Shown here one piece after another: positions 1-35,173 of a stretch of 35,173 nucleotides of DNA. Position 1 is the first letter of the stretch. Each line of letters opens with the position of its first letter. The translations under genes were made by a program, and so were the position numbers. Source of the DNA: a virus. Where the stretch lies: positions 1 through 35,173 of IMG/VR virus record IMGVR_UViG_3300023174_000392; one strand, 5' to 3'. The notes beneath the pieces were generated by a model. That model saw only the letters and a list, made by a program, of their open reading frames with translations. It had not been told where the DNA came from and made no database searches.

Positions 1-134
1 GATAAAGTTGAGCCAGCATCATAATATATAACACCGCCTCCTGGACCTGTTTGCCCTACAGTATATACAATTTCAGTTGAAGATGAGCCTGCTCCAGATA
101 ATGTACCACTTCCGCTAAATGTATTTGGTGCCAT
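1..134 (-). CDS. Partial structural or surface protein (N-terminus only)
   Basis: Reading the minus strand from the ATG at 134-132 gives 44 residues beginning MAPNTFSGSGTLSG and containing VGQTGPGGGVIYYDAG; the frame is open to the window edge. The 'VG.TGPGGG.I.Y' motif is common in repeat-bearing surface and tail-fibre-like proteins of phages and bacteria (family memory). A good ribosome binding site, AGGAAAGG, lies 8 bases before the ATG. The gene is divergent from the small-gene cluster that starts at 209. A tail fibre or other virion protein is likely, but only the N-terminus is visible. Confidence 0.6.
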   Translation of the reverse strand, partial: MAPNTFSGSGTLSGAGSSSTEIVYTVGQTGPGGGVIYYDAGSTL

Positions 135-173
135 AAACAGTGCCTTTCCTAGATAATCATTATATCACTTTTT

Positions 174-202
174 TTGACTTAAGACTCTGATATTGGTATA
201 CT
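174..202 (+). promoter_or_regulatory. Consensus sigma70-type promoter, leaderless start
   Basis: TTGACT (174-179), a 17-base spacer, then TATACT (197-202). Transcription should start about 6-7 bases later, exactly at the ATG at 209, so the first message would have no leader. The same sequence and geometry recur at 1285-1313. Confidence 0.8.
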
Positions 203-208
203 TAATAT

Positions 209-319
209 ATGTGTGATTGCAGGGTATGTAAATTAGCATTTTTATACCCCGCCGAAATTGACAAGATTATTCAAGATGTGTTTAACTATATGACGAAGGG
301 TAGCAGATGGCCAGGATAA
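209..319 (+). CDS. 36-residue Cys-rich microprotein, leaderless
   Basis: ATG at 209 lies six bases after the -10 box, so the mRNA probably begins with the start codon, a common actinobacterial arrangement. The protein starts MCDCRVCK and has three cysteines (C2, C4, C7) before a short helical part (EIDKIIQDVFNY). There is no Shine-Dalgarno sequence. Its end overlaps the next gene by 13 bases. It is the first of a chain of tiny overlapping genes. Function is unknown; metal binding is possible but not shown. Confidence 0.55.
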   Translation: MCDCRVCKLAFLYPAEIDKIIQDVFNYMTKGSRWPG

Positions 320-408
320 TTATATGCCCAATTTGTAAGAAAGAGATTGAATCTAGATCTAAGATGGTATCTAGTACCTTGACAAACCATCTAAAGAGTC
401 ATAAATGA
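307..408 (+). CDS. 33-residue C2H2 zinc-finger microprotein
   Basis: The protein begins MARIIICPICKK and ends TNHLKSHK. C7, C10, H28 and H32 form a Cx2C-x17-Hx3H arrangement, a single-finger pattern with a longer central loop than the classical x12. AAGGG stands about six bases before the ATG. The frame overlaps the previous gene by 13 bases, and its TGA overlaps the next ATG (ATGA), so translation is probably coupled. A nucleic-acid or protein binding role is plausible but inferred. The order, ribosome site and Cys/His spacing argue that it is real. Confidence 0.6.
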   Translation: MARIIICPICKKEIESRSKMVSSTLTNHLKSHK

Positions 409-608
409 TATACGATATTCCAGACCCCTTTGCTGTTTTTGTAGCCAAGAAGTATGCTAACTTTAAGGGTATGCGCTATGATTTCTTCTCTAAGGAGTGG
501 GACTTCAATTGTAGGTGTTGTGGTGAACTTCTCAATGCCCCAAACAAAAAAACATTAACAAAGATAAGACTATATCACACAAGAACTGAATGTACAGGGG
601 GATACTAA
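405..608 (+). CDS. Small protein with Cys cluster, unknown function
   Basis: Sixty-seven residues starting MIYDIPDPFAVFVAKKY, with a CRCC motif near the middle and a basic C-terminal part ending in ECTGGY. It starts at the ATGA junction with the C2H2 microprotein and ends at a TAATG junction with the next gene. The Cys pattern could bind a metal. No known family was recognised. Confidence 0.7.
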   Translation: MIYDIPDPFAVFVAKKYANFKGMRYDFFSKEWDFNCRCCGELLNAPNKKTLTKIRLYHTRTECTGGY

Positions 609-850
609 TGAAGCATAGTGAACTACTAGCAGATATAAATAGTGATCACTTTATAAATAGCCGAACCATAGAAACCCCATATCATGCCCTTCGTGCAGTA
701 GTAGAATTGCATAAAAATCATGGGGAATGTGGTATGCCAACAAGTGACGGAACCTATCCTTGCCCTGCCACTAATACTTGTGAAGAATGTGGAACTAGTG
801 TTGCCTATCCCTGCCCAACCATTCAGGCTATTGAGAAGGAGTTAAGATGA
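608..850 (+). CDS. Actinophage small Cys-rich protein (YPCPT-type)
   Basis: The start at 608 was chosen over an upstream in-frame ATG at 590 because 608 forms a TAATG junction with the previous stop and has GGGGG in front of it. The 80-residue protein begins MKHSELLADIN, has the segment HALRAVVELHK, then cysteines at CGM, YPCPA and CEEC, and ends YPCPTIQAIEKELR. This C-terminal signature (YPCPTI..I...L) is familiar from many actinobacteriophage early-region proteins of unknown function. Translation is coupled to the next gene by ATGA. Confidence 0.8.
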   Translation: MKHSELLADINSDHFINSRTIETPYHALRAVVELHKNHGECGMPTSDGTYPCPATNTCEECGTSVAYPCPTIQAIEKELR

Positions 851-966
851 ACGAAGCAGAGTTTGATAAAGAGTTTGACCTTGAAGAGATTACTAGGACT
901 ATTATAGATAAAGCCAAGGCTGAGGTAAAAAGCAAGTACGGTAATAAGAAGAGGCATAGACAATGA
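847..966 (+). CDS. 39-residue acidic/basic helical microprotein
   Basis: It starts at an ATGA junction with the preceding stop and ends at another ATGA junction (963-966). The N-terminal half is acidic (MNEAEFDKEFDLEEITR) and the C-terminal half strongly basic (KSKYGNKKRHRQ); it looks like one long helix. No family was recognised. Perfect four-base overlaps on both sides support its being translated. Confidence 0.6.
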   Translation: MNEAEFDKEFDLEEITRTIIDKAKAEVKSKYGNKKRHRQ

Positions 967-1079
967 CAAATATTCCATGTGATAGATGTGGTTTGCGTAA
1001 TGCCACCCAAGTATTACGAATTGGAACTTATTGTGCAGGATGCTATACTAATATAGTAAAGGGGGTTACAAATGATTAA
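963..1079 (+). CDS. 38-residue zinc-ribbon microprotein
   Basis: The sequence contains C6DRC9 and C24AGC27 (CxxC-x14-CxxC), a typical four-cysteine zinc-ribbon spacing, in a protein beginning MTNIPCDRCGLRNATQ. It overlaps both neighbours by a few bases (ATGA upstream, 8 bases downstream). Similar short zinc ribbons occur in actinophage early regions. Nucleic-acid binding is plausible; function is unknown. Confidence 0.65.
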   Translation: MTNIPCDRCGLRNATQVLRIGTYCAGCYTNIVKGVTND

Positions 1080-1161
1080 TGCACTACTTCTTCTTCCCGC
1101 ATTTTTTGCAGGGTATGGAGTATGCTATATTGCAATGACATATAAGGTTGATCAAGATTAA
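1072..1161 (+). CDS. 29-residue single-pass membrane microprotein
   Basis: The reading frame MINALLLLPAFFAGYGVCYIAMTYKVDQD is a single hydrophobic segment followed by a short polar tail, with AAGGGGG 7-10 bases before the ATG (within the end of the zinc-ribbon gene). It overlaps the previous stop by 8 bases. A tiny inner-membrane peptide is the simplest reading; function is unknown. Confidence 0.5.
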   Translation: MINALLLLPAFFAGYGVCYIAMTYKVDQD

Positions 1162-1174
1162 AGAGCCAAAGATT

Positions 1175-1288
1175 ATGAAGATGGACTGGAAGTCCCTAGG
1201 CTATGAAAGGCAGTATAAAGACGGAAAGCTTAAGTGGGTTCCAGCCAAAGATTATTATGATCTAGATAATAAAGATACGCCTGCTTGA
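1175..1288 (+). CDS. 37-residue hypothetical protein
   Basis: The frame begins MKMDWKSLGYERQYKDGKLKWVPAK and ends NKDTPA. AAAGAG, a weak ribosome site, lies about ten bases before the first ATG; an alternative ATG is at 1181. The last codons overlap the -35 element of the promoter at 1285. No family was recognised. Confidence 0.5.
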   Translation: MKMDWKSLGYERQYKDGKLKWVPAKDYYDLDNKDTPA

Positions 1289-1313
1289 CTTATATAGTTT
1301 TGTTTGATATACT
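1285..1313 (+). promoter_or_regulatory. Second consensus promoter, leaderless start
   Basis: TTGACT (1285-1290), 17-base spacer, TATACT (1308-1313). Both hexamers and the spacer length are identical to the promoter at 174-202, and again exactly six bases separate the -10 box from an ATG (1320). The -35 box overlaps the stop codon of the previous gene. Confidence 0.8.
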
Positions 1314-1319
1314 TATATG

Positions 1320-1529
1320 ATGTGGTCGTGGGTTTTAGCAGTTATCGGTGTTTCTGGCATATTCCTTGTTGGTCGTAAGACTATATGGGGATGGTTGATA
1401 TTATGCGTAAATGAATGTCTTTGGATTCTTTATGCGCTTTCAACAAAACAATATGGGTTTATAGCAATGGCAGTAGCCTATGCTGCGGTATACATTAAAT
1501 CATTTATGCATTGGAGAAAAGATGGCTGA
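1320..1529 (+). CDS. Small multi-pass membrane protein
   Basis: An ATG at 1317 precedes the one at 1320. I chose 1320 because it repeats the exact six-base spacing to the -10 box seen at 209. The 69-residue product has three hydrophobic segments (WVLAVIGVSGIFLVG, WGWLILCVNECLWILYAL, YGFIAMAVAYAAVYI) and a basic tail (HWRKDG). Similar short W/G/Y-rich three-helix proteins are common in actinophages, sometimes called holin-like or PnuC-like. There is no direct evidence for either function. It overlaps the next gene by 8 bases. Confidence 0.7.
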   Translation: MWSWVLAVIGVSGIFLVGRKTIWGWLILCVNECLWILYALSTKQYGFIAMAVAYAAVYIKSFMHWRKDG

Positions 1530-1752
1530 CTGGACAGAAGAACTAACTGATGAACAAAAGAATAACATTATGGATCTTATTGTTACTACAGTTAAAGAGA
1601 TTAGAAGTCAGTTAGATCAGGATATTTTGTTTACCCAGCAAATTTGGGAACGTAAAGGATTTTTAAAGAGTCGCAGAACCCGTAAAGCTTTTGAAGCCTG
1701 CCGTGCAATTGTGCAGGGAAAGAATGAGATATTTGAGGATAATAATGGCTGA
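1522..1752 (+). CDS. Hypothetical protein, conserved-looking
   Basis: The start at 1522 (MADWTEELTDEQ) was preferred over an upstream in-frame ATG at 1480, because GGAGAAAAG stands directly before it and the overlap with the membrane-protein stop is only 8 bases (ATGGCTGA). The 76-residue protein is mainly helical, acidic at the start and basic in the middle (KGFLKSRRTRKAFE). No family was recognised. Confidence 0.65.
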   Translation: MADWTEELTDEQKNNIMDLIVTTVKEIRSQLDQDILFTQQIWERKGFLKSRRTRKAFEACRAIVQGKNEIFEDNNG

Positions 1753-2008
1753 TCCAAATCAAACACCTGCTCGTGGCGATTGGGCATGTCCTTGTAATGG
1801 ATGTACAAAGGCCGTTAAATGGGAACGCAAACAAATAATTGAAATGATAAAGAACCATAGACTTGCATATTTAGAGTATCGTGGCAGTGGGTTTGATGAT
1901 GATGGTAATTTGTTGTGGGCTAAAGATGATGCTTTGACATACATAGAAGCACTTGATAAAATTATAACCAGGGTTGAGGAACGCAATCCAAAACCTAAAC
2001 TCAAATAA
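1745..2008 (+). CDS. Hypothetical protein with CxCxxC motif
   Basis: The start at 1745 (MADPNQTPARG) was chosen for its GAGG ribosome site and the 8-base ATGGCTGA overlap with the previous gene, the same junction sequence as at 1522. The 87-residue protein has a CPCNGC cluster near residue 15 followed by a helical region that ends in NPKPKLK. It is the last small gene before the HNH cassette. Function is unknown; the cysteine cluster may bind metal. Confidence 0.65.
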   Translation: MADPNQTPARGDWACPCNGCTKAVKWERKQIIEMIKNHRLAYLEYRGSGFDDDGNLLWAKDDALTYIEALDKIITRVEERNPKPKLK

Positions 2009-2029
2009 CTTATTATGATACAAAAGTTA

Positions 2030-2038
2030 TGATATAAT
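2030..2038 (+). promoter_or_regulatory. Extended -10 promoter of HNH/tRNA cassette
   Basis: TGA-TATAAT (2030-2038), an extended -10 element. The HNH ATG (2045) follows after exactly six bases (TAGATA). There is no convincing -35 box. Closely similar elements precede the two other HNH genes of the window (13997-14005 and 23816-23824). Confidence 0.7.
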
Positions 2039-2044
2039 TAGATA

Positions 2045-2443
2045 ATGAAAATATGTGGAACTTATTCAGGATATACAACTCATGGTAAAAATAAAGAAAA
2101 ACCATGCGACAGTTGTAGATTAGCAGCAAATAAATATCGTAGAGAAAAAAGAGCAAAAGATGTTAAATCTTTAGGATACGATCCACGTAGATTTAAAAGG
2201 CATAATATAACAAAAGATCACTACGATAGTCTGTTTGTTAAATATAATGGAAAATGTTGGATATGTAAAAGTTATAACGCAATACATATAGACCATGATC
2301 ACTTATGTTGTTCTGGTAACTGGTCTTGTGGCAATTGTATTCGTGGTTTGCTTTGTAGTAATTGTAATACAGCTATTGGTTTATTTAAAGATAATAAAAT
2401 ATTATTGATTGAAGCAGTTAAATATTTAAGTAAGGAGCAGTAG
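2045..2443 (+). CDS. Endonuclease VII-like HNH endonuclease, ends inside tRNA-Ile
   Basis: The 132-residue protein has the recombination endonuclease VII layout: basic N-terminus with CGTYSGY and CDSC, then a zinc/HNH core with CWIC, IDHDH, a CC..C..C run and RGLLCSNCNTAIG, then an Ile/Leu-rich tail. The HDH histidines are the expected catalytic residues. It has its own leaderless promoter. Its UAG stop (2441-2443) is bases 8-10 of tRNA-Ile, so the last codons (KEQ) are also tRNA acceptor-stem sequence. It resembles the HNH protein at 23258-23809 in the core. In phages such solitary nucleases are typically mobile (homing-type) genes or junction resolvases; mobility is inferred here. Confidence 0.88.
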   Translation: MKICGTYSGYTTHGKNKEKPCDSCRLAANKYRREKRAKDVKSLGYDPRRFKRHNITKDHYDSLFVKYNGKCWICKSYNAIHIDHDHLCCSGNWSCGNCIRGLLCSNCNTAIGLFKDNKILLIEAVKYLSKEQ

Positions 2444-2506
2444 CCAAGCGGTTAAGGCATCAGTCTTATATACTGAAGATCGTGAGTTCAATCCTCACCT
2501 GCTCTA
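2434..2506 (+). tRNA. tRNA-Ile(UAU)
   Basis: A full cloverleaf can be drawn: acceptor 2434-2440 with 2499-2505 (first pair G-U), a T8 A9 linker, an anticodon stem 2460-2464/2472-2476 with loop CTTATAT, a five-base variable loop, and a TpsiC arm 2482-2498 with TTCAATC. The anticodon at 2467-2469 is TAT, reading the Ile codon AUA, which is frequent in this AT-rich genome. UAU is an unusual isoleucine anticodon for bacteria, where AUA is normally read by a lysidine-modified CAU tRNA. No CCA is encoded. Its first ten bases are shared with the end of the HNH gene. Confidence 0.85.
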
Positions 2507-2507
2507 C

Positions 2508-2580
2508 GCCCTTATAGCTCAGAGAACAGAGCGGACGGTTTCTACCCGTAAGGTCGCAGGTTTGACTCCTGCTAAGGGCA
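2508..2580 (+). tRNA. tRNA-Arg(UCU)
   Basis: Acceptor 2508-2514 pairs with 2573-2579 (GCCCTTA/TAAGGGC). The D arm GCTC/GAGC, anticodon loop TTTCTAC with anticodon TCT at 2541-2543, and T arm GCAGG/CCTGC are all present. One mismatch closes the outer anticodon stem. It reads AGA, a codon favoured in AT-rich genes. It lies one base after tRNA-Ile, so the two tRNAs and the HNH gene probably share a transcript. No CCA is encoded. Confidence 0.9.
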
Positions 2581-2581
2581 C

Positions 2582-3148
2582 TTAGTTGTAAGTTCCACCA
2601 CGGCGTTTGTACTCTTGTACAACCCAACCGTTTGCATATGCTGAAGGATAAACCTTAAACTTTTTCTTTGCTGCTGCAATTACTCTTGCATATAGCTCTT
2701 TGTCTGCTGGCTTTCCTTTTCTGTTACCGATAACACCACTAAAATCTTTTTTCTTTGATAGATCAAAAACTTCTGTTAGTCTTTCTGCTCCAGGAATTAT
2801 CTTACCAAAATCAGCAAAAATATCTGACGATTCTTTTGTTCTATTTACAATTGCTCTTGACCATGAAAAGCCAGCATCTCCACCCCATGCATCCCACATA
2901 ATACGACCATTGGATGGATTAGATGTATTGTAGAAATCTTTACCTTTTTTATCCACTTCATGCCGTGAAAAAAATGAATACATTCTCTTAACAGTTTCAA
3001 GAGACATTGCAGATCCGTTAACGATATCTGTTGCTCTACCCCAACCTACGGGAGTTCCAGCACCAGTTGCCTTGCCATCTTCTTTCCATTTTAATGCACG
3101 TCTGGCAGCAGCCTTCATGCCAGCATTTGGGGTATATGTATCAGCCAT
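2582..3148 (-). CDS. Phage protein with C-terminal DUF5872-like domain
   Basis: The 188-residue protein has two parts. Residues about 1-110 (GMKAAARRALKW, SFFSRHEVDKKG, MWDAWGGDAGFSWSRAIV) match a module often fused to phage head or protease proteins. Residues about 130-188 (KDFSGVIGNRKGKP, YPSAYANGWVVQEYKRRGG) match the DUF5872 pattern; both matches are from memory. It is transcribed from a -10 box seven bases before the ATG (leaderless) and converges with tRNA-Arg, whose last base is 2580. A virion-associated role is likely but unproven. Confidence 0.75.
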   Translation of the reverse strand: MADTYTPNAGMKAAARRALKWKEDGKATGAGTPVGWGRATDIVNGSAMSLETVKRMYSFFSRHEVDKKGKDFYNTSNPSNGRIMWDAWGGDAGFSWSRAIVNRTKESSDIFADFGKIIPGAERLTEVFDLSKKKDFSGVIGNRKGKPADKELYARVIAAAKKKFKVYPSAYANGWVVQEYKRRGGTYN

Positions 3149-3155
3149 ACTTATA

Positions 3156-3161
3156 ATTATA
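3156..3161 (-). promoter_or_regulatory. -10 box for the DUF5872-like gene
   Basis: TATAAT on the minus strand, seven bases before the ATG at 3148, so the message is probably leaderless. No clear -35 box was seen. It is divergent from the promoter at 3180-3188, with only 18 bases between the two elements, so the two may compete or be co-regulated. Confidence 0.6.
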
Positions 3162-3179
3162 CCCTATATTCTGATATTG

Positions 3180-3188
3180 TGCTATAAT
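3180..3188 (+). promoter_or_regulatory. Extended -10 promoter for dps-like gene
   Basis: TGC-TATAAT on the plus strand. The ATG at 3196 is seven bases downstream. An in-frame ATG at 3187 lies inside the -10 box itself and cannot be transcribed from this promoter, so 3196 is the better start. Confidence 0.6.
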
Positions 3189-3195
3189 GATTAGT

Positions 3196-3696
3196 ATGGA
3201 AGAGATGATAAATAAACTTAAAGAGTTGCTTGCAACTTCAATTGCACTTCAGCATAAGGCACAGGGATACCACTGGAATGTAGAAACTGATGACTTCCCA
3301 CAATACCATGCATTTTTTGGTGAAATCTATGAGGCCATTGAGGAATCAATTGATCCTATGGCAGAATGGATTCGTATGCTTGGTGCTTATGCTCCATTTA
3401 AACTTTCACGTTTAGTTGCACTAAGTACACTTCCAGAAACAGACGTTACAACAGATCATGAAGATATGTCTGCTGATCTACTAAAAGATCATAAGGCTGC
3501 GGCAGATGCTTTTGGTGCTGCTTCTATAATGGCTGCTTCAATGGGACAAAAAGGACTTGAAAACTTCCTTGCAGATTGCCAAGCAACTCATCAAAAGTAT
3601 GTATGGCAACTTACAGCAATTGGTTCTGAAGCATTGATGGAAGCATCAACAGAAAATATGGAACCTGCTGGTTCAAGACTTCCTGAACAGGATTAA
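3196..3696 (+). CDS. dps: Dps-like ferritin-family protein
   Basis: The 166-residue protein has the Dps four-helix pattern: QHKAQGYHWNVETDDFPQYHAFFGEIYE, then EESIDPMAEWIRMLG, then two further helices. The H..W..... H......E/D arrangement matches the Dps inter-subunit ferroxidase site. Dps proteins form 12-subunit shells that oxidise and store iron and may protect DNA from oxidative damage. It starts at 3196 from a leaderless-type promoter and is followed two bases after its stop by the HAD gene. In a phage it might protect injected or replicating DNA, or be virion-associated; neither is shown here. Confidence 0.82.
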   Translation: MEEMINKLKELLATSIALQHKAQGYHWNVETDDFPQYHAFFGEIYEAIEESIDPMAEWIRMLGAYAPFKLSRLVALSTLPETDVTTDHEDMSADLLKDHKAAADAFGAASIMAASMGQKGLENFLADCQATHQKYVWQLTAIGSEALMEASTENMEPAGSRLPEQD

Positions 3697-3698
3697 TC

Positions 3699-4070
3699 TT
3701 GTCAACAATAGTTGATATTGACGGAACACTTCTTCGTAATGGTAATCAACCTATTAAAAGAGTTATTGAATACGTTAATTCCCTTCCTGGCTCTATTATC
3801 ATTGTTACAGGTCGCCCTCAAAGCGCTAGAAAAGAAACTGTAGCAGCTTTACGTAATGCGGGAGTTAAGTATTCTAGATTAATTATGAATCCTGGTTCAT
3901 CTGCAGAAACTGCTAAGTATAAATATGAAGTTGGTAAAAGATTACGTTCTCAGGTGTCATTAGCCATTGATAATAATCCTACTATGAGGGCAGCATATGC
4001 TAAGGCTGGTATTCCTACAAAAGATCCAGCGCATTTACCAGATATGAAAAAGTTTTGGACTATACAGTAG
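3699..4070 (+). CDS. HAD-family phosphatase
   Basis: This starts with TTG (no ATG fits) behind AGGA and gives a 123-residue product. Motif I is VDIDGTLL (residues 4-11), motif II is IIVTGRPQ, and a late VSLAIDNNP with an acidic residue fits motif IV. A basic residue for motif III lies between (KYKYEVGKR). The length suits small phage HAD proteins related to polynucleotide kinase 3'-phosphatase domains; the substrate is unknown. It follows dps in an operon and its last 11 bases overlap the convergent methyltransferase gene. Confidence 0.82.
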   Translation: MSTIVDIDGTLLRNGNQPIKRVIEYVNSLPGSIIIVTGRPQSARKETVAALRNAGVKYSRLIMNPGSSAETAKYKYEVGKRLRSQVSLAIDNNPTMRAAYAKAGIPTKDPAHLPDMKKFWTIQ

Positions 4071-4707
4071 TCTTAAATATTACAAAACAATAACTTGCTG
4101 TATTATCAAAAGTTACAAGAATAAAGTTATAGCCTTTTTCTTTAAGATATTTTTTTAGTGGCTCGTGTGTATAGTATGTATCTTCAATAATATAAATACC
4201 ATTGTGTTTTAACTTATCCCACGAATTTTCAAGCAATGTAATGTTTGCATCTGCTTCATGTAGTCCGTCATCCAAAATAACATCAAAGTCTGTTTCTCCG
4301 ATTTGTTCCCACATTTTACGAATAGATTCTGGATTTGTTTGGTCAACCTGATAAGTCTTTATCCTGTCTTCTTCAAATAAAACCCTGTCGTCTATGTCTG
4401 CCCCGTATATCTGGGCATTCCAGAAATAGTCTCTCCAACCCCTTAAAGATGCTCCAGGGATACCGTTAGCAGTCATGTTAGACTTTACGTCTTCATTATT
4501 TGTGCCTATCCCACATTCAAATATCTTTTTTGCATCATCACGAATTGTTCCAAACAGAATATGGTAGATATCTGTATACCTATTTGCTATCCAGCCCGAT
4601 GGAGTTATATCTACTTCATGGGGCGAACCTTTATCACTACCATAATTTTTCATTAATGATGATAAAAAGTTTGATCCTTTATCATACTCAATACTTATTT
4701 TATTCAT
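4060..4707 (-). CDS. SAM-dependent methyltransferase, glycan-associated type
   Basis: The 215-residue protein has a class I methyltransferase fold signature: FECGIGTNNED (motif I), IYGADIDDRVLFEED (motif II, acidic end of strand 2), DFDVILDDGLHEAD (motif IV) and GIYIIEDTYYT. The N-terminal part (LMKNYGSDKG, Y.DIYHILF) and IPGASLRGWRDYF match the family found in cell-surface glycan gene clusters, where it methylates sugars. It is the last gene of a cluster with three glycosyltransferases, one base after the DXD glycosyltransferase stop. Sugar O-methylation is the likeliest job, inferred from context. Confidence 0.8.
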   Translation of the reverse strand: MNKISIEYDKGSNFLSSLMKNYGSDKGSPHEVDITPSGWIANRYTDIYHILFGTIRDDAKKIFECGIGTNNEDVKSNMTANGIPGASLRGWRDYFWNAQIYGADIDDRVLFEEDRIKTYQVDQTNPESIRKMWEQIGETDFDVILDDGLHEADANITLLENSWDKLKHNGIYIIEDTYYTHEPLKKYLKEKGYNFILVTFDNTASYCFVIFKTTV

Positions 4708-4708
4708 T

Positions 4709-5422
4709 TTATCCCCACTTCTTATTTACAAATTTGTCATAAAAATATTCCATTGCTGACTTTGGTGGCAAATAATTTTTATCTATTCCACCACGGGTTG
4801 TCATTGAATGATACACAGAAATACTTTTTGATGTTTTCTCTAATAATTTAATCTCTTTTAAATGTTTTGGGTTCCATAATTTTTCCCATTGTGACCAATG
4901 CACACCACAAAACACTTCCATTGGATGTACATAATTCATTAATTCAAATGATCTAAAAGCTTTATCTACAAGGGCTGGCCCAACATCAGTCCATTTAATC
5001 TTTGTTTTATCAAACTTAGTTGATTTTTTAATTAAATAATCTAATGCTGGAGAATCTTGCGGTAGAGCAAGAACGCCACCAACAACGGTATCATTTTCTA
5101 AGCAAGCATACGTATCTCCCAAACCATCCCAGTCAGAAGATAAGCAAATAGTATCAGCATCAACCCAAGATAGACCAGTCTTTTTAATCATTCTATATCT
5201 AAATAGATCGGAAAATGCAGCATAGGTATTTTGTACTAGGAACATCTCAGACTCTTCCATTATATCCCCCGCAAAAGCCTTCTGAACGCCTTCTGGGACC
5301 TTCATATCCATGTCGTATACATAAAGGGTAAGGCTATGTCCGTGATATATAAAAGAAGATAAAGATACTTCTTGTATTTTTGTCATTGGATTTCCTACCC
5401 ATAAAGATCCAAATCTAGCCAT
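4709..5422 (-). CDS. DXD glycosyltransferase (capsular/GT32-like)
   Basis: The 237-residue protein begins MARFGSLWVGNPMTKIQEVSLSSF, followed by HGHSLTLYVYD and the nucleotide-sugar/metal motif LSWVDADTICL (DAD, near residue 90). Later features are VGGVLALPQDS, WTDVGPALVDKAF and VYHSMTT. This is the layout of glycosyltransferases with an A-type fold related to alpha-1,4 or mannosyl transferases. It overlaps the previous gene by 8 bases (GT25 stop at 5415). It probably adds a sugar to a virion protein, DNA or host surface glycan; the acceptor is unknown. Confidence 0.8.
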   Translation of the reverse strand: MARFGSLWVGNPMTKIQEVSLSSFIYHGHSLTLYVYDMDMKVPEGVQKAFAGDIMEESEMFLVQNTYAAFSDLFRYRMIKKTGLSWVDADTICLSSDWDGLGDTYACLENDTVVGGVLALPQDSPALDYLIKKSTKFDKTKIKWTDVGPALVDKAFRSFELMNYVHPMEVFCGVHWSQWEKLWNPKHLKEIKLLEKTSKSISVYHSMTTRGGIDKNYLPPKSAMEYFYDKFVNKKWG

Positions 5423-6014
5423 TTTGACCTCTTAGCATAATATTTGTTGCTGCCATATTGCTATGCTGATAAAAAACTGGCTTCTTTAATGCATAAATAT
5501 TAAAATATTTTTGTACTAAAGCAAAACCCTGATCAATATGCTGGTTATTATCTCCAGACCATTTAGCAATTTTTCTTGCTAAGTCTATATACTCTGGTGA
5601 TATGTAAAGTATTGCATGTGTTGCAAGCATCCCATTTATTTTATAAATTCCCTGAAATTTTTCATGTCTTTCATACTCAAGATTATTTAGTTTTGATTGA
5701 CTATTAAGAAAACCCCATCCAGATAGGCCAAGATATAAAGCATCAGCATCGTCAGGTATTTCAATTATATATGAGTCATTTTTAATGACGCAATCATCTT
5801 CAAGAATAATGGTTGGTTCATTCATATTTTGCAATATATTATAGTGAGACTTTGCACAACCCGCCATAGGTTTTTTAGGCATAGCAACGCCTGGAAGTCT
5901 TGAGTACTCTTTAAATCCAACGTCTTTGCCAAGCTGAATCATATCAACATTTCTATCTTTATGTTTATCCATATTAATATAAAATGTTGGAAAATTTCTT
6001 AAATCAATTTTCAC
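5415..6014 (-). CDS. Glycosyltransferase family 25-like
   Basis: This starts with GTG (6014-6012), inside the end of the preceding glycosyltransferase gene, and gives 199 residues. FYINMDKHKDRN at the N-terminus, GVAMPKKPMAGCAKSHYNI and the metal-binding TIILEDDCVI are hallmarks of GT25 (LPS glycosyltransferase) proteins. The later NQHIDQGFALV also fits the family. GT25 enzymes transfer galactose or other sugars to lipopolysaccharide-type or protein acceptors. It overlaps both neighbouring glycosyltransferases, so the three are probably translated together. Confidence 0.85.
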   Translation of the reverse strand: MKIDLRNFPTFYINMDKHKDRNVDMIQLGKDVGFKEYSRLPGVAMPKKPMAGCAKSHYNILQNMNEPTIILEDDCVIKNDSYIIEIPDDADALYLGLSGWGFLNSQSKLNNLEYERHEKFQGIYKINGMLATHAILYISPEYIDLARKIAKWSGDNNQHIDQGFALVQKYFNIYALKKPVFYQHSNMAATNIMLRGQNG

Positions 6015-6720
6015 TGGATAAATTTCCTTTTATTATATATTTGTCTGCAAATTCTTGTTTTTCTTTTACTAAATTTTTTGCTGTTGCATAATCATCATGA
6101 ATAAATCTAATATCTGTTTCAAGTAATTTAATATCATATCCTGCAATTTCTTTTGAAAAATATGATATCCATAAGTCATCAAGTACATAATATTTTTTAG
6201 GACAGGTAAAAAACTTTTCATGTAAAAATAATTTAGAATTACAGATAAGTCCTCCCCCACCAGCATAATTCCCTGACTGATCTGGTTTTAATGGTATTTT
6301 TTTCCAGTAATCATCAATAATATTATGTGCATAAAAAGATTTTATAACATTGTCTTCATACTGATCATAACAATCTTGGATGAAAGTTGTTGGTATTTTT
6401 TGATCATCATCAATGAATATAATTTTTTCATATCCTTGCTTTGCAAGAGTTTTGGCTAGAAATATTCTGCTAAAAATACTTTTCTTGTTGTAATCTTCTT
6501 TTATAAATATATTAAATCTAGAGTGTTCTGCAAACTTTCTTGTTTTTCCTAATATGCGCCTATCACCATTTGAATTATCTGATATATAAAAATCAAAATC
6601 TAAATTTGTTTGATTATTTAAATCATCATAAGTTGTAGGCAGGTTTTTATATCTAAGATATGTGCACATTATTACTGCAGTCTTAGACTTAGGTTTAATT
6701 TTATTTTGAAGTATATACAT
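6004..6720 (-). CDS. Glycosyltransferase family 2-like
   Basis: I chose ATG at 6720 (MYILQNKIKPKSK) over a TTG at 6732; GGA stands about eight bases upstream. The 238-residue protein has TAVIMCTYLRYKNL (GT2 N-terminal strand), YISDNSNG, and the metal-binding KIIFIDDDQKIP (DDD). It then has YAGGGGLICNSKLF and DDLWISYFSKE (acceptor-side acidic motif). This is the first gene of the glycosylation cluster. A hairpin between 6739 and 6767 separates it from the gene upstream, so it may have its own unidentified promoter or depend on read-through. Confidence 0.82.
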   Translation of the reverse strand: MYILQNKIKPKSKTAVIMCTYLRYKNLPTTYDDLNNQTNLDFDFYISDNSNGDRRILGKTRKFAEHSRFNIFIKEDYNKKSIFSRIFLAKTLAKQGYEKIIFIDDDQKIPTTFIQDCYDQYEDNVIKSFYAHNIIDDYWKKIPLKPDQSGNYAGGGGLICNSKLFLHEKFFTCPKKYYVLDDLWISYFSKEIAGYDIKLLETDIRFIHDDYATAKNLVKEKQEFADKYIIKGNLSSEN

Positions 6721-6738
6721 AGTGGCATCCAAGAAAGA

Positions 6739-6767
6739 GAGGGATAAGCCAATTAGACATATCCCTC
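6739..6767 (-). terminator. Possible weak intrinsic terminator
   Basis: Inverted repeat GAGGGATA / TATCCCTC (6739-6746 and 6760-6767), an 8-bp stem with a 13-base loop. On the minus strand it is followed by TCTTTCTT, a mixed T-rich run. It stands after the stop of the holin-like gene (6777) and before the glycosyltransferase cluster. The long loop and broken T-run make it a weak or attenuating terminator. Confidence 0.45.
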
Positions 6768-6776
6768 CCTAAAGAA

Positions 6777-7046
6777 TTACTTCTTCTTTACTGGAGCTTT
6801 CTTAGCAGGAGCCTTCTTGACTACCTTAGCGCTCTTTAGAGCCTTATCCACGGCCTTTACATCTGGCAAGCGACCAAATGCTGCGTCATTTGGATTAACT
6901 GCTCTCAAAACCACTGGCACGATAGCACCAAGAAGTGAGTATGCAAGTGTTTGAGGATCTGTGATCCCAGCAGCATACATCGCTGTACCTGCACCGAGTG
7001 CTGATCTTGCATATGATGCAAGTGCTTGCTTAATTTGTTCGTTCAT
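6777..7046 (-). CDS. Holin-like membrane protein with Lys-rich tail
   Basis: The start at 7046 (MNEQIKQALASYARSALGAG) is set by a strong TAGGAGG site; a longer frame upstream lacks one. In 89 residues there are two hydrophobic stretches (ALGAGTAMYAAG and AYSLLGAIVPVVLRAV), then NPNDAAFGRLPDV and a basic tail KKAPAKKAPVKKK. The 'R.LNP.D.AFGR' type sequence is familiar from putative holins of environmental phages. A holin would permeabilise the cytoplasmic membrane for lysis. The endolysin gene is 5 kb away, so the assignment rests on topology and family memory. Confidence 0.6.
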   Translation of the reverse strand: MNEQIKQALASYARSALGAGTAMYAAGITDPQTLAYSLLGAIVPVVLRAVNPNDAAFGRLPDVKAVDKALKSAKVVKKAPAKKAPVKKK

Positions 7047-7054
7047 TTTTCCTC

Positions 7055-7213
7055 CTAGGATATTACATTTGTTAGTACTGTGAAGCCAATCCATAGACCA
7101 ATAATTCCTGCGACTCCCGCAAAAACTGGTGGTGCTGGGACTGGCAATTTGAATGCAGCAAATACTACACCGCATCCAAAACCTGTTAGTGTTGATAGAA
7201 TAATGTCTTTCAT
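7055..7213 (-). CDS. XapX-like small membrane protein
   Basis: The minus-strand frame from 7213 gives 52 residues: MKDIILSTLTGFGCGVVFAAF, then KLPVPAPPVFAGVAGIIGLW and a final hydrophobic stretch. The 'lPvPAPPvfaGvaGiiGl' core is the XapX domain signature (family memory), a two-helix membrane module of unknown function. AGAGGAAAA precedes the ATG. It overlaps the upstream gene by 4 bases and lies just before the holin-like gene, a position compatible with a lysis accessory protein. Confidence 0.75.
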   Translation of the reverse strand: MKDIILSTLTGFGCGVVFAAFKLPVPAPPVFAGVAGIIGLWIGFTVLTNVIS

Positions 7214-7629
7214 TTATTTTCCTCTACTGGTAATAGTTTTACAAGATCTTTGTAAGACTTAGATATCTGAAGCATTGCTGCATAGTCTGGTCTTTCTGTT
7301 GAAATAGTGTCGCCATATTTATCAAAATGAACAATATGTGAATCCACATCGCTAATAAATTTTGATAGACCAGATTGTACTTCTTCTATATACTGGTATG
7401 CCCAGTCACGAGAATCAGAAAGAAACTTAACAAAGTTTTCTCTATGAACATTCTCATCATCTTTTATTTGAGAAGCCTCAATTTCATTTACATATTTTTC
7501 AAGAACAAGCATATCAATAAATAATTTTTCATACTGTTTACGAATCTTGGTAAAACTATATGATAAGGTTAAATATCCAACACTTATTGAGAATAAGCAT
7601 GTTGAAAGAATAACAATAGCCATATTCAT
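7210..7629 (-). CDS. Membrane-anchored helical protein
   Basis: Of 139 residues, 4-23 (AIVILSTCLFSISVGYLTLSY) form one N-terminal membrane segment. The rest is charged and largely helical (FTKIRKQYEKLFIDMLVLEKYV, then SRDWAYQYIEEVQSGLSKF), likely coiled. The topology is spanin- or chaperone-like, but Gram-positive phages have no spanins. No known family was recognised. It lies one base from the upstream gene (TAATG-type junction) and overlaps the XapX-like gene. Confidence 0.75.
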   Translation of the reverse strand: MNMAIVILSTCLFSISVGYLTLSYSFTKIRKQYEKLFIDMLVLEKYVNEIEASQIKDDENVHRENFVKFLSDSRDWAYQYIEEVQSGLSKFISDVDSHIVHFDKYGDTISTERPDYAAMLQISKSYKDLVKLLPVEENK

Positions 7630-7859
7630 TATTTAACTGCCTCTCTAGTTACTAAAACAATTGCCCCATTTTGTTCAAGAACTTCTTTAATTTTTGCTAC
7701 ATACTGAATTGCTTTAATCTTTTCATCATGCACCATAGGAATAAAGTCATATTCATTAAGTTTAATGGTTAAAAATTGTTCATTATCAATTATATTTATT
7801 CCAAAGTTTTTTGGAGGAATAATTGAGTGTACTGCTCTACGCATTTGATCTGTATACAT
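7629..7859 (-). CDS. Hypothetical phage protein
   Basis: Seventy-six residues (MYTDQMRRAVHSIIPPKNFGINIIDNE, then FLTIKLNEYDFIPMVHDEKIKAIQYV), an alpha/beta mixture with no Cys. Comparable short proteins are widespread in environmental phages without assigned function. It sits in a run of one-base junctions at 7629 and 7859, which supports translation and the chosen start. Confidence 0.75.
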   Translation of the reverse strand: MYTDQMRRAVHSIIPPKNFGINIIDNEQFLTIKLNEYDFIPMVHDEKIKAIQYVAKIKEVLEQNGAIVLVTREAVK

Positions 7860-8158
7860 TATTTTTCTCCATTATCTGTATAACGAAATAAATCTTCAAG
7901 ACAAGTAAACCCTGCATCTTTATCAATCTCTAGAGACTTTAGCAATATAACCCAAGTTTCTTCAATATAACCTTTTGCAATATCTGTAGGTGTTACCAAC
8001 TCAGAATCAATTAAAAAAGCAAGTGGTAAACCTAGATCATTATAAGAAATAAAGTCTTCAAATGTTTTTTCATGCTTATGGTTTATCCATAGCTCAGCAA
8101 GAATTGAACAAGCATCTTCAAAAGATGTTAGTTCGTTTCCATCGTCAAAGCTTGCCAT
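7859..8158 (-). CDS. Hypothetical protein
   Basis: Ninety-nine residues, acidic and helical (LTSFEDACSILAELWINHKHEKTFEDFISYNDLGLPLAFLI), ending in TCLEDLFRYTDNGEK. The N-terminal codons overlap the WhiB-like gene by 31 bases. No family was recognised. The tight spacing with both neighbours suggests co-translation. Confidence 0.72.
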   Translation of the reverse strand: MASFDDGNELTSFEDACSILAELWINHKHEKTFEDFISYNDLGLPLAFLIDSELVTPTDIAKGYIEETWVILLKSLEIDKDAGFTCLEDLFRYTDNGEK

Positions 8159-8415
8159 ATTTTACCCCATTGATTTTTATTTTTGTGTTTATTAAATTCT
8201 TTTGAAACTTCTCCACCTTCTAAGTATACACCACCCCAAACGCCCCATTCTTTTCCAGATACTCCGTTAGCAAAACATATTTTTGCAACGGGACAAGAAG
8301 CGCAGAAATCATCTATATTAGACCTTAGACCAACATCATCTTCATATTTGTCAAAGTATAGATTAGTATCTAAACCTAAACATTTTGCTTCATCTTTCCA
8401 TAAATGCTGTTTCAC
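8128..8415 (-). CDS. whiB: WhiB-family iron-sulfur regulator
   Basis: This starts with GTG at 8415, overlapping the previous TGA by 4 bases. Among 95 residues, C12, C38, C41 and C47 give the WhiB pattern C-xn-C-x2-C-x5-C (FCASCPVAKIC), which binds a 4Fe-4S cluster. It is followed by the G-V-W-G-G turn (residues 58-62) and a basic C-terminus. WhiB proteins occur only in Actinobacteria and their phages and act by binding the primary sigma factor, so this is the strongest host marker in the window. Phage WhiB proteins can down-regulate host whiB genes and affect superinfection; that role is inferred here. Confidence 0.93.
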   Translation of the reverse strand: MKQHLWKDEAKCLGLDTNLYFDKYEDDVGLRSNIDDFCASCPVAKICFANGVSGKEWGVWGGVYLEGGEVSKEFNKHKNKNQWGKIWQALTMETN

Positions 8416-9116
8416 TTAAATGACTTTCTATAATGGATATTCTTTTTATAAAATCCCGAAAAAACTCTATTTGATTCATGATCTAGTTGAGCTGCAATAT
8501 TATCAAGATCTTCATCTTTTTCTGCTTTCCAATTTTCGCTTTTGAATGGTATTATTTGAACATATGGAGTACCTGCGGGAATTAATCCTCTAAAATCTTT
8601 TTTAAGCCAAAAAGAAAATTTACCATTCCATTTTACTCCACGATCAACTATCCCAGACACTGTAGTAAATGGAAGATCAAAACGGTTTAGGGGATGAGTA
8701 AACAATGCAGAGTATCCCTTTGGAAGCTCTAGTCCATACGGAAACTTCCATGCCCAGTGTAACTCATAATGACCTGCTGGAACGGGAAGATTTTGAGTTG
8801 TTTTTCTAAGCAGTAATGGATCTGGACCAACGTTCCAACTTACAAAAGGAACATCTGTGCCATCTTCTGGATCTCCCACAAAAATATCTTGATGCGTTGA
8901 GGCGATATATCCTGTAGTTAAAGAGTCTAAAAAAGGAATACAATTTTTAAAAGTTAAAGAACGTTTTAAGATATTAATTCCTTCATGATCTGAAGTATCA
9001 ACCTTTTTTTGCCACCATTCAGGCATAAAATTAGAAGCAGGTTTTGGAATATCTTTTATGTATTTTGCATCTGGACTATTAATAGTCGGTATATTAAAAA
9101 TTATTTTTTTTGTCAT
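8412..9116 (-). CDS. Conserved phage protein, function unknown
   Basis: 234 residues rich in Trp, Pro and Phe: FNIPTINSPDAKYI, PASNFMPEWWQKKV, PFVSWNVGPDPLLLRKT, GHYELHWAWKFPYG, and a later VQIIPFKSENWKAE. The sequence suggests a beta-rich fold. The 'P.PEWW' and 'iPFk.e.Wk' features recall a protein common in marine and freshwater phages (DUF6065-like, from memory and uncertain). It overlaps the WhiB-like gene by 4 bases. No catalytic motif was seen. Confidence 0.75.
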   Translation of the reverse strand: MTKKIIFNIPTINSPDAKYIKDIPKPASNFMPEWWQKKVDTSDHEGINILKRSLTFKNCIPFLDSLTTGYIASTHQDIFVGDPEDGTDVPFVSWNVGPDPLLLRKTTQNLPVPAGHYELHWAWKFPYGLELPKGYSALFTHPLNRFDLPFTTVSGIVDRGVKWNGKFSFWLKKDFRGLIPAGTPYVQIIPFKSENWKAEKDEDLDNIAAQLDHESNRVFSGFYKKNIHYRKSFK

Positions 9117-9118
9117 TT

Positions 9119-9328
9119 TTACACCGAATACTTATTTGGAATATCCCAGCCTTTTTCATCTACTTTATAAATCTTATGTAGATACCATTGACCATTAATT
9201 CTGATGCCTTGTGGAGATGTACGAGCAATGTCTGACTTCTTAAGATCTAAAACATTCCATCCATCCCAGCGAAGATTATGATTCTTCTTGACAATTTTTT
9301 CCATTATGTCTAATTTGTTTACAATCAT
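9119..9328 (-). CDS. Small conserved phage protein
   Basis: Sixty-nine residues: MIVNKLDIMEKIVKKNHNLRWDGWNVLDLK, then GIRINGQWYLHKIYKVDEKGWDIPNKYSV. The 'LRWDGW.V' and 'GW.IP.K' features recur in actinophage proteins of unknown function (family memory). It lies two bases upstream of the 234-residue gene's ATG, so the two are probably an operon. No enzymatic motif was seen. Confidence 0.75.
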   Translation of the reverse strand: MIVNKLDIMEKIVKKNHNLRWDGWNVLDLKKSDIARTSPQGIRINGQWYLHKIYKVDEKGWDIPNKYSV

Positions 9329-9336
9329 TTTTATCC

Positions 9337-9699
9337 TTAATATCTGTAAATTCCGACCTCAATATTTTTGAGTTCGGCTGAAGCTACTAACTTTGATACT
9401 GGTTCCTTTGGTTTACTTAAAAAAGCAAGATAACTTACATAATCCATGTTTTCTTCAATATAAGAAGCAGGCACTTTAAAGAACTTAATCTTTTTGCCTC
9501 TAGCCTTCATGCCTCTTTCAGATAAATTAGAAAACTCAGATACCATTGAGTTCACTCTTGCAGGACCTGCTGAGTAAATCAAAAATTCTTTATCTTCATC
9601 TTTCATTGCGGACATAGCAACGCCCATTGCACGAAGAAAGACTTGATAATCATCAAAGTCCTTAGTTCCCTGCACTGCTACTATCATTACCATTTCCAT
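9337..9699 (-). CDS. Putative SLOG/DUF2493-like protein
   Basis: 120 residues (alternative in-frame ATGs at 9693 and 9687). The N-terminus IVAVQGTKDFDDYQVFLRAM, the middle DKEFLIYSAGPARVNSMVSEFS and KKIKFFKVPASYI follow the plan of SLOG/YspA-like (DUF2493) proteins: a strand with a G[ST]...F.D turn, a second strand before a G-rich nucleotide-binding turn, then a strand with P. Such proteins bind nucleotides or nucleotide-derived ligands and appear in phage and defence contexts. The assignment is by pattern only. Confidence 0.6.
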   Translation of the reverse strand: MEMVMIVAVQGTKDFDDYQVFLRAMGVAMSAMKDEDKEFLIYSAGPARVNSMVSEFSNLSERGMKARGKKIKFFKVPASYIEENMDYVSYLAFLSKPKEPVSKLVASAELKNIEVGIYRY

Positions 9700-10075
9700 T
9701 CTTTAGGTTATCCAAAATGAATAACATCTTATCAATATCTTTTTTTGACATATTTGTTGTATCAACTGGATTTGTAGTATCTATATTGACACTATTACCA
9801 ATTGCATCGGCACAATAAAATATATTATTATTCACCCAATATGCCTTTCCCTCTATAAAGATAACCTTAACAGTACTTTTCTCAAGATGATTTAATGCTT
9901 GAGAATTTTGTATAGGTTTTTCATATAAAGTTTTTGGAAGAAAATCTTTTATCATTAAATGCACACTGCTTTGGCTGTATGTAATTTTTGGAAAAGCTTT
10001 AGTTTTTCTCCCTCTATAAAGTATATATGAGGTTAGCAGCAATGTCAAGCTAATAGCCACAAAATACTTAATCAT
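9662..10075 (-). CDS. Membrane-anchored hypothetical protein
   Basis: 137 residues. The N-terminus IKYFVAISLTLLLTSYILYRGRK is one transmembrane segment with a basic stop. The middle carries KVIFIEGKAYWVNNNIFYCADAIG, and the C-terminal part NTTNMSKKDIDKMLFILDNLKNGNGND is polar. It overlaps the next gene by 38 bases, which is long but plausible here. No known family was recognised. Such proteins are often membrane-attached helpers of phage development. Confidence 0.7.
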   Translation of the reverse strand: MIKYFVAISLTLLLTSYILYRGRKTKAFPKITYSQSSVHLMIKDFLPKTLYEKPIQNSQALNHLEKSTVKVIFIEGKAYWVNNNIFYCADAIGNSVNIDTTNPVDTTNMSKKDIDKMLFILDNLKNGNGNDSSSAGN

Positions 10076-10087
10076 TTTTATTTTATT

Positions 10088-10651
10088 TTATTTATAAAAT
10101 GGGCTTAAGTCAAGAACAGATCCACCCCAGACAGTATGGTATCTCTTACCTACAGAATTATCATACGCATCCATTGTGTCTGGCTTTGTTGCTTCAAACT
10201 CTGCATCTTTACCATTGCCAATATTATTTGGTGAGCATGCAGGACAATCTGGACAATCACAGTTCATTGCTTTGCATGTTTCGCATCCACAGTCTTTGTA
10301 TCCTTCAGATGTTACTTGTTGTTCTTGAGGTGTTCCGCCAGGAATTTCCTCAACCATTTGCTTAATTACTGACGCTAATTCTTTAATTTGATCTGCTGCT
10401 GACATTTCCATTCCGCTTCCTCCTGTTGAAACTACTCCACCACCCATATTCATTCCTGAGTGTGAATCGCCTATTCCGCTTCTGCGTCTTCCATACCGAA
10501 TAACATCTTCCTTGGAAGCATCTGGTACATTAGCATACAAAGCTCTTACTTGTGCTGCTGCCTTACCTTTAGTGGGATGAGTACCGACAGTTTTACCTTT
10601 GTCATCAACAACGGCATACTGCGATCCTGATCGTTCAATGTGATATGGCAT
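10088..10651 (-). CDS. Phage structural-type protein with Cys cluster
   Basis: 187 residues. The N-terminal 42 residues (MPYHIERSGSQYAVVDDKGKT, THPTKGKAAAQVRALYANVP) match a module common at the start of phage head or minor structural proteins. There follow a Gly/Met-rich linker, a helix (SAADQIKELASVIKQMVEEIP), and a dense Cys run CGCETCKAMNCDCPDCPAC near residue 120. An extended -10 promoter at 10677-10685 and an AGGAG site give it its own leadered transcript. The cysteines may bind metal or crosslink; that is untested. Confidence 0.75.
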   Translation of the reverse strand: MPYHIERSGSQYAVVDDKGKTVGTHPTKGKAAAQVRALYANVPDASKEDVIRYGRRRSGIGDSHSGMNMGGGVVSTGGSGMEMSAADQIKELASVIKQMVEEIPGGTPQEQQVTSEGYKDCGCETCKAMNCDCPDCPACSPNNIGNGKDAEFEATKPDTMDAYDNSVGKRYHTVWGGSVLDLSPFYK

Positions 10652-10676
10652 AGTTTTCTCCTATTTCTATAATACG

Positions 10677-10685
10677 ATTATAGCA
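10677..10685 (-). promoter_or_regulatory. Extended -10 promoter for the Cys-cluster protein
   Basis: TGC-TATAAT on the minus strand. Transcription should start near 10670, leaving a leader of about 20 bases with AGGAG before the ATG at 10651. The element lies in the short gap before this gene, touching the upstream gene's end. Confidence 0.6.
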
Positions 10686-10687
10686 GA

Positions 10688-11014
10688 TTACTTAAGAAGA
10701 AGTCTCTTTATTTCAGCCAAAGCATATTTATGCTCTGCAGAAAGACCTTCAATTTGCTCTTTATCCAAGGCTTTCTCTGTAATAACTACCAAGGGATCTT
10801 CCGATAGTAAGTCTATATCTAAAAATCCCTGTTCCCAGAGATACATAATGTCACGGTTGACCTCATTTAGATGTTCTTGGTATAGTTCTGGCATTATTTC
10901 TTTTATTTTTTCACTAAAAGAATACAGTGGCTGACCTGTTTCTGAGTCAATTCCTGCAATTTCAATTGCCCCGCTAAGAATTAATGATTCAATTGTTTGA
11001 TCAACTGGATCCAT
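10688..11014 (-). CDS. Hypothetical phage protein (winged-helix-like)
   Basis: 108 residues, acidic and helical: MDPVDQTIESLILSGAIEIAGIDSETGQPLYSFSEKIKEIMPELYQE, then VNRDIMYLWEQGFLDIDLLSE and AEHKYALAEIKRLLLK. The helix-turn-strand layout in the first half resembles a winged helix, and similar proteins are found beside head genes in environmental phages. Its start overlaps the thioredoxin gene by 14 bases. Confidence 0.75.
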   Translation of the reverse strand: MDPVDQTIESLILSGAIEIAGIDSETGQPLYSFSEKIKEIMPELYQEHLNEVNRDIMYLWEQGFLDIDLLSEDPLVVITEKALDKEQIEGLSAEHKYALAEIKRLLLK

Positions 11015-11258
11015 GTATAAACTCTTCTAATTGTTCTCTGGTTTTAGCTCCGTTTATACGGCGTATTTCTTTACCATCTTCAATTAAAATAAATGTTGGA
11101 ATTGCCCTAATCTCAAACTGTTTGCATAGTTCTCCATTATCATCGGCATCAATGTACTGGAATTTGGCTACGCCTTCTCTATCTAGATCTTCAACAATAG
11201 GACGTACCCTTTTGCAGGGATTACACCATTCAGCAGTGAAATATAAGATATGACTCAT
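11001..11258 (-). CDS. trx: Thioredoxin-like protein
   Basis: Eighty-five residues, a short single thioredoxin fold. The active site is W11-C12-N13-P14-C15 and the cis-proline is P54 in the RAIPTF segment; both catalytic cysteines are present. Such proteins reduce disulfides in the cytoplasm. Phage thioredoxins can support ribonucleotide reductase or polymerase processivity, but no reductase gene is visible here. It overlaps the nuclease gene by 4 bases (ATGA) and the next gene by 14, so all are one operon. No signal peptide. Confidence 0.9.
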   Translation of the reverse strand: MSHILYFTAEWCNPCKRVRPIVEDLDREGVAKFQYIDADDNGELCKQFEIRAIPTFILIEDGKEIRRINGAKTREQLEEFIHGSS

Positions 11259-11662
11259 TTGCCACTCTTTGCTCTTGCTTTGGCAAGCGCATCAAAATCT
11301 TTAATTTTGGTATCGCCTAAATATCCCCAAGCATACCCATCATTAATCATCTTATTATTTATAGACTCAGACTCTCCATTAATATAAACCCATCCAAGAA
11401 TACGACCATATTTTTCAGATGAGTCCATCTTTTCTGTACGAATGATAACAGACTTAGCATCTTTTAGTTGTTTCTTTAGATATTCTTTTGCTTCAAGTCC
11501 AAGAACTTTCTCAGCCTTATCAGATGTGCGGGACTCAGGGGTATCAATACCAGCAAGTCTTACACGAGATGCAAATAAAATATCAAACCCCAAGTCAATA
11601 AGAACATCAATGGTATCTCCATCTACTACATTCTCTACTTTTCTTACATAGTATTCATACAT
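11255..11662 (-). CDS. Staphylococcal nuclease-like (SNase) protein
   Basis: 135 residues. VENVVDGDTIDV and RVRLAGIDTPES carry the metal-binding Asp and the catalytic Arg and Glu; EKYGRILGWVYI supplies the second catalytic Arg. The fold is a complete OB-type SNase domain with an alpha-helical end (NNKMINDGYAWGYLG). Unlike secreted SNases it has no signal peptide, so it would act in the cytoplasm, perhaps degrading host DNA or processing phage DNA. It lies directly after a small basic protein gene and before thioredoxin. Confidence 0.9.
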   Translation of the reverse strand: MYEYYVRKVENVVDGDTIDVLIDLGFDILFASRVRLAGIDTPESRTSDKAEKVLGLEAKEYLKKQLKDAKSVIIRTEKMDSSEKYGRILGWVYINGESESINNKMINDGYAWGYLGDTKIKDFDALAKARAKSGK

Positions 11663-11806
11663 TTACTTTGATCCCTTTGCTTTTTGACCTCTATAACCAG
11701 TCTTTTTTTTGTTCATTGAGCCTGGCTTTTTGTATCCTCCACCATTTGGAGTTGCTGCAATTCTTTGTTCTAAAGCTTTTGCAATTTTATCGTGATGTTT
11801 TCCCAT
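11663..11806 (-). CDS. 47-residue basic protein
   Basis: The minus-strand frame from 11806 begins MGKHHDKIAKALEQRIAATPNGGG and ends in the very basic KKKTGYRGQKAKGSK. It is linked by a one-base TAATG overlap to the upstream gene, and its stop directly abuts the SNase ATG. The charge suggests nucleic-acid or capsid interaction. Short basic proteins of this type are seen in actinophages, but I cannot name a family. Confidence 0.68.
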   Translation of the reverse strand: MGKHHDKIAKALEQRIAATPNGGGYKKPGSMNKKKTGYRGQKAKGSK

Positions 11807-12030
11807 TATTCTGCTAACCTTGCTCTCTCATCAATAATTTGAACCATAAATTTCATCATTTTATCATATCCCACAGCATCATCAATTACTTTATTGTAGT
11901 GATGAGAGCAGAAAAGAAGTTCTCCAACATTTCCAATTACTTTAACATATGCTTGAGCAGCACATCTATCACAACGATCTGTTGCATCTAAAAGCCAAAC
12001 TTGCTCTTCTTGTTCAATCATTGTATTCAT
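11806..12030 (-). CDS. DUF7455-like zinc protein
   Basis: Seventy-four residues. TDRCDRCAAQAYVKVIGNVGELLFCSHHYNK has the Cx2C...CxHH ligands and the 'RCDRCgAqAyv.v....geLlFC.HH' signature of a small protein family typical of Actinobacteria and their phages (DUF7455, from memory). Function is unknown; the fold is probably a zinc ribbon. It supports the host assignment. Alternative ATG at 12021. Confidence 0.82.
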   Translation of the reverse strand: MNTMIEQEEQVWLLDATDRCDRCAAQAYVKVIGNVGELLFCSHHYNKVIDDAVGYDKMMKFMVQIIDERARLAE

Positions 12031-12036
12031 ATTGTA

Positions 12037-12213
12037 CTACTTCTTTCTGTTGTCTGTGCTATAAAAACCACTACCGTTAAAGACTACGCCAGGGGATTGC
12101 CACTGACGTTGCATATTTACATTACAGCACACTGGCTCTGTACTATCGCCAAAATCTCTTTTGTATTCAATAGTAGAAGAGCACAGTGTGCATCTGTAAT
12201 CATAAATAGGCAT
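12037..12213 (-). CDS. FmdB-type zinc-ribbon protein
   Basis: The frame from 12213 gives 58 residues beginning MPIYDYRCTLCSSTIEYKRDFGD with a second Cys pair (VCCN), then QRQWQSPGVVFNGSGFYSTD. 'MPiYdYrC..C' with the late 'GvvF.GsGfYstD' is diagnostic for the FmdB/CxxC regulatory family. Its role in phages is unknown. It overlaps the endolysin stop by one base (TAATG) and was too short to be obvious among longer frames. Confidence 0.88.
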   Translation of the reverse strand: MPIYDYRCTLCSSTIEYKRDFGDSTEPVCCNVNMQRQWQSPGVVFNGSGFYSTDNRKK

Positions 12214-13013
12214 TACTTACCTTTAAGCGCCCTAAATGTTGCTTGATCAACAATTCCTGTTACTGGAAGTTGTTTCTTAGCCTGAAACTCTTTTACTGCT
12301 TTTTCAGTTCCTGGACCAAATGAACCATCTGCTTTTAACTTAAGAAGTGTTTGTACATTTTTAACTCCAGTACCTTTTGAACCAACCTTTAATGGGTTAA
12401 AAGATTTTGGAGCAGTAGATTTTGCTACAGGTTTTGCTGCAGGAGTTGAATCTTTAACTGCTGCGTCAGATGAGCCAACTTTAGAAAGCAATGGAAGATT
12501 TTCTTCTCCAGCATAAACTGGACGACCCCAACCTACAATTGCATTCATTAACTTAGGCTTATTATTCTTTACATAAGCACGAGTTTTTTCTACACACATG
12601 CCACCATTGCGTTGGTCACCCTTTGCAGTACCTGAAGTATTACCTTCAATAACCTGAATAGTTCCATCGCCGTTATTCTTAATGCAAAGACCAACATGTG
12701 AAATACGATTTACACCGTCATCTGGGAAATCAAAATAAATCCAGTCTCCTGGGGTTGGATCATCATTACGAGCATCTGCCCAACGATCCTTCTTCTTAAA
12801 CCAGTCAGACGCTGCTACTGTTGCTGCTGTTTTTGGAAAATCTTTTACTCCTGCTGTATATGCACACCAAGAAACAAATGATTGACACCATGGAAGAAAG
12901 TTTGCACCTGTCCACTTACCATATTTTGTTTCGTTATCTTTTGGACCTTCAATAGTCCCAATTTCTGCTTTAGCAATCTCAATAATTGCTTCTAATGAAC
13001 CTTTTACCGCCAC
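12213..13013 (-). CDS. lysA: CHAP endolysin with peptidoglycan-binding domain
   Basis: The start is GTG at 13013 (MAVKGSLEAII) behind TAGGAGG; an upstream in-frame ATG at 13070 has no ribosome site and lies in the promoter. Of 266 residues, about 1-165 are a CHAP amidase/endopeptidase: catalytic C43 in LPWCQSFVSW and H106 in ISHVGLC. A Pro/Ala-rich linker follows, then a PG_binding_1 domain at about 205-266 (LKVGSKGTGVKNVQTLL, KAVKEFQ, VTGIVD..T). It cleaves the host cell wall for lysis. It is transcribed from its own promoter. Confidence 0.93.
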   Translation of the reverse strand: MAVKGSLEAIIEIAKAEIGTIEGPKDNETKYGKWTGANFLPWCQSFVSWCAYTAGVKDFPKTAATVAASDWFKKKDRWADARNDDPTPGDWIYFDFPDDGVNRISHVGLCIKNNGDGTIQVIEGNTSGTAKGDQRNGGMCVEKTRAYVKNNKPKLMNAIVGWGRPVYAGEENLPLLSKVGSSDAAVKDSTPAAKPVAKSTAPKSFNPLKVGSKGTGVKNVQTLLKLKADGSFGPGTEKAVKEFQAKKQLPVTGIVDQATFRALKGK

Positions 13014-13041
13014 CGAAAACCTCCTAAAGTTTTGTATTATA

Positions 13042-13070
13042 AGTATATCAAAGAATGAGCCTTTTTGCAA
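13042..13070 (-). promoter_or_regulatory. Endolysin promoter
   Basis: On the minus strand TTGCAA (13070-13065), a 17-base spacer, then TATACT (13047-13042). The start is expected near 13035, giving a short leader with TAGGAGG before the GTG at 13013. A TATAAT also overlaps at 13036-13041. Confidence 0.65.
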
Positions 13071-13104
13071 CTTGCTCAGGTTGTCCCAGGTAGCGTCCTG
13101 AAAT

Positions 13105-13521
13105 TTAGTTTATTGCTATTTGTTTTGGCTTTTTATCTTCAGGAATGATACGATCTACATTAATATGTAGCATACCATCCTTTAGTTCTGCCCCAGTTAC
13201 TTCCATATATTCACCAAGAGCAAATGATCGTACAAATTTACGACCAGCAATACCCTTGTGAACTACTTCAGCATCTGTTGACTCTACAATTTCACCCTTG
13301 ATAATCAATGTACCATTGTCTACAGAAACATCAATGTCTTCTTTTGAAAATCCAGCAAGAGCGATTGAAATCCTGTATGTATCTTCATCTAATTTTAGAA
13401 GATCATATGGAGGGTATGATTGTGAATTGATTTTGTGTGCATTGTTAAGACGACCCAACTCTCTGTTGAATCCAATAAAAAAAGGATCATTGAATAGATC
13501 CATTGCAAAGTTTGTTACCAT
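13105..13521 (-). CDS. hsp20: Small heat-shock protein Hsp20/IbpA-like
   Basis: 138 residues with the alpha-crystallin domain: YDLLKLDEDTYRISIALAGFSKEDIDVSV, NGTLIIKG, RKFVRSFALGEYMEVTGAEL and DGMLHINVDR, ending IPEDKKPKQIAIN. The N-terminal NDPFFIGFNREL fits IbpA. Such ATP-independent chaperones hold unfolded proteins as oligomers. Phage copies are well known, notably in cyanophages, and may aid virion assembly. The start at 13521 has AAAGGGG upstream and a leader of about 50 bases from an extended -10 promoter next to tRNA-Gly. Confidence 0.92.
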   Translation of the reverse strand: MVTNFAMDLFNDPFFIGFNRELGRLNNAHKINSQSYPPYDLLKLDEDTYRISIALAGFSKEDIDVSVDNGTLIIKGEIVESTDAEVVHKGIAGRKFVRSFALGEYMEVTGAELKDGMLHINVDRIIPEDKKPKQIAIN

Positions 13522-13576
13522 TTTATTCCCCTTTCAAGCGAATAAGTTAATGTACCCCCGTAGGCAGTACAACACT

Positions 13577-13585
13577 ATTATATCA
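13577..13585 (-). promoter_or_regulatory. Extended -10 promoter for hsp20
   Basis: TGA-TATAAT on the minus strand, directly after the 3' end of tRNA-Gly (13592). The leader of about 50 bases carries AAAGGGG before the ATG at 13521. Same TGN-TATAAT form as the HNH promoters, but here leadered. Confidence 0.6.
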
Positions 13586-13591
13586 AACTTT

Positions 13592-13667
13592 TGGAGCAAA
13601 AGACGAGACTTGAACTCGCAACATCTACCTTGGCAAGGTAGTACTCTACCAATTGAGCTACTTTTGC
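13592..13667 (-). tRNA. tRNA-Gly(GCC), CCA encoded
   Basis: On the minus strand, acceptor GCAAAAG/CTTTTGC, T8 A9, D arm GCTC/GAGT, anticodon stem CTACC/GGTAG with loop TTGCCAA (anticodon GCC), and T arm GCGAG/CTCGT. Discriminator T is followed by CCA at 13594-13592. The first ten bases are shared with the end of the upstream HNH gene, whose UAG stop is tRNA bases 8-10. Confidence 0.93.
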
Positions 13668-13990
13668 ATACGATTCCATGTCCGTGCCTTATGGCAATTA
13701 GAACATATTAAATCGCATTTATTTATTTCTTGTATAACTTGATCTATAGTACCAGAACTTGCTAGCCAACTAACAGTTTTTATTTTATTATCTTCTGTAT
13801 GGTCATACTCCATTATATAATATGGATATTTTATTCCACAGTCCATACATGGATTAGATTCTTTTTGTTTACGTACATAATCTCTTACTTTTTCTCTATA
13901 TGTTTTATTTTTTTGTTTATTTTTTTCTATATTTTTAATGTAAGATTTTCTTTGTGCTTCTTTTTGTTTTTCTTTATCTTTATAAGGCAT
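13658..13990 (-). CDS. HNH endonuclease, ends inside tRNA-Gly
   Basis: 110 residues. A highly basic helical N-terminus (YKDKEKQKEAQRKSYIKNIEK) is followed by CMDCGIKYPYYIMEYDHTEDN and CDLICSNCHKART, i.e. two CxxC zinc pairs around the D-H catalytic core of the HNH family seen in many phages and plasmids. It differs from the endonuclease VII-type HNH proteins at 2045 and 23258. It lies between tRNA-Asn and tRNA-Gly. Its last codons MQK and UAG stop are also the tRNA-Gly 5' end. It has its own leaderless extended -10 promoter. A mobile-endonuclease role is inferred. Confidence 0.85.
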   Translation of the reverse strand: MPYKDKEKQKEAQRKSYIKNIEKNKQKNKTYREKVRDYVRKQKESNPCMDCGIKYPYYIMEYDHTEDNKIKTVSWLASSGTIDQVIQEINKCDLICSNCHKARTWNRMQK

Positions 13991-13996
13991 GGTTCA

Positions 13997-14005
13997 ATTA
14001 TATCA
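13997..14005 (-). promoter_or_regulatory. Extended -10 promoter of the second HNH/tRNA cassette
   Basis: TGA-TATAAT on the minus strand, six bases (TGAACC) before the HNH ATG at 13990, so the message is probably leaderless. It lies just beyond the 3' end of tRNA-Asn (14033). Same element and spacing as at 2030-2038. Confidence 0.7.
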
Positions 14006-14032
14006 TACATTTAGAACCTTTTATATAAATTG

Positions 14033-14105
14033 CTGGTCTGGCAGGTCACGATCCTGCGACATCCGAATTAACAGTTCGGCGCTCTACCAACTGAGCTACA
14101 GACCA
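14033..14105 (-). tRNA. tRNA-Asn(GUU)
   Basis: On the minus strand, acceptor TGGTCTG/CAGACCA, D arm GCTC/GAGC, anticodon stem CCGAA/TTCGG with loop CTGTTAA (anticodon GTT), T arm GCAGG/CCTGC, discriminator G. CCA is not encoded. It starts seven bases after the subtilase stop and probably relies on read-through from that operon. Confidence 0.93.
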
Positions 14106-14112
14106 AAACCTA

Positions 14113-15000
14113 TTACTTCAAAAGCGAAGAATATTTTCCTGTTTTTGGTAGTGATGCTATAAAAACATCCCAAGATTCAGTTTTAATTTTACCCACTGCC
14201 ATAGATGCTGCTACTGCAGTTGCAACCGAAGTCCCACTCATTGCAGTCAGAACACCACGGTAGTCTGGAATTTTTAAACATGCTGCTCCAACAAAATCAA
14301 TACACACTCTTGAAACAAGACTTGTTGTATCATTAATATTACTGCTTGGAACTACTGTTCCATCAGCAACGGCACCTGCTACAGAATAAACCCCTTTTAC
14401 ACAAGCAGGAAAACCAATTTGATTTTTCTTAGAATCATTTCCAGTCGCTACAAAAGTTGCAATATTATTTGACTTTAAGGTTGCAACGGAAGATTCAAAT
14501 AAAGTATCTACAGGACAAGTACCTACTGCAAAATTACTTCTAGATTGACTAATAGATACAGCCTTTATATTAAACTTAGTTGAATTATTAGATACCCAAG
14601 CAAGTGCACGAGCCAAAGATCCGCCATCGTTGCGAATCATAGAAAATGTATCATAAACTTTCTCATCAGAGATACGAATAAATACAATTTTAATATTAGG
14701 ATTAATTACTGTTGCAATTTTTGACATATTAAAACCATGATCTGCACCTTTAATACTAAAATCTTTGATTGCTGCAGTGCCTTTTCCTTCAGAAAAAGAA
14801 TAAGTGCCTTTTGAATCTTTTAGCATTTGTCCATTTGGGCAAGTTGCTAATGTAAAACAGGCCTCATATACTATATTTGTAAACTTTGATGAATCAATTG
14901 CTGAATCAATAATTGCAATTGTTTGTGACTCTGCTGCTTGTGCTGGTTGAACCAATGTAAGTCCAAGTACTACTACCAATAAACCCACTGCTTTTTTCAT
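14113..15000 (-). CDS. Sec-exported subtilisin-like serine protease
   Basis: The start at 15000 (MKKAVGLLVVVLGLTLVQPAQA) is set by AAGGAG; a longer frame upstream has no site. Residues 1-22 are a clear signal peptide, cleaved after AQA. The peptidase S8 triad is complete: D32 in IAIIDSAID, H88 in GADHGFN, S258 in MSGTSVATA, with oxyanion N188 in ATGND. The mature enzyme (about 270 residues) has several cysteines fit for disulfides. A secreted protease is unusual cargo for a phage. It might process the exported proteins encoded nearby or attack host surface proteins. It follows a small Cys/His protein gene with overlapping ribosome site and stop. Confidence 0.9.
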   Translation of the reverse strand: MKKAVGLLVVVLGLTLVQPAQAAESQTIAIIDSAIDSSKFTNIVYEACFTLATCPNGQMLKDSKGTYSFSEGKGTAAIKDFSIKGADHGFNMSKIATVINPNIKIVFIRISDEKVYDTFSMIRNDGGSLARALAWVSNNSTKFNIKAVSISQSRSNFAVGTCPVDTLFESSVATLKSNNIATFVATGNDSKKNQIGFPACVKGVYSVAGAVADGTVVPSSNINDTTSLVSRVCIDFVGAACLKIPDYRGVLTAMSGTSVATAVAASMAVGKIKTESWDVFIASLPKTGKYSSLLK

Positions 15001-15008
15001 TTTTCTCC

Positions 15009-15200
15009 TTATACAATAAGACGGACTACATGGCAACATGGGTCACCACCGTCATCCCACTCTTTTATCTCTTCTTCACTCATATACTCATAACCACCAT
15101 CATGAGTATTACAATAAGGATCTGTTATCCATCCTCTTTCAATACCGTTTGAAAGCCAAATCATAAATTCGGCATCTTCAGTTTCGTTTTCTATGTGCAT
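15009..15200 (-). CDS. Actinophage small Cys/His protein, leaderless
   Basis: Sixty-three residues: FMIWLSNGIERGWITDPYCNTHDGG, then MSEEEIKEWDDGGDPCCHVVRLIV. 'W...gi..GwitdPyC.tHdg' with 'DPC.HvvR' is a pattern I recognise from many actinobacteriophage and actinobacterial proteins of unknown function. It is transcribed from a consensus promoter with six bases between -10 and ATG. Its stop overlaps the ribosome site of the subtilase gene, so the two are probably expressed together. Confidence 0.82.
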   Translation of the reverse strand: MHIENETEDAEFMIWLSNGIERGWITDPYCNTHDGGYEYMSEEEIKEWDDGGDPCCHVVRLIV

Positions 15201-15206
15201 ATTATA

Positions 15207-15235
15207 AGTATATCGCTAAACGCTTACCACGTCAA
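15207..15235 (-). promoter_or_regulatory. Consensus leaderless promoter inside the Ntn-hydrolase gene end
   Basis: On the minus strand TTGACG (15235-15230), 17-base spacer, TATACT (15212-15207), then TATAAT and ATG (15200). Geometry is the same as the promoters at 174 and 1285: TTGAC-N-17-TATACT-6-ATG. The -35 box lies within the last codons of the Ntn-hydrolase gene. Confidence 0.75.
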
Positions 15236-15746
15236 CTGGACCCATACAGGAGGGGCTAAATTTAATTGCTGCATTAACTGCACCAACTACACGTTTTCTT
15301 GCATCTTTAGCTTTTTCTGTGGCATTCATATATCCGTAAGCATATTCTGCACCTGAACCCATAGCCAGATATGGAACAGTATATTTAGATAAAGACATAT
15401 CAGCAGAACTATGCTCATAAATTTGACCACGAACTGCAATAATTAAACCAAGGTCACCATCTTTAGATGTGTCAACCCAAAAATCATTATAAAACTGTTT
15501 AAGTTGTTTAATAAACTTAGTTTGCATAAACTTATCTGTATCTTTAATATCGGGTACATAAGGATTAAAGTTATACCGAATACGCTCACCATCCATTGAT
15601 CCAGCATATCCAATTAAATACGGCCCTAACTTCCAAACCTTTGGACTTGTTAGTGCTAGAATAGTACCATCGTCTGATGCCCCACGGTCACCAGCCATAT
15701 AAATTTTATTATTTACTTCATCACGAACTACTGCAATACAAGTCAT
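15216..15746 (-). CDS. Proteasome/HslV-like Ntn hydrolase
   Basis: 176 residues starting M-T-C-I-A. After removal of Met, Thr2 becomes the N-terminal nucleophile. D20 in YMAGDRGAS and K36 in SPKVWKLG correspond to the Asp17/Lys33 pair of proteasome beta subunits. PYLIGYAGSMDG, LIIAVRGQIYEHS and YLAMGSGAEYAYGY follow the beta-subunit strand order, including the conserved GSG. The family occurs in environmental phages (MTCI-type proteins). No ATPase partner is in the window. Its own promoter and an RBS-masking repeat lie upstream. Confidence 0.85.
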   Translation of the reverse strand: MTCIAVVRDEVNNKIYMAGDRGASDDGTILALTSPKVWKLGPYLIGYAGSMDGERIRYNFNPYVPDIKDTDKFMQTKFIKQLKQFYNDFWVDTSKDGDLGLIIAVRGQIYEHSSADMSLSKYTVPYLAMGSGAEYAYGYMNATEKAKDARKRVVGAVNAAIKFSPSCMGPVDVVSV

Positions 15747-15753
15747 GCAGAAA

Positions 15754-15799
15754 CCCCTCCCAAAGCGATATATTCAAGTATATCATTCCCTAGGAGGGG
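15754..15799 (-). promoter_or_regulatory. RBS-masking inverted repeat
   Basis: On the minus strand CCCCTCC (15799-15793) is complementary to GGAGGGG (15760-15754), the ribosome site of the Ntn-hydrolase gene; with wobble pairs the stem reaches about 9 bp. Inside lies a second perfect repeat, GATATA/TATATC (15784-15779 and 15772-15767), that includes part of the -10 box. Only RNA from upstream promoters contains both arms. Confidence 0.6.
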
Positions 15800-15806
15800 C
15801 TGTCAA
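15777..15806 (-). promoter_or_regulatory. Promoter of the Ntn-hydrolase gene
   Basis: On the minus strand TTGACA (15806-15801), 18-base spacer, TATACT (15782-15777). The start near 15770 gives a short leader with GGGAGGGG eight bases before the ATG at 15746. The palindrome GATATA-6-TATATC overlaps the -10 box and could also be an operator. Confidence 0.75.
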
Positions 15807-15813
15807 ATAGGCT

Positions 15814-16116
15814 TTATTTTGCCTTACGTGAGCGTGATCTGCGCTCTTCTACTGCCATATCTTCTACAGTTACTGCATTTTTGTCTACCGTTGAGAAAGC
15901 AGCATTAATTTCATCTGCTGAAAGCTTGCCGTCATCCATAAATGCACGAGCAAGTTTTTCAACTACCGCTGCAACTGCTGTAAGACCTGCTACTGTAATA
16001 GCCTTCATTGTTGAAATACCAGCAATTGCTCCAGCACCAATGACTGCTAAACCATTAGCAGCAAATACTGCAACAATACGCATAAGGATATTCCAAATAT
16101 TTTTTACACCGTTCAT
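15814..16116 (-). CDS. Putative holin-like membrane protein
   Basis: The start at 16116 (MNGVKNIWNILMRIV) is set by GGGGAGGAA. In 100 residues, two hydrophobic segments (LMRIVAVFAANGLAVIGAGAIAGI and AITVAGLTAVAAVVEKLA) are followed by DDGKLSADEINAAFSTVDK and a very basic tail RRSRSRKAK. This matches the topology of small holins and resembles the second candidate at 6777. Which of them is the true holin cannot be decided from sequence. Overlapping ribosome site and neighbouring stop tie it to the membrane protein upstream. Confidence 0.65.
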   Translation of the reverse strand: MNGVKNIWNILMRIVAVFAANGLAVIGAGAIAGISTMKAITVAGLTAVAAVVEKLARAFMDDGKLSADEINAAFSTVDKNAVTVEDMAVEERRSRSRKAK

Positions 16117-16117
16117 G

Positions 16118-16300
16118 TTATTCCTCCCCTCTATGTCTAATTGGACTTGTAAGTATCCAAATAATAGTTGTCCATATGATTCCATATCCAACTATAACTT
16201 TTGCACTACCGTCCAATACTACCCAGGCAATAAACATTCCAAGGAGAGTCCATGCCTGATCTAGTAGATCGTTTACTATATTCTTTATTATTCTTACCAT
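16118..16300 (-). CDS. Small two-helix membrane protein
   Basis: Sixty residues: MVRIIKNIVNDLLDQAWTLLGMFIAWVVLDGSA, then VIVGYGIIWTTIIWILTSPIRHRGEE, two membrane helices with positive ends. AAGGAGG stands 7 bases before the ATG. It ends two bases before the next gene's start codon and overlaps the large exported protein by 7 bases. It may be a holin or holin partner/antiholin of the neighbouring membrane protein; this is inference from size and position. Confidence 0.72.
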   Translation of the reverse strand: MVRIIKNIVNDLLDQAWTLLGMFIAWVVLDGSAKVIVGYGIIWTTIIWILTSPIRHRGEE

Positions 16301-18756
16301 TTTTCATTCCTCCTTGAACCACCTGAATTTGTTCCTCCAGATGAACCTCCACTTGATGGTGCACTTGGTGCTGTACCACCTGTAGCCAAACCAACTGCAT
16401 TAAGTGCTGCTCCAGTTGCTACTACTGTTGCTACAACCATATTGGTTGCTTCTTTTCTTTCTGATGGAGTCATATCTGCTCCAATACTTCCAATTGCTGC
16501 TAATGCTGCTCCTGGATCTGTAAAGGCTGCATTTAATAGCGCCCCAGGATCTTGAACTAATTCAACATTTGCTGCAACTTCAGCAGTAATTACAAGTACT
16601 TCGCCAGATTCAGATGTTCTAACCGCTACTGGTGTTTCTGGTGGAAGATCAGCATATGATATTCCTGATGCTTTAACTTCTGCTGCCGAAATTGATTCTC
16701 CTGGTTTAAGATCTGCTACTAATGCTGCTACCACAATATCTTTTTGTTCTTCAGTTAATTCCTTGCCATCTTTTGCTTCCGCAATTATTTCTTTTAGTTC
16801 TTCTTCCTTTGCTTGAGCCTTTTCTTCTTCAGCCTTTGCCTCTTCTAATTCTTTTTGTTTTGCTTCTGCTTCTGCTTTAGCATCTTCTTCTGCTTGTCTA
16901 GCAGCCTCTGCTTCTGCTTCTTTAGCTTCTGCTTCTGCAATTGCATCTAATTCAGCCTGTCGTGCTGCTTCTGCTTCAGCTTCTAATCTTTCTGCTTCCG
17001 CTTTTGCTTCTTCTTCGGCTTTGGCTTCTGCTTCTGCTTGTGCTTTAGCAGCCTCTTCTTCTGCTGCTATACGATCAGCCTCTGCTTTTTCTGCAGCCGC
17101 TTGTGCTGCTGCGGCTTCTTCTTCTGCCGCAATTCTATCTGCTTCCGCTTTTGCTGCGGCTTCTTCTGCAGCTTTTGCTTCTGCAGCCGCTTGTGCTGCT
17201 GCCGCTTCTGCGGCTCTAGCATTTGCTTCTGCTATTGCTGCTTGTCTTTCCGCTTCAGCTCTTGCTGCTGCCTGTCTTACAGATTCTTCTGCAGATAAAG
17301 TATTCTGAACAATTACATCTGCTGCAGATACTGAAGATCCCATAGCGGAAACTGCCTGTTCAACAAGGACTAATGCTGAATCTAGTTGTGATTTTGCAGT
17401 TTGTACTTGACCTTGCCAGTAAATAACTTGTTGATTTGCTGCTGTTAGATTTGCTTGTGCTGTTTGCAATTCTTGTTGTGCTGCATTAATTTCAGACTGT
17501 AAAGCAGTTTTACTTGACATTAATCCAGATAATACTTGCTGTGCTGCAGTTAGAGCTAATTGTGCTGCAGTTAAATTAGCCTGTGCAGCTGTTAGCTGTG
17601 CCGAAAGATTACTATTTGGTGGAGCAGGGACATATGCGGTATAGTTAGGATTAGTTATATTTGCTGTATAATTAAATGTATTACCAGAGTTTGTTTGTAC
17701 AGTTATTGGAACATTTGATGATTGAAGTTGATTATTTACAATTTTATTAATTTGAACTGGATTTGTTCTAGTATTACCAGGCATACCAACTGATGCAATA
17801 TCTGCAATCCATTCGCCAGTAATAGGGTTTACATCAGCATCAAATGTCATATATGTGGTTGCTGTTGATGGTGCATGTGTAGCATATGGAACAACATTCC
17901 ATTCAACTAAAAGGGTATTAATTGTTGTTGAATATCTAACATAGGTTGATGCATCAACATTCCACCAGTCACGGAAGTTAATATAAACTGCTGGAGCATT
18001 TCCACCCCAACCTTGTGGCTGTCCAAATGATATCAATCCATTTGTGGCAACATATACGTCTGTGTATGTTTGATCTCCAAGTCTGAGGGCGTAAGGTAAT
18101 GTCATTTTAAATGCCCAGTCATCATCTTTAGGAAGATCTGTAGTTTGTGGATTACCAGCATTTTCTAAGTTAATTTGATTTGTAATAGCTGTAACACTTT
18201 CTTGACTAGAAAGTACTGTAGCACTATCAGAAAGAACTATTGCTGTTTGGCTATCAATTTGACCATTAAGGGCTGTCATGCTTTCATTTAAAGATAATAC
18301 TGTTGCTGATTCTGTGGCTACTACTTGTGCCATCGCTGTTTGAGTTTCTACCGCTTGGGCCAAGGAATTCTGAGTAGATATTACATTATTGACAGCCACA
18401 GTAGCACTATCTACTACTGTTTGAGCCTGTTGAATAGAGGTATTAGCCTGTGTGATAGTGGCTGTAATAGTCTCTGTAGGGCTTGTAATGGCTGTTGCTT
18501 GGGTCTCTATGACTGCCGTGGTAGTTTCAGCCTGAGTAATTGTAGCCTGGGCTACCTCAATTATGGCTGTAGCACTTTCTACTGTTGTATTTACTATAAC
18601 TGTTGAAGAAGAATTTATTGTTGCAGTTGATGTATCAGATGTAGATACTTGGTTTGTTATTTCATTTTCTGCATGAGCATGATCAAAAGGGGCTACCATG
18701 AGCCATAAAACCACTAAAAGTCCCACCAAACCACTCTTTAGCAGGAAAGATTTAAT
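16294..18756 (-). CDS. Large exported coiled-coil surface/tail-like protein, probable ATT start
   Basis: With a TTG start at 18729 the signal peptide would lack its basic end. Extending nine codons to ATT (18756-18754, directly after an in-frame TGA) gives an ideal one, with start residue then KSFLLKSGLVGLLVVLW...APFDHAHA. About 820 residues. After the signal come Thr/Ala/Gln-rich helical repeats, then a beta domain at about 200-360 (VYVATNGLISFG, VYINFRDWW, LLVEWNVVPY). A long Ala/Glu/Lys coiled coil follows (TolA-like, with two AEADRIAAEEEAA repeats), then a small globular part and a Gly/Ser-rich tail. It looks like an exported or virion fibre protein. Confidence 0.75.
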   Translation of the reverse strand: MKSFLLKSGLVGLLVVLWLMVAPFDHAHAENEITNQVSTSDTSTATINSSSTVIVNTTVESATAIIEVAQATITQAETTTAVIETQATAITSPTETITATITQANTSIQQAQTVVDSATVAVNNVISTQNSLAQAVETQTAMAQVVATESATVLSLNESMTALNGQIDSQTAIVLSDSATVLSSQESVTAITNQINLENAGNPQTTDLPKDDDWAFKMTLPYALRLGDQTYTDVYVATNGLISFGQPQGWGGNAPAVYINFRDWWNVDASTYVRYSTTINTLLVEWNVVPYATHAPSTATTYMTFDADVNPITGEWIADIASVGMPGNTRTNPVQINKIVNNQLQSSNVPITVQTNSGNTFNYTANITNPNYTAYVPAPPNSNLSAQLTAAQANLTAAQLALTAAQQVLSGLMSSKTALQSEINAAQQELQTAQANLTAANQQVIYWQGQVQTAKSQLDSALVLVEQAVSAMGSSVSAADVIVQNTLSAEESVRQAAARAEAERQAAIAEANARAAEAAAAQAAAEAKAAEEAAAKAEADRIAAEEEAAAAQAAAEKAEADRIAAEEEAAKAQAEAEAKAEEEAKAEAERLEAEAEAARQAELDAIAEAEAKEAEAEAARQAEEDAKAEAEAKQKELEEAKAEEEKAQAKEEELKEIIAEAKDGKELTEEQKDIVVAALVADLKPGESISAAEVKASGISYADLPPETPVAVRTSESGEVLVITAEVAANVELVQDPGALLNAAFTDPGAALAAIGSIGADMTPSERKEATNMVVATVVATGAALNAVGLATGGTAPSAPSSGGSSGGTNSGGSRRNEKW
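16790..17300 (-). repeat. Low-complexity coiled-coil repeat region within the exported protein
   Basis: The coding sequence repeats GCW-GAR-rich codons for Ala, Glu, Lys and Gln with no exact period. AEADRIAAEEEAA occurs twice and AEAEAARQAE twice. On the plus strand this gives an artificial Ala/Ser-rich open frame. The product is a long continuous helix of about 170 residues. Such regions expand and contract easily, so the length may differ among related phages. Confidence 0.7.
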
Positions 18757-18793
18757 GTTGGGTCACATCCTTTCCAAGATGTTTGATAACCCT

Positions 18794-18802
18794 ATTATAT
18801 CA
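18794..18802 (-). promoter_or_regulatory. Extended -10 promoter for the 820-residue exported protein
   Basis: TGA-TATAAT on the minus strand, located between the terminator of the upstream gene and the coding region. Leader of about 30 bases with GGAAAGG; the nearest plausible start is ATT at 18756, about 12 bases after it. Confidence 0.62.
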
Positions 18803-18813
18803 TTTTATGTAAC

Positions 18814-18844
18814 AAAAAAGGGGGCTAGCACTTGGCTAACCCCC
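18814..18844 (-). terminator. Strong intrinsic terminator after the 574-residue protein
   Basis: On the minus strand GGGGG-T-TAGCC, loop, GGCTA... forms a 10-bp hairpin (18840-18844 with 18820-18824, inner 18835-18838 with 18826-18829, one G-U) followed by six T residues (18819-18814). It stands 14 bases after the stop at 18858. It is the best terminator in the window, which fits a strongly expressed gene. Confidence 0.88.
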
Positions 18845-18857
18845 TAATTTGATTTAA

Positions 18858-20582
18858 TTACGCTTTAACCTTCTTTTGAATCTTTACGACCAAAGCGGTT
18901 AATGATGTGATCTGCTTCTTAATTGAAGCGATCATTGCTGACACATCTGCTGAAAGTTTTGCAACTGCATCTACCGCAGACTGTGCTGCTGCTGTAGCAG
19001 CATCCGCTGCCTTTGCTGCATTAAGTGCTGCATCTGTTGCTGCTACGGCTGCATCCTGAGCATCTTTTGATGCATCAAGTGCTGCCTTCTGTGCAGAGTC
19101 TTCAACAATTGCTTCTGCAGAAACTACAACCTGACCTGCTACTGGAAGAGATGATCCGCCAGTTGCTGAGATCTTAACTGTATTCTGTACAAGTGGCATA
19201 AAGACCTTGTATGTCTTAACTGTTGCTGTATCTGTTGTTACAGAAACCGCTGTTAGTACATCGCTAGATCCACCAAATGCATAGTTTGTTGAGATACCAC
19301 CAGTTGCAAATAGGTTTGAATATGTCTTTGGAGACATTGGCAGACCTGTTGCATCAAGTACCTGTATAGTAATTGTTGCTGCCTCACCTGGAAGGTACTT
19401 AGCCTTATCAAATGAGAGCTTTACGGTTGTTGCAGTTCCTTCAACACGCACTGGAACTGGGTTTGATACAACTGATCCACTTGAAATAACAACATTTGCT
19501 ACACCAGTCTTTACGCCAGTTGCTGAGAACTTTGCGACACCATTAACAATAGTTGCTGATGTTGCAGCATTATTTACTGTTAAAAGATCTGCTGATGTTG
19601 CGTATAGGGTTCCTGCTCCTACTGTAACTCCTGCTGCATCGTATGCAACTGCAGAAATAACTTCAGAGTTTGAACCTGTTGCAATAACAGACTTAGTTGA
19701 TGTTGCAACAATTCGGGCAATATCGCCATAGAATGTTACAGACTCTGTTGCAAGTACTACTCCAGATGCTGTAGTGATTGTAATTGTTCCAACTCCAGCA
19801 GTACCATCAGCAAAAACGCCAATATTTTGTCCTGCTGCAACAGTAAGAACACGACCTTGTGCTGTAATAGTTGTTGGGTTTGATCCCGCACCAATAAGCC
19901 CTGGACCTGTAACAATTGCTGTTAGAGACTCTGCAACAGATGTTCCTGCTGCATTCTTCTGTGTTACAACAATAACTGCTGCTGCATCAGATGATAGAGC
20001 CTTAGACGCATAAACTGTTGCATCTGCAGTTGCTGTATTTGTCTCACCAGCATTCAAAATTGATGTTGATGTTGCTGCAGATGTCTTAAGGTCTGGAGCA
20101 TTTACTGTTACTGTCCATATTAGTGGAACAGAGTTAAGAACACCAGTAACACCAGTCTTTAAAGAAGGTGTCAATCTAACAACATATGTTCCTGGAACAG
20201 ATGGTGTATCTAGTGTTACCAAAAGCTTTGCAGAAACATTTGCAACAGAATTGCTTGTTGAAGCAATGTCTGCAGAAAAGTTTCCTGATCCAGCAATGAC
20301 TGCTGCGCTGGTTGTTTCAATAACAGAAAGTGTTGCTAACTTTGCAGCACCTGCTGGAAGTGATGTCATACCAGATGTAATAGTGATTGTATCTGATGTG
20401 TTTTGTGCTAAAAATCCTACCGTTACCACTGCAGTAGCAGACTCACCAGCAATTACTGTATCAGCAATTGCGTCAATCGTGAAGGTATCTGCATTTACAG
20501 CAGCACTTGTCGGAAGTGCTGACATAACGCCAAAAGTCATCGCTGCAGCAAGACCTAGGGCAATTTTCTTAAATGAATTCAT
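18858..20582 (-). CDS. Sec-exported S-layer-like surface protein
   Basis: 574 residues starting MNSFKKIALGLAAAMTFGVMSALPTSAA, a typical Sec signal cleaved after SAA, with AAGGAG before the ATG. The mature part is Ala/Thr/Val/Ser-rich with several Ig-like beta domains (residues about 30-490) such as AVVTVGFLAQNTSDTITI and PGTYVVRLTPSLKT. The last 80 residues are an Ala/Asp-rich coiled coil ending ITSLTALVVKIQKKVKA. This architecture resembles abundant cell-surface proteins of freshwater Actinobacteria (from memory, unverified). A strong terminator follows. It may coat the infected cell or be a virion decoration. Confidence 0.85.
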   Translation of the reverse strand: MNSFKKIALGLAAAMTFGVMSALPTSAAVNADTFTIDAIADTVIAGESATAVVTVGFLAQNTSDTITITSGMTSLPAGAAKLATLSVIETTSAAVIAGSGNFSADIASTSNSVANVSAKLLVTLDTPSVPGTYVVRLTPSLKTGVTGVLNSVPLIWTVTVNAPDLKTSAATSTSILNAGETNTATADATVYASKALSSDAAAVIVVTQKNAAGTSVAESLTAIVTGPGLIGAGSNPTTITAQGRVLTVAAGQNIGVFADGTAGVGTITITTASGVVLATESVTFYGDIARIVATSTKSVIATGSNSEVISAVAYDAAGVTVGAGTLYATSADLLTVNNAATSATIVNGVAKFSATGVKTGVANVVISSGSVVSNPVPVRVEGTATTVKLSFDKAKYLPGEAATITIQVLDATGLPMSPKTYSNLFATGGISTNYAFGGSSDVLTAVSVTTDTATVKTYKVFMPLVQNTVKISATGGSSLPVAGQVVVSAEAIVEDSAQKAALDASKDAQDAAVAATDAALNAAKAADAATAAAQSAVDAVAKLSADVSAMIASIKKQITSLTALVVKIQKKVKA

Positions 20583-20603
20583 CTTTCTCCTTGTTAGTAT
20601 TTT

Positions 20604-22382
20604 TTATAATAAATTGAAGTTATCAAGATAATCCCGAACTTCTTCAGGCATTTCCTGATTATCCAATTCTACCATACGTTGCTCTTGCTCTGCAAGTCGC
20701 TGTGATGAGCGTGACCAAGTATGAATATCAATTTCTAGATTAGTATTCTTTGGGGTATGTGATAAAGCACCAAATACTGCCCCAGTTACTGCATCTGATA
20801 AATCTTTTGATTTTTTGCGGGGGTGATCTACTTTTTTATCATTAATAATTTTAAGTTCAGACATTTCGTCAAGCAATAAAGGAATTCGTGGCATAGCTAC
20901 ACGCTCTTCATATATCATCATTGCAAGATCTTCATAGTGTTTTTTACCAACAGAAACAGTATCAGTTCTTATTCCTACTGCCTGAAGTTCTTGCTGAATA
21001 TCAAATGACTGCCAGCGGTCAAATGTAACCATTCCAAGATTAAATCCTTGTCTACGAAGGTTTTGAATCCACTGCTTAACCTCAGAAAGATTAACTGGTC
21101 CTTCTACTTTTGGTTCCCACCAAACCACAGCATCAACAATAATTATTGGAGCAACCTGTTCATAGTCTTTAACTACTTGTAGGTTTACCCATTTATCTAC
21201 GTGAGCAATTGCTACGGCACACTTATCGTGTTTTTGTGCAAGGTCAGCATGAACATAATAAACCTTATCTGGATCTGGAACAAAAGACTCATCAAATCTT
21301 TTATTATTATCAATAGGATTTCTTAGTGTCATACAGTTCTCAAGTTTATCTTTTTGCTTAAAGAATGCATCAGATGCAAATGTTGGTACACAAGCAAAGC
21401 GTTGCATTGCATCTCCCATATCTGTAAAGAATGCTAGTTTAAAGTCGTCTATCTTACGAGTAGGGTTTACTACCCATGTAGGTCTTTTTAGTGCAAATAC
21501 CCCAGGATATTTATATGCAATGATCTGATCTTCATCCCAGCCAATATCTAGATAGTTTCCTTCTAGATCTTCTGGGAAATCTGGATTCATAATAAATCTA
21601 TGTGTATATGTAATTGTTTCTTTTTCCATGATAGAGTCTTCATATTTTTGTGAGATGAAGTCCCCTGGAAAACGGGGGAAGGAAAGAAGTGCAACCTTAC
21701 CTAGATCAGGGAAACGAGAGTCAACAGATGCACGGAAAGCTTTATAGATATTGTCCGCAGTCTTTCCTTGATCATTTCCTGTTCCTACTTCTGTAGCAAA
21801 ACCAGAAATTTCATCAAGCACTGCAAGGATAAGGTTCAAACCTTCATGTGATTCTCTTTCTGAGTGACCAGAGTAAACAGTAATTGCTTTATCAAACTCA
21901 ATACTTTCTGCCTTTGCATTATATTTTCCTGCAAACCATTCAGACTTTTCAATCTTGGTTTTAAAACCTTTAAAGAAAACGTTCTTTGCTTGTTGGGCGT
22001 TAATAGCCACGTTAATAATATCAATAGCATCTCCTGCAGGTTTGCCAAAGTATCTAGCAGGATCTTTTAAACATAGTAGTTTATAAACTATATATGCACA
22101 GGCTACGGTTGATGTAAAGTCTTTTCCAGATCCCTTGCCAAGTTGCAGGATTATTTCATTCTTAGTATATTTTTTGTAGTAGCGATGGCCTTCTTCTGCC
22201 CCCAAAATATCTACAAGGTCTTCTTCTCTATAGATTTGGCTCATTGCCTCAACGATATCGTATTGGATATCTGATAATGGTGGTTGATTTAAAAATGCTT
22301 CGCCTTCAACAAAGGTCTTTGCATCAACAGGAATTTCCTCAAAGTTATTATTTTTTAATGCTTCAAAGAAATCATTGAACAT
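20604..22382 (-). CDS. terL: Terminase large subunit
   Basis: I chose ATG at 22382 over TTG at 22391. 592 residues. The ATPase half has LGKGSGKDF (Walker A, residues about 82-89) and LILAVLDEIS (Walker B with catalytic Glu). The nuclease half has VYYVHADLAQKHDKCAVAIAH (first Asp), GMVTFDRWQS and DHPRKKSKDLSDAVTGAVFGA (last Asp), the RNase H-like triad. It pumps and cuts DNA during packaging into the prohead. The start overlaps the small-subunit gene by 11 bases. The next gene downstream is the exported surface protein rather than the portal, which is unusual. Confidence 0.93.
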   Translation of the reverse strand: MFNDFFEALKNNNFEEIPVDAKTFVEGEAFLNQPPLSDIQYDIVEAMSQIYREEDLVDILGAEEGHRYYKKYTKNEIILQLGKGSGKDFTSTVACAYIVYKLLCLKDPARYFGKPAGDAIDIINVAINAQQAKNVFFKGFKTKIEKSEWFAGKYNAKAESIEFDKAITVYSGHSERESHEGLNLILAVLDEISGFATEVGTGNDQGKTADNIYKAFRASVDSRFPDLGKVALLSFPRFPGDFISQKYEDSIMEKETITYTHRFIMNPDFPEDLEGNYLDIGWDEDQIIAYKYPGVFALKRPTWVVNPTRKIDDFKLAFFTDMGDAMQRFACVPTFASDAFFKQKDKLENCMTLRNPIDNNKRFDESFVPDPDKVYYVHADLAQKHDKCAVAIAHVDKWVNLQVVKDYEQVAPIIIVDAVVWWEPKVEGPVNLSEVKQWIQNLRRQGFNLGMVTFDRWQSFDIQQELQAVGIRTDTVSVGKKHYEDLAMMIYEERVAMPRIPLLLDEMSELKIINDKKVDHPRKKSKDLSDAVTGAVFGALSHTPKNTNLEIDIHTWSRSSQRLAEQEQRMVELDNQEMPEEVRDYLDNFNLL

Positions 22383-22908
22383 TGTGGACAACGGTAATCA
22401 CTTCCCCATCTTTTGCAACAGATGAAAGTCTGTGCATAATTAGGTCACGGATATCTGGATGCTCTGAAGCTATATCTCTTAAAATTGCAACAAGAGTTTC
22501 TTGGCGCTTCTCAATCTCAACCATTTCTTCTGCAAGTTCTTTGTTCTCAAGAAGTCCCGCTTTTTGTAGCATATCAATTCTTGCCTTTTCAATATCAACA
22601 ACTAACTTAATAGCCTGTGTTTTTGCACTAAGATTATTTGTCATTGATGCTTCATCAATAACTTCATAAGATTTTGTAATTAGTTTGCTGTAATGAGCAT
22701 CCATAGCAGCAAGCGCTTCTTTAGCACGAGCACGGATTGCATCATTAGCAGAAGCCATAACCTTCCACTCATTAATAAGTTCTACTACACGAACTCTTGG
22801 AATTGATAATTCTTTAGAGATTCTTGTTGGGTCAGTACCTTTAAGATATTCCGCAACAACTTGATTTACTTGATCAAGGTGCTTAATTAGATCTTCTTCA
22901 GTTGACAT
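22372..22908 (-). CDS. terS: Probable terminase small subunit
   Basis: 178 residues. An N-terminal helix-turn-helix (LKGTDPTRISKELSIPRVRVVELINEWKVMA, residues about 18-50) is followed by long helices (RAKEALAAMDAHYSKLITKSYEVIDEA; DIEKARIDMLQKAGLLENKELAEEM) suited to oligomerisation and a final acidic/hydrophobic strand. This layout, with its position directly upstream of and overlapping the large subunit, supports DNA recognition for packaging. AGAAGGAAAA precedes the ATG. Confidence 0.82.
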   Translation of the reverse strand: MSTEEDLIKHLDQVNQVVAEYLKGTDPTRISKELSIPRVRVVELINEWKVMASANDAIRARAKEALAAMDAHYSKLITKSYEVIDEASMTNNLSAKTQAIKLVVDIEKARIDMLQKAGLLENKELAEEMVEIEKRQETLVAILRDIASEHPDIRDLIMHRLSSVAKDGEVITVVHNVQ

Positions 22909-23140
22909 ATTTTCCTTCTAGTCTATTAATTTCATCTTTGATATAGAAAATTGCCTTCTCAAGATCTTGAATTGTCTTTGATTCATCTTTAAGTCCTGCT
23001 CTCCAGAGATACTTAAAGGCATTACCTATGTTAAAGTTACGATGACGAGTTATTTGAAGACATTCTACTCCAGAGGGATCTGTAGTGTAATGACTTGGAT
23101 GATTGACTTGATCAACCGTAATATTTAGGTTATCACTCAT
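22898..23140 (-). CDS. DUF3310-like protein
   Basis: The start at 23140 (MSDNLNITVDQVNHPSHY) fits an 8-base overlap with the upstream gene; an in-frame ATG two codons earlier (23146) and a TTG at 23161 are alternatives. 80 residues. VNHPSHYTTDPSGVECLQITRHRNFNIGNAFKYLWRAGLKD..KTIQDLEKA is the standard DUF3310 signature, widespread in phages and sometimes labelled nucleotide kinase, although no P-loop is present. Function is unknown; genomic context is usually replication or packaging. Confidence 0.88.
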   Translation of the reverse strand: MSDNLNITVDQVNHPSHYTTDPSGVECLQITRHRNFNIGNAFKYLWRAGLKDESKTIQDLEKAIFYIKDEINRLEGKYVN

Positions 23141-23258
23141 TTTCATCTTCTTCCCAGTCAAATGCTTCTAGCAAACCTTTTAGTGCTGTTACAACATAGG
23201 TTAATCCTACTGCACCAGCAATTCCAACTCCGATTAAAATCTTTTGTGCTTTATTCAT
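23133..23258 (-). CDS. 41-residue single-pass membrane protein
   Basis: The frame from 23258 reads MNKAQKILIGVGIAGAVGLTYVV, then TALKGLLEAFDWEEDENE: a basic N-terminus, one hydrophobic segment and an acidic tail. It starts at a TAATG junction with the HNH stop and overlaps the DUF3310-like start. No family was recognised. Confidence 0.65.
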   Translation of the reverse strand: MNKAQKILIGVGIAGAVGLTYVVTALKGLLEAFDWEEDENE

Positions 23259-23809
23259 TATTTTATTTTCCTATCTTTAATATAATTTATAGCATTATTT
23301 AAAATTATTTCTGAATCTTTAAATTGTCCAAGACCTCTATTGCAGTGTGAACATAAAATTCCACGTACACATTTTCCACAACTTTCTATGCCGCTGCAGC
23401 ATTCATGATCATGATCTACTGCCCACCATATAGGAAAAAGACTATCTGATGTGTGACATATTGCACAACCATTTTGTTTTTGTAAAAAATTTTCTATGTC
23501 TTGTTTAGATATCTTATACATTCTTTTTATTCTCATAAAAGTATCACAGTCTTTACATCTTACATCTAAACGGTCTGCAGTTAAATGATGATATTTAAAG
23601 TATGACTCATTAAACCATTGTTCACATCCAACACACTGTTTTTGCCCCTTACTATTTCTAATTTTTGTTGAATTATGCTTTCTTTGTTTTTGTATTGGAT
23701 CTAATAAACTTTTTCCATCACGGAGCCTTCTATAATGAAGCGCACAATAACCAAGTGCATGTGATTTTCTTGTGCACGAATTAACTGAGCAATTCTTGAT
23801 AGACTTCAT
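23258..23809 (-). CDS. Endonuclease VII-like HNH endonuclease with extra zinc motifs
   Basis: The start at 23809 (MKSIKNCSVNSCTRKSHALGYC) was preferred over ATG 23827, which lies before the predicted transcription start. 183 residues. N-terminal zinc motif (C..C..C.LHYRRLR), a second CVGC...CKDC ribbon, then the endonuclease VII core CAICHTSD, WWAVDHDHECCSG, CGKCVRGILCSHCNRGLGQF. The core closely matches the protein at 2045-2443, so the two are probably related mobile genes. It carries its own leaderless promoter and lies inside the replication/packaging genes. Confidence 0.87.
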   Translation of the reverse strand: MKSIKNCSVNSCTRKSHALGYCALHYRRLRDGKSLLDPIQKQRKHNSTKIRNSKGQKQCVGCEQWFNESYFKYHHLTADRLDVRCKDCDTFMRIKRMYKISKQDIENFLQKQNGCAICHTSDSLFPIWWAVDHDHECCSGIESCGKCVRGILCSHCNRGLGQFKDSEIILNNAINYIKDRKIK

Positions 23810-23815
23810 TATCTT

Positions 23816-23824
23816 ATTATACCA
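23816..23824 (-). promoter_or_regulatory. Extended -10 promoter of the third HNH gene
   Basis: TGG-TATAAT on the minus strand, six bases (AAGATA) before the ATG at 23809. Compare TATAAT-TAGATA-ATG at 2033-2047: the two differ at one base over this stretch. Confidence 0.7.
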
Positions 23825-23842
23825 CATATAAGAAAGAATACA

Positions 23843-23998
23843 TTATTTACGACGGCTTTTCATTAATCCAAACTTAGTTAAATAAACATAAATAGTTTCT
23901 ATGCTTGCGCCTGATTCTTTAGCAATTTCTTGAGGAGTTTTTTTATCCAATAAAAATCGTTTACGTAGCCATATTTCTGATTGATAAAGTTTTGCCAT
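23843..23998 (-). CDS. 51-residue helix-turn-helix protein
   Basis: The frame from 23998 reads MAKLYQSEIWLRKRFLLDKKTPQEIAKESGASIETIYVYL, then TKFGLMKSRRK. KTPQEIAKESGASIETIYVYLTKFGL is a clear helix-turn-helix. Similar short HTH proteins accompany phage HNH genes and resolvases. It starts at a TAATG junction with the RuvC-like gene. It may regulate the cluster or bind junction DNA; unproven. Confidence 0.75.
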   Translation of the reverse strand: MAKLYQSEIWLRKRFLLDKKTPQEIAKESGASIETIYVYLTKFGLMKSRRK

Positions 23999-24588
23999 TA
24001 CTTATCAACCCCTATTGCTTTGTCCCAATTACTTATAGCCCAATGACCAATCCCACAGGCATCTGCCACATCATTATCAGTAATAGTCTTATCGTATATT
24101 GTATTGATAAACCGAATAGTTCTTTCTTTACGAAGGTTTCTTTCGTATGTTTTATACCATGAAACAGATTTGCCAGGATTCTGAGAACGAATATATAGTT
24201 GTTCATCTTTAGATATTTTTTTATTCCCAATAAAATTTTGCCATGTGATAGGAGATACCTTACCAAACCTATTTATTCCAGCAAGTCCAGCAGCCCCAAG
24301 CAAAGCCCCTTGAACTAATGCAAGATCAGCAGCAGTCTTAGGAGAGTTCATAAAAACAGTATGCTCAATTACAATTGCATCAACCCTATCAAACTGATCA
24401 AATAAACCTTTTGTTTTTTTGCAGGCATCCGCAACTTTTTCATATATATCATTACCATTAAAGTTAATTTTTCCAATTGTTCCAAGATTTTTATATGAAT
24501 AAAATGCAAAAGCAAGACTATTAGTGCTAGCATCAATAGCACAAATATTTTTAGGTGGAAGTTCTGCCCCCCACTTAGTCTTGTTCAT
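23998..24588 (-). CDS. RuvC-like Holliday junction resolvase
   Basis: 196 residues with an RNase H fold plan. ICAIDASTNSLAFAFY has the first catalytic Asp (D19), AIVIEHTVFM the Glu (E75), and TDNDVADACGIGHWA the final acidic pair (D173/D176). Residues about 85-110 (AADLALVQGALLGAAG) match the connecting helix of RuvC relatives. It would cut four-way junctions before packaging. It overlaps the upstream zinc-ribbon gene by 14 bases. Confidence 0.87.
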   Translation of the reverse strand: MNKTKWGAELPPKNICAIDASTNSLAFAFYSYKNLGTIGKINFNGNDIYEKVADACKKTKGLFDQFDRVDAIVIEHTVFMNSPKTAADLALVQGALLGAAGLAGINRFGKVSPITWQNFIGNKKISKDEQLYIRSQNPGKSVSWYKTYERNLRKERTIRFINTIYDKTITDNDVADACGIGHWAISNWDKAIGVDK

Positions 24589-24865
24589 ATTCTATAAAAC
24601 CTTTCAACTCTTTAAGCATTTTGTCAACTGCTTTTTTACTAACATTACAGTTAGAGCAAAATCCTGAATCATTATAAATTGATAAATCAACTCCGCAACC
24701 ACCTAAACATTTTCTAACCTTACCGATTCTTTTTTGTCTACGTGTTACTTGATATCGTTCTGCTATTTTTTCTTTGGTAGCGTCATCTCTACAGGTTTCA
24801 CTGCAATAAACCTGATAAGATACTTTTGGTGTGAAGTATATATCACATCTGCTACAAAGTTTCAC
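24575..24865 (-). CDS. Zinc-ribbon protein, unknown function
   Basis: GTG start at 24865, inside the end of the nuclease gene. Ninety-six residues with C4SRC7, C20...C24, CLGGC and CSNC: about eight cysteines in two zinc sites, plus a basic middle (RYQVTRRQKRIGKVRK). Nucleic-acid binding is plausible. Its location between two recombination nucleases suggests a role in DNA repair or replication. No family name is offered. Confidence 0.75.
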   Translation of the reverse strand: MKLCSRCDIYFTPKVSYQVYCSETCRDDATKEKIAERYQVTRRQKRIGKVRKCLGGCGVDLSIYNDSGFCSNCNVSKKAVDKMLKELKGFIEYEQD

Positions 24866-25685
24866 TCAATTCCTCCAGGGAAGCTATCTTGATAGTTCCA
24901 TCTCCAGCTTCAGCACATGCTGCCTTGACTGGACATGTCTTACAAATCTTAGAGTTTCCACGATAATTTTTAGTAGGAAGTGTTTGATCTTCCCATGCCT
25001 TACGAACTTCACGCATCCAATTAAATGCGTAGTCAATCCATTGACGATACCCATCATTTACTTCTACTGGAATAATTAATAGATCGTGATTGTTTTTGTT
25101 CTCATAAATAAGTGCACCTTTTGCTTTACCAAGAATCTTCATATAGATAAGCAATTGAATTAGGTGTGCGCCCTTTGGTTTATTTGTTTTCTTACGATAC
25201 TCAAAGGCTTCGCTCATCATGGTTTTAATTTCGCCAACGATTTCTTCACCCTCCCAGTTAAGCATTACGTCACCGTAACCAAAAATCGGAGGATCATTAG
25301 CAATAACCTTAAACTCTGTTGTTTTTTCTCCCTTATCATTTACATAAGGTACAGCAACTCCAGAAGCAAGCATAGCGCCTTGGATTCTATCGTGTCCCAT
25401 TGTTCCAGAACTCATATTTGCTACACCATATGCATCTGTATAATCATCAAATACATTTCCATTAAATGCTAAATACCAGTAACGTGGACACTGCCCATGC
25501 TGATATGCAATTGTAGATGGAGCAAATGTTTTCTTGGTTGTCATCTTTGGCCCACGGCTAACTGTATAGCCAGAATTAATCTTTGCAATCATATCTTCGG
25601 CATTAAAGATAGTATTCTGCTTAGTAATAGCGTTTTTCTTTTCTGCCTCTTTTAACATAACCTGCTTTAGTAAACTTTTTGTCAT
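24852..25685 (-). CDS. PD-(D/E)XK nuclease with iron-sulfur cluster, Cas4/AddB-like
   Basis: 277 residues. C66 in HGQCPRYWYL and C248, C251, C257 in ICKTCPVKAAC give the four-cysteine 4Fe-4S arrangement of Cas4/AddB nucleases. GYGDVMLNWEGEEIVGEIKTMM (residues about 137-155) supplies the D...E-x-K catalytic residues, and QLLIYMKI the QhxxY motif. Such enzymes resect DNA ends during recombination. No CRISPR genes or repeats are nearby, so this is a phage replication nuclease and not part of a CRISPR system. It has its own extended -10 promoter. Confidence 0.87.
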   Translation of the reverse strand: MTKSLLKQVMLKEAEKKNAITKQNTIFNAEDMIAKINSGYTVSRGPKMTTKKTFAPSTIAYQHGQCPRYWYLAFNGNVFDDYTDAYGVANMSSGTMGHDRIQGAMLASGVAVPYVNDKGEKTTEFKVIANDPPIFGYGDVMLNWEGEEIVGEIKTMMSEAFEYRKKTNKPKGAHLIQLLIYMKILGKAKGALIYENKNNHDLLIIPVEVNDGYRQWIDYAFNWMREVRKAWEDQTLPTKNYRGNSKICKTCPVKAACAEAGDGTIKIASLEELSETL

Positions 25686-25707
25686 TTTTATTCCCTTTGT
25701 TTATATA

Positions 25708-25716
25708 AGTATAGCA
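25708..25716 (-). promoter_or_regulatory. Extended -10 promoter for the Cas4-like nuclease
   Basis: TGC-TATACT on the minus strand. Transcription should begin near 25701; AAGGGAA precedes the ATG at 25685. It lies in the 33-base gap after the previous gene. Confidence 0.58.
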
Positions 25717-25718
25717 GG

Positions 25719-26036
25719 TTAGCGCATTATATACTTGAGTGCTGACACCAAGTTATTGATAGATTCCGCTGCTGTGTAGTAAATATTCTTCTTTGCACGA
25801 TCATTTTTATCTACATTTGCCATCCAAGTAGCCTTGAAAGCCATCTTTGCAGCAATTGCTTGTAGCCTTACGATTTCAATACTTGCTACCTGAGTTGGAA
25901 TATCTGGCTTAATGATTACCTTAGCAATAAATGTTAAGGCAGTGGTTAGTTCTTCATCTTGCATATAGTCTGCAATTTCAGTTAAACCGTTTACCATCTC
26001 TAGTGTTGTTTTTGTTGGTTCATTTTGTTCAGCCAT
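25719..26036 (-). CDS. Hypothetical helical phage protein
   Basis: 105 residues, almost wholly helical: ETKTTLEMVNGLTEIADYM-like N-terminus, ELTTALTFIAKVIIKPDIP, SIEIVRLQAIAAKMAFKATWM, then RAKKNIYYTAAESINNLVSALKYIMR. Homologous-looking proteins occur in actinophage replication regions without assigned function. Gap of one base to the upstream gene. Possibly a DNA-replication accessory; unproven. Confidence 0.75.
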   Translation of the reverse strand: MAEQNEPTKTTLEMVNGLTEIADYMQDEELTTALTFIAKVIIKPDIPTQVASIEIVRLQAIAAKMAFKATWMANVDKNDRAKKNIYYTAAESINNLVSALKYIMR

Positions 26037-26037
26037 T

Positions 26038-26322
26038 TTATTCCTCCTCTGTTAACTGTTCTAATAATTCTACTTCTATTACTGCTAGACGAACCTTTGA
26101 GTCCCCTTCGCCAAGCACAATAAAAATTGCTGGATCATTGTGGTTCCTCATAGCATCTGTGACAGCTTTTGCCCAAATATCTTTATTTATAGTAATACCC
26201 TTTGGATATTCTTTAAAATCAACTGTAAAGTTTCTCCAAGTAGCATCACCTTTATGTGTACCACGTCCAGAATTTTTATGCTGTTTAGCATTAATTCTTT
26301 TTGACTCACTTCTTTCGCTCAT
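26038..26322 (-). CDS. Putative small PD-(D/E)XK or resolvase-like protein
   Basis: Ninety-four residues. The basic N-terminus (RSESKRINAKQHKNSGRGTHKGDATW) is followed by NFTVDFKEYPKGITINKDIWAKAVTDAM and DPAIFIVLGE...LAVIEVELL. A GD turn, D-x-K strand, helix and two further strands resemble small phage-type Hjc or PD-(D/E)XK nucleases. The match is by pattern only, and the acidic residue before D-x-K is not certain. It overlaps the zinc protein upstream by 17 bases. Confidence 0.55.
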   Translation of the reverse strand: MSERSESKRINAKQHKNSGRGTHKGDATWRNFTVDFKEYPKGITINKDIWAKAVTDAMRNHNDPAIFIVLGEGDSKVRLAVIEVELLEQLTEEE

Positions 26323-26485
26323 AGTCCTTCTTCGTTAAAATTAGTGGAACTTTTGAGATATGTTTTTTACTACACATCCAAGTTAGTTCTGCTGTCTTTA
26401 TCCATAAGCGCAAAGAATTTACTTCTTCTTTGCATATTTGGCAATGAAACTCACCACTAAATACTTTAAACTTTTCTTCAGACAT
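26306..26485 (-). CDS. 59-residue zinc-motif protein
   Basis: The frame from 26485 reads MSEEKFKVFSGEFHCQICKEEV, then WMCSKKH and a basic end. C15, C18, C38 and H42 form a Cx2C...Cx3H zinc site. It overlaps RecA by 8 bases and the next gene by 17, inside a tightly packed replication operon. It was too short for a routine size cut-off. Function is unknown. Confidence 0.72.
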   Translation of the reverse strand: MSEEKFKVFSGEFHCQICKEEVNSLRLWIKTAELTWMCSKKHISKVPLILTKKDYERKK

Positions 26486-27491
26486 TCATTAGTTTATTTC
26501 TAAGAGACTCTTGCAGGTCAAGATCTTCTTTTACACGATTAATAAAACCTTCACGACCTTGTACTTTTGTTCCATCTTCAAGTTTATACCATGCACCTGT
26601 ACGTTCTACAAGGCCTGCAAGTTCTGCGGTATCAACAAGATCACCAATGCCATCAATGCCAACTTCATCACCACGGAAATAGAAATCATATTCTCCTGAT
26701 TGGAATCCAGCAGATGTCTTAGAGAACTGCAATTCCCATTTTACTTTGCGACCAATCTTTTCTTCAATAAGTTTATCTCCTACTTGAATCTTTCCTTTAA
26801 TCGCTTGGTTATCGGACTCAGAGGAAAATAGCTTAATAACTGTAGAGGAATAAAACTTAGTAGCCTGACCACCAGAAGGCTGCTGGCTAGTATACATAGC
26901 ACTAATGTTATTGCGAGACTGAGAAATAAGAACAAGCAAAGTAGGCTTGACTTTATTATTAGCATAGTTAAGCATTTTCCAAGCGTTGCTAAAGTCTCTT
27001 GATTCCGCACCAATTTGCTTTGTGTTTTCAAGTTGCTTAAGTTCATCTGTATCCTTTTCAAAATATATAGCAGGAAGTAAAGATGTAATGCTGTCTACAA
27101 CAATAATGTCAACCCCTGCGTTCATTAGACTTGTGCCTACATCTACCATTTCATTAATAGTTCTTGCCTGTGAGTAAATAAGTTTTGTTGAGTCTACCCC
27201 AAGCTTTTCGGCCCACGCTGAATCGTATGACATTTCTGCATCAATCCACGCACAAACCTTCCCTTCCTTTTGTGCCTGACCTATCATCTGAAGGCATAGG
27301 GAGGACTTTGCAGACGACTTTGATCCCCAGATAAGAACTTGTCTGCCATATGGGAGACCACCCTTCAAAGCACGGTTTAAACCGAAGCTAGGCGTTGCAG
27401 CATAGTCAACTTTTTGTCCAGTAGCATCTCCTAATCTTTTACGAATGCGTGGATCTAACTGTGCTAATACTTCTTCCATTGTTACTGACAT
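26478..27491 (-). CDS. recA: RecA-like recombinase with atypical P-loop
   Basis: 337 residues. Core features: VDYAATPSFGLNRALKGGLPYGRQVLIWG, Walker A G56SKSSAKS63, VDIIVVDSITSLLP (Walker B), LLVLISQSRNNI with the Q/N switch of loop L1, and QQPSGGQATKFYSSTVIKL matching loop L2. Cellular RecA has GPESSGKT; here the Gly before the catalytic Lys is Ala, as divergent as phage UvsX loops. It would drive strand exchange in replication and repair. Its ends overlap both neighbours (TAATG at 27491). Confidence 0.9.
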   Translation of the reverse strand: MSVTMEEVLAQLDPRIRKRLGDATGQKVDYAATPSFGLNRALKGGLPYGRQVLIWGSKSSAKSSLCLQMIGQAQKEGKVCAWIDAEMSYDSAWAEKLGVDSTKLIYSQARTINEMVDVGTSLMNAGVDIIVVDSITSLLPAIYFEKDTDELKQLENTKQIGAESRDFSNAWKMLNYANNKVKPTLLVLISQSRNNISAMYTSQQPSGGQATKFYSSTVIKLFSSESDNQAIKGKIQVGDKLIEEKIGRKVKWELQFSKTSAGFQSGEYDFYFRGDEVGIDGIGDLVDTAELAGLVERTGAWYKLEDGTKVQGREGFINRVKEDLDLQESLRNKLMNV

Positions 27492-27820
27492 TAAAATCGT
27501 ACCCCGTGTTTTTCTGGTCTAGTTTTATTGAAGTCTACTTTTTCTCTTAATGCTTGATCAAGTGATAATTTAGTATACCCTGCTTCTACTGCTCCTGCAT
27601 AAAGATCTAGTGTACGAATAATAATATCTGCAAACTCTTTTGTTATTTCTTCTTCGCCTTTATCCTTTCTAATTGCTTCCATTACCTCTGTTACTTCTGA
27701 AACAATCATCATGCACTGCTTGGCAATAAAAATATCATCAACATCTTCAGGCCAAAAGCCTTTTTCTGTTGCAATTTCATGCAAATTAATTGCTAGATTA
27801 TCAAATACATTATCATACAT
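27491..27820 (-). CDS. MazG-like nucleotide pyrophosphohydrolase
   Basis: 109 residues. MIVSEVTEVMEAIRKDKGEEEITKEFADIIIRTLDL shows the MazG/dUTPase-like metal site E-x2-E ... E-x2-D. The family hydrolyses (d)NTPs to monophosphates; phage copies may tune the nucleotide pool or lower ppGpp. It overlaps DnaE by 8 bases and RecA by one, in the replication operon. Confidence 0.85.
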   Translation of the reverse strand: MYDNVFDNLAINLHEIATEKGFWPEDVDDIFIAKQCMMIVSEVTEVMEAIRKDKGEEEITKEFADIIIRTLDLYAGAVEAGYTKLSLDQALREKVDFNKTRPEKHGVRF

Positions 27821-30800
27821 TTACTACATCCTCCAATATAACGGTTCCATCTTTAGTTTTACCTAAAGAAACTTTATATACATTTCCTTCTTCAATAGTC
27901 ATATAAGCTTTAGAAAATGTTGTTGGAAATACAAGAACTGAGTGAAGTTCTCTGCCAGCATCTGCCACAACAAGGTTTGCCATCTTTTTTCCAGCCTTAG
28001 TCATTCTTGGCTTGAAGGATACAACAAACTGCTCTCCTTCTTTGTAAGGCAACATCTTATAATTTAAAAACTTTACAAGTGCATCCTTTGATTCTTTGAG
28101 TTGGTCTGCTGGAATTGCATTAACTATTCTGTTATCGCTAACAAGAATCAAATAGGTTTTACCAGTTTCAATAGTTGTATTTTCATCATCAAAGATACCA
28201 ACGCTACCAGTCTTATCAAGGAATTCAACTCTTGACCAACCTTTACCACGTTTGATTGACTTGATCATACCAAGCATTACAAATGATCCAGTCTCTTCAT
28301 AATCTTCTGCTTCTTGAATGTAAGCATAATAATGATTTGGTACCGACATATTGAACTCAGGTAGATTTAAATATTCGTATAGGTTTTCTTTAATCTCTTG
28401 ATCATTGCGGGGGCTATCTTCAAATGTTGCTGCACCAATGATTCGTAGTGCTTGAAGAGCACGAGAGTTAACTCCGTTTCCTTTAGTAAAAGTAAACTCC
28501 TCAAGTTCAGCATATGACTTGAAAGGTCTAGCAGCCATGTATCTTTCAGCAATCTTGTCGGAAATAAACTTAATGCCCGATAGACCAAATCGTATGCCCT
28601 TGCCTTCAATCTTAAAATCAATATCTGATTCGTTGATATGAGGTAGTTTAATGCTAATTCCCATTCTTTTTGCTTCAATAAGGTACTCAGTACGTGCATC
28701 TTTATCCTTTTCATTCTTTAATAGTGAATACATAAACTCTAATGGATAATGGTATTTAAGCCATGCCGTCCAATATGAGAGTGTTGAGTATGCTACTGCA
28801 TGGGACTTATTAAATGAGTACCCTGCGTGAGCCTCAAAGTCATGCCATAAATCTAACGCTTGGTTTGGCGAAACATAAGCAGACGCACCAGATATAAACT
28901 TATCTTTGAAAACGTCAAACTCTTTAGCATCTTTTTTCTTTCCAATGATCTTTCTAACTTTATCTGCTTCCGACATGGACATACCGCCAAGCTGTACGCA
29001 TGCTTGCATAACTTGTTCTTGGTAAAGAATACAGCCATAGGTTTCCTCCGTAAATGATTTTAGAATTTGATGCTTATAGTCTGGATTTTGACGACCATGC
29101 TTAATAGCAATATAGTCTTTTCCAATAGTATTCATGGCACCTGGGCGAACCAAAGCATTTGATGCAGATAACTCTTCAAGGTTTTTTACACGCATTTTAA
29201 TTAAAAGATTTGTATATGGTGCTGCTTCACACTGGAACACACCCTTTGTATATCCATCAGAAAGCATACTGTATACATTGGAATCATCCATATCAATCTT
29301 TAATAGATCAATCTTTGTTCCTTCACGCTCTTTAATAATATCAATACAGTCTTTTAGTACCGTCAAAGTTTTTAGACCAAGAGCATCAATCTTAATTAGG
29401 CCGATATTTTCAGCCTCTCCCATATCTACAGCAACAACAGGGATGCGGTCATCACTGCCAGTAACAGAACGTGTCTCCATTGGAGCGTACCTGAATATAG
29501 GGTCTTTACTAGTAACAACACCTGCAGCATGAATACCAGTACCTTTAATTCTTCCACGTAATTGTTCACCATACACCTCTACTTCTGGATATTTTTCTCT
29601 AAACCATTGTGCGCTCTTTGATGTGCAATATTCATCCCAAGTATCAATTTGTTTATTTACTTTATTTGCATCAGCCAATGGGATATTTAAAACACGAGAA
29701 ACATCTTTAACAATATTTTTATCTTTAAACTGCATGAATGTGGCAATAGATGCAACATGTCGGTACTGTCTAACTAAATAATCTTTAACTTCATCACGGC
29801 GGTTATCCTGAATATCTGAGTCAATATCTGGAAAGTCATTACGCTCTGGATTAATAAAACGGAAGAATAATAAACCATGTTTAATTGGATCAATATCTGT
29901 AATGCCCAAAGCATAACAAAGTAAAGAACCAGCAGCAGATCCACGTCCAGGGCCAACCATGATTCCTTCCTTCTTAGCCCAGTTAAGCATATTGCGTACA
30001 ACTAGGAAGTAAGGACCAAAATTCTTTTCACCAATAATCTTTAGTTCTTCATCAAGGCGATCAAGATACTCTTTATTATTTTGTAAGCCACGCTCAGACA
30101 AACCTTCAATAGCAAGGTTTTTTAATTCTTGCATTGGATTTTTATATTGAACAGGAAGTAGATCAAGTCCAGACTTAATGTCGTAGTCTTCAACCTTATC
30201 TGAAATCTCTAAAGAACTGGTAAACATTTCTTCATCAGTATGGCCTTGCTCTGCCATAGCAGCCTTCATCTCTTCGTATGAAAGTAAGTGAATATCAAAA
30301 GTACGGAAAGACATTTGACGATCTGCACCATAAAGATAATCTAGGCGCTCCATCATATTATCTATCTTCTTTGACTTATCAAAGGTTGATTCTTTTAATA
30401 CTTTGCCGTGGGTATTTAGCAGGAGCATCATCTCCTGAATTTCTTTTTGACTTGTATCTGCATGGTGGCAGTCTGGAGTTACAACCACTTTAACATTAAA
30501 CGCCTTAGCAAGTGCTACAAGTTCATCATTAATATTTTTTGGGTTGTGTGGCATTAACTCAATATAAAAATCATCCTTAAAACGATTCTTAAACCACTGA
30601 ACCTTTTCTTTTGCAAAAGCATACTCTTCATTTTCAATAGCTTTTGCAATAAGTCCACCTTGACATGCAGACAATATAATTAGTCCATCTCCGTATTGAT
30701 CTAATACTTCAAAGTCAATGCGTGGCTTTCTATAAAAACCATCAGTCCATGCAATCTCATTTAATTTATTAAGGTTTTCTAAACCTTGTTGGTTCTTAGC

Positions 30801-31088
30801 AAGAAGGACTATGTGGAAGTAGTTGACATCAAGTGGACCTACCCTTTCGGACTTATCCCTTTTATCGTGTCTATCTAATGCCAAATAGCCTTCTATGCCA
30901 AGAATTGGTTTGATGCCCTTTGCTTTTGCAATTCGGTACAGTTCCCGATGCCCAGATAAGGTTCCGTGATCTGTGATAGCCAATGCTGGCATACCAAGTT
31001 CAACTGCTCGGTCAATATATTCTTCTGGAGTAGCAACACCATCCATTAATGAATAGTGCGTGTGGACATGCAAACCTACGTAATTCAC
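27813..31088 (-). CDS. dnaE: DNA polymerase III alpha subunit (DnaE-type)
   Basis: GTG start at 31088; 1091 residues. An N-terminal PHP domain (1 to about 210) keeps its metal ligands: HVHTHYSLMDG (H7, H9), TDHGTLSG (D39, H40), and TPDCHHAD near 205. The polymerase core has GPGRGSAAGSLLCYAL and the catalytic FPDIDSDIQD (near 420), then GCILYQEQVMQ and HAGYSFNKSHAVAYS. A helix-hairpin-helix and OB-type C-terminus follow. No separate exonuclease gene is seen, so the PHP domain may proofread as in actinobacterial DnaE1 (inference). It lies between SSB-like and MazG-like genes. Confidence 0.95.
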   Translation of the reverse strand: MNYVGLHVHTHYSLMDGVATPEEYIDRAVELGMPALAITDHGTLSGHRELYRIAKAKGIKPILGIEGYLALDRHDKRDKSERVGPLDVNYFHIVLLAKNQQGLENLNKLNEIAWTDGFYRKPRIDFEVLDQYGDGLIILSACQGGLIAKAIENEEYAFAKEKVQWFKNRFKDDFYIELMPHNPKNINDELVALAKAFNVKVVVTPDCHHADTSQKEIQEMMLLLNTHGKVLKESTFDKSKKIDNMMERLDYLYGADRQMSFRTFDIHLLSYEEMKAAMAEQGHTDEEMFTSSLEISDKVEDYDIKSGLDLLPVQYKNPMQELKNLAIEGLSERGLQNNKEYLDRLDEELKIIGEKNFGPYFLVVRNMLNWAKKEGIMVGPGRGSAAGSLLCYALGITDIDPIKHGLLFFRFINPERNDFPDIDSDIQDNRRDEVKDYLVRQYRHVASIATFMQFKDKNIVKDVSRVLNIPLADANKVNKQIDTWDEYCTSKSAQWFREKYPEVEVYGEQLRGRIKGTGIHAAGVVTSKDPIFRYAPMETRSVTGSDDRIPVVAVDMGEAENIGLIKIDALGLKTLTVLKDCIDIIKEREGTKIDLLKIDMDDSNVYSMLSDGYTKGVFQCEAAPYTNLLIKMRVKNLEELSASNALVRPGAMNTIGKDYIAIKHGRQNPDYKHQILKSFTEETYGCILYQEQVMQACVQLGGMSMSEADKVRKIIGKKKDAKEFDVFKDKFISGASAYVSPNQALDLWHDFEAHAGYSFNKSHAVAYSTLSYWTAWLKYHYPLEFMYSLLKNEKDKDARTEYLIEAKRMGISIKLPHINESDIDFKIEGKGIRFGLSGIKFISDKIAERYMAARPFKSYAELEEFTFTKGNGVNSRALQALRIIGAATFEDSPRNDQEIKENLYEYLNLPEFNMSVPNHYYAYIQEAEDYEETGSFVMLGMIKSIKRGKGWSRVEFLDKTGSVGIFDDENTTIETGKTYLILVSDNRIVNAIPADQLKESKDALVKFLNYKMLPYKEGEQFVVSFKPRMTKAGKKMANLVVADAGRELHSVLVFPTTFSKAYMTIEEGNVYKVSLGKTKDGTVILEDVVNV

Positions 31089-31096
31089 CTAGTGTA

Positions 31097-31750
31097 TTAC
31101 CAGTCCATGTTTGTGGCTGCAGTACCTGGTGTATCAAAGCCTAGATAAAAGGCTTCTTGTTCAGCATAAGGAATTTTATTGAGTGCCTTTTCCAATGGAA
31201 ATGGTTCAATAGTTGACCAATCAAATGGTTCCTTATCTGGACCACCTGGAATAAGTGTATAAGATGTTTCGGTGCCCTGACCGTTACGCTTCACTTTCCA
31301 AGTAAGATTTGAAATACTGCCTGTCTCCAGTGCGTATTCACGAATAGTGTTAAATGCAGATTGCTTGCTAACACCCATTGACCAAATAGCCACATATGGT
31401 GCTTCAATGCCATCATCTACAAGTACGTTGCAATAAAAACGAAGACGTGCTCTCCAGCCTGCCTTTGGATCCTTGCGATGCATTTCTTCAGCCCAGTCAC
31501 GACCTTCTGTGTCCATAGTATCTACAGCCTTACGCTTGTAGTCTTTTGGATTGGTATGCTCTGAAACTACAAGTGCAAGACCACGATCTGCATTATAGTT
31601 TGCTGAGTCTTCATCAAGTTCTTCAATAAAGCGAATCTTTACTGATTGTCCATCAGCTAACTTGAGCCAACGAACCTTTGTTCCTGTGCCTTCATACTTG
31701 GGCTTATCTACCAATGCGTTGATATTTTTTAGTCCCTTTACAATAGCCAT
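31097..31750 (-). CDS. Single-stranded DNA-binding protein-like
   Basis: 217 residues: KVRWLKLADGQSVKIRFIEELDEDS (OB-like first strands), ARLRFYCNVLVDD, VAIWSMGVSKQSAFNTIREYA, and an acidic-aromatic C-terminal end (AATNMDW), as in phage ssDNA-binding proteins of the gp32/gp2.5 style. Position between primase and polymerase supports the role. AGGAGA precedes the ATG. The protein is not of the cellular SSB family. Confidence 0.75.
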   Translation of the reverse strand: MAIVKGLKNINALVDKPKYEGTGTKVRWLKLADGQSVKIRFIEELDEDSANYNADRGLALVVSEHTNPKDYKRKAVDTMDTEGRDWAEEMHRKDPKAGWRARLRFYCNVLVDDGIEAPYVAIWSMGVSKQSAFNTIREYALETGSISNLTWKVKRNGQGTETSYTLIPGGPDKEPFDWSTIEPFPLEKALNKIPYAEQEAFYLGFDTPGTAATNMDW

Positions 31751-31781
31751 ATTATCTTCTCCTATATATTTTGTTTATGTT

Positions 31782-32708
31782 TTATTTTAGCATAGCAATG
31801 ATTGAATTGTCAAACTGGAACTCCAATTTTTTAATTTCATCATCACTCATATCGCCTATGTCTTTATATTTTTTGTCTAACTGTATTACTGTGACAAGGT
31901 GACCTAATTTTTCAATTAGTTTATCTTTCATGATAGAGCCAGCCTCATCATTATCTGCAACAAGTACAATATTATTGAAGTACTTTGCTAACAATTTAAT
32001 CTGCGATGCAGATACGTTAGCCCCCAGTGTTGCAACTGCTGGGAAACCTACTTGGTCAAGTCTTATAGCATCAAAAGATGATTCAACTACATAGACTGTT
32101 GTTGATGTTTTAACTCTGTGCAAGTTAAACAAAATTTTACTCTTAGGTAATCCTGGAGTATTTTTAAAATCTTTGCCTTCAACTGTTCGTGCAACAAATC
32201 CAATACACATACCATCTGGAGTAGCCATAGGTATAGTTACAGAATCTTGTTTTTCAGAATATCCTAGATTAAATTTTATCACAGAATCTTTTGTAATGCT
32301 GCGACCTTCAAAATATCGCATGGCTCTAGGTGATTCAAGTGCTTGATTGTTTAATCTCTTAATCAATAGTTCATCATACTGAACAAAATCAGCAGGCGCA
32401 TACAAAGCTTTATCAATTACTGAAGTAATGTTTGACTCTTGCTCTTTGCTTTTTATATAACGAACTGCTTCAAAATATGTTCTATTTGACATGAACATAA
32501 TTAACTCAGTTAAATTCTTTGTTACCTGACAGCCAAAACAAAAGAATAATCCAGACTCCTTTGATACTTCTCCTGCAGGAGTTCTATTGTTATTATGATA
32601 AGGACAGAATATAATAAAGTCAGAACCAAACTCTGCCTCAATATCAATGCCTGCTCCGTTAAGAACACGGCGGATTTGATCTTCTGTATATATCTCTTTA
32701 CTTGCCAT
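31782..32708 (-). CDS. dnaG: DnaG-type primase
   Basis: The start at 32708 (MASKEIYTEDQIRRVL) was preferred over a frame reaching 32750 because it gives an 11-base overlap with the helicase. 308 residues. Zinc-binding domain: C35PYH38 ... C57FGC60 (CHC2 type). TOPRIM domain: VYVVESSFDAIRL with the catalytic Glu, LGANVSA, and VLVADNDEAG (DxD). It is shorter than bacterial DnaG and lacks the C-terminal helicase-binding domain. It makes RNA primers with the adjacent DnaB-like helicase. Confidence 0.92.
   Translation of the reverse strand: MASKEIYTEDQIRRVLNGAGIDIEAEFGSDFIIFCPYHNNNRTPAGEVSKESGLFFCFGCQVTKNLTELIMFMSNRTYFEAVRYIKSKEQESNITSVIDKALYAPADFVQYDELLIKRLNNQALESPRAMRYFEGRSITKDSVIKFNLGYSEKQDSVTIPMATPDGMCIGFVARTVEGKDFKNTPGLPKSKILFNLHRVKTSTTVYVVESSFDAIRLDQVGFPAVATLGANVSASQIKLLAKYFNNIVLVADNDEAGSIMKDKLIEKLGHLVTVIQLDKKYKDIGDMSDDEIKKLEFQFDNSIIAMLK
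31784..31792 (-). promoter_or_regulatory. Possible internal promoter for SSB and polymerase genes
   Basis: TGC-TAAAAT on the minus strand, in the last codons of the primase gene. A leader of about 25 bases with AGGAGA precedes the ATG at 31750. No -35 box was identified. Confidence 0.45.
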
Positions 32709-33921
32709 CTTCAAAATCCTTATAGCGGTAATAACCTTTATCAAAGTCACACTGAACTAAGAAGTCTCCCATAAAACCATTACGATTCTTTCTAAAAGCA
32801 CATTCAATAATATCACTATTAGTTCCACGACCCATTGCCAAAACCCAGTCTGCATCATAAGCAATCTGTCTAGACCATGCTGTTTGTGCAAGAGTTGGCA
32901 CTGTGGATAAATCTTTTACATCATCTGGAGTTGCAGATGAAATGGCTATGATAGGTACTTCTTCACCAATAGCCATGAGTTTAAGTTCTCGTGAAAGGTT
33001 TTTCATCTTTACCGTTTCATTATCAGCCTTTTGATTTGGATTCATTAACTGAAGATAGTCTACTACAACAAAGTCTGGCTTGTACTGATCTAGTTTTCCA
33101 CGAATAACTGAAGGAGTTACTTCTCCACCTGAATCGTTAGAGATAATATGAAAAGGTGGGCGACCATCAATTCTATCGGTATGCCACTTCTTCATCATAT
33201 CAAGTTCAACTTCACCATTTGAAAGCTTACGGTGTGACCAAAGACCTTCACCCATAATAGTAAACACACGGTTACGAACTTCTGTCTCACTCATTTCAAG
33301 AGAGATGATAAGGGGTGTTTTACCTTGTTTCCAGGCCTGTACAGCAAAGTACAGAGCCATCCATGACTTTCCTATACCTGGGTATGCTAGAAAGACTCCT
33401 AACTGCCCTGGCATAATTCCAGAAGGTAGATAGTTATCAAACCCTGGCAAACCTGTTTTAATTCCTCTATGACCTAATGCTTGTTGCTCTTTAACTTGTT
33501 CAAAATATGAAATTGCAGAATCAATATCTGTTGCATCAATATCTCTAATAGCAGATGTGTTCTTTTTTAGTTGTGATGTTTTTGTAATAAGTTCTTCAAG
33601 TGCCATTGATCCCTGGCCATTTTGAACTTCACCTGCTGCAGATCTTAAAATATCTTTAAGGCTATCATTTAAGTATTCTGATTGTAATTCTTCAAGATGA
33701 TGTTTTGTTGCGCCAACTCCTGCTATAGGCTGAAAGTCTCTAAACTTTTCTACTACTAAAGATGTTGGTGGAACTGTTCCATTGTTTTCAGCATAAAGTC
33801 TAATAAAGTTCCAAACATCATTATGTGTTCTTAATAGTGTTTCTACATTTGCTTGCAATAGAACATGGAGTTGTTTATCTTCTAAGACTGCGGAGATTAC
33901 TTTTGCTTCTGTATTATTCAC
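32698..33921 (-). CDS. dnaB: Replicative DNA helicase (DnaB-type)
   Basis: GTG start at 33921, with no nearby ATG. 407 residues. The N-terminal helical domain (1 to about 140) is followed by the RecA-fold motor: GVFLAYPGIGKSWMALYF (Walker A, near 181-188), PLIISLEMSETEVRNR, FVVVDYLQLMNP (Walker B), NLSRELKLMAIGEEVPIIAIS (H3-type), and RKNRNGFMGDF (arginine finger region). It would unwind the phage genome as a hexamer, paired with the primase downstream (11-base overlap). Confidence 0.94.
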   Translation of the reverse strand: MNNTEAKVISAVLEDKQLHVLLQANVETLLRTHNDVWNFIRLYAENNGTVPPTSLVVEKFRDFQPIAGVGATKHHLEELQSEYLNDSLKDILRSAAGEVQNGQGSMALEELITKTSQLKKNTSAIRDIDATDIDSAISYFEQVKEQQALGHRGIKTGLPGFDNYLPSGIMPGQLGVFLAYPGIGKSWMALYFAVQAWKQGKTPLIISLEMSETEVRNRVFTIMGEGLWSHRKLSNGEVELDMMKKWHTDRIDGRPPFHIISNDSGGEVTPSVIRGKLDQYKPDFVVVDYLQLMNPNQKADNETVKMKNLSRELKLMAIGEEVPIIAISSATPDDVKDLSTVPTLAQTAWSRQIAYDADWVLAMGRGTNSDIIECAFRKNRNGFMGDFLVQCDFDKGYYRYKDFEDGK

Positions 33922-34222
33922 TTAGCCACTCCTTTGCCTTTTTTCTTAATTCTGCTCTTTGTTTAATATCTTCTTGTACTTCTAGTTTACCATTAAGAAT
34001 TTTCTCTGCATTGTAAGCAAAATAATTCCATGAAGGTTCTTGTGCAACACTAAAGTAATATTCTAATAAATCATAACATTGTGAAATACCATAAGACTCT
34101 ACAAGAGCATCTGCTGCCCACTGTTCAACGTTTAAATTAATATTAGACTTACGCTCATACCGTTGCGTATAAAATTTATTGTAGCGACTGAGCAAAGCCA
34201 TTCTGTCTTTGCGGTCAGCCAT
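33914..34222 (-). CDS. Possible helicase-loader-like protein
   Basis: 102 residues. Basic N-terminus (KDRMALLSRYNKFYTQRYERKSNI), then a helical C-terminal portion: EQWAADALVESYGISQCYDLLEYYFSVAQEPSWNYFAYNAEKILNG. The latter matches, in form, the C-terminal part of phage replication proteins that load helicases ('..yg...v.e.idyyf....pswk.f..n...l'). It overlaps DnaB and sits immediately upstream of it. The assignment is by context and pattern. Confidence 0.6.
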   Translation of the reverse strand: MADRKDRMALLSRYNKFYTQRYERKSNINLNVEQWAADALVESYGISQCYDLLEYYFSVAQEPSWNYFAYNAEKILNGKLEVQEDIKQRAELRKKAKEWLSE

Positions 34223-34431
34223 TATCCTTCAGATGCCTCTTCTTGTGCTTCCTTGATCTTCTCTGTAAGCTTATCCTCAACAAACTTATAGACACGATCA
34301 AAAGCCTGCTCTGTAGTTTCACCATCACGCTTGCTATCAATAACGCCTAAATCAAGTCTTAGTGACTGGAAATTTCCCAGATTAAGTGTATATCCTAGCG
34401 TTACGTTTACTTTTGTTGAATCGTTTTCCAT
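34222..34431 (-). CDS. Conserved actinophage protein near dnaB, unknown function
   Basis: The start at 34431 (MENDSTKVNVTLGYTLNLGNFQS) has GGTGGG before it; an in-frame GTG at 34470 coincides with the -10 region and is unlikely. 69 residues. 'VtlGYTLNLGNFQSlRldlGv.D..RdGEt..qAfdRVYkfVE.kL' is a pattern I recognise as a small conserved protein upstream of actinophage helicase genes. Function is unknown. Confidence 0.78.
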   Translation of the reverse strand: MENDSTKVNVTLGYTLNLGNFQSLRLDLGVIDSKRDGETTEQAFDRVYKFVEDKLTEKIKEAQEEASEG

Positions 34432-34460
34432 TTGTCCCACCCATTTTCTTTGTTTTAATA

Positions 34461-34469
34461 ATTGTAGCA
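34461..34469 (-). promoter_or_regulatory. Extended -10 promoter for replication genes
   Basis: TGC-TACAAT on the minus strand, with a leader of about 25 bases carrying GGTGGG before the ATG at 34431. It may drive the helicase, primase and polymerase operon. Confidence 0.5.
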
Positions 34470-34482
34470 CACAATCAAAATA

Positions 34483-35025
34483 TTAGATACTTTCACTCCA
34501 TGTTGGAATAAATCTACCATCTTCTGTCTTCGTATATGTAAGTATACCGTCTCCCATACGCCTTGTCAATTCTTGTGTTGTAGGAGTCATATTATTAGTA
34601 ATTAACTTATCTTTTCTTGGTTGGCCAATATGAATGCTTGCAAGTATTGCACGTATTTCTCTTACCTGTGATTCAGAATAATATGCTCTAACTTGCCATC
34701 CTGTTTGACCACCAAACCTTGAACCTGTTGGTTTTGGTATTGTTCCTGACTTTATTAATCTTGGAAGATACTTACGATGTCTATTGACAAGTATTGCTGT
34801 TTCTGCTATAGTATATGCTCTTTCTCTGTTTCGCCTAAAATCAGTACGCAAACAAGTTTCAAGTCTATCTTTTGTAATATTATAAAAAGAAACCATGCCA
34901 GTAGATCTTGAGCTATGATGAATTCTAACTAGGTCACCATTTAAAAACCAAACTTTTTGGTTTCCTTTTATTACAGACTCGTTATTGTATTCTTCGCTTT
35001 GTATTTTTCGTTTAGCAGTAGCCAT
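34483..35025 (-). CDS. MerR/excisionase-like HTH DNA-binding protein
   Basis: The start at 35025 (MATAKRKIQSEEYN) is set by GGGAGGG. 180 residues. N-terminal region with a small beta-rich segment (KVWFLNGDLVRIHHSS). A winged helix-turn-helix follows at about 65-130: RAYTIAETAILVNRHRKYLPRLIKSGTIPKPTGSRFGGQTGWQVRAYYSESQVREIR, the MerR/excisionase layout (recognition helix then wing). Actinophages often have this protein upstream of replication genes. Probably a regulator of early transcription. Confidence 0.8.
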   Translation of the reverse strand: MATAKRKIQSEEYNNESVIKGNQKVWFLNGDLVRIHHSSRSTGMVSFYNITKDRLETCLRTDFRRNRERAYTIAETAILVNRHRKYLPRLIKSGTIPKPTGSRFGGQTGWQVRAYYSESQVREIRAILASIHIGQPRKDKLITNNMTPTTQELTRRMGDGILTYTKTEDGRFIPTWSESI

Positions 35026-35162
35026 CTGCCCTCCCGACTTTCCTGCGGTGGATGATAAAATTTTCTTTCTCCACATCGGACACAATAAGTTTCAATATGC
35101 ATCTGTGAAGTATATTGTCTATCAACAAAAATTCTACCTTTGCATCTATTGCAGGTTAACAT
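34971..35162 (-). CDS. Zinc-ribbon protein upstream of HTH regulator
   Basis: 63 residues: MLTCNRCKGRIFVDRQYTSQMHIETYCVRCGERKFY, with Cx2C (C4, C7) and Cx2C (27, 30), a classical zinc ribbon. AGGAAAT precedes the ATG. It overlaps the next gene by 55 bases in another frame, longer than usual, but similar paired genes occur in actinophages (family memory). The tail KYKAKNTITSL beyond the ribbon may be dispensable. Confidence 0.68.
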   Translation of the reverse strand: MLTCNRCKGRIFVDRQYTSQMHIETYCVRCGERKFYHPPQESREGRWLLLNEKYKAKNTITSL

Positions 35163-35173
35163 TTATTTCCTAT

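Follow-up and report, generated by a model that had tools for sequence, protein, structure and literature searches.

A probable homing-type HNH endonuclease gene inserted at the 3' end of a viral tRNA gene

The MobA-E endonucleases of phage T4 resemble the nuclease gene described here in being of the HNH type, free-standing, intergenic and sometimes overlapping with neighbouring genes; they differ in their insertion sites (e.g. nrdA/nrdB), and the overlaps described for them involve upstream protein genes rather than tRNAs. Closer in location is SegB, a free-standing homing endonuclease of the GIY-YIG family residing in the tRNA region of phages T4/T6, which is horizontally mobile and is found in association with many tRNA isotypes (PMC2988022, PMC13096335), cutting inside tRNA genes at the motif RAWTSGAAC (PMC13096335). 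When compared in this analysis, that motif reads as the complement of the T-arm sequence GTTCSAWTY. Our locus shares with SegB the placement of a free-standing nuclease gene between tRNA genes, and departs from it in three respects: the protein is HNH and not GIY-YIG, cutting has been shown for SegB and is predicted here, and the parts of the SegB texts that were searched describe neither tRNA overlap nor stop recruitment. Phage tRNA arrays are already known to contain HNH genes, which in mycobacteriophages and mycobacteria are the most widespread coding genes of such arrays and have been proposed to spread tRNA genes; those papers proceed without insertion edges, empty sites, overlap, stop recruitment or rewritten stems (PMC5966550, PMC6409571). 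Neither recruitment of a stop from a tRNA nor the rewriting of tRNA stems was described in the open-access text covered by a limited search. A further relevant precedent is I-TevI, the promoter of whose gene is overlapped by a sequence similar to the homing site that mediates autorepression (PMC2988022).

The window analysed here is the whole of a 35,173-base virus record, for which a search of isolated phages with the window DNA gave no close match. Reading along the minus strand, an S8 peptidase gene (14113-15039) is followed by tRNA-Asn(gtt) (14032-14105), an HNH endonuclease ORF of 110 aa (13658-13990), tRNA-Gly(gcc) with an encoded CCA (13592-13667) and an Hsp20 gene (13105-13521), so that the HNH gene lies between tRNA-Asn and tRNA-Gly, as the preliminary description had placed it; both tRNAs were called by ARAGORN and Rfam, and tRNA-Asn was further delimited by alignment with an empty site (L076). 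The same description had the ORF ending ATG CAA AAG TAG inside the 5' end of tRNA-Gly, and ARAGORN, Rfam and the ORF coordinates bear this out in every detail: the ten shared bases, GCAAAAGTAG (13658-13667, minus strand), are tRNA-Gly positions 1-10, and the TAG stop occupies positions 8-10. Both flanking tRNAs are intact. A group I intron or other structured-RNA element was considered and ruled out, since the Rfam scan returned four tRNAs and no other structured RNA and neither flanking tRNA is interrupted. The T-loop of tRNA-Asn is itself unusual, reading GGATCGTGACC in place of GGTTCRANTCC; its GGATC is common to many relatives devoid of the HNH gene, and GGTTC is kept in others.

The protein matches the PHROG profile of HNH endonucleases phrog_3106 (E 4e-22), and Cys48, Cys51, His64, Cys96, Cys99 and His100 are invariant among its relatives. 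Its AF2 model, a confident one (pLDDT 88.9), has as best PDB match the Gme HNH nickase, a weak hit (E 0.33), and the whole is an HNH (His-Me finger) fold with intact active-site residues. No GIY-YIG domain family was matched, and the PHROG assignment to HNH therefore sets the protein apart from the SegB family. Homologues retrieved by tBLASTn occur in phages of Streptomyces, Mycobacterium, Pseudomonas and others. One of them, in Pseudomonas phage nickie (L474, 887-1274), is unannotated in the record and ends at position 8 of a tRNA-Met.

With the Hsp20 gene as a handle, relatives were located in which the site is empty: in about 40 Hsp20-linked relatives tRNA-Asn and a tRNA-Gly stand 1-4 nt apart with no HNH gene between them, and several of these also carry the S8 peptidase gene upstream of tRNA-Asn. 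The nearest empty sites (L076/L081) are 95.9% identical to the window over tRNA-Asn, 96.1% over tRNA-Gly and 95.5% over the next 70 nt. Related genomes thus either carry the HNH gene at this conserved locus or lack it, a pattern that characterizes homing genes. The inserted cassette (13668-14029, minus strand; about 361 nt net) is what has no counterpart in these relatives; it starts 2 nt past the tRNA-Asn 3' end and consists of a 41-nt leader, of which 2-3 nt are old spacer, and then of the ORF up to base 1 of the resident tRNA-Gly. The ORF overlaps tRNA-Gly because the genes of the array are so closely packed. Other sequences were seen in or beside such arrays: a non-HNH gene between tRNAs in L071, non-coding inserts of 177 nt (3392-3568) and 129 nt (3642-3770) splitting the tRNA-Asn/Glu/Gly array of a relative (L115), and a different nuclease-like ORF (149 aa) ending 8 nt before the same tRNA-Asn (2305) in another (L126).

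The edges of the insertion were examined in seven pairs of HNH-bearing and HNH-less genomes, namely the window and six cultured Streptomyces phages with HNH homologues, each with close HNH-less relatives. Homology on the left ends between -1 and +2 nt from a tRNA 3' end in all seven (Ala, Asp, Ser, Ser, Trp, Arg, Asn), and on the right it resumes between -18 and +7 nt from the ORF end. One edge of the cassette is thus fixed at the 3' terminus of the upstream tRNA, and the other coincides with the ORF end. The stop codon is within target DNA in four of these comparisons (Bartholomune, EGole, KentuckyRacer and the window), that of Bartholomune being supplied by a ten-base duplication of the tRNA-Ala 3' end; a tRNA stands at the right edge in none of the six mapped Streptomyces insertions. 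Phabba compared with Myrna has its right edge at a tRNA-Met, the left side being too diverged for mapping. These alignments point to the upstream tRNA's 3' end as the insertion target, rather than to the downstream tRNA's 5' end. Streptomyces phage CeilingFan (L689) carries another HNH gene (742-1050) two genes past the tRNA-Arg that is occupied in KentuckyRacer.

A survey shows that HNH genes overlap tRNA 5' ends in excess of other genes. The sample comprised tRNA-bearing contigs only, chosen by tRNA patterns with positions 8-10 left open and hence blind to HNH; genes were called with a simple caller and HNH genes were identified by their own sequence. Twelve of 30 HNH genes overlapped a tRNA 5' end, against 25 of 2,740 other genes (P 3e-16), a test made conservative by spurious ORFs in the control count. 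The excess persists when gene ends from -60 to +50 of the tRNA 5' end are considered (17/30 against 149/2,740; P 5e-14), when one gene is kept per 50%-identity cluster (overlaps in 9/24 against 20/2,412; P 1e-12) and inside tRNA arrays only, where the counts are 11/15 for HNH genes and 16/83 for others. A separate sample drawn with the HNH profile had 20 of 79 homologues adjoining a tRNA and 59 of 79 not doing so. Taken as a comparison of sequences, these counts support repeated targeting of tRNA genes by HNH nucleases as a real process, and this part of the preliminary description, which had argued for a repeated process and not chance, stands on the enrichment and the empty sites; the argument it had used, the register of the junction, does not.

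That register is shared with a second cassette in the window, in which an endonuclease VII-type ORF of 132 aa (2045-2443, plus strand) ends AAG GAG CAG TAG inside tRNA-Ile(tat) (2434-2507, plus), its last ten bases being bases 1-10 of the tRNA, which is directly abutted by tRNA-Arg(tct) (2508-2581, plus; both tRNAs by ARAGORN and Rfam). As had been observed, the junction geometry at tRNA-Gly and tRNA-Ile is identical, with the third-last sense codon of each ORF ending on base 1 of the tRNA, and the two nucleases are indeed of different families, phrog_3106 HNH in one case and endonuclease VII (PF02945, E 3e-17; phrog_2633) in the other. tRNAs conserve U8, A9/G9 and G10. Within a viral-contig sample picked by tRNA sequence alone, 59% of 1,157 different phage tRNAs have a stop codon at positions 8-10, 4% being expected from base composition; the register is equal because this conserved stop ends most ORFs that enter in that frame. 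Among genes overlapping tRNA 5' ends, the stop falls at position 8 in 7 of 12 HNH and 14 of 25 non-HNH genes (P = 1), so that this ending is no commoner for HNH ORFs than for other overlapping genes, and the CepT-like gene of cyanophage S-RSM4 likewise stops there. Position-8 stops recur within the same HNH family (Phabba and nickie tRNA-Met, PHB09 tRNA-Gly as called by ARAGORN, and tRNA-Asn in L020), and both nuclease families also include members with stops elsewhere (3, 4, 8, 13, 20, 35, -7, -9, -12 and others). Since unrelated genes stop at position 8 equally often and family members stop elsewhere, the register is uninformative about a common process, and we rejected it as a sign of common origin. 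A small gene with the motif MKYMGFEEDM and variants was also found to end repeatedly at tRNA-Asn position 8 (L183, L221, L303, L305).

The high frequency of position-8 stops among overlapping non-HNH genes is also what would be expected of ordinary gene gain, the alternative that fares best. The ORF would have entered the array by illegitimate recombination and lost its stop, the TAG of tRNA-Gly serving by chance, with neither homing nor targeting; the tightness of phage tRNA arrays and the occurrence of a non-HNH gene between tRNAs in L071 agree with it. It leaves unexplained why HNH genes are over-represented about 70 times at tRNA 5' overlaps and why the left edge is the same in all seven comparisons, and we regard it as unlikely. 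A nuclease that recognizes positions 1-20 of the downstream tRNA and inserts just before them would account for the clustering of stops near tRNA 5' ends in several lineages, for instance before tRNA-Ser(tga) with the upstream tRNA 300-900 nt off; given six Streptomyces insertions whose right edges are free of tRNAs and whose left edges all coincide with a tRNA 3' end, we consider 5'-end homing quite improbable. The preliminary description had offered homing next to tRNAs or capture of a tRNA by the nuclease, and only the former is supported, through the empty sites and the enrichment: joint mobility of HNH and tRNA-Gly as one cassette, to which the ten common bases would predispose by making the one tend to move with the other, is scarcely credible, since relatives have the 96%-identical tRNA-Gly and the same downstream DNA with no HNH gene, tRNA-Asn and tRNA-Gly are adjacent there and split by the cassette here, so that no tRNA was captured, and homologues end beside many different tRNAs or none.

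The leader of the HNH cassette holds a dyad, GGTTC-N18-GAACC (13991-14018, minus strand), a putative operator that ends directly before the ATG and is the sole copy in the window. Between its arms lies a predicted extended -10-like promoter element, TGATATAAT (13997-14005, minus strand), 6 nt before the ATG. A dyad of the form GGTTC-N16-21-GAACC, 0-16 nt before the ATG, occurs in 10 of 24 clusters of the MPYKD subfamily, as against 0.9% of random windows, other MPYKD members having a TATAAATA-like element between the arms; KentuckyRacer and some other homologues have a different inverted repeat at the same place. Zinc-ribbon HNH genes as a whole are not enriched for the dyad in the HNH-blind sample (1/19 against 30/2,740). 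On these sequence comparisons the dyad is a mark of the MPYKD subfamily. As a unique marker it failed, a scan of viral contigs for the strict form yielding mostly chance sites, with an HNH gene behind 2 of 120 loci; both of these overlap tRNA-Ser. Derivation of a dyad arm from the neighbouring tRNA was likewise rejected, the resemblance not being significant overall except for tRNA-Arg(ACG).

An mRNA from the -10-like element would be leaderless or nearly so. The transcript would thus start past the dyad, making an operator likelier than an RNA hairpin. Here there is a likeness to I-TevI: the dyad surrounds the -10-like element with arms that read GGTTC, as tRNA T-arms do, so that autorepression through the dyad may be envisaged. 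I-TevI differs in being an intron-encoded GIY-YIG enzyme whose operator binding was measured, whereas the present case is one of sequence conservation with a tRNA resemblance that is not statistically firm. The endonuclease VII cassette has a repeat of its own at the same place but of different sequence, the direct repeat TTATGATAC-N5-TTATGATATAAT (2013-2038, plus strand), six bases before the ATG; it is kept in 7 relatives (L057-L063), with minor changes in two. No clean empty site of this cassette was found among 80 DUF5872-linked loci. Over residues 3-39 the endonuclease VII-type protein is similar to the C-terminal portion of WhiB-like regulators from phages (phrog_22267, phrog_12112).

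Some of the tRNAs beside the cassette have been rewritten, the case resting on three pairs with near-identical flanks. The tRNA-Arg of KentuckyRacer differs from that of Starbow at 14 positions, all lying in the anticodon stem or the T-arm, and the two flanks show 0/95 and 0/55 changes; over bases 1-26 and the upstream flank it is identical to its counterparts in Starbow, CeilingFan and Karimac, and the ACG anticodon is kept. Bartholomune and NootNoot differ in tRNA-Ala by 9 changes, all in the T-arm, whose stem is still paired, with 0/42 in the rest, and EGole and Peebs in tRNA-Asp by a single change, again in the T-arm. These changes fit a short conversion around a cut in the tRNA 3' half, and the rewritten stems may protect the carrier. 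When all pairs are taken together the T-arm half shows no significant excess of changes (30/224 against 33/294 in the rest of the tRNA, P 0.5), and the T-arm of the window tRNA-Asn is identical to that of the empty-site relatives, with no rewritten stem; rewritten stems are therefore a lead and not a result. In another locus (L549, about 2300-2377) a tRNA-Gln(CTG) stops short in its T-loop and continues directly into the dyad that precedes an HNH gene; the 3' part of the tRNA was not found in the next 400 nt.

Taken together, the edges, empty sites and enrichment suggest that 13658-13990 is probably a free-standing HNH gene of the homing type, with the 3' half of tRNA genes as its target. In the mechanism that we propose, the nuclease would cut the 3' half of the tRNA gene, presumably the T-arm region, in cassette-less phages, and repair from the carrier would copy the cassette into the cut phage. 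The cassette of about 361 nt, comprising a dyad that would frame its own promoter and then the ORF, inserts flush with the tRNA-gene 3' end, here that of tRNA-Asn, and extends no further than the ORF. It often comes devoid of its own stop codon and uses the first one met in the target DNA; with the next gene 3 nt past tRNA-Asn, the recruited stop is the TAG at tRNA-Gly positions 8-10. The carrier's own tRNA would stay functional and be spared because its stems differ. RNase P cuts before tRNA base 1. Its cut in the HNH/tRNA-Gly transcript would remove the last three codons, including the stop, so that a single transcript could scarcely serve for both nuclease and tRNA, a trade-off that may keep the nuclease in check; folding of the HNH-led precursor RNA did not show the cloverleaf to be clearly lost. 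It is tempting to speculate, as a possibility about which we are doubtful, on a natural cleave-and-rescue element in which the nuclease would attack the T-arm, paired changes in the anticodon and T-stem would render the carrier tRNA uncuttable, and at overlaps the RNase P cut at tRNA base 1 would take away the nuclease stop and damp its synthesis through non-stop mRNA.

What was a curious junction is now a mapped insertion event with defined edges. A general caution also emerges, in that ORFs running into tRNAs tend to stop at the TAG of positions 8-10, so that a shared register is no proof of shared origin. The existence in culture of matched carrier and non-carrier Streptomyces phages makes homing into tRNA genes directly testable. 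If the rewritten stems do represent immunity, they would show how a selfish nuclease can exploit an essential-type RNA gene and yet leave it intact.
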